Shown: positions 1-55,406 of the stretch, piece by piece
How the letters are laid out: every line of letters begins with the position of its first letter
Numbering within the stretch: the stretch's first letter is position 1
Source: Candidatus Bathyarchaeota archaeon
GTDB lineage: Archaea > Thermoproteota > Bathyarchaeia > 40CM-2-53-6 > FEN-987
Direction: 5' to 3'
Length of the DNA: 55,406 bases
Assembly: GCA_022865625.1 (NCBI GenBank)
Contig: JALHTB010000108.1
Span: 1 to 55,406 of the forward strand
The notes under the pieces: model-generated
Databases searched by the model: none
Seen by the model: the letters and a program-made list of their open reading frames with translations, nothing else
What the model was told of the DNA's origin: nothing
Translations under genes and position numbers: made by a program

Positions 1-15
1 AGCCAGACTAGCCAT
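1..15 (-). CDS. Possible start of the next nuo gene (nuoL-like), cut by the window edge
   Basis: An ATG at 15-13 on the minus strand opens a frame (M-A-S-L-A) that runs off the left edge, 16 bases beyond the stop of nuoK. In nuo operons the gene after nuoK is usually nuoL, an antiporter-like subunit. Only five codons are visible, so the identity is inferred purely from position. Confidence 0.3.
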
Positions 16-31
16 TCTGCATAGTATGGAT

Positions 32-340
32 TCAATGTCTGAGCCTCCGGATTTCCCACGGGTTGAGTGTGCCGTAATGCCGGTAGACAAATACTGTTAG
101 TGAAAGCGCGAGTGCCTCGACGCTTGCCCCGATCGAGATTGAAAGCACCAGCAGAGTTGTCGAGAACAATGATGGACCGAGTGGACCTAGGCCGGATGCG
201 AACAGTGCCAAGTTCACGCCGAACAGTACAACTTGGAATGACATGATGACCTTGACAAGATTCCGGCTGACTGCCATTCCTGCGAGCCCTATGAAAAACA
301 TGGCAGCCGCAGTGACCTGAAGGATCTGTTGTTCAATCAA
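32..340 (-). CDS. nuoK: NuoK-like membrane subunit (complex I / energy-converting hydrogenase)
   Basis: A protein of 102 residues with three hydrophobic helices, the size and layout of NuoK (MrpC-like). The family carries glutamates in helices 2 and 3 that belong to the ion-translocation path; here E75 lies in the third helix region (GASVEALALS). It is the last complete gene of the operon and its start overlaps the end of nuoJ by four bases (ATGA), so the two are probably translationally coupled. The predicted role is part of the membrane arm linking the redox module to antiporter-like subunits that would lie outside the window. Confidence 0.9.
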   Translation of the reverse strand: MIEQQILQVTAAAMFFIGLAGMAVSRNLVKVIMSFQVVLFGVNLALFASGLGPLGPSLFSTTLLVLSISIGASVEALALSLTVFVYRHYGTLNPWEIRRLRH

Positions 341-852
341 TCTTCACTGGCCTCCTTTGAGAATAGGTTCACTATTCCTGCAAGCGTCGCGGAAACCAGA
401 AGGATAAGGAACAAGACGTCCCAGGATCGGAAGGACCAGAGAAATGTCAGCGGGTCATTGCCAAACGTGCCGAGTCCCTGCGTTACCGTTCCCTCGTCTA
501 TTCGTACCAATGAGCCGCTGGACTGCCAGAGTATGATAGTAACGACTAGGAATCCTGCAGCTGCAAGTATGCAGCCAACTAGTTGTTCGCGTGAGAATCT
601 TGGGCCTGTTGGCAAGAGCTCTCCTCCGACCAGCATCAGTATGACCATGAACATCACCGACACCGCACCGGCGAAGGTTATGATCTGGAAAAGCCCTGCA
701 TACGAAGCACCGTAGATGAGGAAGATTGCGCCTAGGAGAAGACCGGAGAAGAACAGCATGATTAGCGAGTAGACGAGCCGCTTGATCACGAGAGCTGAGA
801 GAGTCACTACTATCAGAAGTGTGGCGAATATGATTGTAAGCGCAGTTGTCAT
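337..852 (-). CDS. nuoJ: NuoJ-like membrane subunit
   Basis: A protein of 171 residues with about five hydrophobic segments, matching NuoJ in length and position between nuoI and nuoK. The third segment (FAGAVSVMFMVILMLVG) resembles the conserved helix of NuoJ that carries the pi-bulge in structures of complex I. It overlaps nuoI and nuoK by four bases on each side. NuoJ is normally part of complex I and Fpo-type enzymes, so its presence beside a hydrogenase-type NuoD is notable. Confidence 0.9.
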   Translation of the reverse strand: MTTALTIIFATLLIVVTLSALVIKRLVYSLIMLFFSGLLLGAIFLIYGASYAGLFQIITFAGAVSVMFMVILMLVGGELLPTGPRFSREQLVGCILAAAGFLVVTIILWQSSGSLVRIDEGTVTQGLGTFGNDPLTFLWSFRSWDVLFLILLVSATLAGIVNLFSKEASED

Positions 853-1235
853 ATCTCAAGAGCCTTCTTCATGACAAGAGTCTCTCTCTGTGGTGTGGCC
901 ATCTCGAAGTTCTTCGTGAATTCCAGTGCGCCGAACGGGCAGTTCTCAACGCATTCGCCGCAGAAGATGCATGCGAAAAGGTCAAACTTCGGCCTCTTGA
1001 CAGGTAGTTCCTTCTCGCCGACCTTCCTCTTGCCGAGATCCACCATCGTGATGACTGCCGCTGGACAGACATACGCACAGATGCTGCACCCCGTACACTT
1101 CGCAGGGTCAATGTCCAGTTTCCCACGATAGGTCTCAGGCAAGGTGATCTTGGTGAAGGGATAGGCCTCGGTGTCAGGCTTCTTGATCATACACCGGATC
1201 ATCTCTGGAATTGCGGAACCAATCTTCTTCGGCAT
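849..1235 (-). CDS. nuoI: NuoI-like 2x[4Fe-4S] ferredoxin subunit
   Basis: A protein of 128 residues with two four-cysteine motifs, C47-C50-C53-C57 and C89-C92-C95-C99, each binding a [4Fe-4S] cluster that passes electrons to the NuoB-type subunit. I start it at the ATG at 1235: an AAGGAG site lies 9 bases upstream, and the longer open frame would run into nuoH. The gene sits between nuoH and nuoJ as in standard nuo operons. No NuoE, NuoF or NuoG gene is present, so ferredoxin or another low-potential carrier is the likely electron donor. That last point is inference. Confidence 0.93.
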   Translation of the reverse strand: MPKKIGSAIPEMIRCMIKKPDTEAYPFTKITLPETYRGKLDIDPAKCTGCSICAYVCPAAVITMVDLGKRKVGEKELPVKRPKFDLFACIFCGECVENCPFGALEFTKNFEMATPQRETLVMKKALEI

Positions 1236-1239
1236 GATG

Positions 1240-2211
1240 CTAGACTCCTTTGAGCACAATAACCAAGGCCAATTGCGCCAGTGCAAGGGGAGTAAGTATC
1301 TTCCAGAACAGCTCAGCTGCTTGAGCAATCTTCAATCTGGCCAAAGCCGTCCGCAGTACGAAGACCAAGAAGACAATCGCCAGCAGCTTCAGCAGGAAGT
1401 AGGTCCCATAGACGACGGGAACAAGCACTGAGTTCGCAGGCATTGGGCCAAGAGGCCCTCCAAGGAAAAGCGCCACAGCAAGGCCGCCACCGAAGACCAA
1501 ACTCACTTCTTTCGTGAGCTTCAGAAAAGCCAAGGACCTGCCAGAGAATTCGGTCAACCAGCCCGCGACGATTTCGGTCTTCGCACTCGGTATGTCGAAG
1601 GGAGGCTTCTCGAGCTCTGCCATCATCGCGACGATGTACACGATGAAGCTGAACGGCATGTACAAGACATTCCATACGCGTGATTGGCTTTCCACGATAC
1701 CGGCCAGTGAAAGACTGCCAGAGAATACTGCGGCCGTGATAGTCGCGATTACCAGCGGGATTTCGTAGCTTACGTACTGGAGAACGAGCCTGCCGGAAGC
1801 CACTGTGGTGTAGCCGCTCGCCGATGAGAAACTCAGAATCACCACCACGAATGCAGAATATGCAAGGAGAAAGACCACGAACAGCAAGTCCATGTCGAAA
1901 GTAGCGACAGCCTTGGTGCCAATAACGGGCACGAATAGCATTCCTAAAATGGGCGCAAGGAAAAAGAGCGAGGGAGCGATCCTGTAGATCGCGACGTCCG
2001 CGAAGCTTGGCACGATCTCCTCCTTGTATAACAACTTGAGGAAGTCCGCAACTGGCTGGAAGAGTCCGTGAGGGCCAGCGACGAGGGGTCCGATCCTTCC
2101 TTGCATGTGTGCCCCGACCTTTCTCTCGAGCCAGTCGAACAGAAAGCCAAGCCCGATGGTGAAGAGAAAACCTGGAAATATGAGAGCTTCAAGCAGTTCG
2201 ACTAGCATCAT
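1240..2211 (-). CDS. nuoH: NuoH-like membrane subunit
   Basis: A protein of 323 residues with about eight membrane helices. It carries typical NuoH signatures: DWLERKVGAHMQGRIGP near the N terminus, KLLYKEEIVP, and the charged loop ELEKPPFDIPSAKTE. NuoH couples the redox module to the membrane arm and corresponds to EchB or HycD in hydrogenases. The start at 2211 (ATGATG) overlaps the nuoD stop; the open frame extends further but would overlap nuoD by more than 100 bases. A GAGAGG site precedes the start. Confidence 0.93.
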   Translation of the reverse strand: MMLVELLEALIFPGFLFTIGLGFLFDWLERKVGAHMQGRIGPLVAGPHGLFQPVADFLKLLYKEEIVPSFADVAIYRIAPSLFFLAPILGMLFVPVIGTKAVATFDMDLLFVVFLLAYSAFVVVILSFSSASGYTTVASGRLVLQYVSYEIPLVIATITAAVFSGSLSLAGIVESQSRVWNVLYMPFSFIVYIVAMMAELEKPPFDIPSAKTEIVAGWLTEFSGRSLAFLKLTKEVSLVFGGGLAVALFLGGPLGPMPANSVLVPVVYGTYFLLKLLAIVFLVFVLRTALARLKIAQAAELFWKILTPLALAQLALVIVLKGV

Positions 2212-3443
2212 GCATTCCTCTCCGGGAAGTAGTGTTTGATGCCGTATTCTCTGAGCTGCTCGCCTGTCCAGCTCCACTTCTTCTGCGAGTCCAGATCGAC
2301 GAATGAGAGTCTGTCCATGCAGCCGAAGCAAGGATCGATTGCGGTCAACACAACTGGCACGTCAGCCATTGTGTAACCTTTCAAGAGTTCAAGTGCCGTT
2401 GGCAGGTTCGCGAGAGTCGGTGTCCTTGCCTTCACGCGTTCAGGGATCGCGGTTCCACTCGATTTGACAAAGTAGAACAGCTCGCCCCTTGGTGCCTCTA
2501 TGTGAGTCGAATACTCACCAGCCGGGATCGTTGGTGGAATCTTCAGCCTGATGGGCCCTTTTGGCATGTGCTCAAGAGCGTAATCGATGGCGTTGGCCGA
2601 CGTGACAATCTCGTCCAGCCGGACATGTAACAGAGAGTAGACATCACCGTCATTTCTCGTGACCACATCAAGGGGCACATCACCATACGCTGCATACGGA
2701 TCGTCGGCCCGTACGTCCCTCGGAACCCCTGCAGCGCGAACGAGTGGCCCAACTGCACAGAGTTTCTGAGCCATCTCTGCTTTCAGGTTTCCAACCTTGC
2801 GAGTGCGCATCAGAAGCGTGCTCTCAGTATCCACTATTCCCTTGTAGAAGTATGCTCGATCAGTGAGATGCTTCGTTCTCTCCACGATCTTGCTCTTCAT
2901 GCTGTCGGGGATATCCTTCTTGACTCCGGCGATCGTTGCGAGAGACTTGTGTACACGGTTCCCCGCGACAGCTTCCATGAGATCCAGAACGATTTCTCTG
3001 TCTCGCCATACCCACATGAAGAGTGTGTCAAATCCAGCCCAGTGACCCAGCAGGCCGGCCCAGAGCAGGTGGCTGTGAATCCTCTCCAGCTCAGCCACGA
3101 TCAGCCTGATGTAGAGCGCTCGCTCCGGGATCTCGTAAGTGGTTAAGCCCTCGACTGCTTGAACGTATGCGAGGCTGTGAGCGAAACTGCAGATACCGCA
3201 GGTTCTCTCGAACATGTACGTGTTCTGCGTCCAACGCCTCTGCTCAGCCGCTTTCTCCAACCCTCGATGGACGTATCCTATCCTCGGTATGACATCAACT
3301 ATCGTCTCGCCCCTGAGATAGAGCTTGAAGTACTCAGGCTCCTTCAACGCAGGGTGGATAGGACCAAATGGGACGAGGTTCTCGGTCGAATACTGAACGA
3401 GGCCGGCGCTTGCCTCTTTACGGGACTCTCCAGGTTCACCCAC
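2208..3443 (-). CDS. NuoD-like catalytic subunit retaining all [NiFe]-hydrogenase cysteine ligands
   Basis: A protein of 411 residues of the NuoD / group 4 hydrogenase large-subunit family. What is seen: the L1 motif RTCGICSFAH with C82, C85 and H89, and the L2 motif DPCFGCMDR with C372 and C375. Together these are the four cysteines that hold the Ni-Fe centre in hydrogenases; complex I NuoD has lost them. After R378 there is a 33-residue tail (LSFVDLD...) resembling the C-terminal peptide of HycE that a HycI protease removes after nickel insertion. A HycI-like protease starts this operon. I therefore read it as the H2-evolving or H2-oxidising subunit of a membrane hydrogenase with a complex I frame. 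Activity is not proven. Confidence 0.88.
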   Translation of the reverse strand: MGEPGESRKEASAGLVQYSTENLVPFGPIHPALKEPEYFKLYLRGETIVDVIPRIGYVHRGLEKAAEQRRWTQNTYMFERTCGICSFAHSLAYVQAVEGLTTYEIPERALYIRLIVAELERIHSHLLWAGLLGHWAGFDTLFMWVWRDREIVLDLMEAVAGNRVHKSLATIAGVKKDIPDSMKSKIVERTKHLTDRAYFYKGIVDTESTLLMRTRKVGNLKAEMAQKLCAVGPLVRAAGVPRDVRADDPYAAYGDVPLDVVTRNDGDVYSLLHVRLDEIVTSANAIDYALEHMPKGPIRLKIPPTIPAGEYSTHIEAPRGELFYFVKSSGTAIPERVKARTPTLANLPTALELLKGYTMADVPVVLTAIDPCFGCMDRLSFVDLDSQKKWSWTGEQLREYGIKHYFPERNA

Positions 3444-3859
3444 TAGCGTTCAACTCCAACAGCCTTTCGAATATCCGCTGGTTTGGTGTCCTTCAGAAGA
3501 GGCGGCGGCAGATCCTGCGGGTAGTTGTCCGGAAGCAGAAGTCGTCTATCCATCCACGGGTTTTCGTCGAAGACTACTCCAAACATGTCATGTACCTCCA
3601 TTTCGTAGAGGATTGCACCCGGCACAATGCCTACGATTGAAGGCGCGTGTTTGCTGGATTTCGGGACAGGTGTCTTGATCGAGGCGATGACGTCTCCCTT
3701 CCAGAAATGATAGACTACGTCAATCCTGTCGCCGGAGTCTAGTCCGGTCATAGCCGAAAGGTGGGATACGCCAAATTCCTCAGCAATCGTCTTGATAGCA
3801 GACCTCAGGTGCTCGGGAGGAACCACTATTGTCGTTGCGTCTTTCGTCGAGGATTGCAC
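3443..3859 (-). CDS. nuoC: NuoC-like 30 kDa-type subunit
   Basis: A protein of 138 residues from a GTG start. It contains the family signature YEMEVHDMFGVVF and the C-terminal RRLLLPDNYP followed by PPPLLKD, as in NuoC and the N-terminal part of HycE. It contacts the NuoB and NuoD subunits in the peripheral arm. The frame stays open upstream of the GTG and reads like a natural N terminus (DLARRIEESLTRLGAQ), but it holds no ATG, GTG or TTG, so a rare start codon in the 49-base gap after nuoB is possible. The stop overlaps the first base of the large-subunit start. Confidence 0.88.
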   Translation of the reverse strand: MQSSTKDATTIVVPPEHLRSAIKTIAEEFGVSHLSAMTGLDSGDRIDVVYHFWKGDVIASIKTPVPKSSKHAPSIVGIVPGAILYEMEVHDMFGVVFDENPWMDRRLLLPDNYPQDLPPPLLKDTKPADIRKAVGVER

Positions 3860-3908
3860 CTGAGCACCTAGCCTCGTTAGGGACTCCTCGATGCGTCTAG
3901 CTAGATCC

Positions 3909-4349
3909 TTACTCTGACTTGTCGTGACCTTTCACCTTGTTCAGCAGTTGAATGAGACCATACAGGATACCCTCAGGCTTCGGCGGGCATCCGGGAACAA
4001 ACATGTCGACAGGCAGTACGCCTTCAATGCCTTGTCCAGCATTGTAGCATCCTCTGAAGACGCCTCCGGAACAGGCACATGCACCAAGCGCCAACACGTA
4101 CTTGGGCTCCGGCATCTGTTCATAGACACGAATGAGCCGATCTTTTGTCTGAGGACTCGCCACTCCTGTGACGACCAAGACATCCGCATGACGCGGACTC
4201 GGAACTAGCACTGCTCCGAATCTCTCCGCATCGTATCTTGGCGTCAATGCTGCCACAAGTTCGATGTCGCATCCGTTGCAGGAACATGCATTTACGTGGA
4301 AGAGCCAAGGCGATCGCGTCCTCGCCCAAGTGGAGAGTCGACTAGGCAA
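3909..4349 (-). CDS. NuoB-like small subunit with hydrogenase-type cysteine pattern
   Basis: A protein of 146 residues. The cluster motif is NACSCNGCDIE (C22, C24, C27), followed by GACACSGG (C91, C93) and PGCPP (C121). The CNGCDIE form is that of group 4 [NiFe] hydrogenase small subunits such as EchC; complex I NuoB instead has two adjacent cysteines before E. It should hold the [4Fe-4S] cluster next to the active site in the large subunit. It overlaps nuoA by eight bases and lies upstream of nuoC, the standard nuo order. Confidence 0.9.
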   Translation of the reverse strand: MPSRLSTWARTRSPWLFHVNACSCNGCDIELVAALTPRYDAERFGAVLVPSPRHADVLVVTGVASPQTKDRLIRVYEQMPEPKYVLALGACACSGGVFRGCYNAGQGIEGVLPVDMFVPGCPPKPEGILYGLIQLLNKVKGHDKSE

Positions 4350-4686
4350 GTTCTGCGCCTCCTGTCCCGATGAACCAGAGCATCACAACCGTCAGTGAGA
4401 TACCCCCGGCGACAACGAATGAGAGAGGCCAAAGATAGCTATGCAGTCTCAGCGAACCTGCAACCAGCAGTGTGACAACCTCGAACACAACAAAGAGTGC
4501 TGCATAGACGAACAGTTCCGAGTGATACTTGCCTCGTGCAGGGGGTATCTCCTCGCCTCCCGAGAAGGCTTCGTATTTCGGTCCCTCTCCATGAGTCGTC
4601 CTGCCAAAGAACCCTGCAAGATAGTACAGCAGCAGAACAACGAACACAACAACTGCTAGAACCGCTACCACAATCAGATCAAACAC
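4342..4686 (-). CDS. nuoA: NuoA-like membrane subunit
   Basis: A protein of 114 residues with three membrane helices and a polar loop KYEAFSGGEEIPPARGKYHSE after the first. The loop aligns with the KxxPYECGxxP loop of NuoA, although the loop cysteine is missing, and the second helix (FVYAALFVVFEVVTLLV) matches the FYxxALxFxxFDxE pattern. NuoA is a hallmark of complex I and is not part of Hyc, Ech or Mbh hydrogenases as I know them. It overlaps both the protease gene and the small-subunit gene by eight bases. Confidence 0.85.
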   Translation of the reverse strand: MFDLIVVAVLAVVVFVVLLLYYLAGFFGRTTHGEGPKYEAFSGGEEIPPARGKYHSELFVYAALFVVFEVVTLLVAGSLRLHSYLWPLSFVVAGGISLTVVMLWFIGTGGAELA

Positions 4687-5215
4687 GGCAAATCTCCACC
4701 TCTTCTGTCAGGACATTGTGGACTGCCTGGACGACGGATTCACATGCAAGCTTCACCTCGCTCGACATCTCCTCGCCGAACTCCGTGGTCTTGGGCTCAA
4801 TCCCCAAGAGGAATGAGCGACGTATATCCCCCATTACTCTGCTCAGAAGCTTCAGTGGCACATTGTGTGTCGAGAAATACGGGTACTCGGTTTCCTGCAG
4901 ATCCACCAGCTTGACTGTGCCAGGGGAGTATCCCATCAAAGCGCTATCAACGAAGACTACTGCATCAGGGCCGAAGGCGCGTACCTCCTCAGTGAAATTC
5001 TCTGGTGCTGCATCTGCATCCAAGAGAAGCAGTCCCCGACCTTGGACGAGCTTACTCTTCAGCTTCTTCAGCACAAGTGAGCCCGCAAAGTCGTCGCCCT
5101 TCAGCCGGTTCCCCACACCGACTATCGCCAATTTTTGGTTCCGAATCTCCCGCAGACTCGTCTCGAGTCCTTGGTCTGAGCCCCCTGAGAATCCTCTACG
5201 CTCGGTTCGTGTCAC
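4679..5215 (-). CDS. HycI-like [NiFe] hydrogenase maturation endopeptidase
   Basis: A protein of 178 residues from a GTG start. Conserved family features are AIVGVGNRLKGDDFAG (G33-N36, D41/D42), VVFVDSA (D90) and STHNVPL (H117), which form the nickel-sensing site of HycI/HyaD-type proteases. The enzyme cuts the C-terminal tail of the large subunit after Ni-Fe cofactor insertion. It is the first gene of the operon and overlaps nuoA by eight bases, so it is co-transcribed with its presumed substrate. The first 25 residues are poorly conserved in character, so the true start could lie downstream. Its presence argues that the NuoD-type subunit is a working hydrogenase. Confidence 0.9.
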   Translation of the reverse strand: MTRTERRGFSGGSDQGLETSLREIRNQKLAIVGVGNRLKGDDFAGSLVLKKLKSKLVQGRGLLLLDADAAPENFTEEVRAFGPDAVVFVDSALMGYSPGTVKLVDLQETEYPYFSTHNVPLKLLSRVMGDIRRSFLLGIEPKTTEFGEEMSSEVKLACESVVQAVHNVLTEEVEICRV

Positions 5216-5386
5216 GGGCTCACATCCGATTGGAATGCGCCTGAGAAAGCATCGGTACAGATTAGGTTTTGCTACATACTCTGACTCGTGATAGATTCTG
5301 ACAGCATTGATGGCTGTTGCTCTGACCTCGCCAACTTGCAGTAGCTGTGTCCTTTAGCATCATCACGCAGATTCGGATAATGAGAA

Positions 5387-5785
5387 CTAGACGCGTCTTC
5401 CTCTGCGCCCGCCAGGTCGGCGTGTTCCGTCATGTGGAACAGGAGTCACATCTTCAATCCTACCGATCCTGAACCCGGCTCGAGCCAGCATACGTATTGC
5501 TGCTTGCGCACCTGGGCCTGGTGTCCGTGCACCATGGCCCCCCGGCGCTCGTACTCGAATATGAAGAGCAGTGATTCCTCTATCCTTAGCCGTTCTCGCG
5601 GCAGCTCCCGCAGACTGCATCGCCGCGTAGGGTGAACCCTGAAGCCTATCTGCCTTCACGTGCTGTCCTCCCGAACTTCGGGCGACAGTCTCCGCTCCGG
5701 CGAGATCAGTTATGTGAACTAACGTGTTGTTGAACGAGGAGTATATGTTGGCTATTCCCCAACGTTCAACACGTTTCTCCGAAAT
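5387..5785 (-). CDS. rps11: Ribosomal protein uS11, apparent AUU start
   Basis: A protein of 132 residues when read from an ATT codon at 5785-5783. The full uS11 sequence is encoded: [20 protein letters not shown] near the N terminus, then [21 protein letters not shown] and [19 protein letters not shown]. It ends in the basic [11 protein letters not shown] tail. The first GTG in frame (5659) lies inside the conserved core, and no ATG, GTG or TTG exists between the upstream stop and that GTG. A strong AAGGAGG lies 8 bases before the ATT, giving a natural N terminus (SEKRVERWG). It lies 172 bases from the hydrogenase operon, away from its usual partners S13, S4 and RpoD. Confidence 0.93.
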
Positions 5786-5835
5786 GGTCGCTTCCTCCTT
5801 CCTAACGGCGAGTCGTAGCGTACGACCCAGAACCG

Positions 5836-5844
5836 TTTATTATA
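5836..5844 (-). promoter_or_regulatory. TATA box for the uS11 gene
   Basis: On the minus strand the sequence reads TATAATAAA. Transcription about 25 bases downstream would start near 5812, giving a leader of roughly 27 bases that contains the AAGGAGG ribosome site. The placement supports the ATT start of uS11. Confidence 0.55.
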
Positions 5845-6017
5845 GTTTTGTAGGATGCACGCGGCAGTTCGTTTCACCCCAAATGGATGAGCAATTGGAC
5901 CGAGTCTGAGGGAAGAAAGGGCCACAGGTCCCAGTTGGCAAGGGTCTGGTTGGTGGCGAGCAAGCGGTACTTTCATCTTAGCCCGCTCAGAATGAGATTC
6001 GAGCAGCGCGGGTCTGG

Positions 6018-6473
6018 TTGTCATTCCTGATTCGTCAAGCAGAAACATCAGACGGCAACGGCGTCCATGTTGTCGAGATAGGATGTTTCCAAGACCCGTA
6101 CCCCCGTGTCCTGCTGGAGGATCTGATTGCGAACGAGCGGGACTCATTCTTTGTTGCCACCGTTGGCCAAGAGATTGTAGGATACGCCGTTGCAGCTACA
6201 GACAAACAAGGTGGGCACGTCATTTCGGTCGCGGTAGCATCAAACCACAGGCGAAAAGGCATAGGTTCGGCACTGCTGTCCGCAGTAACAAGCAGACTCG
6301 TTCAAGAGGGAATCAGCGTGATCCATCTTGAGGTACGTAAGGGCAACGAGCCGGCGATCGCATTCTATGAGCAGATGGGGTTCCGGAAATCCTCAGAGAT
6401 CAAGCGCTACTATTCGGATGGGGAAGACGCATGGGTTCTGGTGCGACGAACTGAATCATCGGGGAACCAGTAG
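6018..6473 (+). CDS. rimI: RimI-like N-terminal acetyltransferase (GNAT)
   Basis: A protein of 151 residues from a TTG start. GNAT features are clear: VISVAVASNHRRKGIGSALL (acetyl-CoA binding loop RRKGIG), HLEVRKGNEPAIAFYEQMGF and a C-terminal YYSDGEDAWVL. This is the pattern of RimI/Ard1-type enzymes, which acetylate protein N termini in archaea. No strong ribosome site precedes the TTG. The stop at 6471 lies in the same reading frame as the downstream polymerase fragment. Confidence 0.88.
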   Translation: MSFLIRQAETSDGNGVHVVEIGCFQDPYPRVLLEDLIANERDSFFVATVGQEIVGYAVAATDKQGGHVISVAVASNHRRKGIGSALLSAVTSRLVQEGISVIHLEVRKGNEPAIAFYEQMGFRKSSEIKRYYSDGEDAWVLVRRTESSGNQ

Positions 6474-6485
6474 AGGCATGCTGCC

Positions 6486-6842
6486 TTGAAGAACCTTAGT
6501 TTCTTCCTCTCAATCCCGGAAGTCGTCATGTGGAAGAGCCTGACCAAGCCAATAGAGGAGCAAAATGTCAGAGCGCCTCACGTAGAGGTCGCGAAGAAGT
6601 ATCTCGGCTATTGCAGAGAGCTTCTGCCCGGAGGAAAGATCGGCTATGTCATCACGAGGAAAGGTGAGAAGTTGTACGAGAAAGCTCAACCCCACTTCAC
6701 AGTTCCACCTGACGAAGTGGACGTGGAGTACTATGTCTCAAACCGGATCGTCCCTTCAGCTGGTCGAGTACTCGAAGTGTTCAAGATCGGGCCAAGATCA
6801 GTTGCTGCTAGGAAGACAACGATTGCTTTTGTAGCTACCTAG
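6486..6842 (+). CDS. Free-standing C-terminal (thumb) domain of family B DNA polymerase
   Basis: A protein of 118 residues from a TTG start; ATG at 6528 is an alternative. It matches the thumb region at the end of archaeal PolB: WKSLTKPIEEQNVRAPHVEV followed by a glycine-rich turn (PGGKIGYVI), VDVEYYVSNRIVPSAGRVLE and a final FKIG. Full PolB has about 780-900 residues, and no polymerase core lies upstream; rimI occupies that place. Precedent: PolB of Methanothermobacter is split into two genes, the smaller carrying this end. I infer either a split polymerase whose large part lies elsewhere, or a relic. Its 3' end overlaps convergent dnaG by eight bases. Confidence 0.75.
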   Translation: MKNLSFFLSIPEVVMWKSLTKPIEEQNVRAPHVEVAKKYLGYCRELLPGGKIGYVITRKGEKLYEKAQPHFTVPPDEVDVEYYVSNRIVPSAGRVLEVFKIGPRSVAARKTTIAFVAT

Positions 6843-8010
6843 CCGCAAGATCCGACAGCGTCAGTATCTGCAGCCCCGAGGGTCTCTTAGCTATCTCTGA
6901 GAGCCTGTCACCGACTACGAACTTGATCTTCTTCTGATCCGCAACATCGAGTATACGCTGTGTTATGACTCCGTCAAAGACGAGAGTGTGGGCCGCTTCT
7001 ATTGTTGGCAGTTGATTGGCGAGTTCGCTGACCGGAAGATGGGCGATCTCTTTTGTGGATTCGTCGAAGACAGCCGCTTCAAGGGTCCCTCTCAGCTCCT
7101 GTGCTCTCTGGATGATCGTTTGAGGTAGAGACACTCTGACCTCTGGGGTCGGCTTCACCTCAGGCTTGGGTGCACCATGTGGGACACGTTCTCGAAGGGC
7201 CTTCATTATCTCCTTGGGGGTAAGTTCCTCAACCTCTTTTCCTGCCGGAGCTCTTGTGAGGTAGTCCAGTTCCACAACTTGGTCAAGTTCCTTGAGTATT
7301 AGGTCTCCGCCTCTGTCTCCGTCGAGGAAAGCGGTGACCTCCTTGTTCTTTGAGAGAGTGATGATTGTCTGAGGGATCTTCGTGCCCTCTATGGCCACTG
7401 AGTTCTTGATTCCACATCTCAGCAGATTGAGGACGTCCGCTCGCCCCTCAACTACTATCACCGAGCCACTCTGTTGCACTTCTGGTCCGGCAGGGACTCT
7501 GTCGGGGCCATATTCGACTATCTCTGCTGATCTGATTGCACCTGAGACTTCTTTGACCATCTCGTCCGTGCTTGGAGAGCCCTCAATTACCCATTTCTTG
7601 AGGATCTCCTTGGCCTTGTCGAGGATTACCTTCCTCTTCTCCTCGCGGACATCCTCGACTTTCTCAAGCTTGACTTTCGCTGTGCATGGCCCGATTCGGT
7701 CGACACTCTCGATCGCTGCTGCGATTATTGCAGTGGAAACCTTGTCCAGGCTCGACGGGATGAGTATAGTTCCAAAGGTTCTGTCTTGTTTGGATTCTAG
7801 CTGGATTTCTATTCTTCCTACTCTTCCGCTCTTCTGAAGTTCTCTTAGATCCAAGTCAGGCCCAAACAGGCCTTCAGTTTGCCCGAAGATCGCGCCGATC
7901 ACGTCGGGTTTCTCAACGACTCCTTCCACTTCGAACGTCGCTAATACGACGTACTTCGTGGTGAGTGCGAATTGACCTTCTGTTCCCAATTGATAGTGAA
8001 CCTCCGTCAC
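6835..8010 (-). CDS. dnaG: Archaeal DnaG (TOPRIM; primase-like / exosome-associated)
   Basis: A protein of 391 residues from a GTG start. The TOPRIM core is SVIVVEGRADVLNLLRCG (E188) and AFLDGDRGGDL (D230, D232), with the N-terminal archaeal DnaG region TTKYVVLATFEVEGVVEKPD. Archaeal DnaG has primase activity in vitro and binds the RNA exosome; which role dominates is unknown. The length agrees with the family. It is transcribed towards the polymerase fragment and away from the GAPDH gene, sharing with the latter a 258-base divergent intergenic region. Confidence 0.93.
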   Translation of the reverse strand: MTEVHYQLGTEGQFALTTKYVVLATFEVEGVVEKPDVIGAIFGQTEGLFGPDLDLRELQKSGRVGRIEIQLESKQDRTFGTILIPSSLDKVSTAIIAAAIESVDRIGPCTAKVKLEKVEDVREEKRKVILDKAKEILKKWVIEGSPSTDEMVKEVSGAIRSAEIVEYGPDRVPAGPEVQQSGSVIVVEGRADVLNLLRCGIKNSVAIEGTKIPQTIITLSKNKEVTAFLDGDRGGDLILKELDQVVELDYLTRAPAGKEVEELTPKEIMKALRERVPHGAPKPEVKPTPEVRVSLPQTIIQRAQELRGTLEAAVFDESTKEIAHLPVSELANQLPTIEAAHTLVFDGVITQRILDVADQKKIKFVVGDRLSEIAKRPSGLQILTLSDLAAR

Positions 8011-8217
8011 AGACGCGGATACGCATACGAGTCAACCTACTACTCCTCCGTAGCGTTCTCCCTTTCAAGTGAAGCACCAGTTGTGCGGTTTGAAGGAAAG
8101 TGAAGTCTGTAAGCGCTTTCGCGCGTCAGCTTGAGCAACGCTAGCCCCACAACTGCTGATAAACGTTTGCTCATCGCCGAAAACCTACCGTATCGCCTTG
8201 GCTAGTGGCTACTGTGA

Positions 8218-9700
<1,483 letters not shown>

Positions 9701-9714
9701 TTCACGCCGAAGTC

Positions 9715-10881
9715 CTACCGGGTGATCTCCATGGCCGAGACACGCCTTAGGAGGTCTGGATCTTTGTCGAGTTCTTTTCGGACTCCTTCGAGTCTTCCAG
9801 TAAGAGCCTTGGCGACACTGTCCTTGAGATCCTGCGGATGTAACTGACCGAGTGCATATGCCTTCTCAATTTCGGAGTACTTCCCGAATTGAATGCTGCC
9901 ACCATACTTGGCCGGTCTCTCGATTTCCAAGCTTCCCATCTGAGGTATCAGAATCAGGCGAACGATATCTAGGACTGGGTTGTTTTGAGTCTCTCGGGGC
10001 GGGCAGTACGCAGATCTTATCTTGTCTCTTATCTGTTCCGGCTGGTCGTGTACAAGAATCGCACTTCCAGGAATGCTCTTTGCCATCTTGCTTCCGATCT
10101 CAAAGTCGAATCTTGGATTCTCATCAAGATCTCCTGAAGTCTTGGTCCCAGATTGGTACTGAGATCCCCCGAAAAGGCTCAGAAGGAGAGGTGTGTGTAC
10201 TGAGATGGGCTTCTTCCTCTGCAACTTTTGAGCTGATTCACGGGCTATGATGTGTGCCTTCCTCTGGTCAATTCCTGCGCACGCGATGTCAAGGTCGAGT
10301 TGGAATATGTCTGCCGCTTGCATGCAGGGATAGAACAGCGCGGCCGTTTCGATGTCTTCTGTATCCACCTCTCGCCCCATTATCGGGAGCGCCCTGAGGG
10401 TTCTCTTCGTGGAGTTGGACTTGGCTATCCGTATCACCTTCTCCCAGTAGTCGATACTGCTCTCGAGCTCAGAACCCAAACGATACGTGACCTTGTCCGG
10501 CGGGATTCCTAGACCGGTGAAACATCGCTTGAAATACTCTGCACACAAGCGGATGCTCTCCAAGTTGCCTCCGAGTTTGTTGTTGATCCATGCGTGCCAA
10601 TCTGCCAGGAATACTGTGAATTGGCAGTCGGCGTCTACCATGTCCAGGATTTTTCCTCCGCAGATCAATCCTGTCCCGATGTGCATTCCACCGCTTGGCT
10701 CGAAGCCCCAGTAGGCCTTGGGAGACCGCGTCGTCTCTAGAAGCTGTTTCAGTTCATCTTGTGTGATGACTTCCTCGGTACCCCGCAGGATCAGCTCAAG
10801 TCGCTGCTCCACATCCAAAGCGCATCTCTCGTTCTGGAGATTGACTGTAGGCCTCTTAAAGAATGACTCAGGTTTCACCAT
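9715..10881 (-). CDS. tyrS: Tyrosyl-tRNA synthetase (archaeal type)
   Basis: Class I synthetase of 388 residues from the ATG at 10881; a GTG at 10926 would add 15 residues. It has the HIGH-type motif FEPSGGMHIGTGL, the tyrosine-binding MQAADIFQLDLDIACAGIDQ, and a KMSKS-type loop SKMAKS. The C-terminal AYCPPRETQNNPVLDIVR is typical of archaeal TyrRS. It charges tRNA-Tyr. The region between 10927 and 11033 before pheT holds no recognised gene. Confidence 0.93.
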   Translation of the reverse strand: MVKPESFFKRPTVNLQNERCALDVEQRLELILRGTEEVITQDELKQLLETTRSPKAYWGFEPSGGMHIGTGLICGGKILDMVDADCQFTVFLADWHAWINNKLGGNLESIRLCAEYFKRCFTGLGIPPDKVTYRLGSELESSIDYWEKVIRIAKSNSTKRTLRALPIMGREVDTEDIETAALFYPCMQAADIFQLDLDIACAGIDQRKAHIIARESAQKLQRKKPISVHTPLLLSLFGGSQYQSGTKTSGDLDENPRFDFEIGSKMAKSIPGSAILVHDQPEQIRDKIRSAYCPPRETQNNPVLDIVRLILIPQMGSLEIERPAKYGGSIQFGKYSEIEKAYALGQLHPQDLKDSVAKALTGRLEGVRKELDKDPDLLRRVSAMEITR

Positions 10882-11033
10882 GGGCAAGAGCTCAAGTAGC
10901 ACATGAACTCCTGCCCTGTCGCCCACGACACTAACACACGAACTTCATCGAGGGGCGTCGCCCCACTGGGTCGGCTCTCTCAGAGGTGGGCTGTTTCTAG
11001 TGCCCGATGTGGCTGTGTCTGTGGCCGACTAGA

Positions 11034-12734
11034 TTAATGGTTCGCTGCGAGGAGGCGTAGCTCCTGAGCATCCAGTTCAAAGGCTGCTGCCGGGTTTTGG
11101 ATTCCCCAGTTCTCGAGGACTTGCGGATGAAGCTCACCCACGATTCCAATCTCCTTTCCGCCAGATGAGACTGAAGCTGCTCGCCCTTCCAAGAAGCTAC
11201 TGTGACCTACTTCGCCGATCTGGCACTGCAAACCAAGATTCGCAGCAAGAGCTTCAACTGAAGCTTTGGCTTCAGTGAAGGAAGCCTCAGCGTGACAGGT
11301 GATACCTGCGAGTTTCACGATCTCTTTCACCTCCGAGCCGTTCCGTACAATACAGTCTCCCAGTTCGAAGACTCGCTGCGGATATTCAACATGGACATTG
11401 GAGGAGAGGATATCCATCAGGCTCGGAATCAGCCAGTTCCTGAGACATGTCAGGGTCTGAACTCTGGGGTTCTGGAGTTCAACGATTGTCTGGGTGGGAA
11501 GATTCATTCGTGTGAAGAGTTTCTCCGGATTCGACAGTACAAAGGTGAGCACTTCTTGGAAACCAAGGCCAATCGCTAGCTCCCTCAGTAGGTCATTGAA
11601 TTCGTGTTGCTGTGTTATGCCTCCAACGGTCCCATGAGGAGGCCATCTTGGTTCGATCCGGTTTAGGCCATAGGCGATGCCGATGTCCTCTATGATGTCG
11701 ACGGGGTGCATTATGTCCAATCGGAAGCACGGCACGATTACAGTCAAAGAGTCGGATGAGGCTTTGGTCGCGTCGAATCTCGCCTTCCGAAGCAGTCTGA
11801 TTGCTTCGCTTGCAGAAACTTCGATGCCAAGCGCGTGCCTAACGTAGTCGAGACCGAGCCTCATGCGATTCGTCTTGAAGACCGGTGTAACGGCCTTTCT
11901 CGTGCTTCCATATGGGTAGTGAATGATAGCCGAATAGGTCCGCCCTCCGCGGTCAACAAGACTGATAGTGACCATCATTAGCGCGTTCAATACCGTGCTG
12001 AGTGATGTTCCAGTCACTTCTACTAGCACGCTGTGCGTCCGAGGAGTGATTCTGCCCAAATCGTTCGAGTTTATGATGGGGGGAAAAGACAACACGCTGT
12101 TCTTTGAGTCGAGCAGGATCGGCCAGAGAGGGTTCCCCTCGACGATGTGGCCGTGTTCGATCCCTTTAGGATGCTTGGCTATGATTTCCCTGAGAGTCAT
12201 CTGTTCGTTTGTGCCCAGAGGGATGAAGCCGATCTCGTCCGGTCGTGCGACAGTGTACCTCAACGGGGGGACAATCAGATCATATTCATAGAGCCCTATC
12301 GACGATCTGCTTCGCTGTCGGCCGTAGCTATCGTCGAGTTTGTCTTGGAGATGCATGAGTCCTCGAATAGCAGCGTCTGTTAGCCGTACGTTCTTCACAA
12401 TCGAGCACGCGATGAAAGGTCTGATCTTCCCCAGGCGAGCGTCGACCTTTACCGATGTGCCGGACGCAGCAGCCACTCTGTAGTCCTTGAGGCCTGTCTC
12501 GAGACCAAGAAATCCGCGCAACGCACGAGCTATCCCCTCTGGAGACCACAGGTCCGGTCTGTTGGTGTCCTTGTTCTCGAGGCTTAGCTCCTCGACACCG
12601 CTCTCTTCCGAGATTGCGCGACTAGCTTCGCACTTGATTTGACCAAGAATCTCATTGAGAGCAGACAGATCCCTCGGTAGCTTGGCCTGGATCAGCTCTT
12701 CAAGATCCTCCTGATGCACACTTATTGTGACCAT
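11034..12734 (-). CDS. pheT: Phenylalanyl-tRNA synthetase beta subunit
   Basis: A protein of 566 residues, the size of archaeal/eukaryotic-type PheT, which lacks the bacterial N-terminal OB and C-terminal anticodon domains. Features: ENKDTNRPDLWSPEGIARAL, the B3/B4 editing region with SSIGLYEYD and GNPLWPILLDSKN, the B5 domain ending in CFRLDIMHPVDIIEDIGIAY, and a C-terminal catalytic-like domain with TFVLSNPEKLF. It forms an (alpha-beta)2 enzyme with PheS, encoded directly upstream and separated by a single base. Confidence 0.96.
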   Translation of the reverse strand: MVTISVHQEDLEELIQAKLPRDLSALNEILGQIKCEASRAISEESGVEELSLENKDTNRPDLWSPEGIARALRGFLGLETGLKDYRVAAASGTSVKVDARLGKIRPFIACSIVKNVRLTDAAIRGLMHLQDKLDDSYGRQRSRSSIGLYEYDLIVPPLRYTVARPDEIGFIPLGTNEQMTLREIIAKHPKGIEHGHIVEGNPLWPILLDSKNSVLSFPPIINSNDLGRITPRTHSVLVEVTGTSLSTVLNALMMVTISLVDRGGRTYSAIIHYPYGSTRKAVTPVFKTNRMRLGLDYVRHALGIEVSASEAIRLLRKARFDATKASSDSLTVIVPCFRLDIMHPVDIIEDIGIAYGLNRIEPRWPPHGTVGGITQQHEFNDLLRELAIGLGFQEVLTFVLSNPEKLFTRMNLPTQTIVELQNPRVQTLTCLRNWLIPSLMDILSSNVHVEYPQRVFELGDCIVRNGSEVKEIVKLAGITCHAEASFTEAKASVEALAANLGLQCQIGEVGHSSFLEGRAASVSSGGKEIGIVGELHPQVLENWGIQNPAAAFELDAQELRLLAANH

Positions 12735-12735
12735 T

Positions 12736-14253
12736 CTACGCGAGCTCCTGCTTTCTTAGCCATTCGAGATCTTGAGAGAAGAGCGTCCGCATGTCGTCGA
12801 TGCCAGCTTTCATCATGAAGAGACGCTCGACCCCGAGCCCCCAAGCTATTACTGGCACTCGAATGCCGAGAGGGATCGTGAGTTCCGGACGAAAGATCCC
12901 TGATCCGCCGAACTCGAACCAGCCCACTCCGTCCTTGTATGCTTGGAGCTCCACACTCGGTTCTGTGAACGGGAAGTAGTCGGGATTGAATCTCACCTTG
13001 TCGGCGCCAGCAATTTCTACTGCAAACTTCTCTAAGACTCCAAGCAGATCTCTGAGCGAGAGACCTTCACCGACAACTATCCCCTCAACCTGATTGAACT
13101 CCGTGAGGTGTGTCTTGTCTACCTTGTCAGGACGGAAACATCTCGCAATTGAGAAGTATTTTCCAGGAATCTGCAGTTCCTGGCTGACGAGGGTCCTTGC
13201 ACTCTCCGCGGTTCCATGACTTCTCAAGACGAGCCTCGAAGCCTCGGCTTCTGAATATGAGCATCTCCAGCCAGTTGATCCTGTCGTCCAACCGCTCTCG
13301 TGAGTCTTCTTGACATTCTGGAGATAACGGGCAAAAGGAGCAGGATCGCCATACTCCGGCGATTTGATGAGGTATATGTCGTGCACTTCACGAGCAGGAT
13401 GATCTTGGGGCATGTAGAGTGCATCGCAGTTGAAGAACATCGACTCGACGATCGGTCCAGTCATCTCCTTGAATCCAAGTGCAACGAGCTTCCACTTCAG
13501 TTCGTCCAAGAACCGTCGATAGGCTTGCTTCTTACCCGGCCAATATTGTGCCACGGGCGCCCTGACATCGTACTTCCTGAGCCTGACCTGTCGCCAACTT
13601 CCGGTTGCGAGCATCTCCGGCGTTAGGCTGCTGACTTCGGCCTGAACGGCGATTCCACGCTCAGCAAGCCTCAGTCCCTCTTCAGTGATAGAGATCACTT
13701 TGTCTGTTCGTTCGTGCACTGAAACGAGTCTTCTCTGTTTCAGCAGGTTCAGTTGGGCGGAGTCTGCCGGCGACAGTCTGGACACGTCGATCTCAGGAGA
13801 GTTCGAGAGTCTTTCTAGAACCTCCTCGTCAGGAGATCTATCCGGTAGTCTGGTTGCGACTATCCTCGTTGTCCTGTCGGTTGTGTCGAGGTCTGCCCAG
13901 CCTTTCCTCCTGAGCCACCCGTACACGATCGGAAGCATCTCAGCTGGGACATCTGCCTTTTGCGCAGCTTCGGACGCATTCATTGTTCCTCCGTTGTCAA
14001 CGACGATCTTCGCAATCCTACGCTCGGGCAATCCCTTCTCTGCATAGCCTCGTCCCTCCACAGTCAGCGTCGCGAACAACGTAGTCTCGTCTCTGATCGA
14101 TGCGTACCCTTTCTCAGCCAGGACCAGAGCTGCTCGCATGACAGCAGCTTCGTCAAGCCCAGTTTGGGCGGCAATTTGCGCTGACTTCGACGGCTTTCCA
14201 AGAGTTGCAGCCGCTTGGAGTGTTCTCGCTTCGTGCTCTCTAAGTTCAGTCAC
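12736..14253 (-). CDS. pheS: Phenylalanyl-tRNA synthetase alpha subunit
   Basis: Class II synthetase of 505 residues from the GTG at 14253 (VTELREHEARTLQAA); an upstream start at 14310 is possible but less natural. The N terminus has winged-helix repeats for tRNA binding (HEARTLQAAATLGKPSKSAQ). The catalytic part has motif 2 (KYFSIARCFRPDKVDKTHLT) and motif 3 (GLGVERLFMMKAGIDDMR). PQDHPAREVHD is the typical phenylalanine-site region. It is co-transcribed with pheT. Confidence 0.95.
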   Translation of the reverse strand: MTELREHEARTLQAAATLGKPSKSAQIAAQTGLDEAAVMRAALVLAEKGYASIRDETTLFATLTVEGRGYAEKGLPERRIAKIVVDNGGTMNASEAAQKADVPAEMLPIVYGWLRRKGWADLDTTDRTTRIVATRLPDRSPDEEVLERLSNSPEIDVSRLSPADSAQLNLLKQRRLVSVHERTDKVISITEEGLRLAERGIAVQAEVSSLTPEMLATGSWRQVRLRKYDVRAPVAQYWPGKKQAYRRFLDELKWKLVALGFKEMTGPIVESMFFNCDALYMPQDHPAREVHDIYLIKSPEYGDPAPFARYLQNVKKTHESGWTTGSTGWRCSYSEAEASRLVLRSHGTAESARTLVSQELQIPGKYFSIARCFRPDKVDKTHLTEFNQVEGIVVGEGLSLRDLLGVLEKFAVEIAGADKVRFNPDYFPFTEPSVELQAYKDGVGWFEFGGSGIFRPELTIPLGIRVPVIAWGLGVERLFMMKAGIDDMRTLFSQDLEWLRKQELA

Positions 14254-14482
14254 TAGATCACACCCTTCGTTCCAATAGAGCCAGGTTTGTGTGTCTGCTC
14301 CGAAGTGCATTCAGTCGAATGGGTGAATTCAGATGCGAAGTGCAAGCGCATGGCAACTCAAGTGCCGGGAGTGAACGTGAAAACGCAGTCACCGTCATCC
14401 TTTCTCTCGCATCTCATCATGGATCTCCGGAGACGTCCCAACACTAGGTAAAGATGCGACGATATATTAGCTCTACGCAGAT

Positions 14483-15610
14483 TCATTCAGGCAAATCGAC
14501 ACCCTTCGATTCCGCGAGGAATTCCTCTATGTGGTCCTTCGCTTTCTCTCGTTTTGCCTGATGTTCCATGAGAAAAGGCTTCACTCGCTCTGCGAGCATC
14601 TTCTTGCATTCTCCGCATAGTATGTGACCTGAAAGACAGTCTCTGCGAAGTTGTTCTATGTCCTTATCGTCGTCCATGAAGAGGAAGTACTCGTAGTGGT
14701 ACACGCTGCAGATGTCAGGGTTCGCGCCTAGCTTCCTCTGTTCTTCGATTGTAGTGCGCCCTCCTGTGAAGGCGCTCATTATCTTGCGTTCGGCTATCTC
14801 TGGCGAGTCGGTGGTGAAGATCGCAGTCTCAGGCATTGACGCTGACATCTTGCCTCCCTTTCCAAGCCCTGGGAGAAACTTGGAATGAATCTGCGCCGGC
14901 TTAGGAAATCCAAGCTTAGGCGCTACGTCTCGGGCGATTCGCCAATATGGATCCTGATCAATTGCCGCCGGTATCAGGCAAGGGACGCTCTTCCCGCTGA
15001 CTGCAGATGGCAGGAAGGCAGGTACTGACTGGATTGCAGGGAAGAAGATTATGCCTATGTTGGAGCTTTCCTGAAGACCGAAGACCGCCTTGACGGTCGA
15101 GAATGTCATGTGCTTCGCCACCTTGATGGCGAGTTCATACAGGTAGTTGATGTTCTTGATGTCTGAGATGATCACAGTCCTCTTCGGATCGAAACCGATC
15201 GCTATGATGTCAAGTGCATTTTCGTACGTCCAGCGGAACGGGTCATCAAGCTTCGTGTTCTGATGAAACAGGAACTTCTCATCGTCGGTCATCTGGAAGA
15301 AGAGATTAGCCTTGAAGACATCCTGCAAATGCTTCGTGAATATCCATGGGACAATGTGTCCGATATGCACAGGCCCCGATGGGCCTCTGCCGGTGTAGAG
15401 TGCGAACTTTCGACCTTTTTCGTACTCGTCCAGTATCCAGTTGAGGTCTCTATGAGAGAAGAAGATCCTCCTGCGAAGTTGTGTGTGTAACTTGCCAGCA
15501 TGTTTCTGGACACGATCCAGCAGGTCGATGGTCAAAGCCTCGGTGCCGAACTCTCGACTGAGTTTCTCGTAGTCGATCCTACCCGAGACTTCCCACGGGG
15601 TAACTATCAT
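14483..15610 (-). CDS. trpS: Tryptophanyl-tRNA synthetase (archaeal type)
   Basis: Class I synthetase of 375 residues from the ATG at 15610 (MIVTPWEVSGRIDYEKL), the usual archaeal TrpRS N terminus; a TTG at 15646 would add 12 residues. Motifs are GRGPSGPVHIGHIVPW (HIGH) and GKGGKMSASMPE (KMSKS), with AIDQDPYWRIARDVAPKLG in the tryptophan site. It charges tRNA-Trp, whose five-intron gene lies 3 kb away in this window. It is divergent from map, with a shared upstream region 15611-15754. Confidence 0.95.
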   Translation of the reverse strand: MIVTPWEVSGRIDYEKLSREFGTEALTIDLLDRVQKHAGKLHTQLRRRIFFSHRDLNWILDEYEKGRKFALYTGRGPSGPVHIGHIVPWIFTKHLQDVFKANLFFQMTDDEKFLFHQNTKLDDPFRWTYENALDIIAIGFDPKRTVIISDIKNINYLYELAIKVAKHMTFSTVKAVFGLQESSNIGIIFFPAIQSVPAFLPSAVSGKSVPCLIPAAIDQDPYWRIARDVAPKLGFPKPAQIHSKFLPGLGKGGKMSASMPETAIFTTDSPEIAERKIMSAFTGGRTTIEEQRKLGANPDICSVYHYEYFLFMDDDKDIEQLRRDCLSGHILCGECKKMLAERVKPFLMEHQAKREKAKDHIEEFLAESKGVDLPE

Positions 15611-15754
15611 TTCCTCGTTGTTGTTAGACAGCGCGAGCCTCTCCAAGTATTGTTCCGGACCACAAATTGTTACGGAGGTCTTGCTAAGTCACTCAGGCCT
15701 AAATATAATGCAAGCGATAACTGCCTGCGAAGCAACCCATGGAGAGTCCGGCAG

Positions 15755-16657
15755 TTGATTTCCAAGGATGAACTTGAAGCCTACAGAAGAGGGGGGCAGA
15801 TCATCTCAAAGCTTCGGAAGACAGTGCCATCTCTGGTGCGTGAAGGTGCGCTGGTTAGAGAGATTTGCGAGCGTGTCGAATCAGAGATCGTTGCCCTAGG
15901 AGGACAACCAGCGTTTCCATGCAATGTTGGTATCAACGAGGTTACGGCTCACTATACCTCTCCTTGGGATGATGCAAGTGTCTTGCCAAAGGACTCGCTA
16001 GTAAAAGTCGATTTTGGCGTGCATGTCGACGGCTACATTAACGACACAGCCGTAACGGTCTCACTGAGTCCCGTTCACAGTTCAATGATTGAAGTGGCCG
16101 AAGAGGCTCTGCGTGTTGCGATTGCCCACATAGCTCATGGGGTCAGGCTTTCCGACGTGGGGGGACATATCGAGAGAGCAATTGCACAATATGGCTGCAG
16201 ACCCATCAGAAACCTCACGGGGCACAAGGTGGAACGGTTCACGATCCATGCAGGGAAATCGGTTCCGAACATTGCTGGCCCGGCACCGGGGCGATTCGAG
16301 GCCGGTGAGGTCTATGCGATCGAACCCTTCGTGACGGTGAAAGAGGCTGCCGGCAGAGTTGAGGATTCTGATCGAGTATTCATCTACAGAGCGGTCAGAG
16401 AGAAAGGAGTGCGATCTGAGGCAGGGCGTAGGGTAGTGGAGCACGTCCGGAAGGCATACAGGACTCTGCCTTTTGCATCGAGATGGCTCTACACATCGCT
16501 TGGTAAGAGTGTCGTTGACGAAGGCTTCTCTGAGGCCGTGAAGGCAAAGTGCATCTCCGGATATCCTGTCTTGGTCGAGGCAAGCGGGAAGATCGTGGCG
16601 CAGGCGGAGCACACACTGATCGTCAAAGAGAACGGCTGCGAAGTCCTAACGATCTAG
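15755..16657 (+). CDS. map: Methionine aminopeptidase (type II, archaeal)
   Basis: A protein of 300 residues from a TTG at 15755, which has a GGAGAG site 8 bases upstream; the open frame extends back into trpS but that part is not map-like. The five metal ligands are visible: D86 (VKVDFGVH), D97 (GYINDTAV), H157 (NLTGHKVERF), E190 (YAIEPF) and the glutamate in QAEHTLIV. It removes the initiator methionine from new proteins, upstream in function of N-terminal acetylation by RimI-type enzymes. Confidence 0.94.
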   Translation: MISKDELEAYRRGGQIISKLRKTVPSLVREGALVREICERVESEIVALGGQPAFPCNVGINEVTAHYTSPWDDASVLPKDSLVKVDFGVHVDGYINDTAVTVSLSPVHSSMIEVAEEALRVAIAHIAHGVRLSDVGGHIERAIAQYGCRPIRNLTGHKVERFTIHAGKSVPNIAGPAPGRFEAGEVYAIEPFVTVKEAAGRVEDSDRVFIYRAVREKGVRSEAGRRVVEHVRKAYRTLPFASRWLYTSLGKSVVDEGFSEAVKAKCISGYPVLVEASGKIVAQAEHTLIVKENGCEVLTI

Positions 16658-17055
16658 AGCCGGCCTTTCTTCGCGGGCTCCTCAGCGTATATGGACTCAA
16701 CTCGCATTGTTCCGCTGCACTGCTGGCACTTGCCGACTTCCTTGTACACGAAGTCGCCCTCACCGAAGGCGCGCACTACTTTGAACCCGCAATTCCCGCA
16801 TAGGACAACTGAGAGCACCTTGGTTGCTAAGCTCTGTAAGACTGCTATCCTCCTTCGCATCTGCATTATCGAGGAAACAGCCAACACAATCGCCACTGAG
16901 CCGGCGATCGCGTAGAAGTAGAAGCTCTCCATATTTCCTTGCTGCTGGAAGTTGAAGGCGGAGTACATCGCCCAGACCGCCCAGCCAAGGATGACTATAC
17001 TGAAGATGACCATCAGGTAGCTGTAGATGCTGCTGGGTTTTGCTTCCAACTTCAT
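16654..17055 (-). CDS. Two-helix membrane protein with C-terminal zinc ribbon
   Basis: A protein of 133 residues with two membrane helices (about residues 11-32 and 46-64). A soluble C-terminal domain follows with two cysteine pairs, CGNC and CQQC, spaced as a zinc ribbon. I do not recognise a named family. It lies three bases downstream of the DUF1512-like gene on the same strand, so the two membrane proteins may work together. The start overlaps nothing; the 3' end overlaps convergent map by four bases. Confidence 0.75.
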   Translation of the reverse strand: MKLEAKPSSIYSYLMVIFSIVILGWAVWAMYSAFNFQQQGNMESFYFYAIAGSVAIVLAVSSIMQMRRRIAVLQSLATKVLSVVLCGNCGFKVVRAFGEGDFVYKEVGKCQQCSGTMRVESIYAEEPAKKGRL

Positions 17056-17058
17056 CGC

Positions 17059-18237
17059 CTACTGTGAGATCCCTATCGTGTTGCCTATTCCCGCGACTAT
17101 GATGAGGTCGCCTTTTTTCGTCCTCTCTTGGATCAGAGCTTTGATTCTTTGAATGACGCCGTCTGCAGCCTCAACTATCTCTTTCTTCATCGGGGTGATA
17201 GCTTCCTGAATGCTCTCTTTGACTATGATTGCATACACGGGGATCTTGTGCTTCGTCGCTTCCTCTTCTATCTTGAATCGTTCTGTCCCGACTCCTCCGA
17301 TGGCGGCTCCGATGCCCTCGCTTATCTCCCCTGTTTTTTCTCCCTCAAACTTGAGCGCAGCATCGACCATGATTATCATCGCGACCTTTCCCTTCTTCCC
17401 TTTGATCAGTGTGCGAATGGCGTCCCCAGGCTTTCCGACGTTTCCGCCCGGCCCCTTAGCCTTGAGAGCTATGACTCGACGCCCCTCGATCGTTGTTTCA
17501 GCAACCATGACGTCCTTCTCGACCTCCCGTTTCTGATGATCCCTCATAAGCCTCGACGCCACGAGCGCTCCCGCTCCGTCACCTACTGGTTGTCCCTGAG
17601 CAAACGCTTTCGCGGCACCAGAGTACGCCTCCGCCTCCTGCATGATCAATGGCAGCAACATCTGAAGTTGCAGTATCACGTAGAAGCTTGAGGTCTTCTT
17701 ACCGAGGAGGTAGAAGTGTCTCACCACCTTGAAAAGCAGGTTGAGTGCCCATGATGCTTCGACCAGATTCTCGAGATTGTTCACTTGGGCATCGGTTGCC
17801 TCCGGAGCGATCTTTTTGACATCGCTCTTGAACCTCAGGTCGCGAACATCCAAGAGGTGATCCAGCTTGCCAATGATTCCGGCAGGATCAAGGTCGACAG
17901 GAGCGATGAAGAACTGCTCAAGAAGACCTGACAGCGCAGGTGAAGGATCTTCTTTTGGTTTTCCGATGCTCTTGATTGTTCTGATAGCTAGAGCCTTCGC
18001 GTCATTCCTGATGAATTCGAGTTTCCTCACCGCACCGTCCAGTTGGAGGATTGCGATCCGACTCTGTATCTGTTGACCAAAGAAGAAGGAGGCAAAGATC
18101 ATCCCGAAGATTACGAGGTTCATGAGATTCGAAAGGACGCTGCTTCCTCCGGTTGGGGCGAGCTGAAGCGCCACATCAAATGTCAAGTCGGTATCCTCAA
18201 CGGGTCGGCCACTACGACCGGGCGCCGTTATAAACAT
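17059..18237 (-). CDS. DUF1512-like archaeal membrane protein
   Basis: A protein of 392 residues with one N-terminal hydrophobic segment (SNLMNLVIFGMIFASFFFGQ) and a large soluble domain. The soluble part has KAKGPGGNVGKPGDAIRTLI and the C-terminal GDLIIVAGIGNTIGISQ, which I associate with the archaeal DUF1512 family. The glycine-rich turns suggest a nucleotide or small-molecule fold, but no function is known. It is the first gene of a two-gene unit with the zinc-ribbon membrane protein. Confidence 0.75.
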   Translation of the reverse strand: MFITAPGRSGRPVEDTDLTFDVALQLAPTGGSSVLSNLMNLVIFGMIFASFFFGQQIQSRIAILQLDGAVRKLEFIRNDAKALAIRTIKSIGKPKEDPSPALSGLLEQFFIAPVDLDPAGIIGKLDHLLDVRDLRFKSDVKKIAPEATDAQVNNLENLVEASWALNLLFKVVRHFYLLGKKTSSFYVILQLQMLLPLIMQEAEAYSGAAKAFAQGQPVGDGAGALVASRLMRDHQKREVEKDVMVAETTIEGRRVIALKAKGPGGNVGKPGDAIRTLIKGKKGKVAMIIMVDAALKFEGEKTGEISEGIGAAIGGVGTERFKIEEEATKHKIPVYAIIVKESIQEAITPMKKEIVEAADGVIQRIKALIQERTKKGDLIIVAGIGNTIGISQ

Positions 18238-18276
18238 TGATTGATAGTTCTAGCAAGAAAGATGGATATGGAGTTG

Positions 18277-18397
18277 GCAGCTGTCCAAGTTTCGCGTGGC
18301 CTTGCGGAACACACTACCGCTTGAATCGCCTGGGAGATTCACTTCCGTGTTCGAAATGGGAACGGGTCCTAGCTCCCAGCTATGGCCGCCAGCTCCG
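18277..18397 (-). rRNA. rrf: 5S ribosomal RNA, not linked to 16S/23S
   Basis: On the minus strand the sequence contains the conserved 5S elements GGCGGCCATAGC, CCCGTTCCCATTTCGAACAC and GGAAGTGAA in the right order. The ends (AGCTG near 18394 and CAGCT near 18279) can pair to form helix I, and the length of about 120 nt fits. End positions are accurate to a few bases. No 16S or 23S gene is in the window, so this is a stand-alone 5S gene with its own promoter, as seen in several archaeal groups. Confidence 0.9.
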
Positions 18398-18417
18398 GGC
18401 TGTCCTTGGTTGAGCGA

Positions 18418-18425
18418 TAATTAAA
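18418..18425 (-). promoter_or_regulatory. TATA box of the 5S rRNA gene
   Basis: TTTAATTA on the minus strand is centred about 25 bases upstream of the 5S 5' end, the normal archaeal distance. The stretch from 18426 to 18551 between this box and the tRNA-Trp gene contains no convincing coding region. Confidence 0.6.
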
Positions 18426-18551
18426 CATTACCAGCTTCAGAACTTGCACACACACCCCGCAAGAGAAAGCATCTGCGAGAGACGACAGTGCGAACTCCTG
18501 ACGCCGAACTTTTCCACTCTGATCCGAAAGAGCCGCTTTAGGCAGTAGGAG

Positions 18552-18771
18552 TGGTGGGGCCGAAGGGATTGTCATGGCGTCGCTCGCCATTTTGAACCCT
18601 CGACTTCCGCCGTTTTCTCGTCTACGGGTTTCTCCCGCGCTCCGGAAGATCGTCATCCCATATGGTCAGCAAACCCGTGCTATGCCAAAGGCTTCTGGAG
18701 CCCTTAACGGGGTTGTCCTGTCGTCATCCCTGGCTAGACTCCGCCGACCTGTATTGGTCGTCTACGGCCCC
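18552..18771 (-). tRNA. tRNA-Trp(CCA) interrupted by five introns
   Basis: Exons on the minus strand: 18771-18762, 18738-18720, 18703-18695, 18629-18622, 18604-18591 and 18568-18552. Joined, they give a regular 77-nt tRNA with encoded CCA: acceptor GGGGCCG/CGGCCCC, T8, A14, G15-C48, G18G19, A21, anticodon stem ACGGG/CCCGT, loop CTCCAGA, variable loop AGGTC, T-loop TTCAAAT and A73. The introns are 23, 16, 65, 17 and 22 nt long, after positions 10, 28, 37, 45 and 59. The first four have a 4-bp central helix (CCGT:GCGG, GACG:CGTT, CTCC:GGAG, CCGT:GCGG) between 3-nt bulges cut after the second base; the fifth is weaker (TTCA/TGAC with one mismatch). The regular product makes the assignment strong; splicing itself is inferred. 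Confidence 0.9.
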
Positions 18772-18823
18772 ACAGGCTGACGACTCGCTGGCCCCACCGG
18801 GCTAAACTCGCACGCACACACCG

Positions 18824-18830
18824 TATATAA
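18824..18830. promoter_or_regulatory. TATA-like element between tRNA-Trp and the Obg-like GTPase gene
   Basis: TATATAA reads as a TATA box on either strand. On the minus strand it would start RNA near 18800 with a short leader before tRNA-Trp; on the plus strand it would serve the GTPase gene at 18978. The direction cannot be decided from sequence. Confidence 0.4.
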
Positions 18831-18977
18831 TGTTTGACGCACCAAGGAATGAGGCTTTGACTGACAAGGCCACTTGTTAGACCACTGCTCCGGACTAACC
18901 CTTCTTCAAACGATCACCTGTATTCAGTACCCTATTGAAGACGTGAAGTCCAATAGACGCAGAGCAGGGAACTTGGA

Positions 18978-20209
18978 ATGACGAAGATGATCCGCCTAGG
19001 CATCATCGGGAAGACGAACACAGGTAAGACGACGTTCTTCAATGCTGCCACGCTTCGACGCGCCGACGTTTCCACCTATCCATTCACAACTAAGAAGGCC
19101 AACACTGGCACGGCGTATGTTCAGACTATTTGTGTTTGCAGAGAACTCGGGATGCAAGACAGGCCCCGCAACTCCAGGTGTATCGACGGGCGGCGATTCA
19201 TCCCCGTCGAGCTGGTTGACCTTCCGGGACTGATCAAAGGCTCTTGGAAAGGCAAAGGTTGGGCGCCCAATTCCTAAGCATTGCCTCTCAGGCAGACGCA
19301 CTGTTGCACGTCGTTGACGCTTCAGGGAGCGTCGACGCGAACGGCAAGCTCACACGACCAGGTTTGGGCAACCCAGTAGCAGATGTCTACGATATCGAAG
19401 AAGAACTGACTCGCTGGTTTGCCAAAATCGTGGACAAGAGCATTTCAAAGGTGCGTCGCCAAGGGAGCGAGAAAGATATCGATAGGGCCGTATTCGAAGC
19501 GCTTGCTGGACTGAAAGTTCGTCTCGACCAAGTTCAACGATCCCTTCGTGAAACCGATCTCGTTGGCACGGAACTGAAGAACTGGAAGTCAGATGACATT
19601 GAACGATTCGCCAGCAAGATCAGGGACCTTGCCAAGCCGACCATGATCATAGCAAACAAGATGGATCTCGCTTATGCAGAGCAGAACTACAAGAGACTGG
19701 GCCATGAATTCGGCAGGGCCCTTGTCACTCCGTGTTCCGCAGATGCTGAGCTGGCTCTGCGCAGGGCAGAGGAGAAGGGCTACATCGGATACATTCCCGG
19801 TGAGGAAACCTTTCAAGTCCTGGCGCCCAGCAAGCTCACTCCCGAGCAATCCAAGGCACTCGTGTACGTTCAGCAGAGGGTATTCACCAAGTGGATAAGG
19901 ACACGCGTTCAGTTCGCGTTGAACTCTTGCGTCTTCAAGCTCCTCAATATGAACTGCGTTTATCCGGTGGAAGATGAAACAAAGTTCAGCGACAAGAAAG
20001 GAAACACCCTGCCTGATGTTCTACTGGTCCCCTACAATGCTACGCTGTCAGATGTGGCGGGACACATACACACAGAACTCGCTCAGACTATGATTCACGG
20101 AATCGACGCGAGAACAGGCGTACGACTACCTGCTGACTACATTGTCAGGGATAGAGATGTGATCAAGATAGTTGCAGCCGCCGAACGGAGAACAAGACGC
20201 AGGGCCTAG
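18978..20209 (+). pseudogene. Obg/YchF-like GTPase with TGS domain, interrupted by a -1 frameshift
   Basis: Two overlapping frames together encode one GTPase of about 410 residues. The first (from ATG 18978) has the P-loop GIIGKTNTGKTTFFNAAT, switch STYPFTTKKA and VELVDLPGLIKGS. The second continues with LGAQFLSIASQADALLHVVD, IIANKMDL (G4) and a C-terminal TGS domain (LPDVLLVPYNATLSD). Relatives read GKG-L-GxQ at the join; here one base is missing near 19257-19262 (AAAGGTTGGGC). A sequencing error, a recent mutation or ribosomal slippage are all possible; no classical slippery heptamer is visible. The family binds ribosomes and nucleotides. Confidence 0.85.
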
Positions 20210-20766
20210 TCGGAGAACACCTTCAACAGATCGGCCTTTGTGATTATTCCGATGACCTGTCCTCTCTTCATCACTAGTACAGCTGAGTGATACTGCAGAA
20301 GCGCCGAGATCAGGGAAAGAGGCGTCTTCTCGTCGATCTGCGGAAACGCTTCAGTCATCACCTTGGCCACCGGCATACTGGAAAGCTCGCGAGGGCTCAT
20401 CCCCAATACGATTCGATCCATGATCGCCTTCTCCGCGATGCTTCCGACGATATGTCGTCCATCAAAGACCGGCAGTTGAGAGAAACCTGTCTCATTCATG
20501 ATGGCTGCGGCTTTCGATACGGCGTCGCCTTCTGAGACTCCGATGACTCTAGGCTGGAGGAGATCCTTTGCTTGCAGTTCTTTCTCCCTTTGCAGCTTTT
20601 CAAGCGTGTCGAAGATGGATTTGGTCCTCAGGTACGAAGGCTCAGTCTTACCGGCCTCCACTTTCGCGATGAGGGATTGACTGACACCGGCAAGCCGTGC
20701 AAGCTGCTTCTGGCTCAATCCTACAACACGGCGGCGTTTTGATATCTCCTCAAGCTTCGGAAGCAT
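20206..20766 (-). CDS. XRE-type HTH regulator with a CBS-domain pair
   Basis: A protein of 186 residues. Residues 15-60 form a helix-turn-helix (LSQKQLARLAGVSQSLIAKV), followed by two CBS repeats (about 70-125 and 130-185; GFSQLPVFDGRHIVGSI and AVLVMKRGQVIGIITKADLL). CBS pairs bind adenine nucleotides or AdoMet, so the protein probably senses a metabolite. It is divergent from the AdoMet synthetase gene, which makes control of that gene a reasonable guess but not shown. Its stop overlaps the GTPase stop by four bases. Confidence 0.88.
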   Translation of the reverse strand: MLPKLEEISKRRRVVGLSQKQLARLAGVSQSLIAKVEAGKTEPSYLRTKSIFDTLEKLQREKELQAKDLLQPRVIGVSEGDAVSKAAAIMNETGFSQLPVFDGRHIVGSIAEKAIMDRIVLGMSPRELSSMPVAKVMTEAFPQIDEKTPLSLISALLQYHSAVLVMKRGQVIGIITKADLLKVFSD

Positions 20767-20815
20767 GTAGGCACCCGCTGAGGCTATTCCAGTTGGAATA
20801 GGTTCATCACAACTG

Positions 20816-20823
20816 TATTAATA
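20816..20823 (+). promoter_or_regulatory. TATA box of the AdoMet synthetase gene
   Basis: TATTAATA lies 43 bases before the ATG at 20859. The expected start of transcription near 20845 leaves a short leader with a GAGG ribosome site. The same interval holds the start region of the divergent HTH-CBS gene. Confidence 0.5.
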
Positions 20824-20858
20824 GGTCATATTGGTTGTAGTGGCCGCGAGGTTTCGTG

Positions 20859-22067
20859 ATGACGAACATATCCGTCAATGCAACAAGCCAAAGCCCTGTG
20901 GAAGACCAGCCCATCGAGATAGTCGAGCGCAAGGGCAAGGGTCACCCCGATACCATATGCGACTCCATGATGGACAAGATCTCAGTCGCTCTAAGCGAGG
21001 AATACCTCAAGCGTTTCGGTGCGATCATGCATCACAACATCGACAAGGGACTCCTCGTCGCAGGCGAAGTTGAATGCAGATTCGGCGGAGGCAAAGTCAT
21101 CGAACCGATGCTCATGGTTTTCGGTGACCGAGCCACCTTCATTGTTGGACAAGAGAAGATACCAGTAGAGAGCATCGTACAAGATACAGCAAAGAAATGG
21201 TTCCAACAGAACCTACGCTTCGTCGACCCAGACAAGCACGTGCGATATCAGATCGAACTCAAGAAAGGATCTGACGCGCTAACTGACATCTTCAATAGAA
21301 AAGACAAGTTCCTCGGTGCCAACGACACATCCGCAGCTGTGGGATTCGCACCCATGACCACGACTGAACGCATCGTTCTCGAGACAGAACGATTCCTCAA
21401 CTCAGCCGACTTCAAGAAACGTCACCCTGAGGTCGGAGAGGACATCAAAGTCATGGGCATGAGAAAGAACAGGCACCTGGACCTGACCGTAGCAGTCGCT
21501 TTCGTCGATCGCTACGTGAACGATGAAGCAAACTACTTCAAGCGCAAGGATGAGGTCAAGCAAGCAGTGCTCGACTTCGTGAATGCGAATGCTCACTTGG
21601 ACTCCGTTGATGTGAACGTGAACACAGCTGATCGTCATGGAAGAGACCTTGCCGGACTTTACCTCACGGTACTGGGAACATCTGCGGACGGAGCTGACTG
21701 CGGACAGGTCGGAAGGGGCAATCGAGCGAATGGAATCATTCCTCTGAACCGTCCGACATGTTCAGAGGCTGCTGCTGGGAAGAACCCGGCCAGTCATGTC
21801 GGCAAGATCTACAATTTGCTCACATATCAAGTGGCGAATCGCATCCAACGTGAGACAACCGGAGTGCGAGAGGCGTATGTCTGGCTTCTGAGTGAGATCG
21901 GGCGACCGATAAACGAGCCCAAGATTGCATCAGTTCAACTCACCCTCGACCCTAGGACGACTTTGAAAGAGGTTTCGAGCAGCGTTCAAGATCTTGTTGC
22001 CGCGGAACTTTCGAACATCAACAAGTTCAGCGACGAACTTGCTCACGGGCGAATCCCAGTGTGCTGA
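20859..22067 (+). CDS. mat: Archaeal S-adenosylmethionine synthetase
   Basis: A protein of 402 residues from ATG 20859; a GTG directly before it is an alternative. The archaeal MAT signatures are present: ERKGKGHPDTICDSMMDKIS at the N terminus, MHHNIDKGLLVAGEVE, FGGG, and GQVGRGNRANGIIPLNRP. It makes AdoMet from methionine and ATP and is unrelated in sequence to the bacterial enzyme except for key motifs. A TATA box and a GAGG site precede it. Confidence 0.96.
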   Translation: MTNISVNATSQSPVEDQPIEIVERKGKGHPDTICDSMMDKISVALSEEYLKRFGAIMHHNIDKGLLVAGEVECRFGGGKVIEPMLMVFGDRATFIVGQEKIPVESIVQDTAKKWFQQNLRFVDPDKHVRYQIELKKGSDALTDIFNRKDKFLGANDTSAAVGFAPMTTTERIVLETERFLNSADFKKRHPEVGEDIKVMGMRKNRHLDLTVAVAFVDRYVNDEANYFKRKDEVKQAVLDFVNANAHLDSVDVNVNTADRHGRDLAGLYLTVLGTSADGADCGQVGRGNRANGIIPLNRPTCSEAAAGKNPASHVGKIYNLLTYQVANRIQRETTGVREAYVWLLSEIGRPINEPKIASVQLTLDPRTTLKEVSSSVQDLVAAELSNINKFSDELAHGRIPVC

Positions 22068-22155
22068 CGGTGAGCGGCTGAGTCTCCGATCAATCTGAGC
22101 TGCTTCCACCAGTTGACAGACCACATCGCTGGACTGTGAGGACTGCGATTCGGAA

Positions 22156-23244
22156 TTGCCTTCTACACTGAAGCACGATGCAGCAGTCGCGTGGAGGAAA
22201 AGCCTGGCAGTACTAGTTGGGATTCTCCTTTTCTCCTACTTCCTTTCGATGGCCCTTGGTTTGCTTCTCTTCTACATGTCTCCTGGGGGCCTCGATGTGG
22301 CTTCGAGACAGGTTGTTGAGCTTCCGCTGAGCATACTCATGATTGTCAACTTTAGGATGCCGCTTGGAATCAGCGCAGCTGCCTTCTTCCTTGTCATGTG
22401 GTTTCTCTACGTCGCTGCCTTCGCCTGCGCTTGGTTCGACAGACAGAACTTATCCTCTTCTTTCAAGGATCTTATGGCTCATTCTGATTTGCTGCGCTCA
22501 AACTATCTCGTAGTTCTGCCGCAACTGGCGTCTGCACTACTTGTGGCCGTTGTGCTGCTGCAGACACTGCAGGAATCAGCCGGAGTCCAGACCGGCGGAA
22601 TCTCCTTCGAAAGTCCTTTCGTAGGCTTTCTTACGGTTTCGTACGCCCCCCTCTTGGAAGAGCTGAGCTACAGAATAACGACCGTAGGACTGTTCGATGC
22701 ACTATATCTCCTGTGGAGCAAGAACCGCGTTGCCGGCGGCCAAGGACGTAGAAAGACAATCCATCTCGTGGCACTGACCATGTGGAATCCGGATAGAACA
22801 AAGGAATTACTGGGATTCAACACGATTCGCAATGACGGCCTCAGAAAGGGCATCTCGCGGTTTGAGTGGGTTCTGCTGGTCCTCACTTCGGGAGCCTTCG
22901 GGGCAGTTCACTACCTATCCGGAGGCGGATGGGAGATTGGGAAGATCTCGACAGCCATGCTTTCCGGCCTCGCAATGGGCATTGTGTATTTGCGGTACGG
23001 AGCATATGCTCCGATCCTGCTTCATTGGTTCTTCAACTACTATTTCGGGGCATTCGATCTCGCGTCGCAGTTGAACCTTGCAGGAGCAGGCGCGATGGCT
23101 CTTGGGATTGAGCTCCTGAACCTTGGTGTCGGCACCGTTCTGCTCATCGTTGCGGTTGGAGTATCCGTTGCGAGAGTCTGGGTATCCAGCAGACGGGCAA
23201 GGCAGGTTCAAGGAGACTATGCCGGAAGATCTCCGAATGTTTGA
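22156..23244 (+). CDS. CPBP-family intramembrane metalloprotease
   Basis: A protein of 362 residues, TTG start, with about eight membrane helices. It carries the CPBP/Abi motifs: PLLEELSYRITTVGL (E168, E169, R173), FGAVHYLSGG and LLHWFFNYYFG, whose glutamates and histidines form the metal site. Members cleave prenylated or other membrane proteins; in prokaryotes the substrates are mostly unknown. A loop between helices (residues 193-235, KTIHLVALTMWNPDRTKE) is longer than usual. Nothing in the neighbourhood hints at the substrate. Confidence 0.85.
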   Translation: MPSTLKHDAAVAWRKSLAVLVGILLFSYFLSMALGLLLFYMSPGGLDVASRQVVELPLSILMIVNFRMPLGISAAAFFLVMWFLYVAAFACAWFDRQNLSSSFKDLMAHSDLLRSNYLVVLPQLASALLVAVVLLQTLQESAGVQTGGISFESPFVGFLTVSYAPLLEELSYRITTVGLFDALYLLWSKNRVAGGQGRRKTIHLVALTMWNPDRTKELLGFNTIRNDGLRKGISRFEWVLLVLTSGAFGAVHYLSGGGWEIGKISTAMLSGLAMGIVYLRYGAYAPILLHWFFNYYFGAFDLASQLNLAGAGAMALGIELLNLGVGTVLLIVAVGVSVARVWVSSRRARQVQGDYAGRSPNV

Positions 23245-23381
23245 TAAGGAGTCAGATATGGAATCCACCCTAGTGCAGGTGTCGGAGTGTGTATCACCGC
23301 CAAGTTCATACGCGTCCGTAGGACTCGTCGCTGGCACAACGATCACGACTGAGCAAATCTCGTTTGGGAGGGTTTCTCGCA

Positions 23382-25898
23382 ATGAACACTGATACCAAAG
23401 CGTCGACTCTTGACGCACGGAAAGGGTCTGGGGAAGCCAACTTGCGTCTGCCCACGAGATATGACCAGCTTGAGGTTGAGGCTGCCTTACAGAAGAAATG
23501 GGAAGAACTGAACACCTATCGCTTTGACCGCGATGACCGCGCAAGACCCACTTACTCGATTGACACTCCTCCCCCATACCCCAGTGGAGAGTTCCACATG
23601 GGGAACGCTCTCAACTGGTGCTACTTCGATTTTGTCGCTCGTTACAAGCGAATGAGAGGGTTCAATGTTCACTTCCCTCAGGGATGGGATTGCCATGGCC
23701 TTCCAACAGAAGTCAGGGCGGAACGCACCTACAACATCAAGAAGCGAGAAGTGTCGGTTGACAAGTTCCGAGAGATCTGTGTGAAGCTCACAACCGAGTA
23801 CATCGAGAAAATGAAGATGGCGATGCAATCGATGGGTTACTCTATCGACTGGAGCCTCGAGTATCGCACAATGGATCCTGATTACTACAAGTTGACCCAA
23901 CTTTCATTTCTTGAACTCCTGAAACGTGGATTCCTCTACAGAGGAGAGCACCCAGTCAACTGGTGTCCAAGATGCGAAACCGCCATCGCTGAAGCTGAGG
24001 TTGAATACATTCACAGTGAGGGTACGCTGATCGACATCAGGTTCTCCACAGACAAGGGCAGCCTTATCGTCGCGACTTCACGACCTGAGCTAATACCCGC
24101 ATGCGTAGCACTTGCAGTGAACCCCACTGATGCACGTTACGTCAACTTCGTTGGCAGCGAAGCCGTTGTTCCCGTTGTGAATCGCAGAGTCCCCATATTG
24201 ACAGATGAACTCGTTGATGCAACCTTCGGCAGTGGAGTGGTGATGATATGCACATTCGGAGACAAAACCGATGTACTTTGGCAACACAAGCATAGTCTTC
24301 CAGTCGTGAAGATTCTCGACAGTCAGGGGCGCTTGACGGAGGAGGCGGGAAAGTACGCTGGGCTTTCCACATCGAAAGCTCGAGAAGCTATCGTTCGTGA
24401 CCTGAAAGAAGCCTCGCAAGTGGGAGGATCAAAACCGCTCAGTCGAGAGATCGGCACTTGTTGGAGATGCCATACTCCCGTCGAGATCCTCTCCGCACCA
24501 CAATGGTTCATGAGAACCAAAGACATGACAGATCAGATCATCGAGCAGACAAACAAGGTCACATGGGTACCAGACTTCTCCAAGAACAGGATGATAGACT
24601 GGGCGAAATCGCTTGACTGGGATTGGGTGATCTCGAGGCAGAGATCCTTCGGAACCCCGATACCAGTTTGGCATTGTCGGCAGTGCGGCGCAATACTTCC
24701 AGCCGAGAAAGAATGGCTGCCAGTGGACCCACGATCGCAGTCGCCGCAAGCAGCCTCGTGCGCGAGCTGTGGATCGCATGAGTTTGTTGGCGATGCAGAT
24801 GTCATGGACACGTGGATGGACTCCTCCATAACATGCGCTGTGCACGCTGGATGGCCGGAGAAGCTGACGGAATTCGAGAGACTATTTCCAGCCGATCTGC
24901 AACCAAACGGTTTGGATATCATTCGTACCTGGGACTATTACCTGATGGCAAGACACCTTGCGATGTTTGGAAAGCCACCGTACAAGACGGTGCTCGTGAA
25001 CGGGATGGTTCGAGGTGCCGACGGCAGAATGATGCACAAATCGTACGGGAACTACGTAGAAGTCACGGAGGCAGTGAAGAAATATGGAGCAGATTCCGTG
25101 AGACAGTGGGCAGCCGCCGGCGGATCCACAGGATACGACATCCCATACAGATGGGCTGATGTTGAATACGGCCGCAAATTCCTCACGAAACTCTGGAATG
25201 CTGCCCGGTTGATACTGTCATCGCTTCAGGATTACGATCCTGATCTCCCCGCTCCAGAACTTGATCTGCTAGACAAATGGCTGCTGAGTAAGCTCAACAA
25301 TCTGGTCAGAGCGTCAACGGATGCGTTTGAGAACTTCCAATTCAGTGTTGCTACAGACTCCGCGCGTAACTTCACGTGGCATGATCTCTGTGATCAGTAC
25401 CTTGAAGCCGCCAAGTACAGATTGTACTCAGACAACCGCGAGGGCGCCGAGAGCAGGAGAGCTGCACAATACACCCTCTTCCGCACTCTTGATACTGTTC
25501 TGAAGCTTCTTGCCCCGATTTGCCCGCACATCGCCGATGCTCTGTACAGTGAACTGTGGCGCGACCACCTCAAGCCTAGGAGCATTCACGCCAACGCCTG
25601 GCCACAGGTGAACGAGCAACTCATTGACGACGAATCCGAAAAGCAAGGATCGACTCTGGTTCGGTTGCTCTCAGAAATACGCCGCATGAAATCCGACAAG
25701 CGTCTGTCAATGAAGGCACCCATCAAGAAGCTGAAGATCAAGGCAGGGGAAGAAGCGGCGAAGATACTGAGCCGCCACATCGATGCGATTTGCCAAATCG
25801 CTGTTGTTCAGAACGTGGAGATTATGCAGATCAAGCCCGCAACTGGCAAACCGGAATCGGAGAGAGAACCCGAATTCCAGTTAGCTGCGGAATTCTAG
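23382..25898 (+). CDS. valS: Valyl-tRNA synthetase
   Basis: Class I synthetase of 838 residues from the ATG at 23382, preceded by GGGAGGG; a TTG at 23364 is an alternative. Signatures: PPPYPSGEFHMGNALNW (HIGH variant), FPQGWDCHGLPTEV, an editing domain with VATSRPELIPACVALAVNP, DVMDTWMDSSITCAVHAGWP and the KMSKS-type MMHKSYGNYVE. WCPRCETAIAEAEVEY and CRQCGAIL/CASCG are zinc sites. Its length and features fit ValRS rather than IleRS or LeuRS. Confidence 0.93.
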   Translation: MNTDTKASTLDARKGSGEANLRLPTRYDQLEVEAALQKKWEELNTYRFDRDDRARPTYSIDTPPPYPSGEFHMGNALNWCYFDFVARYKRMRGFNVHFPQGWDCHGLPTEVRAERTYNIKKREVSVDKFREICVKLTTEYIEKMKMAMQSMGYSIDWSLEYRTMDPDYYKLTQLSFLELLKRGFLYRGEHPVNWCPRCETAIAEAEVEYIHSEGTLIDIRFSTDKGSLIVATSRPELIPACVALAVNPTDARYVNFVGSEAVVPVVNRRVPILTDELVDATFGSGVVMICTFGDKTDVLWQHKHSLPVVKILDSQGRLTEEAGKYAGLSTSKAREAIVRDLKEASQVGGSKPLSREIGTCWRCHTPVEILSAPQWFMRTKDMTDQIIEQTNKVTWVPDFSKNRMIDWAKSLDWDWVISRQRSFGTPIPVWHCRQCGAILPAEKEWLPVDPRSQSPQAASCASCGSHEFVGDADVMDTWMDSSITCAVHAGWPEKLTEFERLFPADLQPNGLDIIRTWDYYLMARHLAMFGKPPYKTVLVNGMVRGADGRMMHKSYGNYVEVTEAVKKYGADSVRQWAAAGGSTGYDIPYRWADVEYGRKFLTKLWNAARLILSSLQDYDPDLPAPELDLLDKWLLSKLNNLVRASTDAFENFQFSVATDSARNFTWHDLCDQYLEAAKYRLYSDNREGAESRRAAQYTLFRTLDTVLKLLAPICPHIADALYSELWRDHLKPRSIHANAWPQVNEQLIDDESEKQGSTLVRLLSEIRRMKSDKRLSMKAPIKKLKIKAGEEAAKILSRHIDAICQIAVVQNVEIMQIKPATGKPESEREPEFQLAAEF

Positions 25899-25908
25899 GC
25901 GCGAAGTC

Positions 25909-25915
25909 TTTAATA
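25909..25915 (+). promoter_or_regulatory. TATA box of the OB-fold protein gene
   Basis: TTTAATA lies about 34 bases before the ATG at 25949, in the short gap after valS, so the OB-fold gene probably has its own promoter and a nearly leaderless mRNA. Confidence 0.5.
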
Positions 25916-25948
25916 CGGAAACTCGTTTTGTTAGGACAGCGGTTTACC

Positions 25949-26242
25949 ATGAAAGTATCTGAATTGACGCCGGGGATGAGACGGGTCGAAGTGGAAGGCA
26001 GAATAGTGGAGAAAGGGGAGCCGAGGCAGGTTCAGACCCGGTTTGGTGAAACCAGCAGAGTCGCCGACGCAGTCTTGACAGATGATTCTGGTTCGATCAA
26101 GATGTCGCTGTGGAACGAACAGATAGACAGCTTCAACGTCAACGATGACGTGCGCGTGGAGAACGGATACGTCACGAGTTTCAAAGGCGAATCACAGCTT
26201 AATGTGGGAAGATACGGTCGCCTTATCCCGAAGCAACCGTGA
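25949..26242 (+). CDS. Single OB-fold, RPA/SSB-like nucleic-acid-binding protein
   Basis: A protein of 97 residues consisting of one OB fold: LTPGMRRVEVEGRIVEKGEP, then VADAVLTDDSGSIKMSLWNE, and VRVENGYVTSFKGESQLNVG. This is the pattern of short archaeal RPA-type single-strand-binding proteins, common in TACK archaea. It lacks the zinc finger or acidic tail of longer forms. Binding to single-stranded DNA or RNA is predicted from the fold. Confidence 0.82.
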   Translation: MKVSELTPGMRRVEVEGRIVEKGEPRQVQTRFGETSRVADAVLTDDSGSIKMSLWNEQIDSFNVNDDVRVENGYVTSFKGESQLNVGRYGRLIPKQP

Positions 26243-26314
26243 CAAGAAGGAATCTGCTGAATCTCCACGAAATGCTCCCTGTCCGACGGAGCATCGAACG
26301 GGAGCCATTGTGTC

Positions 26315-27196
26315 ATGAGCGAAGACGAGAGACTGGCAAAGATCAAAGATCTCCTTGATTCTACCGTGGCAGAATTCGAGGCGGTATTCAAATCAGCTGG
26401 AACATTCGATCAATCAAGGGTCGGAAATGGCTGGACGCCTTCCAGCATCTCAGTTCAGACGTATGCTATCGAAGCGATGCCTCTCAACGAAGCAGCGAAG
26501 ATCGCAGAGTCGAGAAAGGCTCGTCTTTTTGGGCCTGTCGGACTGATGAGATTCCGCTCAAGTAGGATCGAAAGCGTCGCGCCTCCCTCCCTCGTCTATT
26601 TTCCGTTCTGGAGAGCGAAAGGATATCACGAGTGTTTCTACTTCAGGGGCAAGACATACCGGACGACCGTGCCTGACGACGTTATTGCGATTCAAGTTGA
26701 CGGACGAATCAAGGCCCTGACTTCAGACGCCAAGGCCAAGCGCACTCTTCTGCGCAGGCTCACGGCCACGACCAGACACATCTTGTTTGACCAGATAGAG
26801 CCCAGATACTTCACAGTTGAGAATGCAACGGAACTCGCGTACCAGTACAGGGAAGGATCAGTGCTTCTCAACTGGGAAGGAAAAGAGGATCTCTCAATGG
26901 AATACTTGCTAGAGAAGAAACCGCGCATGCAACGATTGGAGAAACGCGAAGCACTCGAGAGTGACGCCATAGATGTGAAGTTCGCCTCGTTGAGCTTCAC
27001 GGCAGAGAACGCTGTCCAAGCGCTTCACAGCAAAGTAGTCAGGCCGCCGGCAGTTTTCAACAAGATATTGACCAACAGGTATGAGGTAACAGAACTGCAC
27101 CTTCTCGAACTGCCGGTCTATCTATTCAGGTTCAGATACCTGGGTCGAGAAAAGGAACTGCGAGTTCACGGAGTAACAGGCGAATTGCTAAGATAG
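26315..27196 (+). CDS. Uncharacterised archaeal protein of 293 residues
   Basis: I do not recognise the family. The protein starts with a charged helix (MSEDERLAKIKDLLDSTVAE), contains no membrane segment, and has a beta-rich middle region (SLVYFPFWRAKGYHECFYFR). Its ending (ELPVYLFRFRYLGREKELR, then VHGVTGELL) is reminiscent of PepSY-like or transport-associated beta folds. The gene lies 72 bases after the OB-fold gene and could be its partner. It overlaps the convergent surface-protein gene by 31 bases. Codon usage looks like its neighbours. Confidence 0.7.
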   Translation: MSEDERLAKIKDLLDSTVAEFEAVFKSAGTFDQSRVGNGWTPSSISVQTYAIEAMPLNEAAKIAESRKARLFGPVGLMRFRSSRIESVAPPSLVYFPFWRAKGYHECFYFRGKTYRTTVPDDVIAIQVDGRIKALTSDAKAKRTLLRRLTATTRHILFDQIEPRYFTVENATELAYQYREGSVLLNWEGKEDLSMEYLLEKKPRMQRLEKREALESDAIDVKFASLSFTAENAVQALHSKVVRPPAVFNKILTNRYEVTELHLLELPVYLFRFRYLGREKELRVHGVTGELLR

Positions 27197-28665
27197 CGAC
27201 CAACAGACGGCGGCTTCAAGCGTTCCCTCATAGTTGACAGGCCCCGCTTCGCGCTAAGATATAGACTGCGCCAGAACTTCGACAACAACCACCTCACGAC
27301 AAGAAGAACAGCAAGAGCCCCCACAACAATCTCGATCAGCAGGTAGGGTTCCACAATGATTTCAACAGATCCAGATCCCGTGTTTCCGAAGATGTCTGCC
27401 GCCTCAGCCCTCAGCTCCCAGCTCCCTGGCCTGATCAGGTCGCCCCACGAGAAGGCGTACTTGATGATCCAGACCCCAGTAGTGCTCTCAGGAGTCACTG
27501 AGGGTTCGACTTTCCAGTCTCCACTACTCAACCATGCTCGAATTGTAGCGTTCGAAATCAGCGTTCCATCCGAGTAGCTGACTTGACTGTGCGCTGTGAG
27601 TGTCTCGAAGGGGACCTGATAGTGAGTCGCGTTAGGAGTAACGATCACACGAAGCGTGGCCGGTACAACACTGAAGCCACTGGTCTCCAGATCACTTCCA
27701 GGGCCAACGTTCCCGTTTCCGTCATCAAACGAGTTCGCCTGGAACAGGAACTTGTACGTTACATCTAGCGTGGCATTCCTTGGTATCTTTGATTGTGCCG
27801 TCCAAATCCCACTTATCGCCCCTGATGTCGAAAGATCAAGATCGGCTATCTTGAATTGCCCAGCATACAGCGCAGCCGGCTTGAGGCCGTCTTTCATGGC
27901 TAGGACCGGGCTCGAATCGGGATACCGAATCACGAAGTCAGCGGATGCCGTCCGCATTCTCTCGTATGATCCACTCGGTTGCAGGAGAGTCGTTACGTTG
28001 AGGAGGGCCGGGGTTGCGGAGAACTTTGAGATCGATACAAACTCCTTGTTCGGATAATCGTATGTGCCGACACCATCGATGAATATCGTGTACGCTCCCG
28101 TCATGGCGTCAGGAGGTATCTTCCAGCTAGCGATGAATGCACCGGTTTGGTTTGCAGCTATGGTTGCATCGAACACAAAGGCGTCCGAAGGGTTCCGAAT
28201 CGTTACCTTCAGACTGGCCTTGGGCAGGATACCACCCCCTCTCGTCTGAACGATTTCAGTCCGCTGGTAGACATACTGGTACGTGCCCCAGATTCCATAA
28301 TGCGCTTGAGCCATGGCGGCATCCGTTGCAGACGAGTCTGAAATGCTGATCAAGTATGTTCCAAATGGAGAGACCGACTCGATAGGAAGTGAGATCGCAG
28401 GAGGAATCTCTCCCTTGTCCGTTGTAGTGAAGCCGAGTCCGCTCTTCCGAGTCGAATTCTCCTGTGGAGCTTGAACCCAAACCACGTATGAAGCTCTCGG
28501 AGTGTACCCAACTCCCTGCAGCACAACCTGCTTGTCCCGTAGCGTATACAATGGCTGATCGGTCTGAAGGGTGGAGTGGATCTGTGCCACAACGATGACC
28601 GGGAAACGAACGACAAGCGCAATGGCAACCAACAGCACGACCACTGCCGCCAGTCTCGGCTTCAT
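27166..28665 (-). CDS. Secreted, C-terminally membrane-anchored beta-sandwich surface protein
   Basis: A protein of about 499 residues from the ATG at 28665; GTG or TTG starts further upstream are possible. The N terminus is a signal segment (RLAAVVVLLVAIALVVRFPV). The body is rich in threonine, serine and beta strands, beginning TLQTDQPLYTLRDKQVVLQG, which resembles the first macroglobulin-like (MG) domain of alpha-2-macroglobulin-type proteins. Near the C terminus a membrane helix (LLIEIVVGALAVLLVVRWLL) is followed by a basic tail. It probably forms part of the cell envelope; no enzymatic motif is seen. Confidence 0.75.
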   Translation of the reverse strand: MKPRLAAVVVLLVAIALVVRFPVIVVAQIHSTLQTDQPLYTLRDKQVVLQGVGYTPRASYVVWVQAPQENSTRKSGLGFTTTDKGEIPPAISLPIESVSPFGTYLISISDSSATDAAMAQAHYGIWGTYQYVYQRTEIVQTRGGGILPKASLKVTIRNPSDAFVFDATIAANQTGAFIASWKIPPDAMTGAYTIFIDGVGTYDYPNKEFVSISKFSATPALLNVTTLLQPSGSYERMRTASADFVIRYPDSSPVLAMKDGLKPAALYAGQFKIADLDLSTSGAISGIWTAQSKIPRNATLDVTYKFLFQANSFDDGNGNVGPGSDLETSGFSVVPATLRVIVTPNATHYQVPFETLTAHSQVSYSDGTLISNATIRAWLSSGDWKVEPSVTPESTTGVWIIKYAFSWGDLIRPGSWELRAEAADIFGNTGSGSVEIIVEPYLLIEIVVGALAVLLVVRWLLSKFWRSLYLSAKRGLSTMRERLKPPSVGRYLSNSPVTP

Positions 28666-28862
28666 TCGCTCTCGCACCCACTCTGCAATCAGACGACTAC
28701 ATAACAACTTCTGATCAAGTAATTAATGGAATCAGACATATCCGGAACGATCTTGGACATGATGCGACTTGATCTGCTCCCTCGTTCCGTTAGCCGGAAA
28801 CCCGTCACGGATAGACGGTATCTAAAGAGGATTGCTCGAGGCGGCAGTGCCTGGTACGCGAC

Positions 28863-29225
28863 CTAAGAGGAGGTCCAAGCATCATGTGCGGTGAAGTTGA
28901 GGCCGAGTGCTCTGTACAGGTTCCTTGCGATGACTTTCTCAAGAACCTTGGCGGCCGCGCCCAGCAGTTCTCGCAGTGCTTCGTCAAAGGTCGAAAGCTT
29001 CTCGGGGATCTCTTCTCGTTTGATTTGGTAGCTCTTCTCGATGCGTTCGTAGATGGCGGCGCGCACAATCTCGCCAGGCACAAGCAGGCCTTCATCAACA
29101 GCCCGAAGCAACGTCTCACTGAACTCAGTGGACTTGGGCAACGGATGTGCCTTACCTAGGATGACCGATATTTGCCGCGAGTGTAGCTTAAGCTTGCGCC
29201 TGTCAGAGGCTCTTAGGATGCCCAT
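28863..29225 (-). CDS. Small helical protein, possibly NitrOD5-like output domain
   Basis: A protein of 120 residues, all helical and charged. The region VRAAIYERIEKSYQIKREEI followed by LRELLGAAAKVLEKVIARNL recalls the small archaeal output domain known as NitrOD5, but I hold this only loosely. No catalytic motif is visible. It stands alone between the surface-protein gene and tRNA-Ser(UGA), with 155 bases of empty sequence upstream of the surface protein (28708-28862). Confidence 0.55.
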   Translation of the reverse strand: MGILRASDRRKLKLHSRQISVILGKAHPLPKSTEFSETLLRAVDEGLLVPGEIVRAAIYERIEKSYQIKREEIPEKLSTFDEALRELLGAAAKVLEKVIARNLYRALGLNFTAHDAWTSS

Positions 29226-29266
29226 TTTTGCGATTTCCCAAGTCGATCAGACATGGAGTCAAAGTT

Positions 29267-29425
29267 TGGCGCCGGGAGAGGGATTCGAACCCCCGAGGCC
29301 CAAAGGGCCACAGGCTCTCTGGACACGTATCCCTGCGGACTCAAGGCCTGCGCCTATAGACCGGCCAGCATGGGACGTTAATCCACTCGGCCTTCGGGAT
29401 TTGAAACTTGGATTCATATCCCGGC
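29267..29425 (-). tRNA. tRNA-Ser(UGA) with three introns
   Basis: Exons on the minus strand: 29425-29418, 29392-29379, 29355-29340 and 29316-29267. Joined, they give an 88-nt serine tRNA with encoded CCA: acceptor GCCGGGA/TCCCGGC, G73, D-arm GCCGAGTGGATTAAGGC, anticodon stem CAGGC/GCCTG with loop CTTGAGA, variable stem GGCCC/GGGCC and T-loop TTCGAAT. Introns of 25, 23 and 23 nt follow positions 8, about 20 and 37. The first two central helices are CGGG:CCCG and GGAT:GTCT; the third, CTTG:CCAG, has one mismatch. A second copy of GCCGGGA lies just upstream (29438-29432), so a 5' end at 29438 was considered and rejected because it loses T8. Confidence 0.9.
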
Positions 29426-29542
29426 ATCCGTTCCCGGCACCGTGGTACGAATCTATCGAGACCGGCTTATCTAAAAGACTTTAGACGAGGCGTGGGCGAG
29501 AATCCATTTACGTATGCCACAGAATACCCTGCTGGAGTTCCC

Positions 29543-29986
29543 ATGGTAAAACGTACGCGTCCGCGATACAGACTCCTTCCTCACATGACCGACGCGTATG
29601 TAGAAGTTCAAGGGCCAACTCTCAACGCTGCCTTTGAGGCCGCCGCATTCGCTATGTTTGACGTAATGACCGATCCTACCGCTGTCGGATTGGAGTTCAC
29701 GGATCGGCTTGAAGTCACGGCCCACGACGAGGTCTCACTCCTTCACGATTGGCTTGAGCAGCTTCTGCTGAAGTTTGATCTCGACGGAAAGGTGTACTCA
29801 AGATTCGAGGTTGAGAAGATCGCGGCTCGGGACGGAGGTCTCCACCTTGAAGCGAAAGCACACGGTGGTCTCTTTCAGCCGGGCCGGCACCCTGCCAAGG
29901 TTGAGATAAAGGCAGTCACATATCATCGAATGGAAGTGACAGCCACCGGCAAGGGCTATCTCGTACGCTACATCCTGGACCTCTGA
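29543..29986 (+). CDS. Archease
   Basis: A protein of 147 residues from the ATG at 29543. It is one archease domain: RYRLLPHMTDAYVEVQGPTL with the conserved aspartate, AFAMFDVMTD, LLHDWLEQLLLKFDLDG and the C-terminal AVTYHRMEV. Archease activates the tRNA-splicing ligase RtcB. Lying directly beside an intron-rich tRNA gene is fitting, because ligation must follow every intron cut, although the link in position may be chance. Confidence 0.93.
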   Translation: MVKRTRPRYRLLPHMTDAYVEVQGPTLNAAFEAAAFAMFDVMTDPTAVGLEFTDRLEVTAHDEVSLLHDWLEQLLLKFDLDGKVYSRFEVEKIAARDGGLHLEAKAHGGLFQPGRHPAKVEIKAVTYHRMEVTATGKGYLVRYILDL

Positions 29987-30079
29987 TACTCATCAGGCTG
30001 AGGTCACGCGACCGGCCGACTGAAGACAAGCAAAGTACATCAGTCCATTTCCCCATTTATCTGCCTTGGTATACGGAAG

Positions 30080-30964
30080 ATGAGCAGCACCGGACATGCT
30101 TATGCACCTCCGACGAAGAGGCCATGGAAGCTCTCAGTGGCGATTCCGAGCTCCCTAGTCGCCGATGTTCCCCACCTTAGGGAGAAGACGAGTCGGCTCG
30201 GATTCCTTGCCCGAGCGCTCGGAATCTTCAGAGTCAACGAGGTGATGGTCTATGCCGACCTCGCAGACGCCGAGGCGACACGTCAGGGGCGGTTCATCAG
30301 TTCAATACTCAGCTACATGGAGACTCCACAGTACCTCCGTAAACATCTGATACGCGTGAACCCAGACCTACGTTTCGTTGGCATCCTTCCGCCTCTGAGG
30401 ACCCCCAACCATCCTGTCTCGGGAAAGATCGCGGATCTGAAGATCGGTGAAACAAGAGAAGGCGTGGTGATGGACACCAACGCACAAGTCAGCCGACTGG
30501 ACCTCGGTGTGAACGCGCCGGTGGAAGTTCCGGTGAGACTTCATCGTGGTTCGAGAGTTACTGTCAGAATTCAGAGGATCGCTCCGAAGATTGTTGCTGA
30601 TTTGGTTGAGGAGAACCGGATAGACATATATTGGGGCTTCCGAGTTACGTTGAAGAACCTTCCACTAGGGAGGCTAATCCAAGAAAGCAAGCCGGACGTG
30701 GTCATCGCCACCTCTAGGCTTGGAGAGAGAGTGAACACAGTGCTCGACCAATTGAGGACAGCCATGACAGGAGCCTCGAATGTGCTCCTGGCGTTCGGTT
30801 CGCCACGGCGAGGACTCCATGAGATCATAGAGCAAGAAGGGATGAGACTGGACAGACTTGCAAGGTTCACTGTCAATTTTGTCCCGAATCAAGGAACACA
30901 GACAGTTCGAACAGAGGAAGCCGTCTACTCAGCTCTGACCGTGTTGAATGCTATCGGTGATTAG
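30080..30964 (+). CDS. SPOUT-type RNA methyltransferase (COG2106 family)
   Basis: A protein of 294 residues with an N-terminal KLSVAIPSSLVADVPHLREK and a central RNA-binding insert (residues about 105-180). The C-terminal knot region has VVIATSRLGERVN and NVLLAFGSPRRGLHEII. This matches the archaeal/eukaryotic C9orf114-like SPOUT family, commonly encoded just before the L3 gene in archaea, as here. It probably modifies rRNA. The downstream L3 start is 10 bases away, so it heads the ribosomal operon. Confidence 0.88.
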   Translation: MSSTGHAYAPPTKRPWKLSVAIPSSLVADVPHLREKTSRLGFLARALGIFRVNEVMVYADLADAEATRQGRFISSILSYMETPQYLRKHLIRVNPDLRFVGILPPLRTPNHPVSGKIADLKIGETREGVVMDTNAQVSRLDLGVNAPVEVPVRLHRGSRVTVRIQRIAPKIVADLVEENRIDIYWGFRVTLKNLPLGRLIQESKPDVVIATSRLGERVNTVLDQLRTAMTGASNVLLAFGSPRRGLHEIIEQEGMRLDRLARFTVNFVPNQGTQTVRTEEAVYSALTVLNAIGD

Positions 30965-30974
30965 GTGAACTGGA

Positions 30975-31976
30975 ATGGGACACAGGAAAGTTCATGCTCC
31001 AAGACGCGGATCACTCGCATACCTTCCGCGATCAAGAGCCTCAAGATGGATCGGGCGCGTCAGATACTGGCCGACGGGTATCCAAGAGACAAAGCCTCTA
31101 GCGTTCATTGGATACAAAGCCGGAATGAGACACGTCGTAGGAGTCGACAATAGAGAAGGCTCTCTAACTTATGGAAGGGAGATTTCCTTCCCGATCACAA
31201 TCGTTGAAGCGCCGCCAATGGTGGCAGTTGCACTAAGAGCCTACGTGAAGACCGCGAAGGGGCTTCAGACATTCGCTGAGGCTTGGACGGAGAAACCGCC
31301 AAAGGATTTAATGCGTCTTCTATCCTTGCCGGAATCGATCAATCACGCCGAGAAGCTCACAAAGATTGAATCCTCACTAGAGAAGATGAGCGAAGTAAGA
31401 CTGGTTTTGGCGTCTCAGCCGAGGATCGTTCGGCTCGGACGAAAGACTCCTGAGCTCTTGGAAGCCAAGTTGGGCGGAGCAACACTGAAGGAACAGTTCG
31501 AGTACGCGAAAGGTCAGCTTGGCAAAGAGATCAAAATCTCCGACACCTTCAAGGAAGGCGACTGGATAGACGTGATCGCCATAACGAAGGGCAAAGGAAT
31601 CCAAGGACCAGTGAAGCGGTGGGGAATTCGGAAGAAGTTCCACAAGGCAAGGAAGACCGTTAGGGCGGTTGGCTCAATCGGTGCATGGCATCCGCACTAT
31701 GTCATGTACTCAGTCCCGCGTGCAGGACAGACTGGATTTCATCAGAGAACAGAATACAACAAGCAAGTTGTCAAGATCGGGCAAGAGGGCAAGGATGTGA
31801 CTCCGAAAGGGGGATTCATCAGGTACGGTGAGATCAAAGCCCAATATGTAATGTTGAGTGGAACAGTTCCTGGGCCCGCAAGGAGAGCGATAACCCTTCG
31901 ACATGGAGTCAGAGGCGTAGCTGCTCCCGCACCCAAGCTCGACTACATAAGCCTAGAATCAGCACAGGGGCGCTAA
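30975..31976 (+). CDS. rpl3: Ribosomal protein uL3
   Basis: A protein of 333 residues, the usual archaeal length. Signatures: MGHRKVHAPRRGSLAYLPRS at the start, FIGYKAGMRHVV, ITKGKGIQGPVKRWGIRKKF and VGSIGAWHPHYVMYSVPRAG. It binds 23S rRNA near the peptidyl-transferase centre. First r-protein gene of the S10-type cluster. Confidence 0.98.
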   Translation: MGHRKVHAPRRGSLAYLPRSRASRWIGRVRYWPTGIQETKPLAFIGYKAGMRHVVGVDNREGSLTYGREISFPITIVEAPPMVAVALRAYVKTAKGLQTFAEAWTEKPPKDLMRLLSLPESINHAEKLTKIESSLEKMSEVRLVLASQPRIVRLGRKTPELLEAKLGGATLKEQFEYAKGQLGKEIKISDTFKEGDWIDVIAITKGKGIQGPVKRWGIRKKFHKARKTVRAVGSIGAWHPHYVMYSVPRAGQTGFHQRTEYNKQVVKIGQEGKDVTPKGGFIRYGEIKAQYVMLSGTVPGPARRAITLRHGVRGVAAPAPKLDYISLESAQGR

Positions 31977-31979
31977 ACA

Positions 31980-32786
31980 TTGACACCACTCCCAAAGAAC
32001 GTTGAAGTCTACGACACGAACGGCAAGCCGTACGAGAAAGTAAGCTTGCCTTCAGTCTTCTTGACGCCGTTCCGTCCTGATGTGATACAGAGGGCTGTGG
32101 TCGCCCTTCAGAGCCGAAGATATCAACCGCAGGGCAGAAACCCTATGGCTGGAAAGAGAACCACTGCGAAGTCCGTGGGAGTCGGTAGAGGCCTAGCACG
32201 AGTCCCGAGGGTCAAGGGAGAAAGGTACCCGAAATCAGGCCAGGCTGCATTTGCGCCTATGGCCGTCAAGGGCAGGTTGACACACGCGCCCTCCACACAG
32301 CGAAGACTCGCCAAGCATGTCAATGTGAAAGAGAGACTGCTTGCGCTCCGGTCAGCCATCGCCGCAACTGGATCCAAAGACCTCATTGCTTCCAGAGGTC
32401 ATGCGGTCGAGAAAGTCCCGGGGCTGCCACTTGTGGTCTCAGACGACCTACAGAAGGTGAAGACCACGGCCGAAGCCAAGAATGCACTGAAAGGACTTGG
32501 ACTCTGGGAGGATGTCAATAGAGCACGCGAAGGCATCAAGATCCGAGCGGGAAGAGGACGAACAAGAGGTCGGCCAACCAAGCACCCACGAGGCCCATTG
32601 CTCGTTGTCGAGAAAGATGAGGGCATCGGCAAAGCTGCCCGTAACCTGACAGGGGTTGATATTGTCGAGGTCTCAAGCCTGAATGTGGAGGATCTGGCTC
32701 CGGGCACGCATCCTGGAAGGCTCACGGTGTGGACAAAGTCGGCACTGGAGTCTGTTGAGAAACGTTTCGCACAGGAGGAGAAGTAG
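31980..32786 (+). CDS. rpl4: Ribosomal protein uL4
   Basis: A protein of 268 residues from a TTG three bases after L3. Features of archaeal uL4: NPMAGKRTTAKSVGVGRGLA, the loop region with LTHAPSTQRRLAKHVNVKER, and RGPLLVVEKDEGIGKAARNL. It lines the exit tunnel of the ribosome. Co-transcribed with L3 and L23. Confidence 0.97.
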   Translation: MTPLPKNVEVYDTNGKPYEKVSLPSVFLTPFRPDVIQRAVVALQSRRYQPQGRNPMAGKRTTAKSVGVGRGLARVPRVKGERYPKSGQAAFAPMAVKGRLTHAPSTQRRLAKHVNVKERLLALRSAIAATGSKDLIASRGHAVEKVPGLPLVVSDDLQKVKTTAEAKNALKGLGLWEDVNRAREGIKIRAGRGRTRGRPTKHPRGPLLVVEKDEGIGKAARNLTGVDIVEVSSLNVEDLAPGTHPGRLTVWTKSALESVEKRFAQEEK

Positions 32787-32787
32787 C

Positions 32788-33057
32788 ATGCCAGTGAAGA
32801 ACGTTCAGGAAGTCATCAGGTACCCACTCATATCTGAAGACGCAGTCACGTTGATTGAATCTGAGAACAAGATTACATTCATCGTCGATGTAGAAGCATC
32901 CAAGAATGACATACGCCGAGCGGTGGAGGAACTCTATGAGGTCAAAGTCGATCGCGTCAACTCAGTCCTCACCCCCGAGGGGCGAAAGAAGGCGTTTGTC
33001 AAGCTGGCCCCAGACTACAAGGCTTCTGACTTAGCAGTCAGGTTGGGCGTGCTGTAG
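32788..33057 (+). CDS. rpl23: Ribosomal protein uL23
   Basis: A protein of 89 residues from the ATG at 32788, one base after the L4 stop, with an AGGAGGAG site inside the end of L4. It has the uL23 pattern [20 protein letters not shown] and [20 protein letters not shown]. It sits at the tunnel exit and is a docking site for SRP and the Sec channel. The next gene should be L2 in standard archaeal order, but S19 follows after 17 bases. Confidence 0.96.
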
Positions 33058-33074
33058 AAACTCTTTTCTCTCGG

Positions 33075-33506
33075 ATGGTTGAAGTCGAACGGGTTTCAGG
33101 TAGTGACATAGGAATGCCGAAAGAATTCACATATCGCGGCCACACAATCAGCGACCTCCAACAGATGTCCATGGACGAATTCATCAAACTGCTACCGTCG
33201 CGCCAAAGGCGATCACTGACGAAAGGCCTTTCAGACGAGCAGAGGATACTCCTTGAGCGAATCAGGACCTCGGGAAAAGATGCAGCGAAAGCTGTCAAGA
33301 CACACTGCAGAGACATGGTGATCCTTCCGGAGATGGCAGGCAAGACACTCTTTGTTCACAGCGGCAAAGAGTTCAGCTCTCTAACCATCAAGCCGGAAAT
33401 GATTGGACACTACCTTGGAGAATTCGTTATCACTAACAAGAAAGTCGTTCACGGCACGCCAGGCATAGGCGCATCCAGAAGCTCCATGTACGTACCACTC
33501 AAGTAG
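33075..33506 (+). CDS. rps19: Ribosomal protein uS19
   Basis: A protein of 143 residues with typical archaeal uS19 features: [20 protein letters not shown], the middle [20 protein letters not shown], the glycine-rich [20 protein letters not shown] and the end SMYVPLK. It binds the 30S head. After it, the run of plus-strand r-protein genes is broken by two minus-strand genes. Confidence 0.97.
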
Positions 33507-33563
33507 AACGAACGTAATTCCTGAACTGGACTGTGGGCAAAGGCACGGCACTACTGATAGTGG

Positions 33564-33809
33564 CTATACTGCTCTTCTGACTAGCAAGTAGCTGAGTCCG
33601 GCTATCATCAAGGGCACAAGAATTACTGCCGACAGCATCTCATTCCATGACGTTGGAGGGAGTACACCAGCCTGCTGGCGGGTTGCCGCCTCAGTCACAA
33701 AATCCCCCTTCACGGCTGCGGCAGGGGGGTTCTGGAGCAGGCTCGCGCCTTGCACAACGAGAAAGGCCAGCACTACCGCAACCAGTGCTGACGCCAATTC
33801 CTTCCTCAT
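33564..33809 (-). CDS. Small two-helix membrane protein
   Basis: A protein of 81 residues with hydrophobic segments at about 8-22 and 58-76 separated by an external loop rich in alanine and threonine, and a short RRAV tail. No known family. It lies on the opposite strand between S19 and L22, 81 bases from the membrane-bound HTH gene and downstream of it, so the two may form an operon. Confidence 0.6.
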   Translation of the reverse strand: MRKELASALVAVVLAFLVVQGASLLQNPPAAAVKGDFVTEAATRQQAGVLPPTSWNEMLSAVILVPLMIAGLSYLLVRRAV

Positions 33810-33890
33810 CCCTTAGCCCTCCTCGTGTCTCCACCTACGCTTTTGAGATAAACCTAGAGTTTCGAACGCCTCCATGTCTCAGCACGCACA

Positions 33891-34385
33891 TCAGAACATC
33901 TTGTCTCTCCAGATTCTGATCGCTTCATAGGCACAGACCAAGGCGGCGCTCGAGCCGAGTATCAAGGCAATCACATTGATCTCAGACCCCGTCAGCAGTG
34001 ACTGAGCCAGATACGTCACAACGGCTGCCAGAAAGAAGACCGCATAGAAAATGAATCTGGGCAGTACGATCCTCCCAATCCGGAGAAACATCCGGAACTG
34101 ACTGGGTTTGATCTCCTCAACTATCGAGTAGCGGCCATGCTCGTCTTTGTGGGCAACGCCGAGCTCTCGTAGCTTCTCGAGGTGATACAGCGCCGTGCTT
34201 GGACTAGAGAAACGAATTAGTCGCTGAACCTCTCTCACGCCCATCGGCCGTGGAGACTTGAAGACTTCCCAGTACACCCGAAGGGTCGTCCCCTTCAGTT
34301 CCGACTCGACCACTTGCGCATCAACTGATCCAGCAGCCAAGGCCGTCCTCTCTTCAGTCGAGACATCTGGTGAGAGAAAGGTCAC
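33891..34385 (-). CDS. Membrane-anchored winged-helix transcription regulator
   Basis: A protein of 164 residues. Residues 30-95 form an ArsR-like winged helix (RVYWEVFKSPRPMGVREVQR then SPSTALYHLEKLRELGVAHK), followed by two membrane helices (about 108-126 and 136-156). Such membrane-tethered HTH proteins are common in archaea but of unknown signal. It is divergent from L22 and has been inserted, with its small partner, into the r-protein cluster. It could act on either neighbour; this is speculation. Confidence 0.78.
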   Translation of the reverse strand: MTFLSPDVSTEERTALAAGSVDAQVVESELKGTTLRVYWEVFKSPRPMGVREVQRLIRFSSPSTALYHLEKLRELGVAHKDEHGRYSIVEEIKPSQFRMFLRIGRIVLPRFIFYAVFFLAAVVTYLAQSLLTGSEINVIALILGSSAALVCAYEAIRIWRDKMF

Positions 34386-34455
34386 GTAAAAGGCGTTGCC
34401 TAGACAGTGTCTTCATTCTGGCAGAGTGAGTTTACAGAACCTATGAAAGGCATTG

Positions 34456-34465
34456 GTTTTTATGG
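34456..34465 (+). promoter_or_regulatory. TATA box for the L22-led operon
   Basis: GTTTTTATGG lies about 40-49 bases before the L22 start. It restarts transcription of the ribosomal genes after the two minus-strand genes. Confidence 0.5.
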
Positions 34466-34504
34466 CGCTCTGTCAATGCGTTCGGAGACGCTGGCGAAAG
34501 CGGC

Positions 34505-34963
34505 ATGCCAAACTGGGCGTATTCGGTTAAGGAAATAGACCCAGAAAGGTCTGTGAGGTGCTCTGGGCGTGAGCTCCGAATCTCACCCAAAGCGGCAACA
34601 GAGATCTGCCGTACTATCAAGGGGATGCGGATCGAGGAGGCGAAAAAACTCCTCGAAGCAGTCGCAGCCAAGAAGCGCCCCATAGCATATCGACGTTACA
34701 AGAAGGAAGTGCCTCACAAGAGTCAGATGGCAGCAGGCCGCTATCCCACGAAGGCTGCCAAGAGGATCCTCGCATTGCTTGAGGAATTGCAGTCCAATGC
34801 CGAATACAAGGGACTAGACGTTGATCGGCTTAGAATAGTCCACGCGGCAAGCCAGCGAGGAATGAAGCTGAGGAACTACATCCCCCGTGCGTTTGGCAGG
34901 TCAAGCCCGTCGTACAACACCCTCACGCATATCGAATTGATTGGTTACGAGGCACAGGCCTGA
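34505..34963 (+). CDS. rpl22: Ribosomal protein uL22
   Basis: A protein of 152 residues. Archaeal uL22 features: YSVKEIDPERSVRCSGRELR, EICRTIKGMRIEEAKKLLEA, VPHKSQMAAGRYPTKAAKRI and the tunnel hairpin GMKLRNYIPRAFGRSSPSYN. Its stop overlaps the S3 start (TGATG), so translation is coupled. Confidence 0.97.
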   Translation: MPNWAYSVKEIDPERSVRCSGRELRISPKAATEICRTIKGMRIEEAKKLLEAVAAKKRPIAYRRYKKEVPHKSQMAAGRYPTKAAKRILALLEELQSNAEYKGLDVDRLRIVHAASQRGMKLRNYIPRAFGRSSPSYNTLTHIELIGYEAQA

Positions 34964-35652
34964 TGTCCGTTTACAAGTACTTTGTACGCGACAACATGAA
35001 GAAAGCGGAAATCGACTCTTACTTAGCGGCTGAACTCAAGAAAGCCGGCTACAGCAAGGTCGAAATGATGAAGACCCCGCTCGGCATGAGGGTCGTTATC
35101 TACGCCGCAAAGCCGGGCATGGTAATAGGCAGACGCGGCCAAAGCATTCGTGATCTAACACAGGTCTTCGAGCAAACATTCGGAATGGAGAACCCACAAG
35201 TCTCGGTCGCCGCGATTGAGAACCCAGACCTGGAGCCAAGGGTCGTTGGCTCTCAAATTACCACGGCTCTGCAACGTGGGATTCACTTCAGGAGGGCGGC
35301 CTACTGGGCACTTGAACGAGTGATGGGTGCAGGAGCCCTTGGAGTCGAAATCACAATCCGCGGCAAGTTGACAACTGACAGGGCCAGGTACGAGAAGTAC
35401 AAGGGCGGTTATCTTCCGAGCGTCGGCGACCCGGTGCTCAAACAGGTCAAGAGAGCGGTGGTAGAGGTTCAACTGAAGCAAGGGCTCTTTGGAGTCGGTG
35501 TCCGAATCCTGCCGCCAGGAGCGAAGTTCCCGGATAGGGCCGAGATTAAGACGCGGGGCGAGCTTGAATCCGGACCGCAGCCCGAAACGAAGAAAGAGGC
35601 TGAGGAAGAGACAGAGGAGGAAGAGAAACCTGCCGATACTCAGGAAGCGTGA
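34963..35652 (+). CDS. rps3: Ribosomal protein uS3
   Basis: A protein of 229 residues. The KH domain has GMVIGRRGQSIRDLTQVFEQ; the C-terminal domain has RGIHFRRAAYWALERVMGAG and IRGKLTTDRARYEKYKGGYL. It ends in an acidic tail (EEETEEEEKPADTQEA), as in several archaea. S3 binds mRNA at the entry side of the small subunit. Its last codons contain the ribosome site and start of L29 in another frame. Confidence 0.97.
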   Translation: MSVYKYFVRDNMKKAEIDSYLAAELKKAGYSKVEMMKTPLGMRVVIYAAKPGMVIGRRGQSIRDLTQVFEQTFGMENPQVSVAAIENPDLEPRVVGSQITTALQRGIHFRRAAYWALERVMGAGALGVEITIRGKLTTDRARYEKYKGGYLPSVGDPVLKQVKRAVVEVQLKQGLFGVGVRILPPGAKFPDRAEIKTRGELESGPQPETKKEAEEETEEEEKPADTQEA

Positions 35653-35845
35653 GATCGTTCAGCTCCTGCCCGAAGAAAGGCAGAAGAAGCTCGAGGAACT
35701 CAGAACCGAGCTGGGCAAGCTGCGCACCACAGTTGAATCCGGCGGTCGAATGGACAATCCAGGCCGGATCAGAGAAATACGGAAAACAATCGCACGACTT
35801 CTGACTGTGGAGGCAAAGACAGCCAAGGTGCCTGTGAAGGAGTAA
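35630..35845 (+). CDS. rpl29: Ribosomal protein uL29, apparent CUG start
   Basis: A protein of 71 residues when read from CTG at 35630. The sequence (PILRKREIVQLLPEERQKKL, LRTELGKLRTTVE, NPGRIREIRKTIARLLTV) is complete uL29. The first ATG in frame falls at residue 43 (RMDNP), too late to start the protein, and there is no GTG or TTG between. An AGGAGG site lies 9 bases before the CTG, inside the end of S3. The stop overlaps the RNase P gene start (TAATG). Confidence 0.9.
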   Translation: MPILRKREIVQLLPEERQKKLEELRTELGKLRTTVESGGRMDNPGRIREIRKTIARLLTVEAKTAKVPVKE

Positions 35846-36126
35846 TGCCGATCAAACCGGAGAACATCTTGAGGCACGAGTTGATAGGATTGAAGGCCAT
35901 GGTCGCGAGCAGCACAAACCGGCTCCTTGCAGGTACACGCGGACGAATCATCGATGAGACTAGAAACACAATCAAGCTCAGCACCAGGAATGGAGTAAGA
36001 GTGATTCCGAAAGAGGTCGCAGTGTTTAGACTGGATCTACCTGACGGTTCAGTCGTGGAAGTTGAAGGATCAAGACTGGTTGGGAGACCTGAGAATCGGA
36101 TGAAAGCGAGAACGAGGAGATGGTAA
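35845..36126 (+). CDS. rnp1: RNase P protein component 1 (p29/Rpp29)
   Basis: A protein of 93 residues with the Sm-like fold of archaeal p29: NILRHELIGLKAMVASSTNR, GTRGRIIDETRNTIKLSTRN and VFRLDLPDGSVVEVEGSRLV. It assists the RNase P RNA in cutting tRNA 5' leaders. It lies between L29 and S17, the standard archaeal location; the SUI1 gene often found beside it is absent. Confidence 0.95.
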   Translation: MPIKPENILRHELIGLKAMVASSTNRLLAGTRGRIIDETRNTIKLSTRNGVRVIPKEVAVFRLDLPDGSVVEVEGSRLVGRPENRMKARTRRW

Positions 36127-36455
36127 TGAGAGAGATAGGATTAGGTACAAAGCCGCCGCCGAAAGCCTGCGAAGACCCTAACTGTCCGTATCATGGAACT
36201 CTCCCTGTCAGGGGAAAGATCCTCGAAGGGACTGTTGTGAGTACAAAGATGAGTGGAACTGTCACTGTTGAAAGAGGTCACTTGCATTACGCAAAGAAGT
36301 ACATGCGTTACGAGCGCCGCCGGAGCAGGATCCTTGCTCACAGCCCACCCTGTCTCGAGTTGAAGGATGGCGACCGAGTAAGAATAATCGAATGCAGGCC
36401 AGTCAGTAAGGAGGTTTCGTTTGTTGCGATCGAGAGGATACTTCCGAGCACGTAG
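36126..36455 (+). CDS. rps17: Ribosomal protein uS17
   Basis: A protein of 109 residues from the ATG at 36126, with GAGGAG upstream. It has the archaeal N-terminal zinc-like CEDPNCPYHG motif and the OB-fold GTVVSTKMSGTVTVERGHLH, then ILAHSPPCLELKDGDRVRII. The gap to L14 (36456-36523) contains AAAACATTAATGAAG, a weak promoter candidate. Confidence 0.96.
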   Translation: MREIGLGTKPPPKACEDPNCPYHGTLPVRGKILEGTVVSTKMSGTVTVERGHLHYAKKYMRYERRRSRILAHSPPCLELKDGDRVRIIECRPVSKEVSFVAIERILPST

Positions 36456-36523
36456 ACTTGTCACTATCAAAACATTAATGAAGAATAGATTGGTTGTTTG
36501 CGGGAACTTCGAAGTGATATAGT

Positions 36524-36961
36524 ATGCCAGTGCCGAGAACAAGAGCAGTCAGCGCCAAGGGTATGGTAGAGTATAGGCCGCACGTTGACCGCGGACTGCC
36601 GACAGGAAGCAGGGTCTCGTGCGCTGACAACACCGGCGCCAAGCAGTTGAAGATCATCAATGTCATGGGATACCGAGGTCGACTTAGGCGGGTCGCGTCT
36701 GCCTGTGTCGGCGACATGATAATGATCTCTGTGTCGAAAGGCACCCCCGAGCTCCGACGCCAGATGTTTCCCGCTGTAGTCGTCCGTCAGAGGCGACCAT
36801 TCAATCGACCAGATGGAGTTAGGGTCCAGTTCGAAGACAATGCTGCGGTGATCATGACACCAGAGGGCGAGCTCAAGGGAACCGAGATTAGAGGACCGGT
36901 TGCGCTAGAAGCCGCGGAAAGATGGCCGAGGGTTGCCAACGTGGCAAGCATAGTGGTGTAG
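36524..36961 (+). CDS. rpl14: Ribosomal protein uL14
   Basis: A protein of 145 residues with uL14 signatures: [40 protein letters not shown] and [20 protein letters not shown]. The end [20 protein letters not shown] is typical of archaea. It lies at the subunit interface of the 50S. It is the first gene after a 68-base gap and may have its own promoter. Confidence 0.97.
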
Positions 36962-36967
36962 AGACAG

Positions 36968-37360
36968 ATGCGTTCGAAACCCTCGACTCGACCAGGCAAA
37001 CAAAGGCTAGTGCGCTACACCGCACACAGTTGGATGAAGCATAAGTTCCTTGCGGCACCATTGTCGACTGAGCTCAGAACAACGTATGGCAGAAGATCGA
37101 TTCCAGTACGGGCTGGAGACAGTGTCCGCATCGTCCGCGGAGACTTCTCAGGAGTAGAGGGCAAGGTCTCAGACGTTGACACAGCGAGACAGCGGCTCTT
37201 CGTGGAAGGAGTCACCCGGGAGAAAGTCGCCGGGACTTCTGAGAAGGTTTCCGTGCACTGCACGAAAGTAATGATCACGAAGTTGAACCTTGACGACAAG
37301 TGGCGAGCCGAATCCCTGAAAGAGAGGAAAGCCACCATCGAGAAGGCAGAGGCTGAGTAG
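36968..37360 (+). CDS. rpl24: Ribosomal protein uL24
   Basis: A protein of 130 residues with the KOW motif VRAGDSVRIVRGDFSGVEGK and the archaeal flanks LSTELRTTYGRRS and EGVTREKVAGTSEKVSVHCT. It initiates folding of 23S rRNA. It starts six bases after L14. Confidence 0.96.
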   Translation: MRSKPSTRPGKQRLVRYTAHSWMKHKFLAAPLSTELRTTYGRRSIPVRAGDSVRIVRGDFSGVEGKVSDVDTARQRLFVEGVTREKVAGTSEKVSVHCTKVMITKLNLDDKWRAESLKERKATIEKAEAE

Positions 37361-37361
37361 A

Positions 37362-38117
37362 ATGGGAAGTAAAGGCGGAAGGAAGCATCTGAAAAGGGAG
37401 AAAGCCCCACGTTCCTGGCTGATTCATCCAAAAGAGGCACAGTGGGCGGTCAGACCTAGCCCAGGCCCACACGCGCAAAGAATCTGCCTGCCCCTTTCCA
37501 GTCTGATCAGGGACGTTCTCGGCTATGCAAAGAGCGGCCGCGAAAGCAAGATCATTCTTGCACAGAAACGAGTGATTGTGGACGGAAGGATCCGTCGAGA
37601 CCACAAATTCCCAACAGGCCTGATGGATGTTGTCGAACTGCCGGATGCAAAAGCGAGCTACAGGATACTTCCCGCAGTCGGCAAGGGCCTGACAGCGCTC
37701 GAGATACCAAAAGACGAAGCAAAAACCAAGCTTTGCAGGATTGAGGACAAGACGAGTCTAAGGAAAGGCCAAGTCCAGCTGAATCTGCATGATGGTAGGA
37801 GTATTGTCGTACCAGTACAGGATGCACGAAACCCCAGAGAGGACATCTACAAGACACGAGATACGTTGAAGATTGCCATCCCCGATCAGAAGATATTGGG
37901 CCACTTCAAGTTCGCTGAAGGCGCCTACGCGATCGTCACGTCAGGTCGCAACTTGGGGAGGCACGGGAAGATCATGAAGATCGAACAGAGTACTGTTGCA
38001 AGGACAGCGACTGCTCTAATCGAGGACCCATCAGGTAACAGATTCGAAACCATAGCTGACTATCTGTTCGTCGTGGGCGAGGAGAAGCCCACGATCAAGA
38101 TAGAGGGCGGCGTTTAG
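37362..38117 (+). CDS. rps4e: Ribosomal protein eS4 (S4e)
   Basis: A protein of 251 residues. Features: KHLKREKAPRSWLIHPKEAQ, an S4-like RNA-binding segment around VIVDGRIRRDHKFPTGLMDV, and a KOW region SGRNLGRHGKIMKIEQSTVA. It belongs to the archaeal/eukaryotic S4e family. One base separates it from L24. Confidence 0.97.
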   Translation: MGSKGGRKHLKREKAPRSWLIHPKEAQWAVRPSPGPHAQRICLPLSSLIRDVLGYAKSGRESKIILAQKRVIVDGRIRRDHKFPTGLMDVVELPDAKASYRILPAVGKGLTALEIPKDEAKTKLCRIEDKTSLRKGQVQLNLHDGRSIVVPVQDARNPREDIYKTRDTLKIAIPDQKILGHFKFAEGAYAIVTSGRNLGRHGKIMKIEQSTVARTATALIEDPSGNRFETIADYLFVVGEEKPTIKIEGGV

Positions 38118-38119
38118 AC

Positions 38120-38668
38120 ATGCAAGCGGTCCAAGAAGCACCAGTCAACAAGAACCCGATGCGACAGGTCAGACTCGAAAAGGTGACAGTCCACATTGGG
38201 GTCGGCCAATCCGGAGAAGCTCTCGAGAAAGCAAAGACCATCCTAGGCGAGCTTACAGGCCAGAAACCTTCCTCTCAGCGAGCAAGAAGAACATTGAAGG
38301 ACTTCGGAATCAGGCAAGGAGAACCGATGGCCTGCAAGGTCACATTGCGCCGAGAGAAAGCCGTCCAGTTCATGAAACGAGCGTTGGAAGCCGTTAATAA
38401 TCGTCTTTCGGAATCAAACTTCGATCAACAGGGAAACTTCGCATTCGGCGTCAAAGAACACATTGAGATGGCAGGCACGAAGTACGTTCCCGAACTCGGG
38501 ATCGTCGGATTCGACGTCATGGCGACTATGGAGAGACCTGGATACCGTGTGAAGCGGCGAAGAGTCAGGCAAAGCAGGATCGGAAAGAAACACGTGGTTA
38601 CGAAGCAGGAAGCGATCCGCTTCGTAAGGTCCACCTTCGGCACAGAAATAGCAGGAGGCTCACAGTAG
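38120..38668 (+). CDS. rpl5: Ribosomal protein uL5
   Basis: A protein of 182 residues with [40 protein letters not shown] and the C-terminal [20 protein letters not shown]. uL5 binds the 5S rRNA, whose gene lies 20 kb away in this window. The last base of its stop is the first base of the S14 start. Confidence 0.97.
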
Positions 38669-38832
38669 TGGCGAAGAAGAAAGTTCCAAGGAAGAAGAAG
38701 TTCGGCAAGGGAAGCCGAGCGTGCAAACGCTGCGGTCAATACGATGCCGTGATACGAAAGTACGGCCTCAACCTCTGCAGACAATGTTTCAGGGAGCTAG
38801 CACCCAGCCTCGGTTTCAAGAAGTACATGTAG
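38668..38832 (+). CDS. rps14: Ribosomal protein uS14, zinc-binding form
   Basis: A protein of 54 residues from a GTG start overlapping the L5 stop. It has a basic N terminus ([17 protein letters not shown]), two cysteine pairs (CKRCGQ and CRQC) that bind zinc, and the conserved end [12 protein letters not shown]. This is the C+ form of S14. In standard order S8 follows, but L6 starts after 10 bases. Confidence 0.95.
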
Positions 38833-38842
38833 ATGAAGCAAC

Positions 38843-39391
38843 ATGCCACCAGAACTTGTGGAACGGATCGTTGACATACCGGAAGGCGTCAAAGTTGAGA
38901 TCACAAACCGGAAAGTCAAAGTCACAGGCCCCAAAGGAACATTAGAGGAAGACCTTTCACATCTTCCATGTGTTCTGGAGGTAGAGAACGAACGAGTCCA
39001 CGTCAAATCGTCATGGCCGCGAAAAGCAGAGATCGCCATGGTAGGAACTGCCGCGGCTAGAATTCGGAACATGATCAAGGGCACCAAAGCAGGATTCACA
39101 TACAAGATGAAAGTCGTCTACGCGCACTTCCCGGTCACATTGAAAGTGATCGACAAAGAACGAAAGCTCATGATTGAAAACTTCACAGGTGAGAAGACTC
39201 CTCGAATCGTTCATATCGTAGGAGACTCGAAGGTCAAGGCCTCCGGCGACGAGATTGTGATCCAAGGTATCAACATTGAAGACGTGAGCCAGACGGCAGC
39301 CAACATAGAGCAGTCTACCAAGATCAAGGACAAGGATCAACGGGTCTTCCTGGATGGAATCTACGTCTTTGAACGAAAAGAGGGCATGTAG
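38843..39391 (+). CDS. rpl6: Ribosomal protein uL6
   Basis: A protein of 182 residues with the two uL6 repeats: VEITNRKVKVTGPKGTLEED, then IRNMIKGTKAGFTYKMKVVY and VKASGDEIVIQGINIEDVSQ. The end DGIYVFERKEG is typical. It sits near the base of the L7/L12 stalk. The expected S8 gene between S14 and this gene is missing. Confidence 0.96.
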   Translation: MPPELVERIVDIPEGVKVEITNRKVKVTGPKGTLEEDLSHLPCVLEVENERVHVKSSWPRKAEIAMVGTAAARIRNMIKGTKAGFTYKMKVVYAHFPVTLKVIDKERKLMIENFTGEKTPRIVHIVGDSKVKASGDEIVIQGINIEDVSQTAANIEQSTKIKDKDQRVFLDGIYVFERKEGM

Positions 39392-39393
39392 GG

Positions 39394-39831
39394 TTGGCCA
39401 GCAAGAAACGCAGTACTCCACGCTTCGTCAGACAGGAAAGCTGGCGTTACATCAGGGTCAAGGGCGGATGGAGACGCCCTCGAGGAAAGACAAGCAAAAT
39501 GAGATTGGGCATGAGAGGTTGGCCAAAGACCGTCAAGGTAGGATACAAGAGCGGACTCAAGAACCGCGGACTCCATCCATCAGGACTCGAGGAAATACTT
39601 GTTCGACGACCAGCAGACCTCGAGAAGATCAACGCTAAGACTCAGATTGTGAAGATCGCCCATTCAGTCGGCGAGCGAAAGAGAATCGCCATAATGGAAC
39701 GCGCCGAAGCGCTGGAACTGACTGTTGCAAACCCCGGAGTGAAGAAAGCTGAAGCAGCCGCCCCGGAGGCGGAACTGATCGTCAAGGAGCCAGAAGAGAC
39801 CAAGACAGAGGAAGAGGGAAAACCTGAATGA
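39394..39831 (+). CDS. rpl32e: Ribosomal protein eL32 with acidic C-terminal extension
   Basis: A protein of 145 residues from a TTG two bases after L6. The core has FVRQESWRYIRVKGGWRRPR, RLGMRGWPKTVKVGYKSGLK and HPSGLEEILVRRPADLEKIN. About 30 residues rich in glutamate and alanine follow (AAPEAELIVKEPEETKTEEE). The extension is longer than the eukaryotic core. The stop overlaps L19e by four bases. Confidence 0.95.
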   Translation: MASKKRSTPRFVRQESWRYIRVKGGWRRPRGKTSKMRLGMRGWPKTVKVGYKSGLKNRGLHPSGLEEILVRRPADLEKINAKTQIVKIAHSVGERKRIAIMERAEALELTVANPGVKKAEAAAPEAELIVKEPEETKTEEEGKPE

Positions 39832-40271
39832 ACGTGAGATCTCAGAGACGCATTGCGGCCAGCATCTTGAGAGTCGGAAAGAACAGGGTCTGGCTCGATC
39901 CCGAGGATATTGACGCAATCAGCTCCGCAATCACACGTACGGAGATACGGAGACTCGTACATGAGGGAGCCATCAGAGCTCTGCCGGAGACAGGCAGCAG
40001 CAAAGGTAGAACGCGAACCCTCAAAGCGAAGAAGAAAATCGGAAGACGAACGGGGCCGGGTTCAAGGAAGGGAATACGAGTGCCCAGAAAGAAGGCATGG
40101 ATGTTCCGAATCCGGGCGATTCGTGATAGACTCAGGGAACTCAGGGACAAACGTATGATACCGACTCAGACGTACCGAAAGTTGTTCCTCATGGCAAAGG
40201 GAGGATCATTCAGAAGCTCCTCACACCTTGACGAATACATAGAAGCACACAAACTAGCCAGGAGACGATAG
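39828..40271 (+). CDS. rpl19e: Ribosomal protein eL19
   Basis: A protein of 147 residues: SQRRIAASILRVGKNRVWLD, EIRRLVHEGAIRALPETGSS and the basic GRRTGPGSRKGIRVPRKKAW. It belongs to the archaeal/eukaryotic family. In standard order L18 follows; here S5 begins after four bases. Confidence 0.96.
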   Translation: MNVRSQRRIAASILRVGKNRVWLDPEDIDAISSAITRTEIRRLVHEGAIRALPETGSSKGRTRTLKAKKKIGRRTGPGSRKGIRVPRKKAWMFRIRAIRDRLRELRDKRMIPTQTYRKLFLMAKGGSFRSSSHLDEYIEAHKLARRR

Positions 40272-40275
40272 AAAG

Positions 40276-40914
40276 ATGTCATATGCACCAACACGACAAC
40301 AGGAAGCAGGGTGGGTTCCCAAGACAAAACTGGGCAAGATGGTCCAATCAGGTCAAGTGCTCTCACTCGACGACGTTTTCACTCAGGGCCTTCGAGTGAT
40401 GGAACCCGAGATAGTCGACGTGCTCCTTCCCGACCTAAAACAAGAGGTACTGGGAATCGGCTTCGTCCAGAAACAGACTGACGCTGGAGAGAAGTCGAGA
40501 TTCAGAGCTGTCGTCGCGGTCGGAAACAACAACGGCTACTTGGGCGTGGGGGACGGAAAGGCAAAACAAGTCAGGATAGGAATTGACAAGGCGACAGTTC
40601 AAGCAAAGCTGAAGATAATCCCGGTCAGACGTGGATGCGGAAGCTGGGAATGCGGCTGCGGGCAATCACACTCCCTGCCGTTCCGCGTCACTGGCAAATG
40701 CGGCAGTGTACGAGTCGACATCCTACCGGGCCCCCGTGGGCTCGGCCTCGTCGGTGGCGAAATAGCCAAGACGGTGTTGGCACTTGCTGGAGTAAGGGAT
40801 TGCTGGACTCGCACCTACGGATCTACGAGTACACTTGCTTCTACAGCAGTGGCCATCTATGACGCTCTGCGAAATACGTACAGAACCGTGACCTACGCAG
40901 ACTGGGTGCGATAA
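40276..40914 (+). CDS. rps5: Ribosomal protein uS5
   Basis: A protein of 212 residues with the double-stranded RNA-binding region GFVQKQTDAGEKSRFRAVVA, AVGNNNGYLGVGDGKAKQVR, and the archaeal insert RRGCGSWECGCGQSHSLPFR. It ends in a typical TYADWVR-like tail. L18 before it and L30 after it are both missing from their usual places. Confidence 0.97.
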   Translation: MSYAPTRQQEAGWVPKTKLGKMVQSGQVLSLDDVFTQGLRVMEPEIVDVLLPDLKQEVLGIGFVQKQTDAGEKSRFRAVVAVGNNNGYLGVGDGKAKQVRIGIDKATVQAKLKIIPVRRGCGSWECGCGQSHSLPFRVTGKCGSVRVDILPGPRGLGLVGGEIAKTVLALAGVRDCWTRTYGSTSTLASTAVAIYDALRNTYRTVTYADWVR

Positions 40915-40923
40915 GCAGGGCCA

Positions 40924-42108
40924 TCACAGTATCTTCAGCTTACGGCCGATCTTCTCGAATGCAGCCAGTGCCGCGTCAAGGTCAGCACTTGTGTGACCAG
41001 CATTCATCATTGTACGAATTCGAGCTTTGTCGCGTGCCACCATTGGTGAGATGATCGGAAGGGCAAAAACACCCTCATCGTACAGCATCGCGCTCATCTG
41101 TTGCGCGACGGTGCTCTCTCCAACGATCACCGGGGTGATCGGCGTTTCGCTATTGCCGATGTCGAAGCCCATCCGTTTGAGTTCCTTCTTGAAGTAGGAA
41201 GTATTCTTCCACAGGTTCTCAAGATGCACCGATTCATTCTCAACGACATCTAATGCTGCGGTGCACGCAGCTGTAACCGCTGGAGGGTGAGACGCGCTGA
41301 GGAGCCATGTGCGTGATTTGTTGAATGCGAACCTTCTAAGATCCTCACTTCCAGATACATATCCGCCCACAACACCAAACGCCTTGGAGAATGTGCCCAT
41401 CTCAACATCGATCTCTCCTTCGATGTGGAAATGAGACGCGATTCCTCTGCCCTTCTCTCCTAGGACTCCATCTCCATGGGCGTCGTCAACGTAGGATATT
41501 GCTCCAAACTCCGAAGCCACCTTCGCGATCTTGTCGAACGGGGCGATGTCACCGTCCATGCTGAAGACGCCGTCTGAGATCACAAGAATCCGCCTGTACT
41601 TGCCTCGAATCTCATTGAGGACTCTTTCCAAGTCTCCAACGTCACAGTGCTTGTAGATTCCTCTTTGTGCTCGGCTTAGGCGAACTCCGTCTATGATGCT
41701 TCCATGATTCAGCTCATCACTCAGTATGAAGTCGCCTTCGCCCGCGAGCTGAGGGATCAGCCCTGCGTTCGCCGCAAACCCTGTCGAATACACGAGCGCA
41801 CCCTCTGCATGTTTGAAGGCTGCAAGCTTCTTCTCAAGCTCAAGATGAAGGTCCATGTTCCCAGCTATCGGCCTGACCGAACCTGAGCCCACACCGTGCG
41901 TGTCAATCGCTCGTTTCGCCGCCTCCTTGAGCCTCGGATGATTCGTCAGATTCAGGTAATTGTTTGAGCAAAGCATGATGACCTTCTTTCCGTCAACCAC
42001 GCAGTGAGGTGCACTGTTACCCTGCAGTGTCCGGAGCTTCCAGTTTAGGCCGGCCGCCTCGAGATTCAAGTACTCTTCCCGAAGGAAAGCAAGTTTCTCT
42101 CGCGACAT
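40924..42108 (-). CDS. kbl: Glycine C-acetyltransferase (2-amino-3-ketobutyrate CoA ligase)
   Basis: A PLP-dependent alpha-oxoamine synthase of 394 residues. Signatures: LCSNNYLNLTNHPRLKEAAK, GSGSVRPIAGNMDLHLELEK, SYVDDAHGDGVLGEKGRGIA and the PLP lysine in GTFSKAFGVVGGYVSG. Within the family, KBL and 8-amino-7-oxononanoate synthase look alike; the adjacent divergent threonine dehydrogenase makes KBL the better choice. It splits 2-amino-3-ketobutyrate into glycine and acetyl-CoA. It lies convergent to S5, inside the ribosomal region. Confidence 0.9.
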   Translation of the reverse strand: MSREKLAFLREEYLNLEAAGLNWKLRTLQGNSAPHCVVDGKKVIMLCSNNYLNLTNHPRLKEAAKRAIDTHGVGSGSVRPIAGNMDLHLELEKKLAAFKHAEGALVYSTGFAANAGLIPQLAGEGDFILSDELNHGSIIDGVRLSRAQRGIYKHCDVGDLERVLNEIRGKYRRILVISDGVFSMDGDIAPFDKIAKVASEFGAISYVDDAHGDGVLGEKGRGIASHFHIEGEIDVEMGTFSKAFGVVGGYVSGSEDLRRFAFNKSRTWLLSASHPPAVTAACTAALDVVENESVHLENLWKNTSYFKKELKRMGFDIGNSETPITPVIVGESTVAQQMSAMLYDEGVFALPIISPMVARDKARIRTMMNAGHTSADLDAALAAFEKIGRKLKIL

Positions 42109-42345
42109 TCTTCATGCAACCCTCGCAGGATTCTGTCTGAAAACAGAAATCAGCACGACCACGGTCAATAATAGGATTTCGACTGAGAGCTTGTTCGGCA
42201 GGAATGTGCATGAGAGAAAGCATAAGAGGGCACTGTCCGTCAGTGTCAGACATCGTGGCACACATGAGGGAGCCTCTCTCGGTGGTTCTCATTGCTACGC
42301 TCTGCGATAATCAACCGAATCGATCAACCGCGGGAGGTAGTTTCC

Positions 42346-43296
42346 GTGAATAGGATACTTGTGACAGGTGCCGTAGGGCAGATAGGAACCGAACTCGTGC
42401 AAGCACTTCGAAAGAAGTACGGAAGAGACCAAGTGATAGCAGCAGGCCACGCTACGAAGCCGACAACAGAATTCCGCGAGTCTGGACCATTTCAGTACAT
42501 GAACATCCTAGATCGAGAGCAACTGGCCAAGACAGTTGTCGATAACGAGATCGATACGATATATCACATGGCCTCAATTCTCTCAGCGGTGGGCGAACTC
42601 AACCCTCAACTCTGTTATGAAGTCAACATGCACGGATTCTACAATGCTCTGGAAGTCGCACGAAAACACAAGATTAAACGCCTTATTGCGGCGAGTTCAA
42701 TCGCGGTCTTCGGCTCGGGCGTTCCTCGAGACAATACGCCTAACGATACTGTGTTGCTGCCGACAACCATGTATGGCGTGACGAAAGTGTGTTGCGAGCT
42801 TCTAGGCAACTACTACTTCAGCAAGTTTGGTGTTGACTATCGCTCGGTGCGCCTTCCCGGAATCATCAGCAGTGAGACCATGCCTGGAGGAGGCACCACC
42901 GACTACTCTGTTGAGATGTACTATGCCGCTGTGGAAGGCAAGCGTTACACATGCTTTGTGCGCGAAGACACGATTCTACCAATGATGTATATGCCTGACG
43001 CCGTCAAGGCGCTCGTTGACTTGGCCGAGGCAGACGAAGCACGGCTGAAGCACCGTGTCTTCAATGTGAACTCAATGAGCTTCTCAGCAGGAGAACTTGC
43101 CAAGTCCATCAAGGCCGTCATTCCAGAGTTCGAATGCGAGTACAAACCCGACTATCGACAAGCCATAGCGGACTCTTGGCCGAGATCCTTAGACGATTCT
43201 GCAGCCAGAGAGGAGTGGAACTGGAACCCCACGTACGATCTTCCAAGAATGACCAAGGACATGATTCAGAGATTACATCAGAAGCTCAGAAGGTAA
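42346..43296 (+). CDS. tdh: L-threonine 3-dehydrogenase, short-chain (epimerase-like) type
   Basis: A protein of 316 residues from GTG 42346, with GGGAGG eight bases upstream. The Rossmann motif is RILVTGAVGQIGTELVQAL; the active site is TMYGVTKVCCELLGNYYFSK (YxxxK). PGIISSETMPGGGTTDYSVE and ILPMMYMPDAVKALVDLAEA are specific to SDR-type TDH. It oxidises threonine to 2-amino-3-ketobutyrate, the substrate of Kbl. The genes diverge from a shared 237-base region (42109-42345) in which I see no clear operator. Confidence 0.93.
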   Translation: MNRILVTGAVGQIGTELVQALRKKYGRDQVIAAGHATKPTTEFRESGPFQYMNILDREQLAKTVVDNEIDTIYHMASILSAVGELNPQLCYEVNMHGFYNALEVARKHKIKRLIAASSIAVFGSGVPRDNTPNDTVLLPTTMYGVTKVCCELLGNYYFSKFGVDYRSVRLPGIISSETMPGGGTTDYSVEMYYAAVEGKRYTCFVREDTILPMMYMPDAVKALVDLAEADEARLKHRVFNVNSMSFSAGELAKSIKAVIPEFECEYKPDYRQAIADSWPRSLDDSAAREEWNWNPTYDLPRMTKDMIQRLHQKLRR

Positions 43297-43483
43297 GCTT
43301 GTGTCGTCTCCTGAGTGAACGTCTGCCAATCCATTCAGCCTTGCATGTCTTAGTCCTGACTCGATCAAGACAACTTGAATGCTAGACACGACGAAGACAC
43401 AAGAACGGTAGATGAAGACTGCCCTACGCGAGTTCTCGATCCTTCGATTATGCCTACGGGCTCGATCCTGAGAGTTCACAAAA

Positions 43484-43495
43484 CCTTTATCTAAA
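43484..43495 (+). promoter_or_regulatory. TATA box of the L15-secY operon
   Basis: CCTTTATCTAAA lies about 75 bases before the L15 start. It restarts ribosomal transcription after the kbl/tdh insertion. The rest of the 270-base gap 43297-43566 holds no gene I can support. Confidence 0.55.
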
Positions 43496-43566
43496 CAGCA
43501 TCGGTCTGAGTGGTTCCGAACTGGGAGATTGGACATTCGCAGTCTACGCTGTTGGAGGACCCTTGA

Positions 43567-44004
43567 ATGGCAACACGCAAGAGGAAAGTCAGGAAGCAGC
43601 GAGGCAGCAGGTTCTATGGCTGGGGAACCTCTGGACAGCACAGAGCGGGCGGAATGCTCGGTGGCCACGGAAAGGCCGGTCGATTCAGACACAAGAAGAG
43701 CGCGGTGATCAGGTACGGAATCGAGCTTGGAAGGAAACGTCTGTTACCGCGTCTGGGAAGAAAAGAAAGGATAGTCGCGAGTGTGGGTCAACTCGAAGAC
43801 ATGCTTGTCCACCCAAAGTATGCGCATGCAGTGTCTGAGCACGAAGGGAAGAAACTGTTGGACTTGCGATCACTAGGATACATGAAGCTGTTGGGCTCCG
43901 GAAAGATCCAAGTGCCAGTGGTAGTTAGAATTGACGAATTCTCCAAATCCGCGGCAAGCAAGATCGAGGCTGCCGGAGGCCGAATCGAGAAAACCACTGC
44001 ATAG
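43567..44004 (+). CDS. rpl15: Ribosomal protein uL15
   Basis: A protein of 145 residues: TRKRKVRKQRGSRFYGWGTS, HRAGGMLGGHGKAGRFRHKK and the C-terminal VVVRIDEFSKSAASKIEAAG. L15 precedes secY in nearly all spc operons, as here. L30, usually before it, is absent. Confidence 0.96.
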   Translation: MATRKRKVRKQRGSRFYGWGTSGQHRAGGMLGGHGKAGRFRHKKSAVIRYGIELGRKRLLPRLGRKERIVASVGQLEDMLVHPKYAHAVSEHEGKKLLDLRSLGYMKLLGSGKIQVPVVVRIDEFSKSAASKIEAAGGRIEKTTA

Positions 44005-44016
44005 GAGCTTGACCTC

Positions 44017-45435
44017 ATGGTCCGATTCATAGAGCTATTCAAACCGCTAGCGCGATTCTTTCTAAACATCTCGGCCCCTGACCGGAAGGTGGCCTTCAAC
44101 GAGAAGATCTTCTGGACCGCGATGGCTCTCATAATCTATTTTGTGATGTCACACACGCCATTGTACGGGACTCAGGGGATGTCCCAGCAAGATCCTCTCG
44201 GAGCACTCCGAGTGATCTTCGCCTCAAATCGAGGCACACTCATGGAGCTAGGCATCGGCCCCATCGTTACAGCGGGTCTCATACTCCAAGTCCTTGCTGG
44301 CTCGCGTATGGTCAACATCGACATGACCAATCCAGAAGATCGATCGATGTTCACGAGCGCCAGCAAGATACTCGCGGTGGTCATGACAATCTTCGAGGCC
44401 TCAGCATACATCGTGGGCGGCACATACGGCCAGATTGACCTCCAGACACAAATCATCATACTCGGCCAGCTCGTCGCCGCGGGCATCATAGTATTGTTGC
44501 TTGACGAATTACTACAGAAAGGGTGGGGTCTGGGCAGTGGAATCAGTCTCTTCATTGCGGGTGGAGTTGCTCAGTCGGTCTGGTGGGACTCTGTATCCCC
44601 AATGGGACCGATGGGCGACGGAAAACTGTATGGTGCCCTGATCGCATTCGGGCAAGGAATCGCGAATGGCGATGCACTGCTCAGCCTCTTCTATCGCTCG
44701 GAGGGACTTCCTGACATGATCGCCTTCTTGACGACCCTCGTCGTGTTCGCCATCATAATTTACTGTAACGGGTTGAGAGTGGAAGTACCTGTCTCGTATG
44801 CACGGTACCGTGGATTCAAAGGCAAGTTTCCACTCAAATTGCTCTACGTCTCAAACATTCCAGTGATATTCGCCGCCGCACTGTTCGGGAACATCTACTT
44901 CATTTCACAGATCATTTGGTCGAGATACAATCAGACAAATACGAACTTCTGGCTTAACCTGATTGGGCAATTCACAACTGCAGGTACACAGTATCAGCCT
45001 ACAGGAGGACTAGTGTACTATGTGGTGCCACCTCACAACTTGTCAGGTGTGATGTCTGATCCGATCCGAGCCGGAGTCTATGCTGGCCTTCTCATCTTGT
45101 TCTGCGTCTTCTTCGCTGTGACATGGGTCGAGGTTGGCGGAATGGACTCCAACACCGTTGCCAAGCAATTACTGGACTCGGGTATGCAGATCGAGGGGTT
45201 CAGACGCTCGCAGATGCCCATCCGGCAACTCCTCCAGCGATACATCCCAGTGGTTACTGTAGTTGGGGGGATAGTCGTCGGAGTCATCGCTGCTTCAGCG
45301 GATTTCCTCGGAGCATTCGGCTCAGGAACTGGAATCCTCCTTACTGTGGGCATCATAGAGCAATACTATCAGATTCTGGTTCGCGAGAGAATCACGGAAC
45401 TATACCCGGCAGCAAGAGCTTTCCTTGGTGAATAG
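44017..45435 (+). CDS. secY: Preprotein translocase subunit SecY
   Basis: A protein of 472 residues with ten membrane helices. Signatures: LGIGPIVTAGLILQVLAGSR (plug region), GWGLGSGISLFIAGGVAQSV, YARYRGFKGKFPLKLLYVSN and the end REKxTELYPAA-like RERITELYPAARAF. It forms the protein-conducting channel. The archaeal TM2 loop and the large segment near residue 310 fit the Sec61-alpha-like archaeal type. Confidence 0.97.
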   Translation: MVRFIELFKPLARFFLNISAPDRKVAFNEKIFWTAMALIIYFVMSHTPLYGTQGMSQQDPLGALRVIFASNRGTLMELGIGPIVTAGLILQVLAGSRMVNIDMTNPEDRSMFTSASKILAVVMTIFEASAYIVGGTYGQIDLQTQIIILGQLVAAGIIVLLLDELLQKGWGLGSGISLFIAGGVAQSVWWDSVSPMGPMGDGKLYGALIAFGQGIANGDALLSLFYRSEGLPDMIAFLTTLVVFAIIIYCNGLRVEVPVSYARYRGFKGKFPLKLLYVSNIPVIFAAALFGNIYFISQIIWSRYNQTNTNFWLNLIGQFTTAGTQYQPTGGLVYYVVPPHNLSGVMSDPIRAGVYAGLLILFCVFFAVTWVEVGGMDSNTVAKQLLDSGMQIEGFRRSQMPIRQLLQRYIPVVTVVGGIVVGVIAASADFLGAFGSGTGILLTVGIIEQYYQILVRERITELYPAARAFLGE

Positions 45436-45438
45436 AAG

Positions 45439-45945
45439 TTGGAACCTATCGATACAATCTGGAATATTTTGATGGCAGCGCTCCAGCCGTACCATGAGAT
45501 CCCAGCGTCAACCCTGCTGACCATAGGGATTGCGGGAGCACTCGCACTGGTATCAACAGCATCAAACAGGCTACTGGTGGATGTGAAACGCGTCGCGTCA
45601 GTAACCAAAGAAGTCGCCGCTTGGAGGAAGGAATTCGAGAGGGCCAAGAAGAGCAACGACAAGCAACTCCTAGCAAAGGTCACAAAGAAACAGCAGGCAA
45701 TGATGAAGCTCCAAAGCCGAGTAGCGTTTGATAGAATGAAGGTCAGCTTCTTGTTCATCATACCTTTCTATGTAGTCTGGATCGTGCTCAGTGGCTTCTT
45801 CGGCCAGACCGTTGTTGCGTTCTCGCCGATCCAGATACCGTTTGCTGGAGACAAACTGCCCTTCTTCTACTGGTACTTGATATGCTCGTTCACGATCAGT
45901 CTTCCGCTGACAAGGATGTTTGGAATCAACCCGGAGGGTACTTGA
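45439..45945 (+). CDS. EMC3/Get1/YidC-like membrane insertase (DUF106)
   Basis: A protein of 168 residues from a TTG three bases after secY. It has three membrane helices and a cytosolic coiled coil (KEVAAWRKEFERAKKSNDKQ), the layout of archaeal DUF106 proteins, which are YidC/Oxa1-like insertases. The location downstream of secY is conserved in archaea and fits a role in inserting membrane proteins from the ribosome. Confidence 0.9.
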   Translation: MEPIDTIWNILMAALQPYHEIPASTLLTIGIAGALALVSTASNRLLVDVKRVASVTKEVAAWRKEFERAKKSNDKQLLAKVTKKQQAMMKLQSRVAFDRMKVSFLFIIPFYVVWIVLSGFFGQTVVAFSPIQIPFAGDKLPFFYWYLICSFTISLPLTRMFGINPEGT

Positions 45946-45946
45946 G

Positions 45947-46210
45947 TTGCCAGTTCGATCAAGGAGATCAAGATCAGCGAAGCGAGTAATGGTCCGACTC
46001 CCAAGTGGAAAACATGCAATTAGCTACCGTAGACGGCAGAAGGGATGGGCACGATGCAGAGTATGCGGTGAGATACTGCATGGAACCGCATTCACCAAGC
46101 ATCGAAGTCTGCCCGGAAGCGCGCGATCTCCCTCTAGACCGTATGGGGGAAGCATTTGCGGGTCGTGCCTGAGGAGCCTACTCAGGGCGAAAGTCCGGAG
46201 CCCCACCTAG
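45947..46210 (+). CDS. rpl34e: Ribosomal protein eL34
   Basis: A protein of 87 residues from a TTG one base after the EMC3-like stop. It has RSRSAKRVMVRLPSGKHAIS, the zinc pairs CRVCGEILHG and CGSCLRSLL, and RPYGGSICG. These are features of archaeal L34e. Its stop abuts the cmk start. Confidence 0.94.
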   Translation: MPVRSRRSRSAKRVMVRLPSGKHAISYRRRQKGWARCRVCGEILHGTAFTKHRSLPGSARSPSRPYGGSICGSCLRSLLRAKVRSPT

Positions 46211-46759
46211 ATGGGCTTGGTCGTCACAATCGGAGGACCACACGGAACAGGGAAGTCCACCTACGCTAGGATGATCGCAAAGCAGTTCAATCTCCGATAC
46301 ATCTCAGCAGGGCAGTTGTTCAGGGATCTCGCAAAGGACAAAGGAGTCACCCTCGAAGAACTGAGCCGACAGGCAGCCAAGTCTCATGAGATCGATCGCC
46401 TGCTCGATGAACGAAGCGCGGCAGAAGCTGCCAAGGGGAACGCTGTAATCGAGGGCCAACTTGCAGCATGGATGGCGAAGGACCTCGCCCAGGTACGCAT
46501 CTACCTGAAAGCTCCTGATGAAGCTAGATTTGCCAGGATTGCGCACAGAGACCATGTGGACTATGAGACTGCGCGCAAGCAGACACTAGAGCGCGAGCAA
46601 ATCCAGCGAGACAGGTACAAGAGGTACTACGGTATTGACATAGATGATCTGTCGCTGTACAACCTTGTGATTGATACGGCAAACCGAACCGTAGAGAGCA
46701 CAGCCAAAGAACTGATGACTCGAATTCGTAAGACAATCCTCCAGCGCGGAAAGGAATGA
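46211..46759 (+). CDS. cmk: Cytidylate kinase
   Basis: A protein of 182 residues with the P-loop IGGPHGTGKSTYARMIAKQF, the nucleoside site RYISAGQLFRDLAKDKGVTL and the lid EREQIQRDRYKRYYGIDIDD. It phosphorylates CMP/dCMP. Archaeal cmk regularly lies between L34e and L14e, as here. Confidence 0.95.
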   Translation: MGLVVTIGGPHGTGKSTYARMIAKQFNLRYISAGQLFRDLAKDKGVTLEELSRQAAKSHEIDRLLDERSAAEAAKGNAVIEGQLAAWMAKDLAQVRIYLKAPDEARFARIAHRDHVDYETARKQTLEREQIQRDRYKRYYGIDIDDLSLYNLVIDTANRTVESTAKELMTRIRKTILQRGKE

Positions 46760-46850
46760 GCTGCGGCGACCCGTTTGCATGCGTCCGCTGTGGTAAGCTT
46801 ATTAGTACATCGAATCATCTAAGCAGACCCGCCAACTTGGTGACGCCGAC

Positions 46851-47126
46851 ATGGCAGGTTTCGATATCGGAAGAATATGTGTCAAGCTGTCAGGAAGAGA
46901 GGCCGGGAAGAAATGCATCGTACTGGACATAGTGGACAAGAACTTCGCCTTGGTCACCGGCCCACCCAAACTCACTGAAGTCAAACGGCGCCGAGTGAAC
47001 ATCCAACACCTTGAGGCCACACAGGAGAGAATCGAGATAAAGAAAGGCGCCACCGACGATGAAGTCGTCAAGGCACTTGAGAAAGCGAAGAAGACCAGCT
47101 TCATGAAGGCTGAGGTCAAGCCATGA
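46851..47126 (+). CDS. rpl14e: Ribosomal protein eL14
   Basis: A protein of 91 residues: FDIGRICVKLSGREAGKKCI, IVDKNFALVTGPPKLTEVKR and RRVNIQHLEATQERIEIKKG. The C terminus (TDDEVVKALEKAKKTSFM) is the usual helical tail. It belongs to the archaeal L14e family and is followed, as normal, by cbf5. Confidence 0.95.
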   Translation: MAGFDIGRICVKLSGREAGKKCIVLDIVDKNFALVTGPPKLTEVKRRRVNIQHLEATQERIEIKKGATDDEVVKALEKAKKTSFMKAEVKP

Positions 47127-47265
47127 CGTATGTGGCAGCGTGCAGGTCCTAGGCACGCTTCTCTCTAGATTCACTCGCGTCGCTTCCTACGATTTCTGCG
47201 CTGGCTCAGTTCGATTTATGGTGAGGAGAACTTCTCTTATTATGTCCGGTGACACAGTCTAGTCG

Positions 47266-48284
47266 GTGCCTCATGTGAGAATCTCACCCCCATGGGAAGC
47301 AAAACGGACAGTCGTCCGAAAGTGCGAAGAGTCCACCGATCCTAAGCATGGGCATATGCCGCTCGACCGACCTATCAAGGAGCACATACGTTTAGGCATA
47401 GTCAATCTCGATAAACCGGCGGGACCTTCCAGTCACGAAGTCACCGCGTGGACAAAGAAGATACTCGAAGTCGGACATGCCGGTCATGGTGGGACCCTAG
47501 AAGCAGTCTTTGCTGGGAAGATCCCATAGTAACCGGCGTACTTCCGGTCGCACTCGAAGACGCAACAAAGGTAGTTCAGGCCTTTCTGGATTCAGGCAAG
47601 GAGTACGTATGCATGATGCTTCTCCACGATCAAGTCCCTGATGATGACCTGGGCCGCGTGCTGGACGAGTTCACCGGGGAGATCCACCAGAAACCCCCTC
47701 TGAGGTCCTCCGTCAAGCGAGAGTCCCGAAGACGGATGATCTACTACATTGATCTCTTGGAGAGAGATGAGAACCGTGTACTCTTCAGGGTCGGCTGCCA
47801 GGCGGGAACATACATTCGAAAACTCTGCTCCGACATTGGAGAGGTTCTTGGCGTCGGTGCCCACATGCAGGAACTGAGGAGGACTAGATCAGGGCCACTT
47901 ACAGACTCAGCTGGACTCAACACCCTCCACGAAATAGTAGACGCACACGCAAGATTCACAGAAGGAGACGAGACCGCCATTAGAAGAATAATCAGACCCG
48001 TGGAAGAAGCACTTGAGTACATTCCAAAGATACACGTTAGAGACTCCGCCGTCGACGCGGTTTGCCACGGCGCTAGCCTAGCAATTCCAGGCGTCGTTGA
48101 TCTGGAGGAACCATTTGCAAAGGACTCAACGGTTGCTATATTCACTCTCAAAGGTGAAGTCGTCGCCTTGGCAAAGAGCACACTATCCAGTGAGTCGATA
48201 ATCGACCAAGAGAAAGGAATCGCTGCGAAAGTCATGAGAGTCCTCATGCCACGCGGCACCTACCCGAAGATGTGGCGTAACTGA
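47266..48284 (+). CDS. cbf5: Cbf5 pseudouridine synthase, gene split by a 20-nt BHB intron
   Basis: Coding parts are 47266-47500 and 47521-48284. Joined they give 332 residues: RPIKEHIRLGIVNLDKPAGP, SSHEVTAWTKKIL, then HGGTLDPIVTGVLPVALEDA with the catalytic aspartate, and a C-terminal PUA domain (GASLAIPGVVDLEEPF and RGTYPKMW). Unspliced, the first part ends in a false stop and the frames do not match. Cbf5 is the catalytic subunit of H/ACA guide RNPs. Introns at this motif are known in cbf5 of crenarchaea. A start at GTG 47275 is also possible. Confidence 0.93.
47501..47520 (+). other. cbf5 intron (bulge-helix-bulge), 20 nt
   Basis: The outer helix is TGGGA:TCCCA (47490-47494 with 47522-47526). 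The central helix is CCCT:GGGA (three pairs), the inner hairpin AGCA:TGCT, and both bulges are AGA (47499-47501 and 47519-47521). Cutting each after its second base joins CTAG to ATCCC and restores T-L-D-P exactly at the catalytic aspartate. Confidence 0.9.
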
Positions 48285-48375
48285 GAGACAGAGAACAGAC
48301 TGCATGACATGCTGTCATGAGAACGTTTATGACAGTTAACCTGCAACTCCTGAATGATTCGGTCTACAGTTGGAT

Positions 48376-48497
48376 GCCGGGATTCCCGAGCCTGGTACGG
48401 GGCAGATCCCAACTTAGGGAGCCTAGGCCTGGAATCTGAGACAGAAAGCCTGTGGTCCTTTGGGGCCGCGAGGGTTCAAATCCCTCTCCCGGCGCCA
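48376..48497 (+). tRNA. tRNA-Ser(GGA) with two introns
   Basis: Exons: 48376-48405, 48427-48434 and 48447-48497. Joined, they give an 89-nt serine tRNA with encoded CCA: acceptor GCCGGGA/TCCCGGC, G73, D-stem CCCG/CGGG, anticodon stem CAGGC/GCCTG, loop CTGGAAA, variable stem GGTCC/GGGCC and T-loop TTCAAAT. Intron 1 (21 nt, after position 29, inside the anticodon stem) has central helix GGGC:GCCT with bulges AGA and AGG, and an inner hairpin TCCC:GGGA. Intron 2 (12 nt, after position 37) has a weaker central helix, CTGG with ACAG. Confidence 0.9.
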
Positions 48498-48610
48498 TCC
48501 TGGTCCGGCTCTTACTTCCAGGGTCTCGAGATGTGACACATTACCCCCACAGAGGCTGTCCGTCTGGCGACAATTCTCAAGAATGAGTGGGCAGTACGGA
48601 CCGTGCGGAG

Positions 48611-49132
48611 ATGGGGTTCGTGACCTACACGCTTGAAGATCTTACTCGGCTTATCGCCAAACGTAATTTCTGTATTCTAGCCACGCAAGGGCCGCGTGGG
48701 CCTCATGTCGCCGGCGTGGGCTACTTTGCCCGCAGTCTAGACTTGTACATTCCGACCAGCGCCAATACAGCGAAAGCTCGCAACGTGACACGCGACTCGA
48801 ATGTCGCAGTACACATTCCGGTGCCATGGCCGCTGGTTCCTGCTCCGCCGAAGAGTATCCAGTTCCGTGGCAGTGCCGAGATACTGCCCATCGACGACGC
48901 GAATGCTAATGAGGCACTGAACCGTGGTTCGCTTGTCATGCGCCGCGTTTTCCGCCGTCTTCTCAAGAATGCTGACACGGAAACTTGGGGAGAGAGCATC
49001 TGGATACACGTGCGCCCAGGAAACCGCATCGAGACCTTCATGGTCGGCGTTCCCTCCACGACAATCTTCCGCGACGAGAACAGAGCGATGCTCCACTTCG
49101 ACGTGCCGGCCGAACAACCAAGTCAGCGATAG
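48611..49132 (+). CDS. Pyridoxamine 5'-phosphate oxidase-like flavin-binding protein
   Basis: A protein of 173 residues from ATG 48611; a GTG at 48587 would add eight. It is a split-barrel fold: LTRLIAKRNFCILATQGPRG, HVAGVGYFARSLDLYIPTSA and NSxVAVHI-like RDSNVAVHIPVPWPL. The pattern is of PNPOx-like FMN or F420 proteins of unknown substrate. The gene stands alone after tRNA-Ser(GGA). Confidence 0.78.
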   Translation: MGFVTYTLEDLTRLIAKRNFCILATQGPRGPHVAGVGYFARSLDLYIPTSANTAKARNVTRDSNVAVHIPVPWPLVPAPPKSIQFRGSAEILPIDDANANEALNRGSLVMRRVFRRLLKNADTETWGESIWIHVRPGNRIETFMVGVPSTTIFRDENRAMLHFDVPAEQPSQR

Positions 49133-49191
49133 TCCAATAGTGCCCGATACGGAACCAGACTCACACAGATGCTGTTCTTTTGATCTTTGGT

Positions 49192-50166
49192 TCAAGGACC
49201 AGCTTTCTTGATGAACCTGAACGTAGCCGCTTTCTTGGCGTCATCGATTGCCTTCGCAGTAACCAGTGCCTCTTCAGCACTGCACAACGGTTCGAGCACA
49301 GTCCCCTTCCTCAATGATTCGGCAAACAGCTCAAGCATGACTTTCATCGGCTCTTTCCTTGTAACATCAAAGGCCGTCTCATTGTTCCGAGACAACTGTT
49401 CGAGATCATCGAAGCTCTGTGGCCTCTTGCGAAGTTTCGGCGGAGGGAAACCGATCTTGAGAGCTGCAGGGGTATAGTTGACCTCGTAGTACTCTCCGTC
49501 AGTTTCGAGTTCGAGGCGACGCCTTCGTATGTTCGCACGCCTAGCTTCTATGTATGAACGAGTCTCGCCGTAGTCGAACTCAAGCACGCACTCATACTCT
49601 GGCTCGCCCTTACGATCAGCAGTCAGAGTCGCACTCCTGACCTTCGGATCTTTGCGAAACAAGTGATATGCGATGTCAATGCCATGAGAGCCTAGGTCTA
49701 GGAGCACCCCCGTTCGATCCGCGGTGACTGGTGACATGCCAATGCGGATCTCTCTTGACCTGATCACCTCTGGCAGGTCAGCTACCTCACGCAGCTTCAC
49801 TATTGCAGGGTTGACGCGCTCAACATATCCAACAACCACGATCCTACCCGAGCGTCTCTGCGCATCTACTATCGAGCGACTTTGAGTAATGTCTGCACCC
49901 ATGGGTTTCTCGACAAAAACGTCAAACCCACACTCGAGTGCTCTCGAGGTAGTGCTGGCGTGACCTGACGGCCATGTGGCGACCGCCACAGCATCAATGT
50001 CCAGCTTCAGAAGGTCGTCAAGGTTCAAGAACGTTCTGAACGGAGCGTCGGCTAGCTGAACTGGATTGGAATCGTAGACGCCTCCAACCTCAAATCCGAG
50101 ATCGACGAGTTTGCGTGCAATGAGTTTGCCCCTGCCGCCGTAGCCTGCGATGCCGAACTTCTCCAC
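49192..50166 (-). CDS. Gfo/Idh/MocA-family oxidoreductase
   Basis: A protein of 324 residues from GTG 50166 (VEKFGIAGYGGRGK); the frame opens at 50187. The NAD(P) Rossmann motif is GIAGYGGRGK; VEKPMGADITQSRSIVDAQR carries the family EKP motif; LLDLGSHGIDIAYHLF has the DxxxH-type site. The family reduces sugars, inositol and similar compounds. Substrate unknown; no sugar genes are adjacent. Confidence 0.85.
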   Translation of the reverse strand: MEKFGIAGYGGRGKLIARKLVDLGFEVGGVYDSNPVQLADAPFRTFLNLDDLLKLDIDAVAVATWPSGHASTTSRALECGFDVFVEKPMGADITQSRSIVDAQRRSGRIVVVGYVERVNPAIVKLREVADLPEVIRSREIRIGMSPVTADRTGVLLDLGSHGIDIAYHLFRKDPKVRSATLTADRKGEPEYECVLEFDYGETRSYIEARRANIRRRRLELETDGEYYEVNYTPAALKIGFPPPKLRKRPQSFDDLEQLSRNNETAFDVTRKEPMKVMLELFAESLRKGTVLEPLCSAEEALVTAKAIDDAKKAATFRFIKKAGP

Positions 50167-50325
50167 GCACACCACCGACCACTCCACCTACAGCGGTACA
50201 CAGAGATATGACATACTGTTCTCTGGGAGGAAACTCGCTCAGAAAGGGAAGCGTATTCCAGAACGGAGTGGAATGTCAGGCGACGATCAGAGGTTAGCGG
50301 CGACCTGATGAGAAGGAACCCATCG

Positions 50326-50730
50326 TCAGAGGTGCTTCTTCAGGACCGCCTCTATCTGTTCCTTCGGCATAGCTCCTACGATTCGGTCAACTTCGACGCC
50401 ATCTTTGATGATGAGGATAGTAGGTATGCTCTGGATCCCATACACGGAGGCTGTCAAAGGATTCTCGTCCACATTGAGCTCAGCAAACAGTGCCACTGAG
50501 CCGTACTCGCTGGCCAACTCTTCCACAACCGGCGCGATCAGACGACAAGGGTGGCACCAAGCCGCCCAGCAATCAACCACTACAAGATGATTCGTGTCTA
50601 TCGTCGACTTGAAGGCGCTATCACTCAATTCGACTGGCTTTCGCATCTGAGACAGACGCCCGCTCTCACGCGACTGCTCCGCCATCTCAGCGATCTTGCG
50701 TGCCCTGATTCGCTCTAGTTCGTCTGACAT
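50326..50730 (-). CDS. Thioredoxin with charged N-terminal helix
   Basis: A protein of 134 residues from ATG 50730. The thioredoxin fold has the active site WAAWCHPCR and the cis-proline in IQSIPTILIIKDG. The N-terminal helix MSDELERIRARKIAEMAEQS resembles the start of PDCD5/TFAR19-type proteins and is found on some archaeal thioredoxins. It reduces disulfides. Upstream frame to 50808 is unlikely coding. Confidence 0.9.
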   Translation of the reverse strand: MSDELERIRARKIAEMAEQSRESGRLSQMRKPVELSDSAFKSTIDTNHLVVVDCWAAWCHPCRLIAPVVEELASEYGSVALFAELNVDENPLTASVYGIQSIPTILIIKDGVEVDRIVGAMPKEQIEAVLKKHL

Positions 50731-50808
50731 CTCGCACACAGCCGTCATCGATCCTATCTGCAACCATATTAGCCTGATCACAAACGAAAGCACATGTCGT
50801 GGCTCCAC

Positions 50809-51237
50809 TCATTGCTCATATGGGAATATTGAGCTGCACCGGCGGGGCTACTTGTCAGGCGAATTGAGGTATCGATTGCCTGTTGCTAGGGGCAAGTCAT
50901 GCCTTCGCGTGTTGTCGATCCGCAGACTAGGGAGGCACTGGCCAATACGGCGTTGTTTCACGTGAGTTCATGAGAACCGAGAGGTCATCAGATCTACCGA
51001 TTGAGAGGGCTTGTCAGCTGCCAAACCCAGCGACTCATCTTCGAAGGAGAAGGGTCCTGCACGAACAATCCTAGCCAGATGAACTGTGCGCTTAATGCTA
51101 CTAACTGGGTCGTCAGCAGCGAACGATTCCGCGCTCAATCTAGGCTTATGCAGCGCAAGTGAGATCTCGTTCCAGTCTCTGGATAGCTTCAAGAATGGGC
51201 GACTATCCTTGATCTTGCTGTCAGTTGAGTGCCTGTT
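50809..51237. other. Intergenic region of 429 bases without a convincing gene
   Basis: Open frames here (for example 50968-51258 on the minus strand) have no recognisable family, no good ribosome site and a composition unlike a folded protein. I see no tRNA, repeat array or clear terminator. The 3' part must hold the promoter of the surface metallopeptidase. Confidence 0.5.
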
Positions 51238-52920
51238 ATGGCGAGCTCCGTGCCCCAAGCCAAAGGGGTCCGTTCTGAAAGTCTGGAGGCTCTTGTTCTA
51301 ATTGTGTTTTTCGTGGTTGCCGCTGTCCTTGTGCCGTCTGGCCCAGGGAACGCTGCCTACGGCGCCCCGGCGTCGCTGTTTCCAGCACAGGATTCTGAGA
51401 TATGGCAGGGTTCCCCAGATGCCAACTTCGGATCCATGGATGAACTGTGGATTGCAAGCCAACTCGAGGACGGTCCGCCGTCAAACTGGCGGTTTGTGCT
51501 CACGTTTGATGTATCGGGAATAGTTGACACGATTACCTCAGCGCAGTTGGTGACACATGTCGCTTCTGTTAAGGGCAATCCACAAGGGCGAATCTACGAT
51601 GCGATCGCACTCTCAAAAGCATGGACCGAAAGCAGCGTCACGTGGAATATGGTCTATCAACACTTCACTGCAGGATCATTTTCACAGACAACCATGGGGT
51701 CGGTGGCTTCTGGATTGACTGTGACATTTGAGGTAACAGACATCGTCCAGAAATGGATCTCAGGGACTCTTCCAAACTTCGGAATTGGCATATGGGATGA
51801 TCAAGAGAATTCATCCGTTGCTGCGGGCGTGTGTTTCTACTCGCGGGAGGACGCTAACCAAGACTTGCGTCCTGCACTCGTCATTTCGACTGAGACAACT
51901 CCTGAGTACCGAGTCATTCAAGGTCAGTTTGTCGATGTAGACTGGAGCAAGTATTACAGCCATAATGAAGTAGGCGTGTGGGCTCAGAGAACCGCCGACG
52001 CAGAATATCTGTATCTTGCTGCAGTCCAAAGGGTGCCTTCGCAGTACATGAGAAGATCACTAATTCACTTGATTCCGGGCACGGGCGGCAGTGCCTATGG
52101 AGAGGTGGAGGTTGGAGTTGACTGGTTCTTCGGACGGAGCCTTGTGCCTTCGCCCAACTCAGGGCCCAGCGCAGGCATGACTCCGAGTGACTATTCGTTA
52201 CAGCGACTGGACGCCGAACTGTACCATGAGATTGCCCACAACATGGCTGTAGTTGCTCGGGAAGGATACCGACCTTCTTGGTTCACGGAGGCCCTAGCAA
52301 CTTGGGCGCAGTCAAGCATCACTCAACCTGGCGCATATACAGGAATCGCGGCACAAATGGAAGATGCGTTGTGGACTGGGGGAGCATACTCGGACCCTGA
52401 TCCTTTCGCGGGCTACGGAAAGGGTGCACTCTTTCTCTGGTGGTTGGTCGAGCGGTATGGGGTCGCAGGTTTGCATGAAATGGCCTCACAATGTTATGGG
52501 TGGGGACAACCGTGGTCATCTGAGCAGGATATCGATGCCAGAGGTTTTCTCCCGTGGACGGGTATGACTCGATACGAACTCTCTCAAACATTCGAGAGAA
52601 GTGTTCGAAGTGGGTGGAGGATTGACATACGTTCAGCTGTGAACTCCATTCTCCTGACATCAACCACGGGCGCAACAACTGCGCAAACGACCCCGGTAGT
52701 TTCGCATACAACTTCAACATTCAGTGTTGCTACCACAGTCGTGTCGACTGACCAGACATGGACGACCGCTACTCAGACACGCACAGCTGCGCCGACCACG
52801 GCGTCCACGCTTGTGACCACTGCAGCCACGATAGGCATTGGGGCAGTGTTGACCTTCGCACTCGTCATTGTCATTCTGAGATGGCGCGCCAGCCAAGCCC
52901 GCAAAGCGGAAGGAAAGTAG
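51238..52920 (+). CDS. Secreted zinc metallopeptidase with DNRLRE-type domain and C-terminal anchor
   Basis: A protein of 560 residues from ATG 51238. A signal segment (ALVLIVFFVVAAVLVPSG) is followed by a DNRLRE-like carbohydrate-associated domain: FPAQDSEIWQGSPDANFGSM, then VTWNMV and VTDIVQKWISG. A peptidase domain has HEIAH (H330, E331, H334) and the downstream FTEALATWAQS glutamate. A threonine/serine-rich stalk (about residues 475-520) leads to a membrane helix and a basic tail. It probably acts at the cell surface on protein or glycoprotein; the substrate is unknown. Confidence 0.82.
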   Translation: MASSVPQAKGVRSESLEALVLIVFFVVAAVLVPSGPGNAAYGAPASLFPAQDSEIWQGSPDANFGSMDELWIASQLEDGPPSNWRFVLTFDVSGIVDTITSAQLVTHVASVKGNPQGRIYDAIALSKAWTESSVTWNMVYQHFTAGSFSQTTMGSVASGLTVTFEVTDIVQKWISGTLPNFGIGIWDDQENSSVAAGVCFYSREDANQDLRPALVISTETTPEYRVIQGQFVDVDWSKYYSHNEVGVWAQRTADAEYLYLAAVQRVPSQYMRRSLIHLIPGTGGSAYGEVEVGVDWFFGRSLVPSPNSGPSAGMTPSDYSLQRLDAELYHEIAHNMAVVAREGYRPSWFTEALATWAQSSITQPGAYTGIAAQMEDALWTGGAYSDPDPFAGYGKGALFLWWLVERYGVAGLHEMASQCYGWGQPWSSEQDIDARGFLPWTGMTRYELSQTFERSVRSGWRIDIRSAVNSILLTSTTGATTAQTTPVVSHTTSTFSVATTVVSTDQTWTTATQTRTAAPTTASTLVTTAATIGIGAVLTFALVIVILRWRASQARKAEGK

Positions 52921-53041
52921 GATCCGACAAACAACCGTATCAACAAAACGCTGGTCCTTCGTGTCAGTGCTGCGGATCTGATTGGCGAGAGGGAAGGACA
53001 GAATCTACCATGACAAGTTACTGGGCGATGTACGCGTTCCG

Positions 53042-54205
53042 TCAAGACACGAACTTGCGACCCGGTCGCTCCCGCCCTTTGTACTCAAAAGACGAACTCG
53101 CGCTGGCTTGTTGTCTTTGGCTAATCGAAACGAATGGTTCAAACAGCCATTTCGAAGCAGTCGGGTGCACAGAGTAGACAAGAACTGCGAGCAAGATCAT
53201 CTCTCTTGCCAGGCTGATCCACTGAGTTGGGCTAGAAGCTTCCAGAGGGTTCCCAGCGCTGAGCCAAGGCGTGAACCACGTTGCGATGATAAGAGCATTT
53301 AGCACGTCGGCCACAAGAAGCGACTCAAGGCGAGTGAAACCAAGTATCACCGTGAAGGGTAATATGTAGAGGAAATACTGGGGCGGAAACTTGAAGCTAC
53401 TGAGCATGAACACTAACGTTGCAGCGAACCATGCGCGTTCAAGAGACATGCTACGCCTGAGGAGATGGACAATGCCGAGCGCAAGGAGGAAATAGGAAAG
53501 ATAATGTGAAAACGGCGACATTCTTGGCATTATGAAGATCATCCAAGAATCCTCTATGCCCCATTGACTCTGGACGTTCACGAATAGCAGCCAATCCGAT
53601 AGGTTGGTGACCATGAAGGGCAAGTTGACGGCCAGCCAAGTCAACAAAGCGACCAGCGCATACTTGATTCTCTGTTTCCAGTCCGGTTGGAACAACCAGA
53701 CGAATGGAATGTAGATGAACGGGAACAACTTCGTAGCAATAGCAAGACCCAAACACACAGCGGATAAGGTCCAGTTTTTCCTTAGAGCAAAGTACAAGGC
53801 TGCAACGATGAACAGAACGCCGATAACATCTATGTTGTAATACGCGAAGAATAGGAAGCTTGGAGAGAGAGCGAATAGGAGCACCCGCCAGCGTTGAAGC
53901 CCAAGCATCGTGAGCAACTTCAACAACACGAAAGTGCTGGCAATTAGAGCGGCAAGAAGAATCGCACCGGTCACAAGTACGTACCCCTCAGGGCTGTTGG
54001 CAATCCGAAACGCAGGGTAGGTCACAAAACGAGCCATCACCGCATTCATTGATACTACTGCCGGGTCATAGTACCAAGAAACGAGATCGGAGTAGAAATT
54101 CAATCCAACAATATTCGGAAACTTCTGGAGGACGCTTAGAGCAAACATCGCAGCCACTAAGCCGATAACCATCCTATCCGTAGTATCCGCGACAGGTTGC
54201 TTCAT
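53042..54205 (-). CDS. GT87-like polytopic glycosyltransferase (polyprenyl-phosphate sugar donor type)
   Basis: A protein of 387 residues with about ten membrane helices. The stretch FFAYYNIDVIGVLFIVAALY, then GLAIATKLFPFIYIPFVWLF, is typical of GT87/DUF2029 and PIG-M-like mannosyltransferases; early DLVSWYYDP contains acidic residues where catalysis is expected. It would transfer a sugar from a lipid donor outside the membrane. Its start overlaps the methyltransferase stop by four bases, so the two are coupled. Confidence 0.78.
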   Translation of the reverse strand: MKQPVADTTDRMVIGLVAAMFALSVLQKFPNIVGLNFYSDLVSWYYDPAVVSMNAVMARFVTYPAFRIANSPEGYVLVTGAILLAALIASTFVLLKLLTMLGLQRWRVLLFALSPSFLFFAYYNIDVIGVLFIVAALYFALRKNWTLSAVCLGLAIATKLFPFIYIPFVWLFQPDWKQRIKYALVALLTWLAVNLPFMVTNLSDWLLFVNVQSQWGIEDSWMIFIMPRMSPFSHYLSYFLLALGIVHLLRRSMSLERAWFAATLVFMLSSFKFPPQYFLYILPFTVILGFTRLESLLVADVLNALIIATWFTPWLSAGNPLEASSPTQWISLAREMILLAVLVYSVHPTASKWLFEPFVSISQRQQASASSSFEYKGRERPGRKFVS

Positions 54206-54849
54206 GATTTCTCGCCAACGAAGTCTGTGTTCAACCCTAGTAGTGACAAGAAAACGCGCTTGACTCTGAAACCTGAGCTTCGGAGTAGGGCGGCCACCTG
54301 TGATCGCGTGTAGTTGTGGTGGAACGGCTCACCCTGCGGATGTGTGCTACTGAGAAACCGAAGTCTCCAGCCAAGGTGTGGATGTGGTACTGAACCGATA
54401 ACCTTGCCGTTTTGTTTCAATGCACGACGCACCTCCCTAAGTGCACCTAGTGGATCGGGCAAGTGTTCCAACGTCTCCGTACAAACCACTAGATCGAATG
54501 CAGCCGGACGCACTGGCAGATACTCCGCGTCGGCCCGTATGACCTGCCTCCCAGTGTGCTCTTTGGCTTTCTTGACGTTCCAAGGATTAATATCAAGGCC
54601 AATTGCGTCTTCCTTCATGTGCCTGAGCAGCAGGCCCGTACCACAGCCGACATCCAGCACGCTAGTCCTGTCGGCGTACTGCCGTATAAGACGTGAAAAC
54701 ACCCTTTCCCTGTTCCGGTGGAAGACCGACTCAACACCGAACAAGTGGTCGGCAGCCACTATCCAGTCGTACCGCTCGACGTTGATGTAGTATTGCTTGA
54801 CCTCTACGGCTGAGCAGCTTGACCTTGACTTGGTTCTATCGGAACTCAT
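54202..54849 (-). CDS. Class I SAM-dependent methyltransferase
   Basis: A protein of 215 residues with motif I SVLDVGCGTGLLLRHM, motif II DAIGLDINPWNVKKAKEHTG, post II FDLVVCTETLEHLPDPLGAL and the UbiE-like VRRALKQNGKVIGSVPHPHL. Substrate unknown. Paired with a lipid-linked glycosyltransferase, it may modify a cell-surface glycan or lipid (inference). The region 54850-55014 between it and TBP holds nothing I can identify. Confidence 0.85.
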   Translation of the reverse strand: MSSDRTKSRSSCSAVEVKQYYINVERYDWIVAADHLFGVESVFHRNRERVFSRLIRQYADRTSVLDVGCGTGLLLRHMKEDAIGLDINPWNVKKAKEHTGRQVIRADAEYLPVRPAAFDLVVCTETLEHLPDPLGALREVRRALKQNGKVIGSVPHPHLGWRLRFLSSTHPQGEPFHHNYTRSQVAALLRSSGFRVKRVFLSLLGLNTDFVGEKS

Positions 54850-55014
54850 CGTGTGCTGACCTCCGAAGCACCCTCAGGAGGTCAATGATCCTACGTCGGA
54901 TCACCGGAAAGCTCCGCTCAAACGCAATGGAAAACTGCACGCGGGCGGTCTTGTTCCTCTTTGCCCACATTGTTCGTCCCTGGATTGTAGGAGCGGTACT
55001 GATCAAGCTCAGGA

Positions 55015-55406
55015 CTACGCGTAGGTTATCAATCCTTTCTCTTCGAGTGTTTCCTTCAGTTTGGCGACGGCTCTGTGAACCTCTGCCTCTTTCTTGGCTC
55101 CAGTACAGACGAGCTTCCCGCTGGCGAAGAGAAGTATGACTACTTTCGGGTCGTCCATTCTATAGATGAGGCCAGGAAACTGTTCAGGCTCGTACATCGT
55201 CCTCTTCAGAGAGTATGTCGACTTCTCAAGATCCATCTTGCCTGCCAGTCCGGCCGAGGCAACTATGTTTTGAATTTGAATCTCCGGCTTTCCGAGAATG
55301 ACTATGCCGTTCCTCTTCAGTTCGTCCACAACTTTCGTAACTGCCTTTCTTGCCAGCCTCTCTGACTTCGCTCCCGTACACACCATCTTCCCAGAACTGA
55401 AGATCA
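55015..55406 (-). CDS. tbp: TATA-binding protein (C-terminal part, cut by the window edge)
   Basis: The frame continues to the right edge; about 130 residues are visible. Both repeats of the saddle are represented: SSGKMVCTGAKSERLARKAV ends the first, while EPEQFPGLIYRMDDPKVVIL and FASGKLVCTGAKKEAEVHRA form the second. TBP recruits RNA polymerase to the TATA boxes noted above. The N terminus is outside the window. Confidence 0.96.
   Translation of the reverse strand, partial: IFSSGKMVCTGAKSERLARKAVTKVVDELKRNGIVILGKPEIQIQNIVASAGLAGKMDLEKSTYSLKRTMYEPEQFPGLIYRMDDPKVVILLFASGKLVCTGAKKEAEVHRAVAKLKETLEEKGLITYA

What the first reader, a model, noticed from the sequence alone, without database searches (positions are those of the whole stretch)
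18552..18771. A tRNA-Trp gene carrying five BHB introns
The 220-bp locus resolves into six exons that join to a regular tRNA-Trp(CCA), including T8, G15-C48, G18G19, T33, T54T55C56 and A73. Introns fall after positions 10, 28, 37, 45 and 59, so the D-arm, anticodon stem, anticodon loop, variable loop and T-loop are all interrupted; one exon is only 8 nt and another 9. As far as I recall, archaeal tRNAs have been reported with up to three introns. Five would be exceptional, and standard tRNA finders may miss the gene. Four of the five BHBs are clean; the T-loop one has a mismatch in its central helix.
Basis: partly seen in the sequence, partly recalled or inferred. Interest (0 to 1): 0.93.

Follow-up and report, generated by a model that had tools for sequence, protein, structure and literature searches.

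The report
Tryptophan tRNA gene with five introns
This likely archaeal gene for the tryptophan tRNA is broken into six pieces by five short inserts that are predicted to be introns spliced out of the RNA, where passages of four papers give three as the most for an archaeal tRNA gene; relatives that lack four of the five inserts, one or more at a time, have exactly the predicted joins.

Summary
Confirmed. On the minus strand, 18771..18552 (220 nt, CCA encoded) resolves into six exons that join to a 77-nt tRNA-Trp(CCA). ARAGORN misses the gene but recognises the joined form. Introns lie after positions 10, 28, 37, 45 and 59 (23, 16, 65, 17, 22 nt). Their bulge-helix-bulge central helices form 19 of 20 pairs; 0 of 100,000 intron shuffles reach 19.

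No genome is held for the window, so I used relatives of a class that includes a record titled Bathyarchaeota. Six of them carry the same five introns. Other relatives lack intron 10, 28, 45 or 59 exactly at the predicted join. The joined tRNA is identical to that of one relative while the introns have diverged. The 89 parsed genes have 1 to 5 introns at seven positions. Passages of four papers give three as the archaeal maximum.

Leads: introns 10 and 45 follow the same hexamer, CCGTAG, and in relative G034 are 16/17 identical, pointing to copying within one gene. Intron 37 keeps box C/D-guide-like sequences. Splicing is predicted, not seen, and a second tRNA-Trp in the window's own genome cannot be excluded.

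The parts
18762..18771 (-). Exon 1, tRNA positions 1-10 (GGGGCCGTAG)
   Evidence: pairs with the 3' acceptor strand in the joined tRNA
18739..18761 (-). Intron 1, after position 10, 23 nt; central helix C5-T8 with GCGG, 4 of 4
   Evidence: absent at the same join in L106-L109, L119, L124, L125
18720..18738 (-). Exon 2, positions 11-28 (D-arm, TCTAGCCAGGGATGACGAC)
18704..18719 (-). Intron 2, after position 28, 16 nt; central helix G23-G26 with CGTT, 4 of 4
   Evidence: absent at the same join in L150, L166, L184, L197 and others
18695..18703 (-). Exon 3, positions 29-37 (GGGCTCCAG), 9 nt, holds anticodon CCA
18630..18694 (-). Intron 3, canonical 37/38, 65 nt; BHB 4 of 4; holds box C/D-like motifs and antisense stretches to exons 3 and 4
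   Evidence: my model and parser both require it, so a relative without it could not show up
18622..18629 (-). Exon 4, positions 38-45 (ACCCGTAG), 8 nt
18605..18621 (-). Intron 4, after position 45, 17 nt; central helix C40-T43 with GCGG, 4 of 4
   Evidence: absent at the same join in L117, L125 and L197
18591..18604 (-). Exon 5, positions 46-59 (GTCGAGGGTTCAAA)
18569..18590 (-). Intron 5, T-loop 59/60, 22 nt; central helix 3 of 4 (T54 opposite C)
   Evidence: absent at the same join in L113, L124, L125
18552..18568 (-). Exon 6, positions 60-76 with encoded CCA (TCCCTTCGGCCCCACCA)
18790..18798 (-). Leader stretch GGTGGGGCC, starting 27 nt before G1, complementary to the tRNA's 3' end GGCCCCACC
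   Evidence: like stretch before 9 of 9 genes with intron 10 (8 of 9 pass the test), 0 of 5 near-clade genes without it, but also 21 of 75 other genes; function unknown
18823..18830 (-). TATA-like sequence 52-59 nt before G1
   Evidence: read; promoter role is inference
18272..18393 (-). 5S rRNA gene, about 160 nt downstream on the same strand
   Evidence: Rfam RF00001, 76.5 bits

Best explanation
This is a tRNA-Trp(CCA) gene whose 77-nt tRNA sequence is split into six exons by five short inserts, which are predicted to be introns that the archaeal splicing endonuclease would cut at bulge-helix-bulge motifs before the exons are ligated. Each central helix would pair four exon bases just upstream of the 5' splice site with intron bases just upstream of the 3' splice site. 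Because the BHBs of introns 37 and 45 both use bases 40-41, and those of introns 10 and 28 use bases of the acceptor and D stems, the introns likely come out in turn, before the mature stems close (inference). The 37/38 intron is likely the oldest and likely doubles as a box C/D methylation guide, as in Haloferax; the other four were likely added later (inference). The gene is most likely the working tRNA-Trp, since its exons are strongly conserved.
For: Joined sequence is called tRNA-Trp(cca) with full cloverleaf, as are all 89 parsed genes, window included (the parser had already required acceptor and T-stem pairing). BHB pairing 19 of 20; 0 of 100,000 shuffles. Over 9-14 near-clade genes per position, window included, mean pairing at the true 3' site is 4.0, 3.36, 3.07, 4.0 and 3.77 of 4 for introns 10, 28, 37, 45, 59, higher than at each of six shifted 3' sites (best shift 2.22, 2.0, 2.86, 3.38, 2.0). 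Relatives lack introns 10, 28, 45 and 59 at exactly these joins. Six other genomes have all five introns, and L116 (G424), cut by its contig end, shows four and the start of the fifth. Exons 72-75 of 75 identical to the window in 13 near-clade genes, introns 18-83%; the joined tRNA is identical in G429. In the six five-intron genomes and G424, model R1 gives one match each, and a pattern for a copy without the anticodon intron gives 0, 0, 0, 0, 1, 2 and 3 places, all with 2 mismatches. PF01974 splicing-endonuclease homologues: 20 of 20 genomes, two copies in 14, which fits a two-subunit enzyme of broad taste as described for crenarchaea (passages of PMC4090602 and PMC4033280).
Against: No RNA data: splicing, ligation and order are not observed. 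The window's own genome is not held, so a second, intron-poor tRNA-Trp cannot be ruled out there. In local folds only intron 10's BHB is the minimum-energy structure: for intron 37 the anticodon exon pairs with the guide-like stretch instead, for 59 the central helix stays open, and for 28 and 45 the BHB does not appear; the full precursor's fold does not show the five BHBs together. In the 13 near-clade relatives the intron-37 central helix is never 4 of 4, and intron 28's is 4 of 4 in only 5 of 14 genes. Two of the six five-intron genomes (G034, G426) show only one PF01974 match. 61 of 256 genomes gave no R1 match, among them G420, the nearest held genome by TrpRS. Two nearby protein genes look frameshifted, so small assembly errors are possible.
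Confidence: 0.93

Rival explanations
1. The locus is a decaying or silent copy, and a second, intron-poor tRNA-Trp elsewhere in the genome does the work.
For: The window's genome is not held, so it cannot be excluded directly; seven of 195 matching genomes gave two R1 matches.
Against: Exons are conserved and introns are not; the joined tRNA is identical to G429's; the six five-intron genomes and G424 each give one R1 match and no place with under 2 mismatches to an anticodon-intron-free copy.
Confidence: 0.04
2. The gene has fewer or differently placed introns, some of the inserts being kept in an odd tRNA.
For: Intron 5 has a central-helix mismatch; the BHBs of introns 2 and 4 do not appear in local folds.
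Against: Positions 10, 28, 45 and 59 are each seen without the insert in relatives, at exactly the predicted join, and a retained insert would break the D-arm, anticodon stem, variable loop or T-loop.
Confidence: 0.02
3. The exon pieces and BHBs are chance matches in a 220-nt stretch.
For: A determined reader can force short exons into a tRNA.
Against: 0 of 100,000 shuffles; the same architecture recurs in other genomes with conserved exons.
Confidence: 0.003

Closest known systems
Multiple-intron tRNA genes of Thermoproteales (tRNA-Pro(UGG) of Pyrobaculum islandicum, tRNA-Glu(UUC) of P. calidifontis; passages of PMC4090602 and PMC4390854)
   Same: [quoted passage not shown] 25/26, 45/46 and 59/60 are among positions listed for archaea.
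   Different: Those have three introns; this gene has five. The lineage is likely Bathyarchaeia or near it. 10/11 and 28/29 were not in that passage's list, which ends in 'etc.'.
Intron of archaeal pre-tRNA-Trp that acts as box C/D guide RNA (Pyrococcus sR50, Haloferax volcanii; passage of PMC7994747)
   Same: 37/38 intron of tRNA-Trp with a box C'/D'-like pair and stretches antisense to positions 38-43 and to the anticodon exon; by the D'+5 rule (recalled) the first would point to position 39, as in Haloferax.
   Different: The distal box D is degenerate here. Of 89 introns, 89 hold NTGANGA, 75 GGGT..CNGA and 74 TTCNGGAG (no shuffle control); methylation untested; four further introns surround it.
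Transposed tRNA introns of Thermoproteales (Fujishima et al. 2010, not read; described in passages of PMC4090602 and PMC4033280)
   Same: Near-identical introns at separate sites.
   Different: There between different tRNA genes; here, in relative G034, between two sites, 10 and 45, of one gene.

Membership tests
tRNA-Trp(CCA) | Joined exons fold to a cloverleaf with anticodon CCA | tested here: met
tRNA-Trp(CCA) | Charged by TrpRS and used in translation | not testable with these tools
   needs the organism or its RNA
Archaeal BHB tRNA introns | 4-bp helix between two 3-nt bulges, with cuts after the second bulge base, at each intron | tested here: met
   4, 4, 4, 4 and 3 of 4 pairs in the window; one mismatch at intron 59
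Archaeal BHB tRNA introns | Intron-free orthologues with the exact join | tested here: met
   positions 10, 28, 45, 59; position 37 could not be tested because model and parser require that intron
Archaeal BHB tRNA introns | Splicing endonuclease present in the lineage | tested here: met
   PF01974 in 20 of 20 relatives searched; not testable in the window's own genome
Archaeal BHB tRNA introns | Splicing seen in RNA | not testable with these tools
   no RNA data
Box C/D guide intron of pre-tRNA-Trp | C/D and C'/D' boxes with antisense stretches to Trp positions 34 and 39 | tested here: inconclusive
   C'-like box 89 of 89, D'-side motif 75 of 89, anticodon-side antisense 74 of 89; distal box D degenerate by eye; no shuffle control run
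Transposed tRNA introns | Near-identical intron sequence at two sites with like exon context | tested here: inconclusive
   met in G034 (16/17); in the window (15/23) and the six other genes with both introns the likeness is lower and in the range of cross-species values

The most novel reading that the evidence does not exclude
Introns breed inside a single tRNA gene: the intron after CCGTAG at 40-45 copied itself into the identical hexamer CCGTAG at 5-10 of the same gene (caught in the act in G034), and the extra load is made bearable by a copy of the acceptor strand in the leader that would hold the tRNA's 3' end while its 5' strand is busy in the intron-10 BHB.
Probability: 0.25. Interest if true: 0.88.

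Novelty: new variant of a known kind. Interest (0 to 1): 0.76.

Why it matters
Five introns in a 77-nt tRNA exceeds the three given as the archaeal maximum in the passages read, and the class shows one to five introns at seven positions. That makes intron gain and loss in tRNA genes testable by comparison, and two sites with one hexamer suggest how a gene can collect introns. It also warns that tRNA-Trp may look missing in such genomes: ARAGORN with an intron allowed finds none of 14 near-clade genes unspliced (one of them cut by its contig end) but all seven tested genes that have only the anticodon intron.

Tried and rejected
BHB scan with the wrong geometry: the 4-bp helix was put inside the intron; dropped after comparing relatives. 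My hand parse with exon 4 at ATCTTCCG was rejected; relatives show ACCCGTAG.

Parser limits: 8 of 97 loci had no parse (L116 cut by its contig end; L149, L164, L180, L191, L195, L202, L204). The parser requires the anticodon intron. It drops D-loop bases where a D-loop intron is present, so D-loop joins are approximate. For L117 it took an upstream repeat of exon 1 (intron 10 given as 43 nt, 32 nt). For many distant genes the 45 intron fits the window-type BHB badly (marks xx), so its exact join there is uncertain. L120-L122 (another tRNA) and L123 (3' part at a contig end) were not counted.

The first TrpRS tree used wrong open frames for several rows and was discarded; the rebuilt one is. 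Leader decoy: tested with a threshold set after seeing the leaders; linked with intron 10 inside the clade but also frequent in genes without it, so left as an observation. The pattern search for an anticodon-intron-free tRNA-Trp gives hits about as often as its read-backwards control, by eye; the one exact match in the listed places (L239) is not a tRNA. No sigma-70-type promoter or intrinsic terminator was found, which says little for an archaeon.

Literature: searches, judged from their listings, showed no report of an archaeal tRNA gene with four or five introns. Only the held open library was searched, and Fujishima 2010, Sugahara 2007/2008 and Clouet d'Orval 2001 were not read. Of the papers cited I saw passages only.

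Full report
WHAT IS THERE. On the minus strand, window 18771..18552 reads GGGGCCGTAG ... CGGCCCCACCA, 220 nt with the CCA encoded. ARAGORN finds no tRNA in the window, also with an intron allowed, and Rfam at gathering score finds only a 5S rRNA at 18393..18272, about 160 nt downstream on the same strand. No whole genome is held for the window.

THE PARSE. Six exons of 10, 19, 9, 8, 14 and 17 nt alternate with five introns of 23, 16, 65, 17 and 22 nt (and the parts list). Joined they give GGGGCCGTAGTCTAGCCAGGGATGACGACGGGCTCCAGACCCGTAGGTCGAGGGTTCAAATCCCTTCGGCCCCACCA, which ARAGORN calls tRNA-Trp(cca) with a full cloverleaf. At each intron the expected bulge-helix-bulge can form: four exon bases ending two before the 5' splice site pair with four intron bases ending two before the 3' splice site. 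Counts are 4, 4, 4, 4 and 3 of 4 (G-U counted), 19 of 20; with the joins fixed, shuffling the letters of the five introns 100,000 times never reached 19.

RELATIVES. The window's S-adenosylmethionine synthetase matches held genomes at 57-63% (nine loci) and its TrpRS at up to 67% (398 genomes); P0004, a protein 85% like it, matches G420 at 73%. One protein cluster at 99%, 16 at 82-87% and one at 76% exist in other sources without a telling name. The class of held genomes that I searched includes G005, whose record is titled Candidatus Bathyarchaeota, so I take the window as likely Bathyarchaeia or close to it. BLAST of the 551-bp tRNA-5S region against the 256 genomes of that class found the same gene, introns included, in a set of relatives. 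A covariance model of exon 3 to the start of exon 5 (R1) matched 195 of 256 genomes, seven of them twice; the search used strict filters, and 61 genomes, among them G420, gave nothing. I fetched 16 countable tRNA-Trp loci from the BLAST search and 80 from the part of the model's matches that was listed, and parsed 89 of 97 loci including the window.

JOINS SHOWN BY NATURE. Intron 10 is missing in L106-L109, L119, L124 and L125, which read TAG|TCTAG directly. Intron 28 is missing in, for example, L150, L166, L184 and L197 (GACGAC|GGGCTCC). Intron 45 is missing in L117, L125 and L197 (CCGTAG|GTC). The T-loop intron is missing in L113, L124 and L125 (TTCAA[AC]|TCC). These empty sites have exactly the exon join predicted for the window. 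Model and parser both require the anticodon intron, so its absence could not show. Seven genes with only that intron (six parsed so, and L195) were recognised as tRNA-Trp(cca) by ARAGORN from raw DNA, while L106-L119, 14 near-clade loci, were not; L124 was called tRNA-Arg.

HOW COMMON. By number of introns the 89 genes are: one 6, two 29, three 30, four 17, five 7. Five: the window, G050, G429, G428, G034, G166 and G426; L116 (G424) is cut by its contig end but shows four and the start of the fifth. All seven have the set 10+28+37+45+59. Seven positions occur over the class: 10/11, D-loop, 25/26, 28/29, 37/38, 45/46, 59/60. These are loci, not independent events; G306, G406, G513 and G514 gave two loci each, perhaps mixed bins.

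CONSTRAINT. In the 13 near-clade genes compared, exons are identical to the window at 72-75 of 75 positions; introns at 18-83%. G429's joined tRNA is identical to the window's. That is what a working gene with introns free to change outside the BHB would show. In the six five-intron genomes and G424 model R1 gives one match each, and a pattern for a copy without the anticodon intron gives six places in all, each with two mismatches, where the read-backwards control gives hits too. The window's own genome could not be searched.

HOW IT LIKELY WORKS. Shown: exon-intron order, possible BHB pairing, empty sites, endonuclease homologues in 20 of 20 relatives searched, two of them in 14 and one in 6, among these the five-intron G034 and G426. 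Inferred: cleavage and ligation by the usual archaeal route. The BHB of intron 45 uses bases 40-43 and that of intron 37 uses 39-41, so they cannot form together; those of introns 10 and 28 use bases of the acceptor and D stems. An order of removal is therefore likely, as the tRNAscan-SE 2.0 paper notes for genes with two or three introns (passage). Against a simple picture: in local folds of the window only intron 10's BHB is the minimum-energy structure, and the whole precursor does not fold into five BHBs. Over the near clade the anticodon intron's central helix is 4 of 4 only in the window (1 of 14) and intron 28's in 5 of 14.

ANTICODON INTRON AS GUIDE. The intron keeps GGGTTTGCTGACC...GGGATGACGA...TTCCGGAGC: a stretch antisense to positions 38-43, a D'/C'-like pair, and a stretch antisense to the anticodon exon (one mismatch, opposite A36). 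In 89 introns NTGANGA occurs in 89, GGGT..CNGA in 75, TTCNGGAG in 74 and the mismatch-free TTCTGGAG in 38 (no shuffle control). The haloarchaeal and Pyrococcus tRNA-Trp intron is a known box C/D guide for Cm34 and Um39 (passage of PMC7994747). Here the distal box D is degenerate by eye, so the guide role is likely but untested.

WHERE THE EXTRA INTRONS MAY COME FROM. In the window introns 10 and 45 both follow CCGTAG and end in GCGGA plus one base. In G034 they are ACAAAACATTGGCGGAC and ACAAAACATTGGCGGAA, 16 of 17 identical, and the 22-nt string CCGTAGACAAAACATTGGCGGA occurs at just those two places of that genome with up to three mismatches allowed. The nine inner bases that I left after taking off both ends would match by chance with probability about 1e-5 at the pooled composition, before allowing for the eight genes looked at. 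In the other seven genes with both introns the likeness is lower (for example 15/23 in the window, 12/16 in G050) and not set apart from cross-species values. Copying within the gene, in either direction, or gene conversion between the two is the plain reading for G034. Transposition of introns between tRNA genes is known from Thermoproteales (passages). The TrpRS tree (38 rows) puts the six rows known to carry intron 59 in one 13-row group (support 85/74, moderate), with G034 and G050 as sisters (100/97) and G225, without intron 10, beside them (93/93).

A LEADER OBSERVATION. Starting 27 nt before G1 the window has GGTGGGGCC, complementary to the tRNA's 3' end. A like stretch of 7-9 pairs lies before all nine genes with intron 10 (8 of 9 at p below 0.05 against shuffled leaders, L111 at 0.075) and before none of the five near-clade genes without it; but 21 of 75 other genes have it too, 18 of them genes like L126-L139 with a D-loop or 25/26 intron and a short 45 intron. 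The threshold was set after seeing the leaders, and near relatives are not independent. It might hold the 3' strand while the 5' strand is in the intron-10 BHB; this is a guess.

COMPARED WITH WHAT IS KNOWN. [quoted passage not shown] PMC4033280 says a maximum of three, PMC3293823 as many as three, PMC4390854 up to three. My searches of the held library for four or five introns listed no archaeal case, judged from listings. Five is therefore beyond what I found in print, in a kind of gene that is well known.

LIMITS. No RNA evidence; own genome not held; two neighbouring genes look frameshifted, so small assembly errors are possible.

Noticed in passing
18978-19277 and 19244-20209 (+): An Obg-like GTPase with TGS domain (Pfam MMR_HSR1, then YGR210-like_G4 and TGS) is split over two frames, so the assembly likely has an indel or the gene a frameshift.
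   Followed up: partly
47266-47529 and 47448-48284 (+): A Cbf5/TruB-like pseudouridine synthase (name recalled from the sequence, not tested) also seems split over two frames.
   Followed up: no
L120, L121, L122 (G421, G006, G005): Another tRNA gene, by eye not Trp, carries a T-loop insert of the same type (CAAAATGGCC...GGCCATGGGAATCCC) and perhaps more introns.
   Followed up: no
18790-18798 (-) and leaders of relatives: Leader stretch complementary to the tRNA 3' end, tied to intron 10 within the near clade but also seen elsewhere.
   Followed up: partly
L124-L127, L140 and others; L128, L129, L131, L133, L134, L138, L155, L165, L190, L198: D-loop introns in 31 parsed genes and introns after position 25 in 10 (the last ten loci named) add to the range in this class.
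   Followed up: partly
L204 (G460): Exon 3 onward and the end of exon 2 are present, but no acceptor 5' strand is seen in the 125 nt shown before exon 3: a split gene, a long intron or a broken copy.
   Followed up: no
14483-15646 (-), 9715-10926 (-), 11034-14310 (-): TrpRS, a second class I W/Y-type synthetase and two genes that look like PheRS subunits lie within 10 kb of the tRNA-Trp and 5S genes (PheRS by eye).
   Followed up: no
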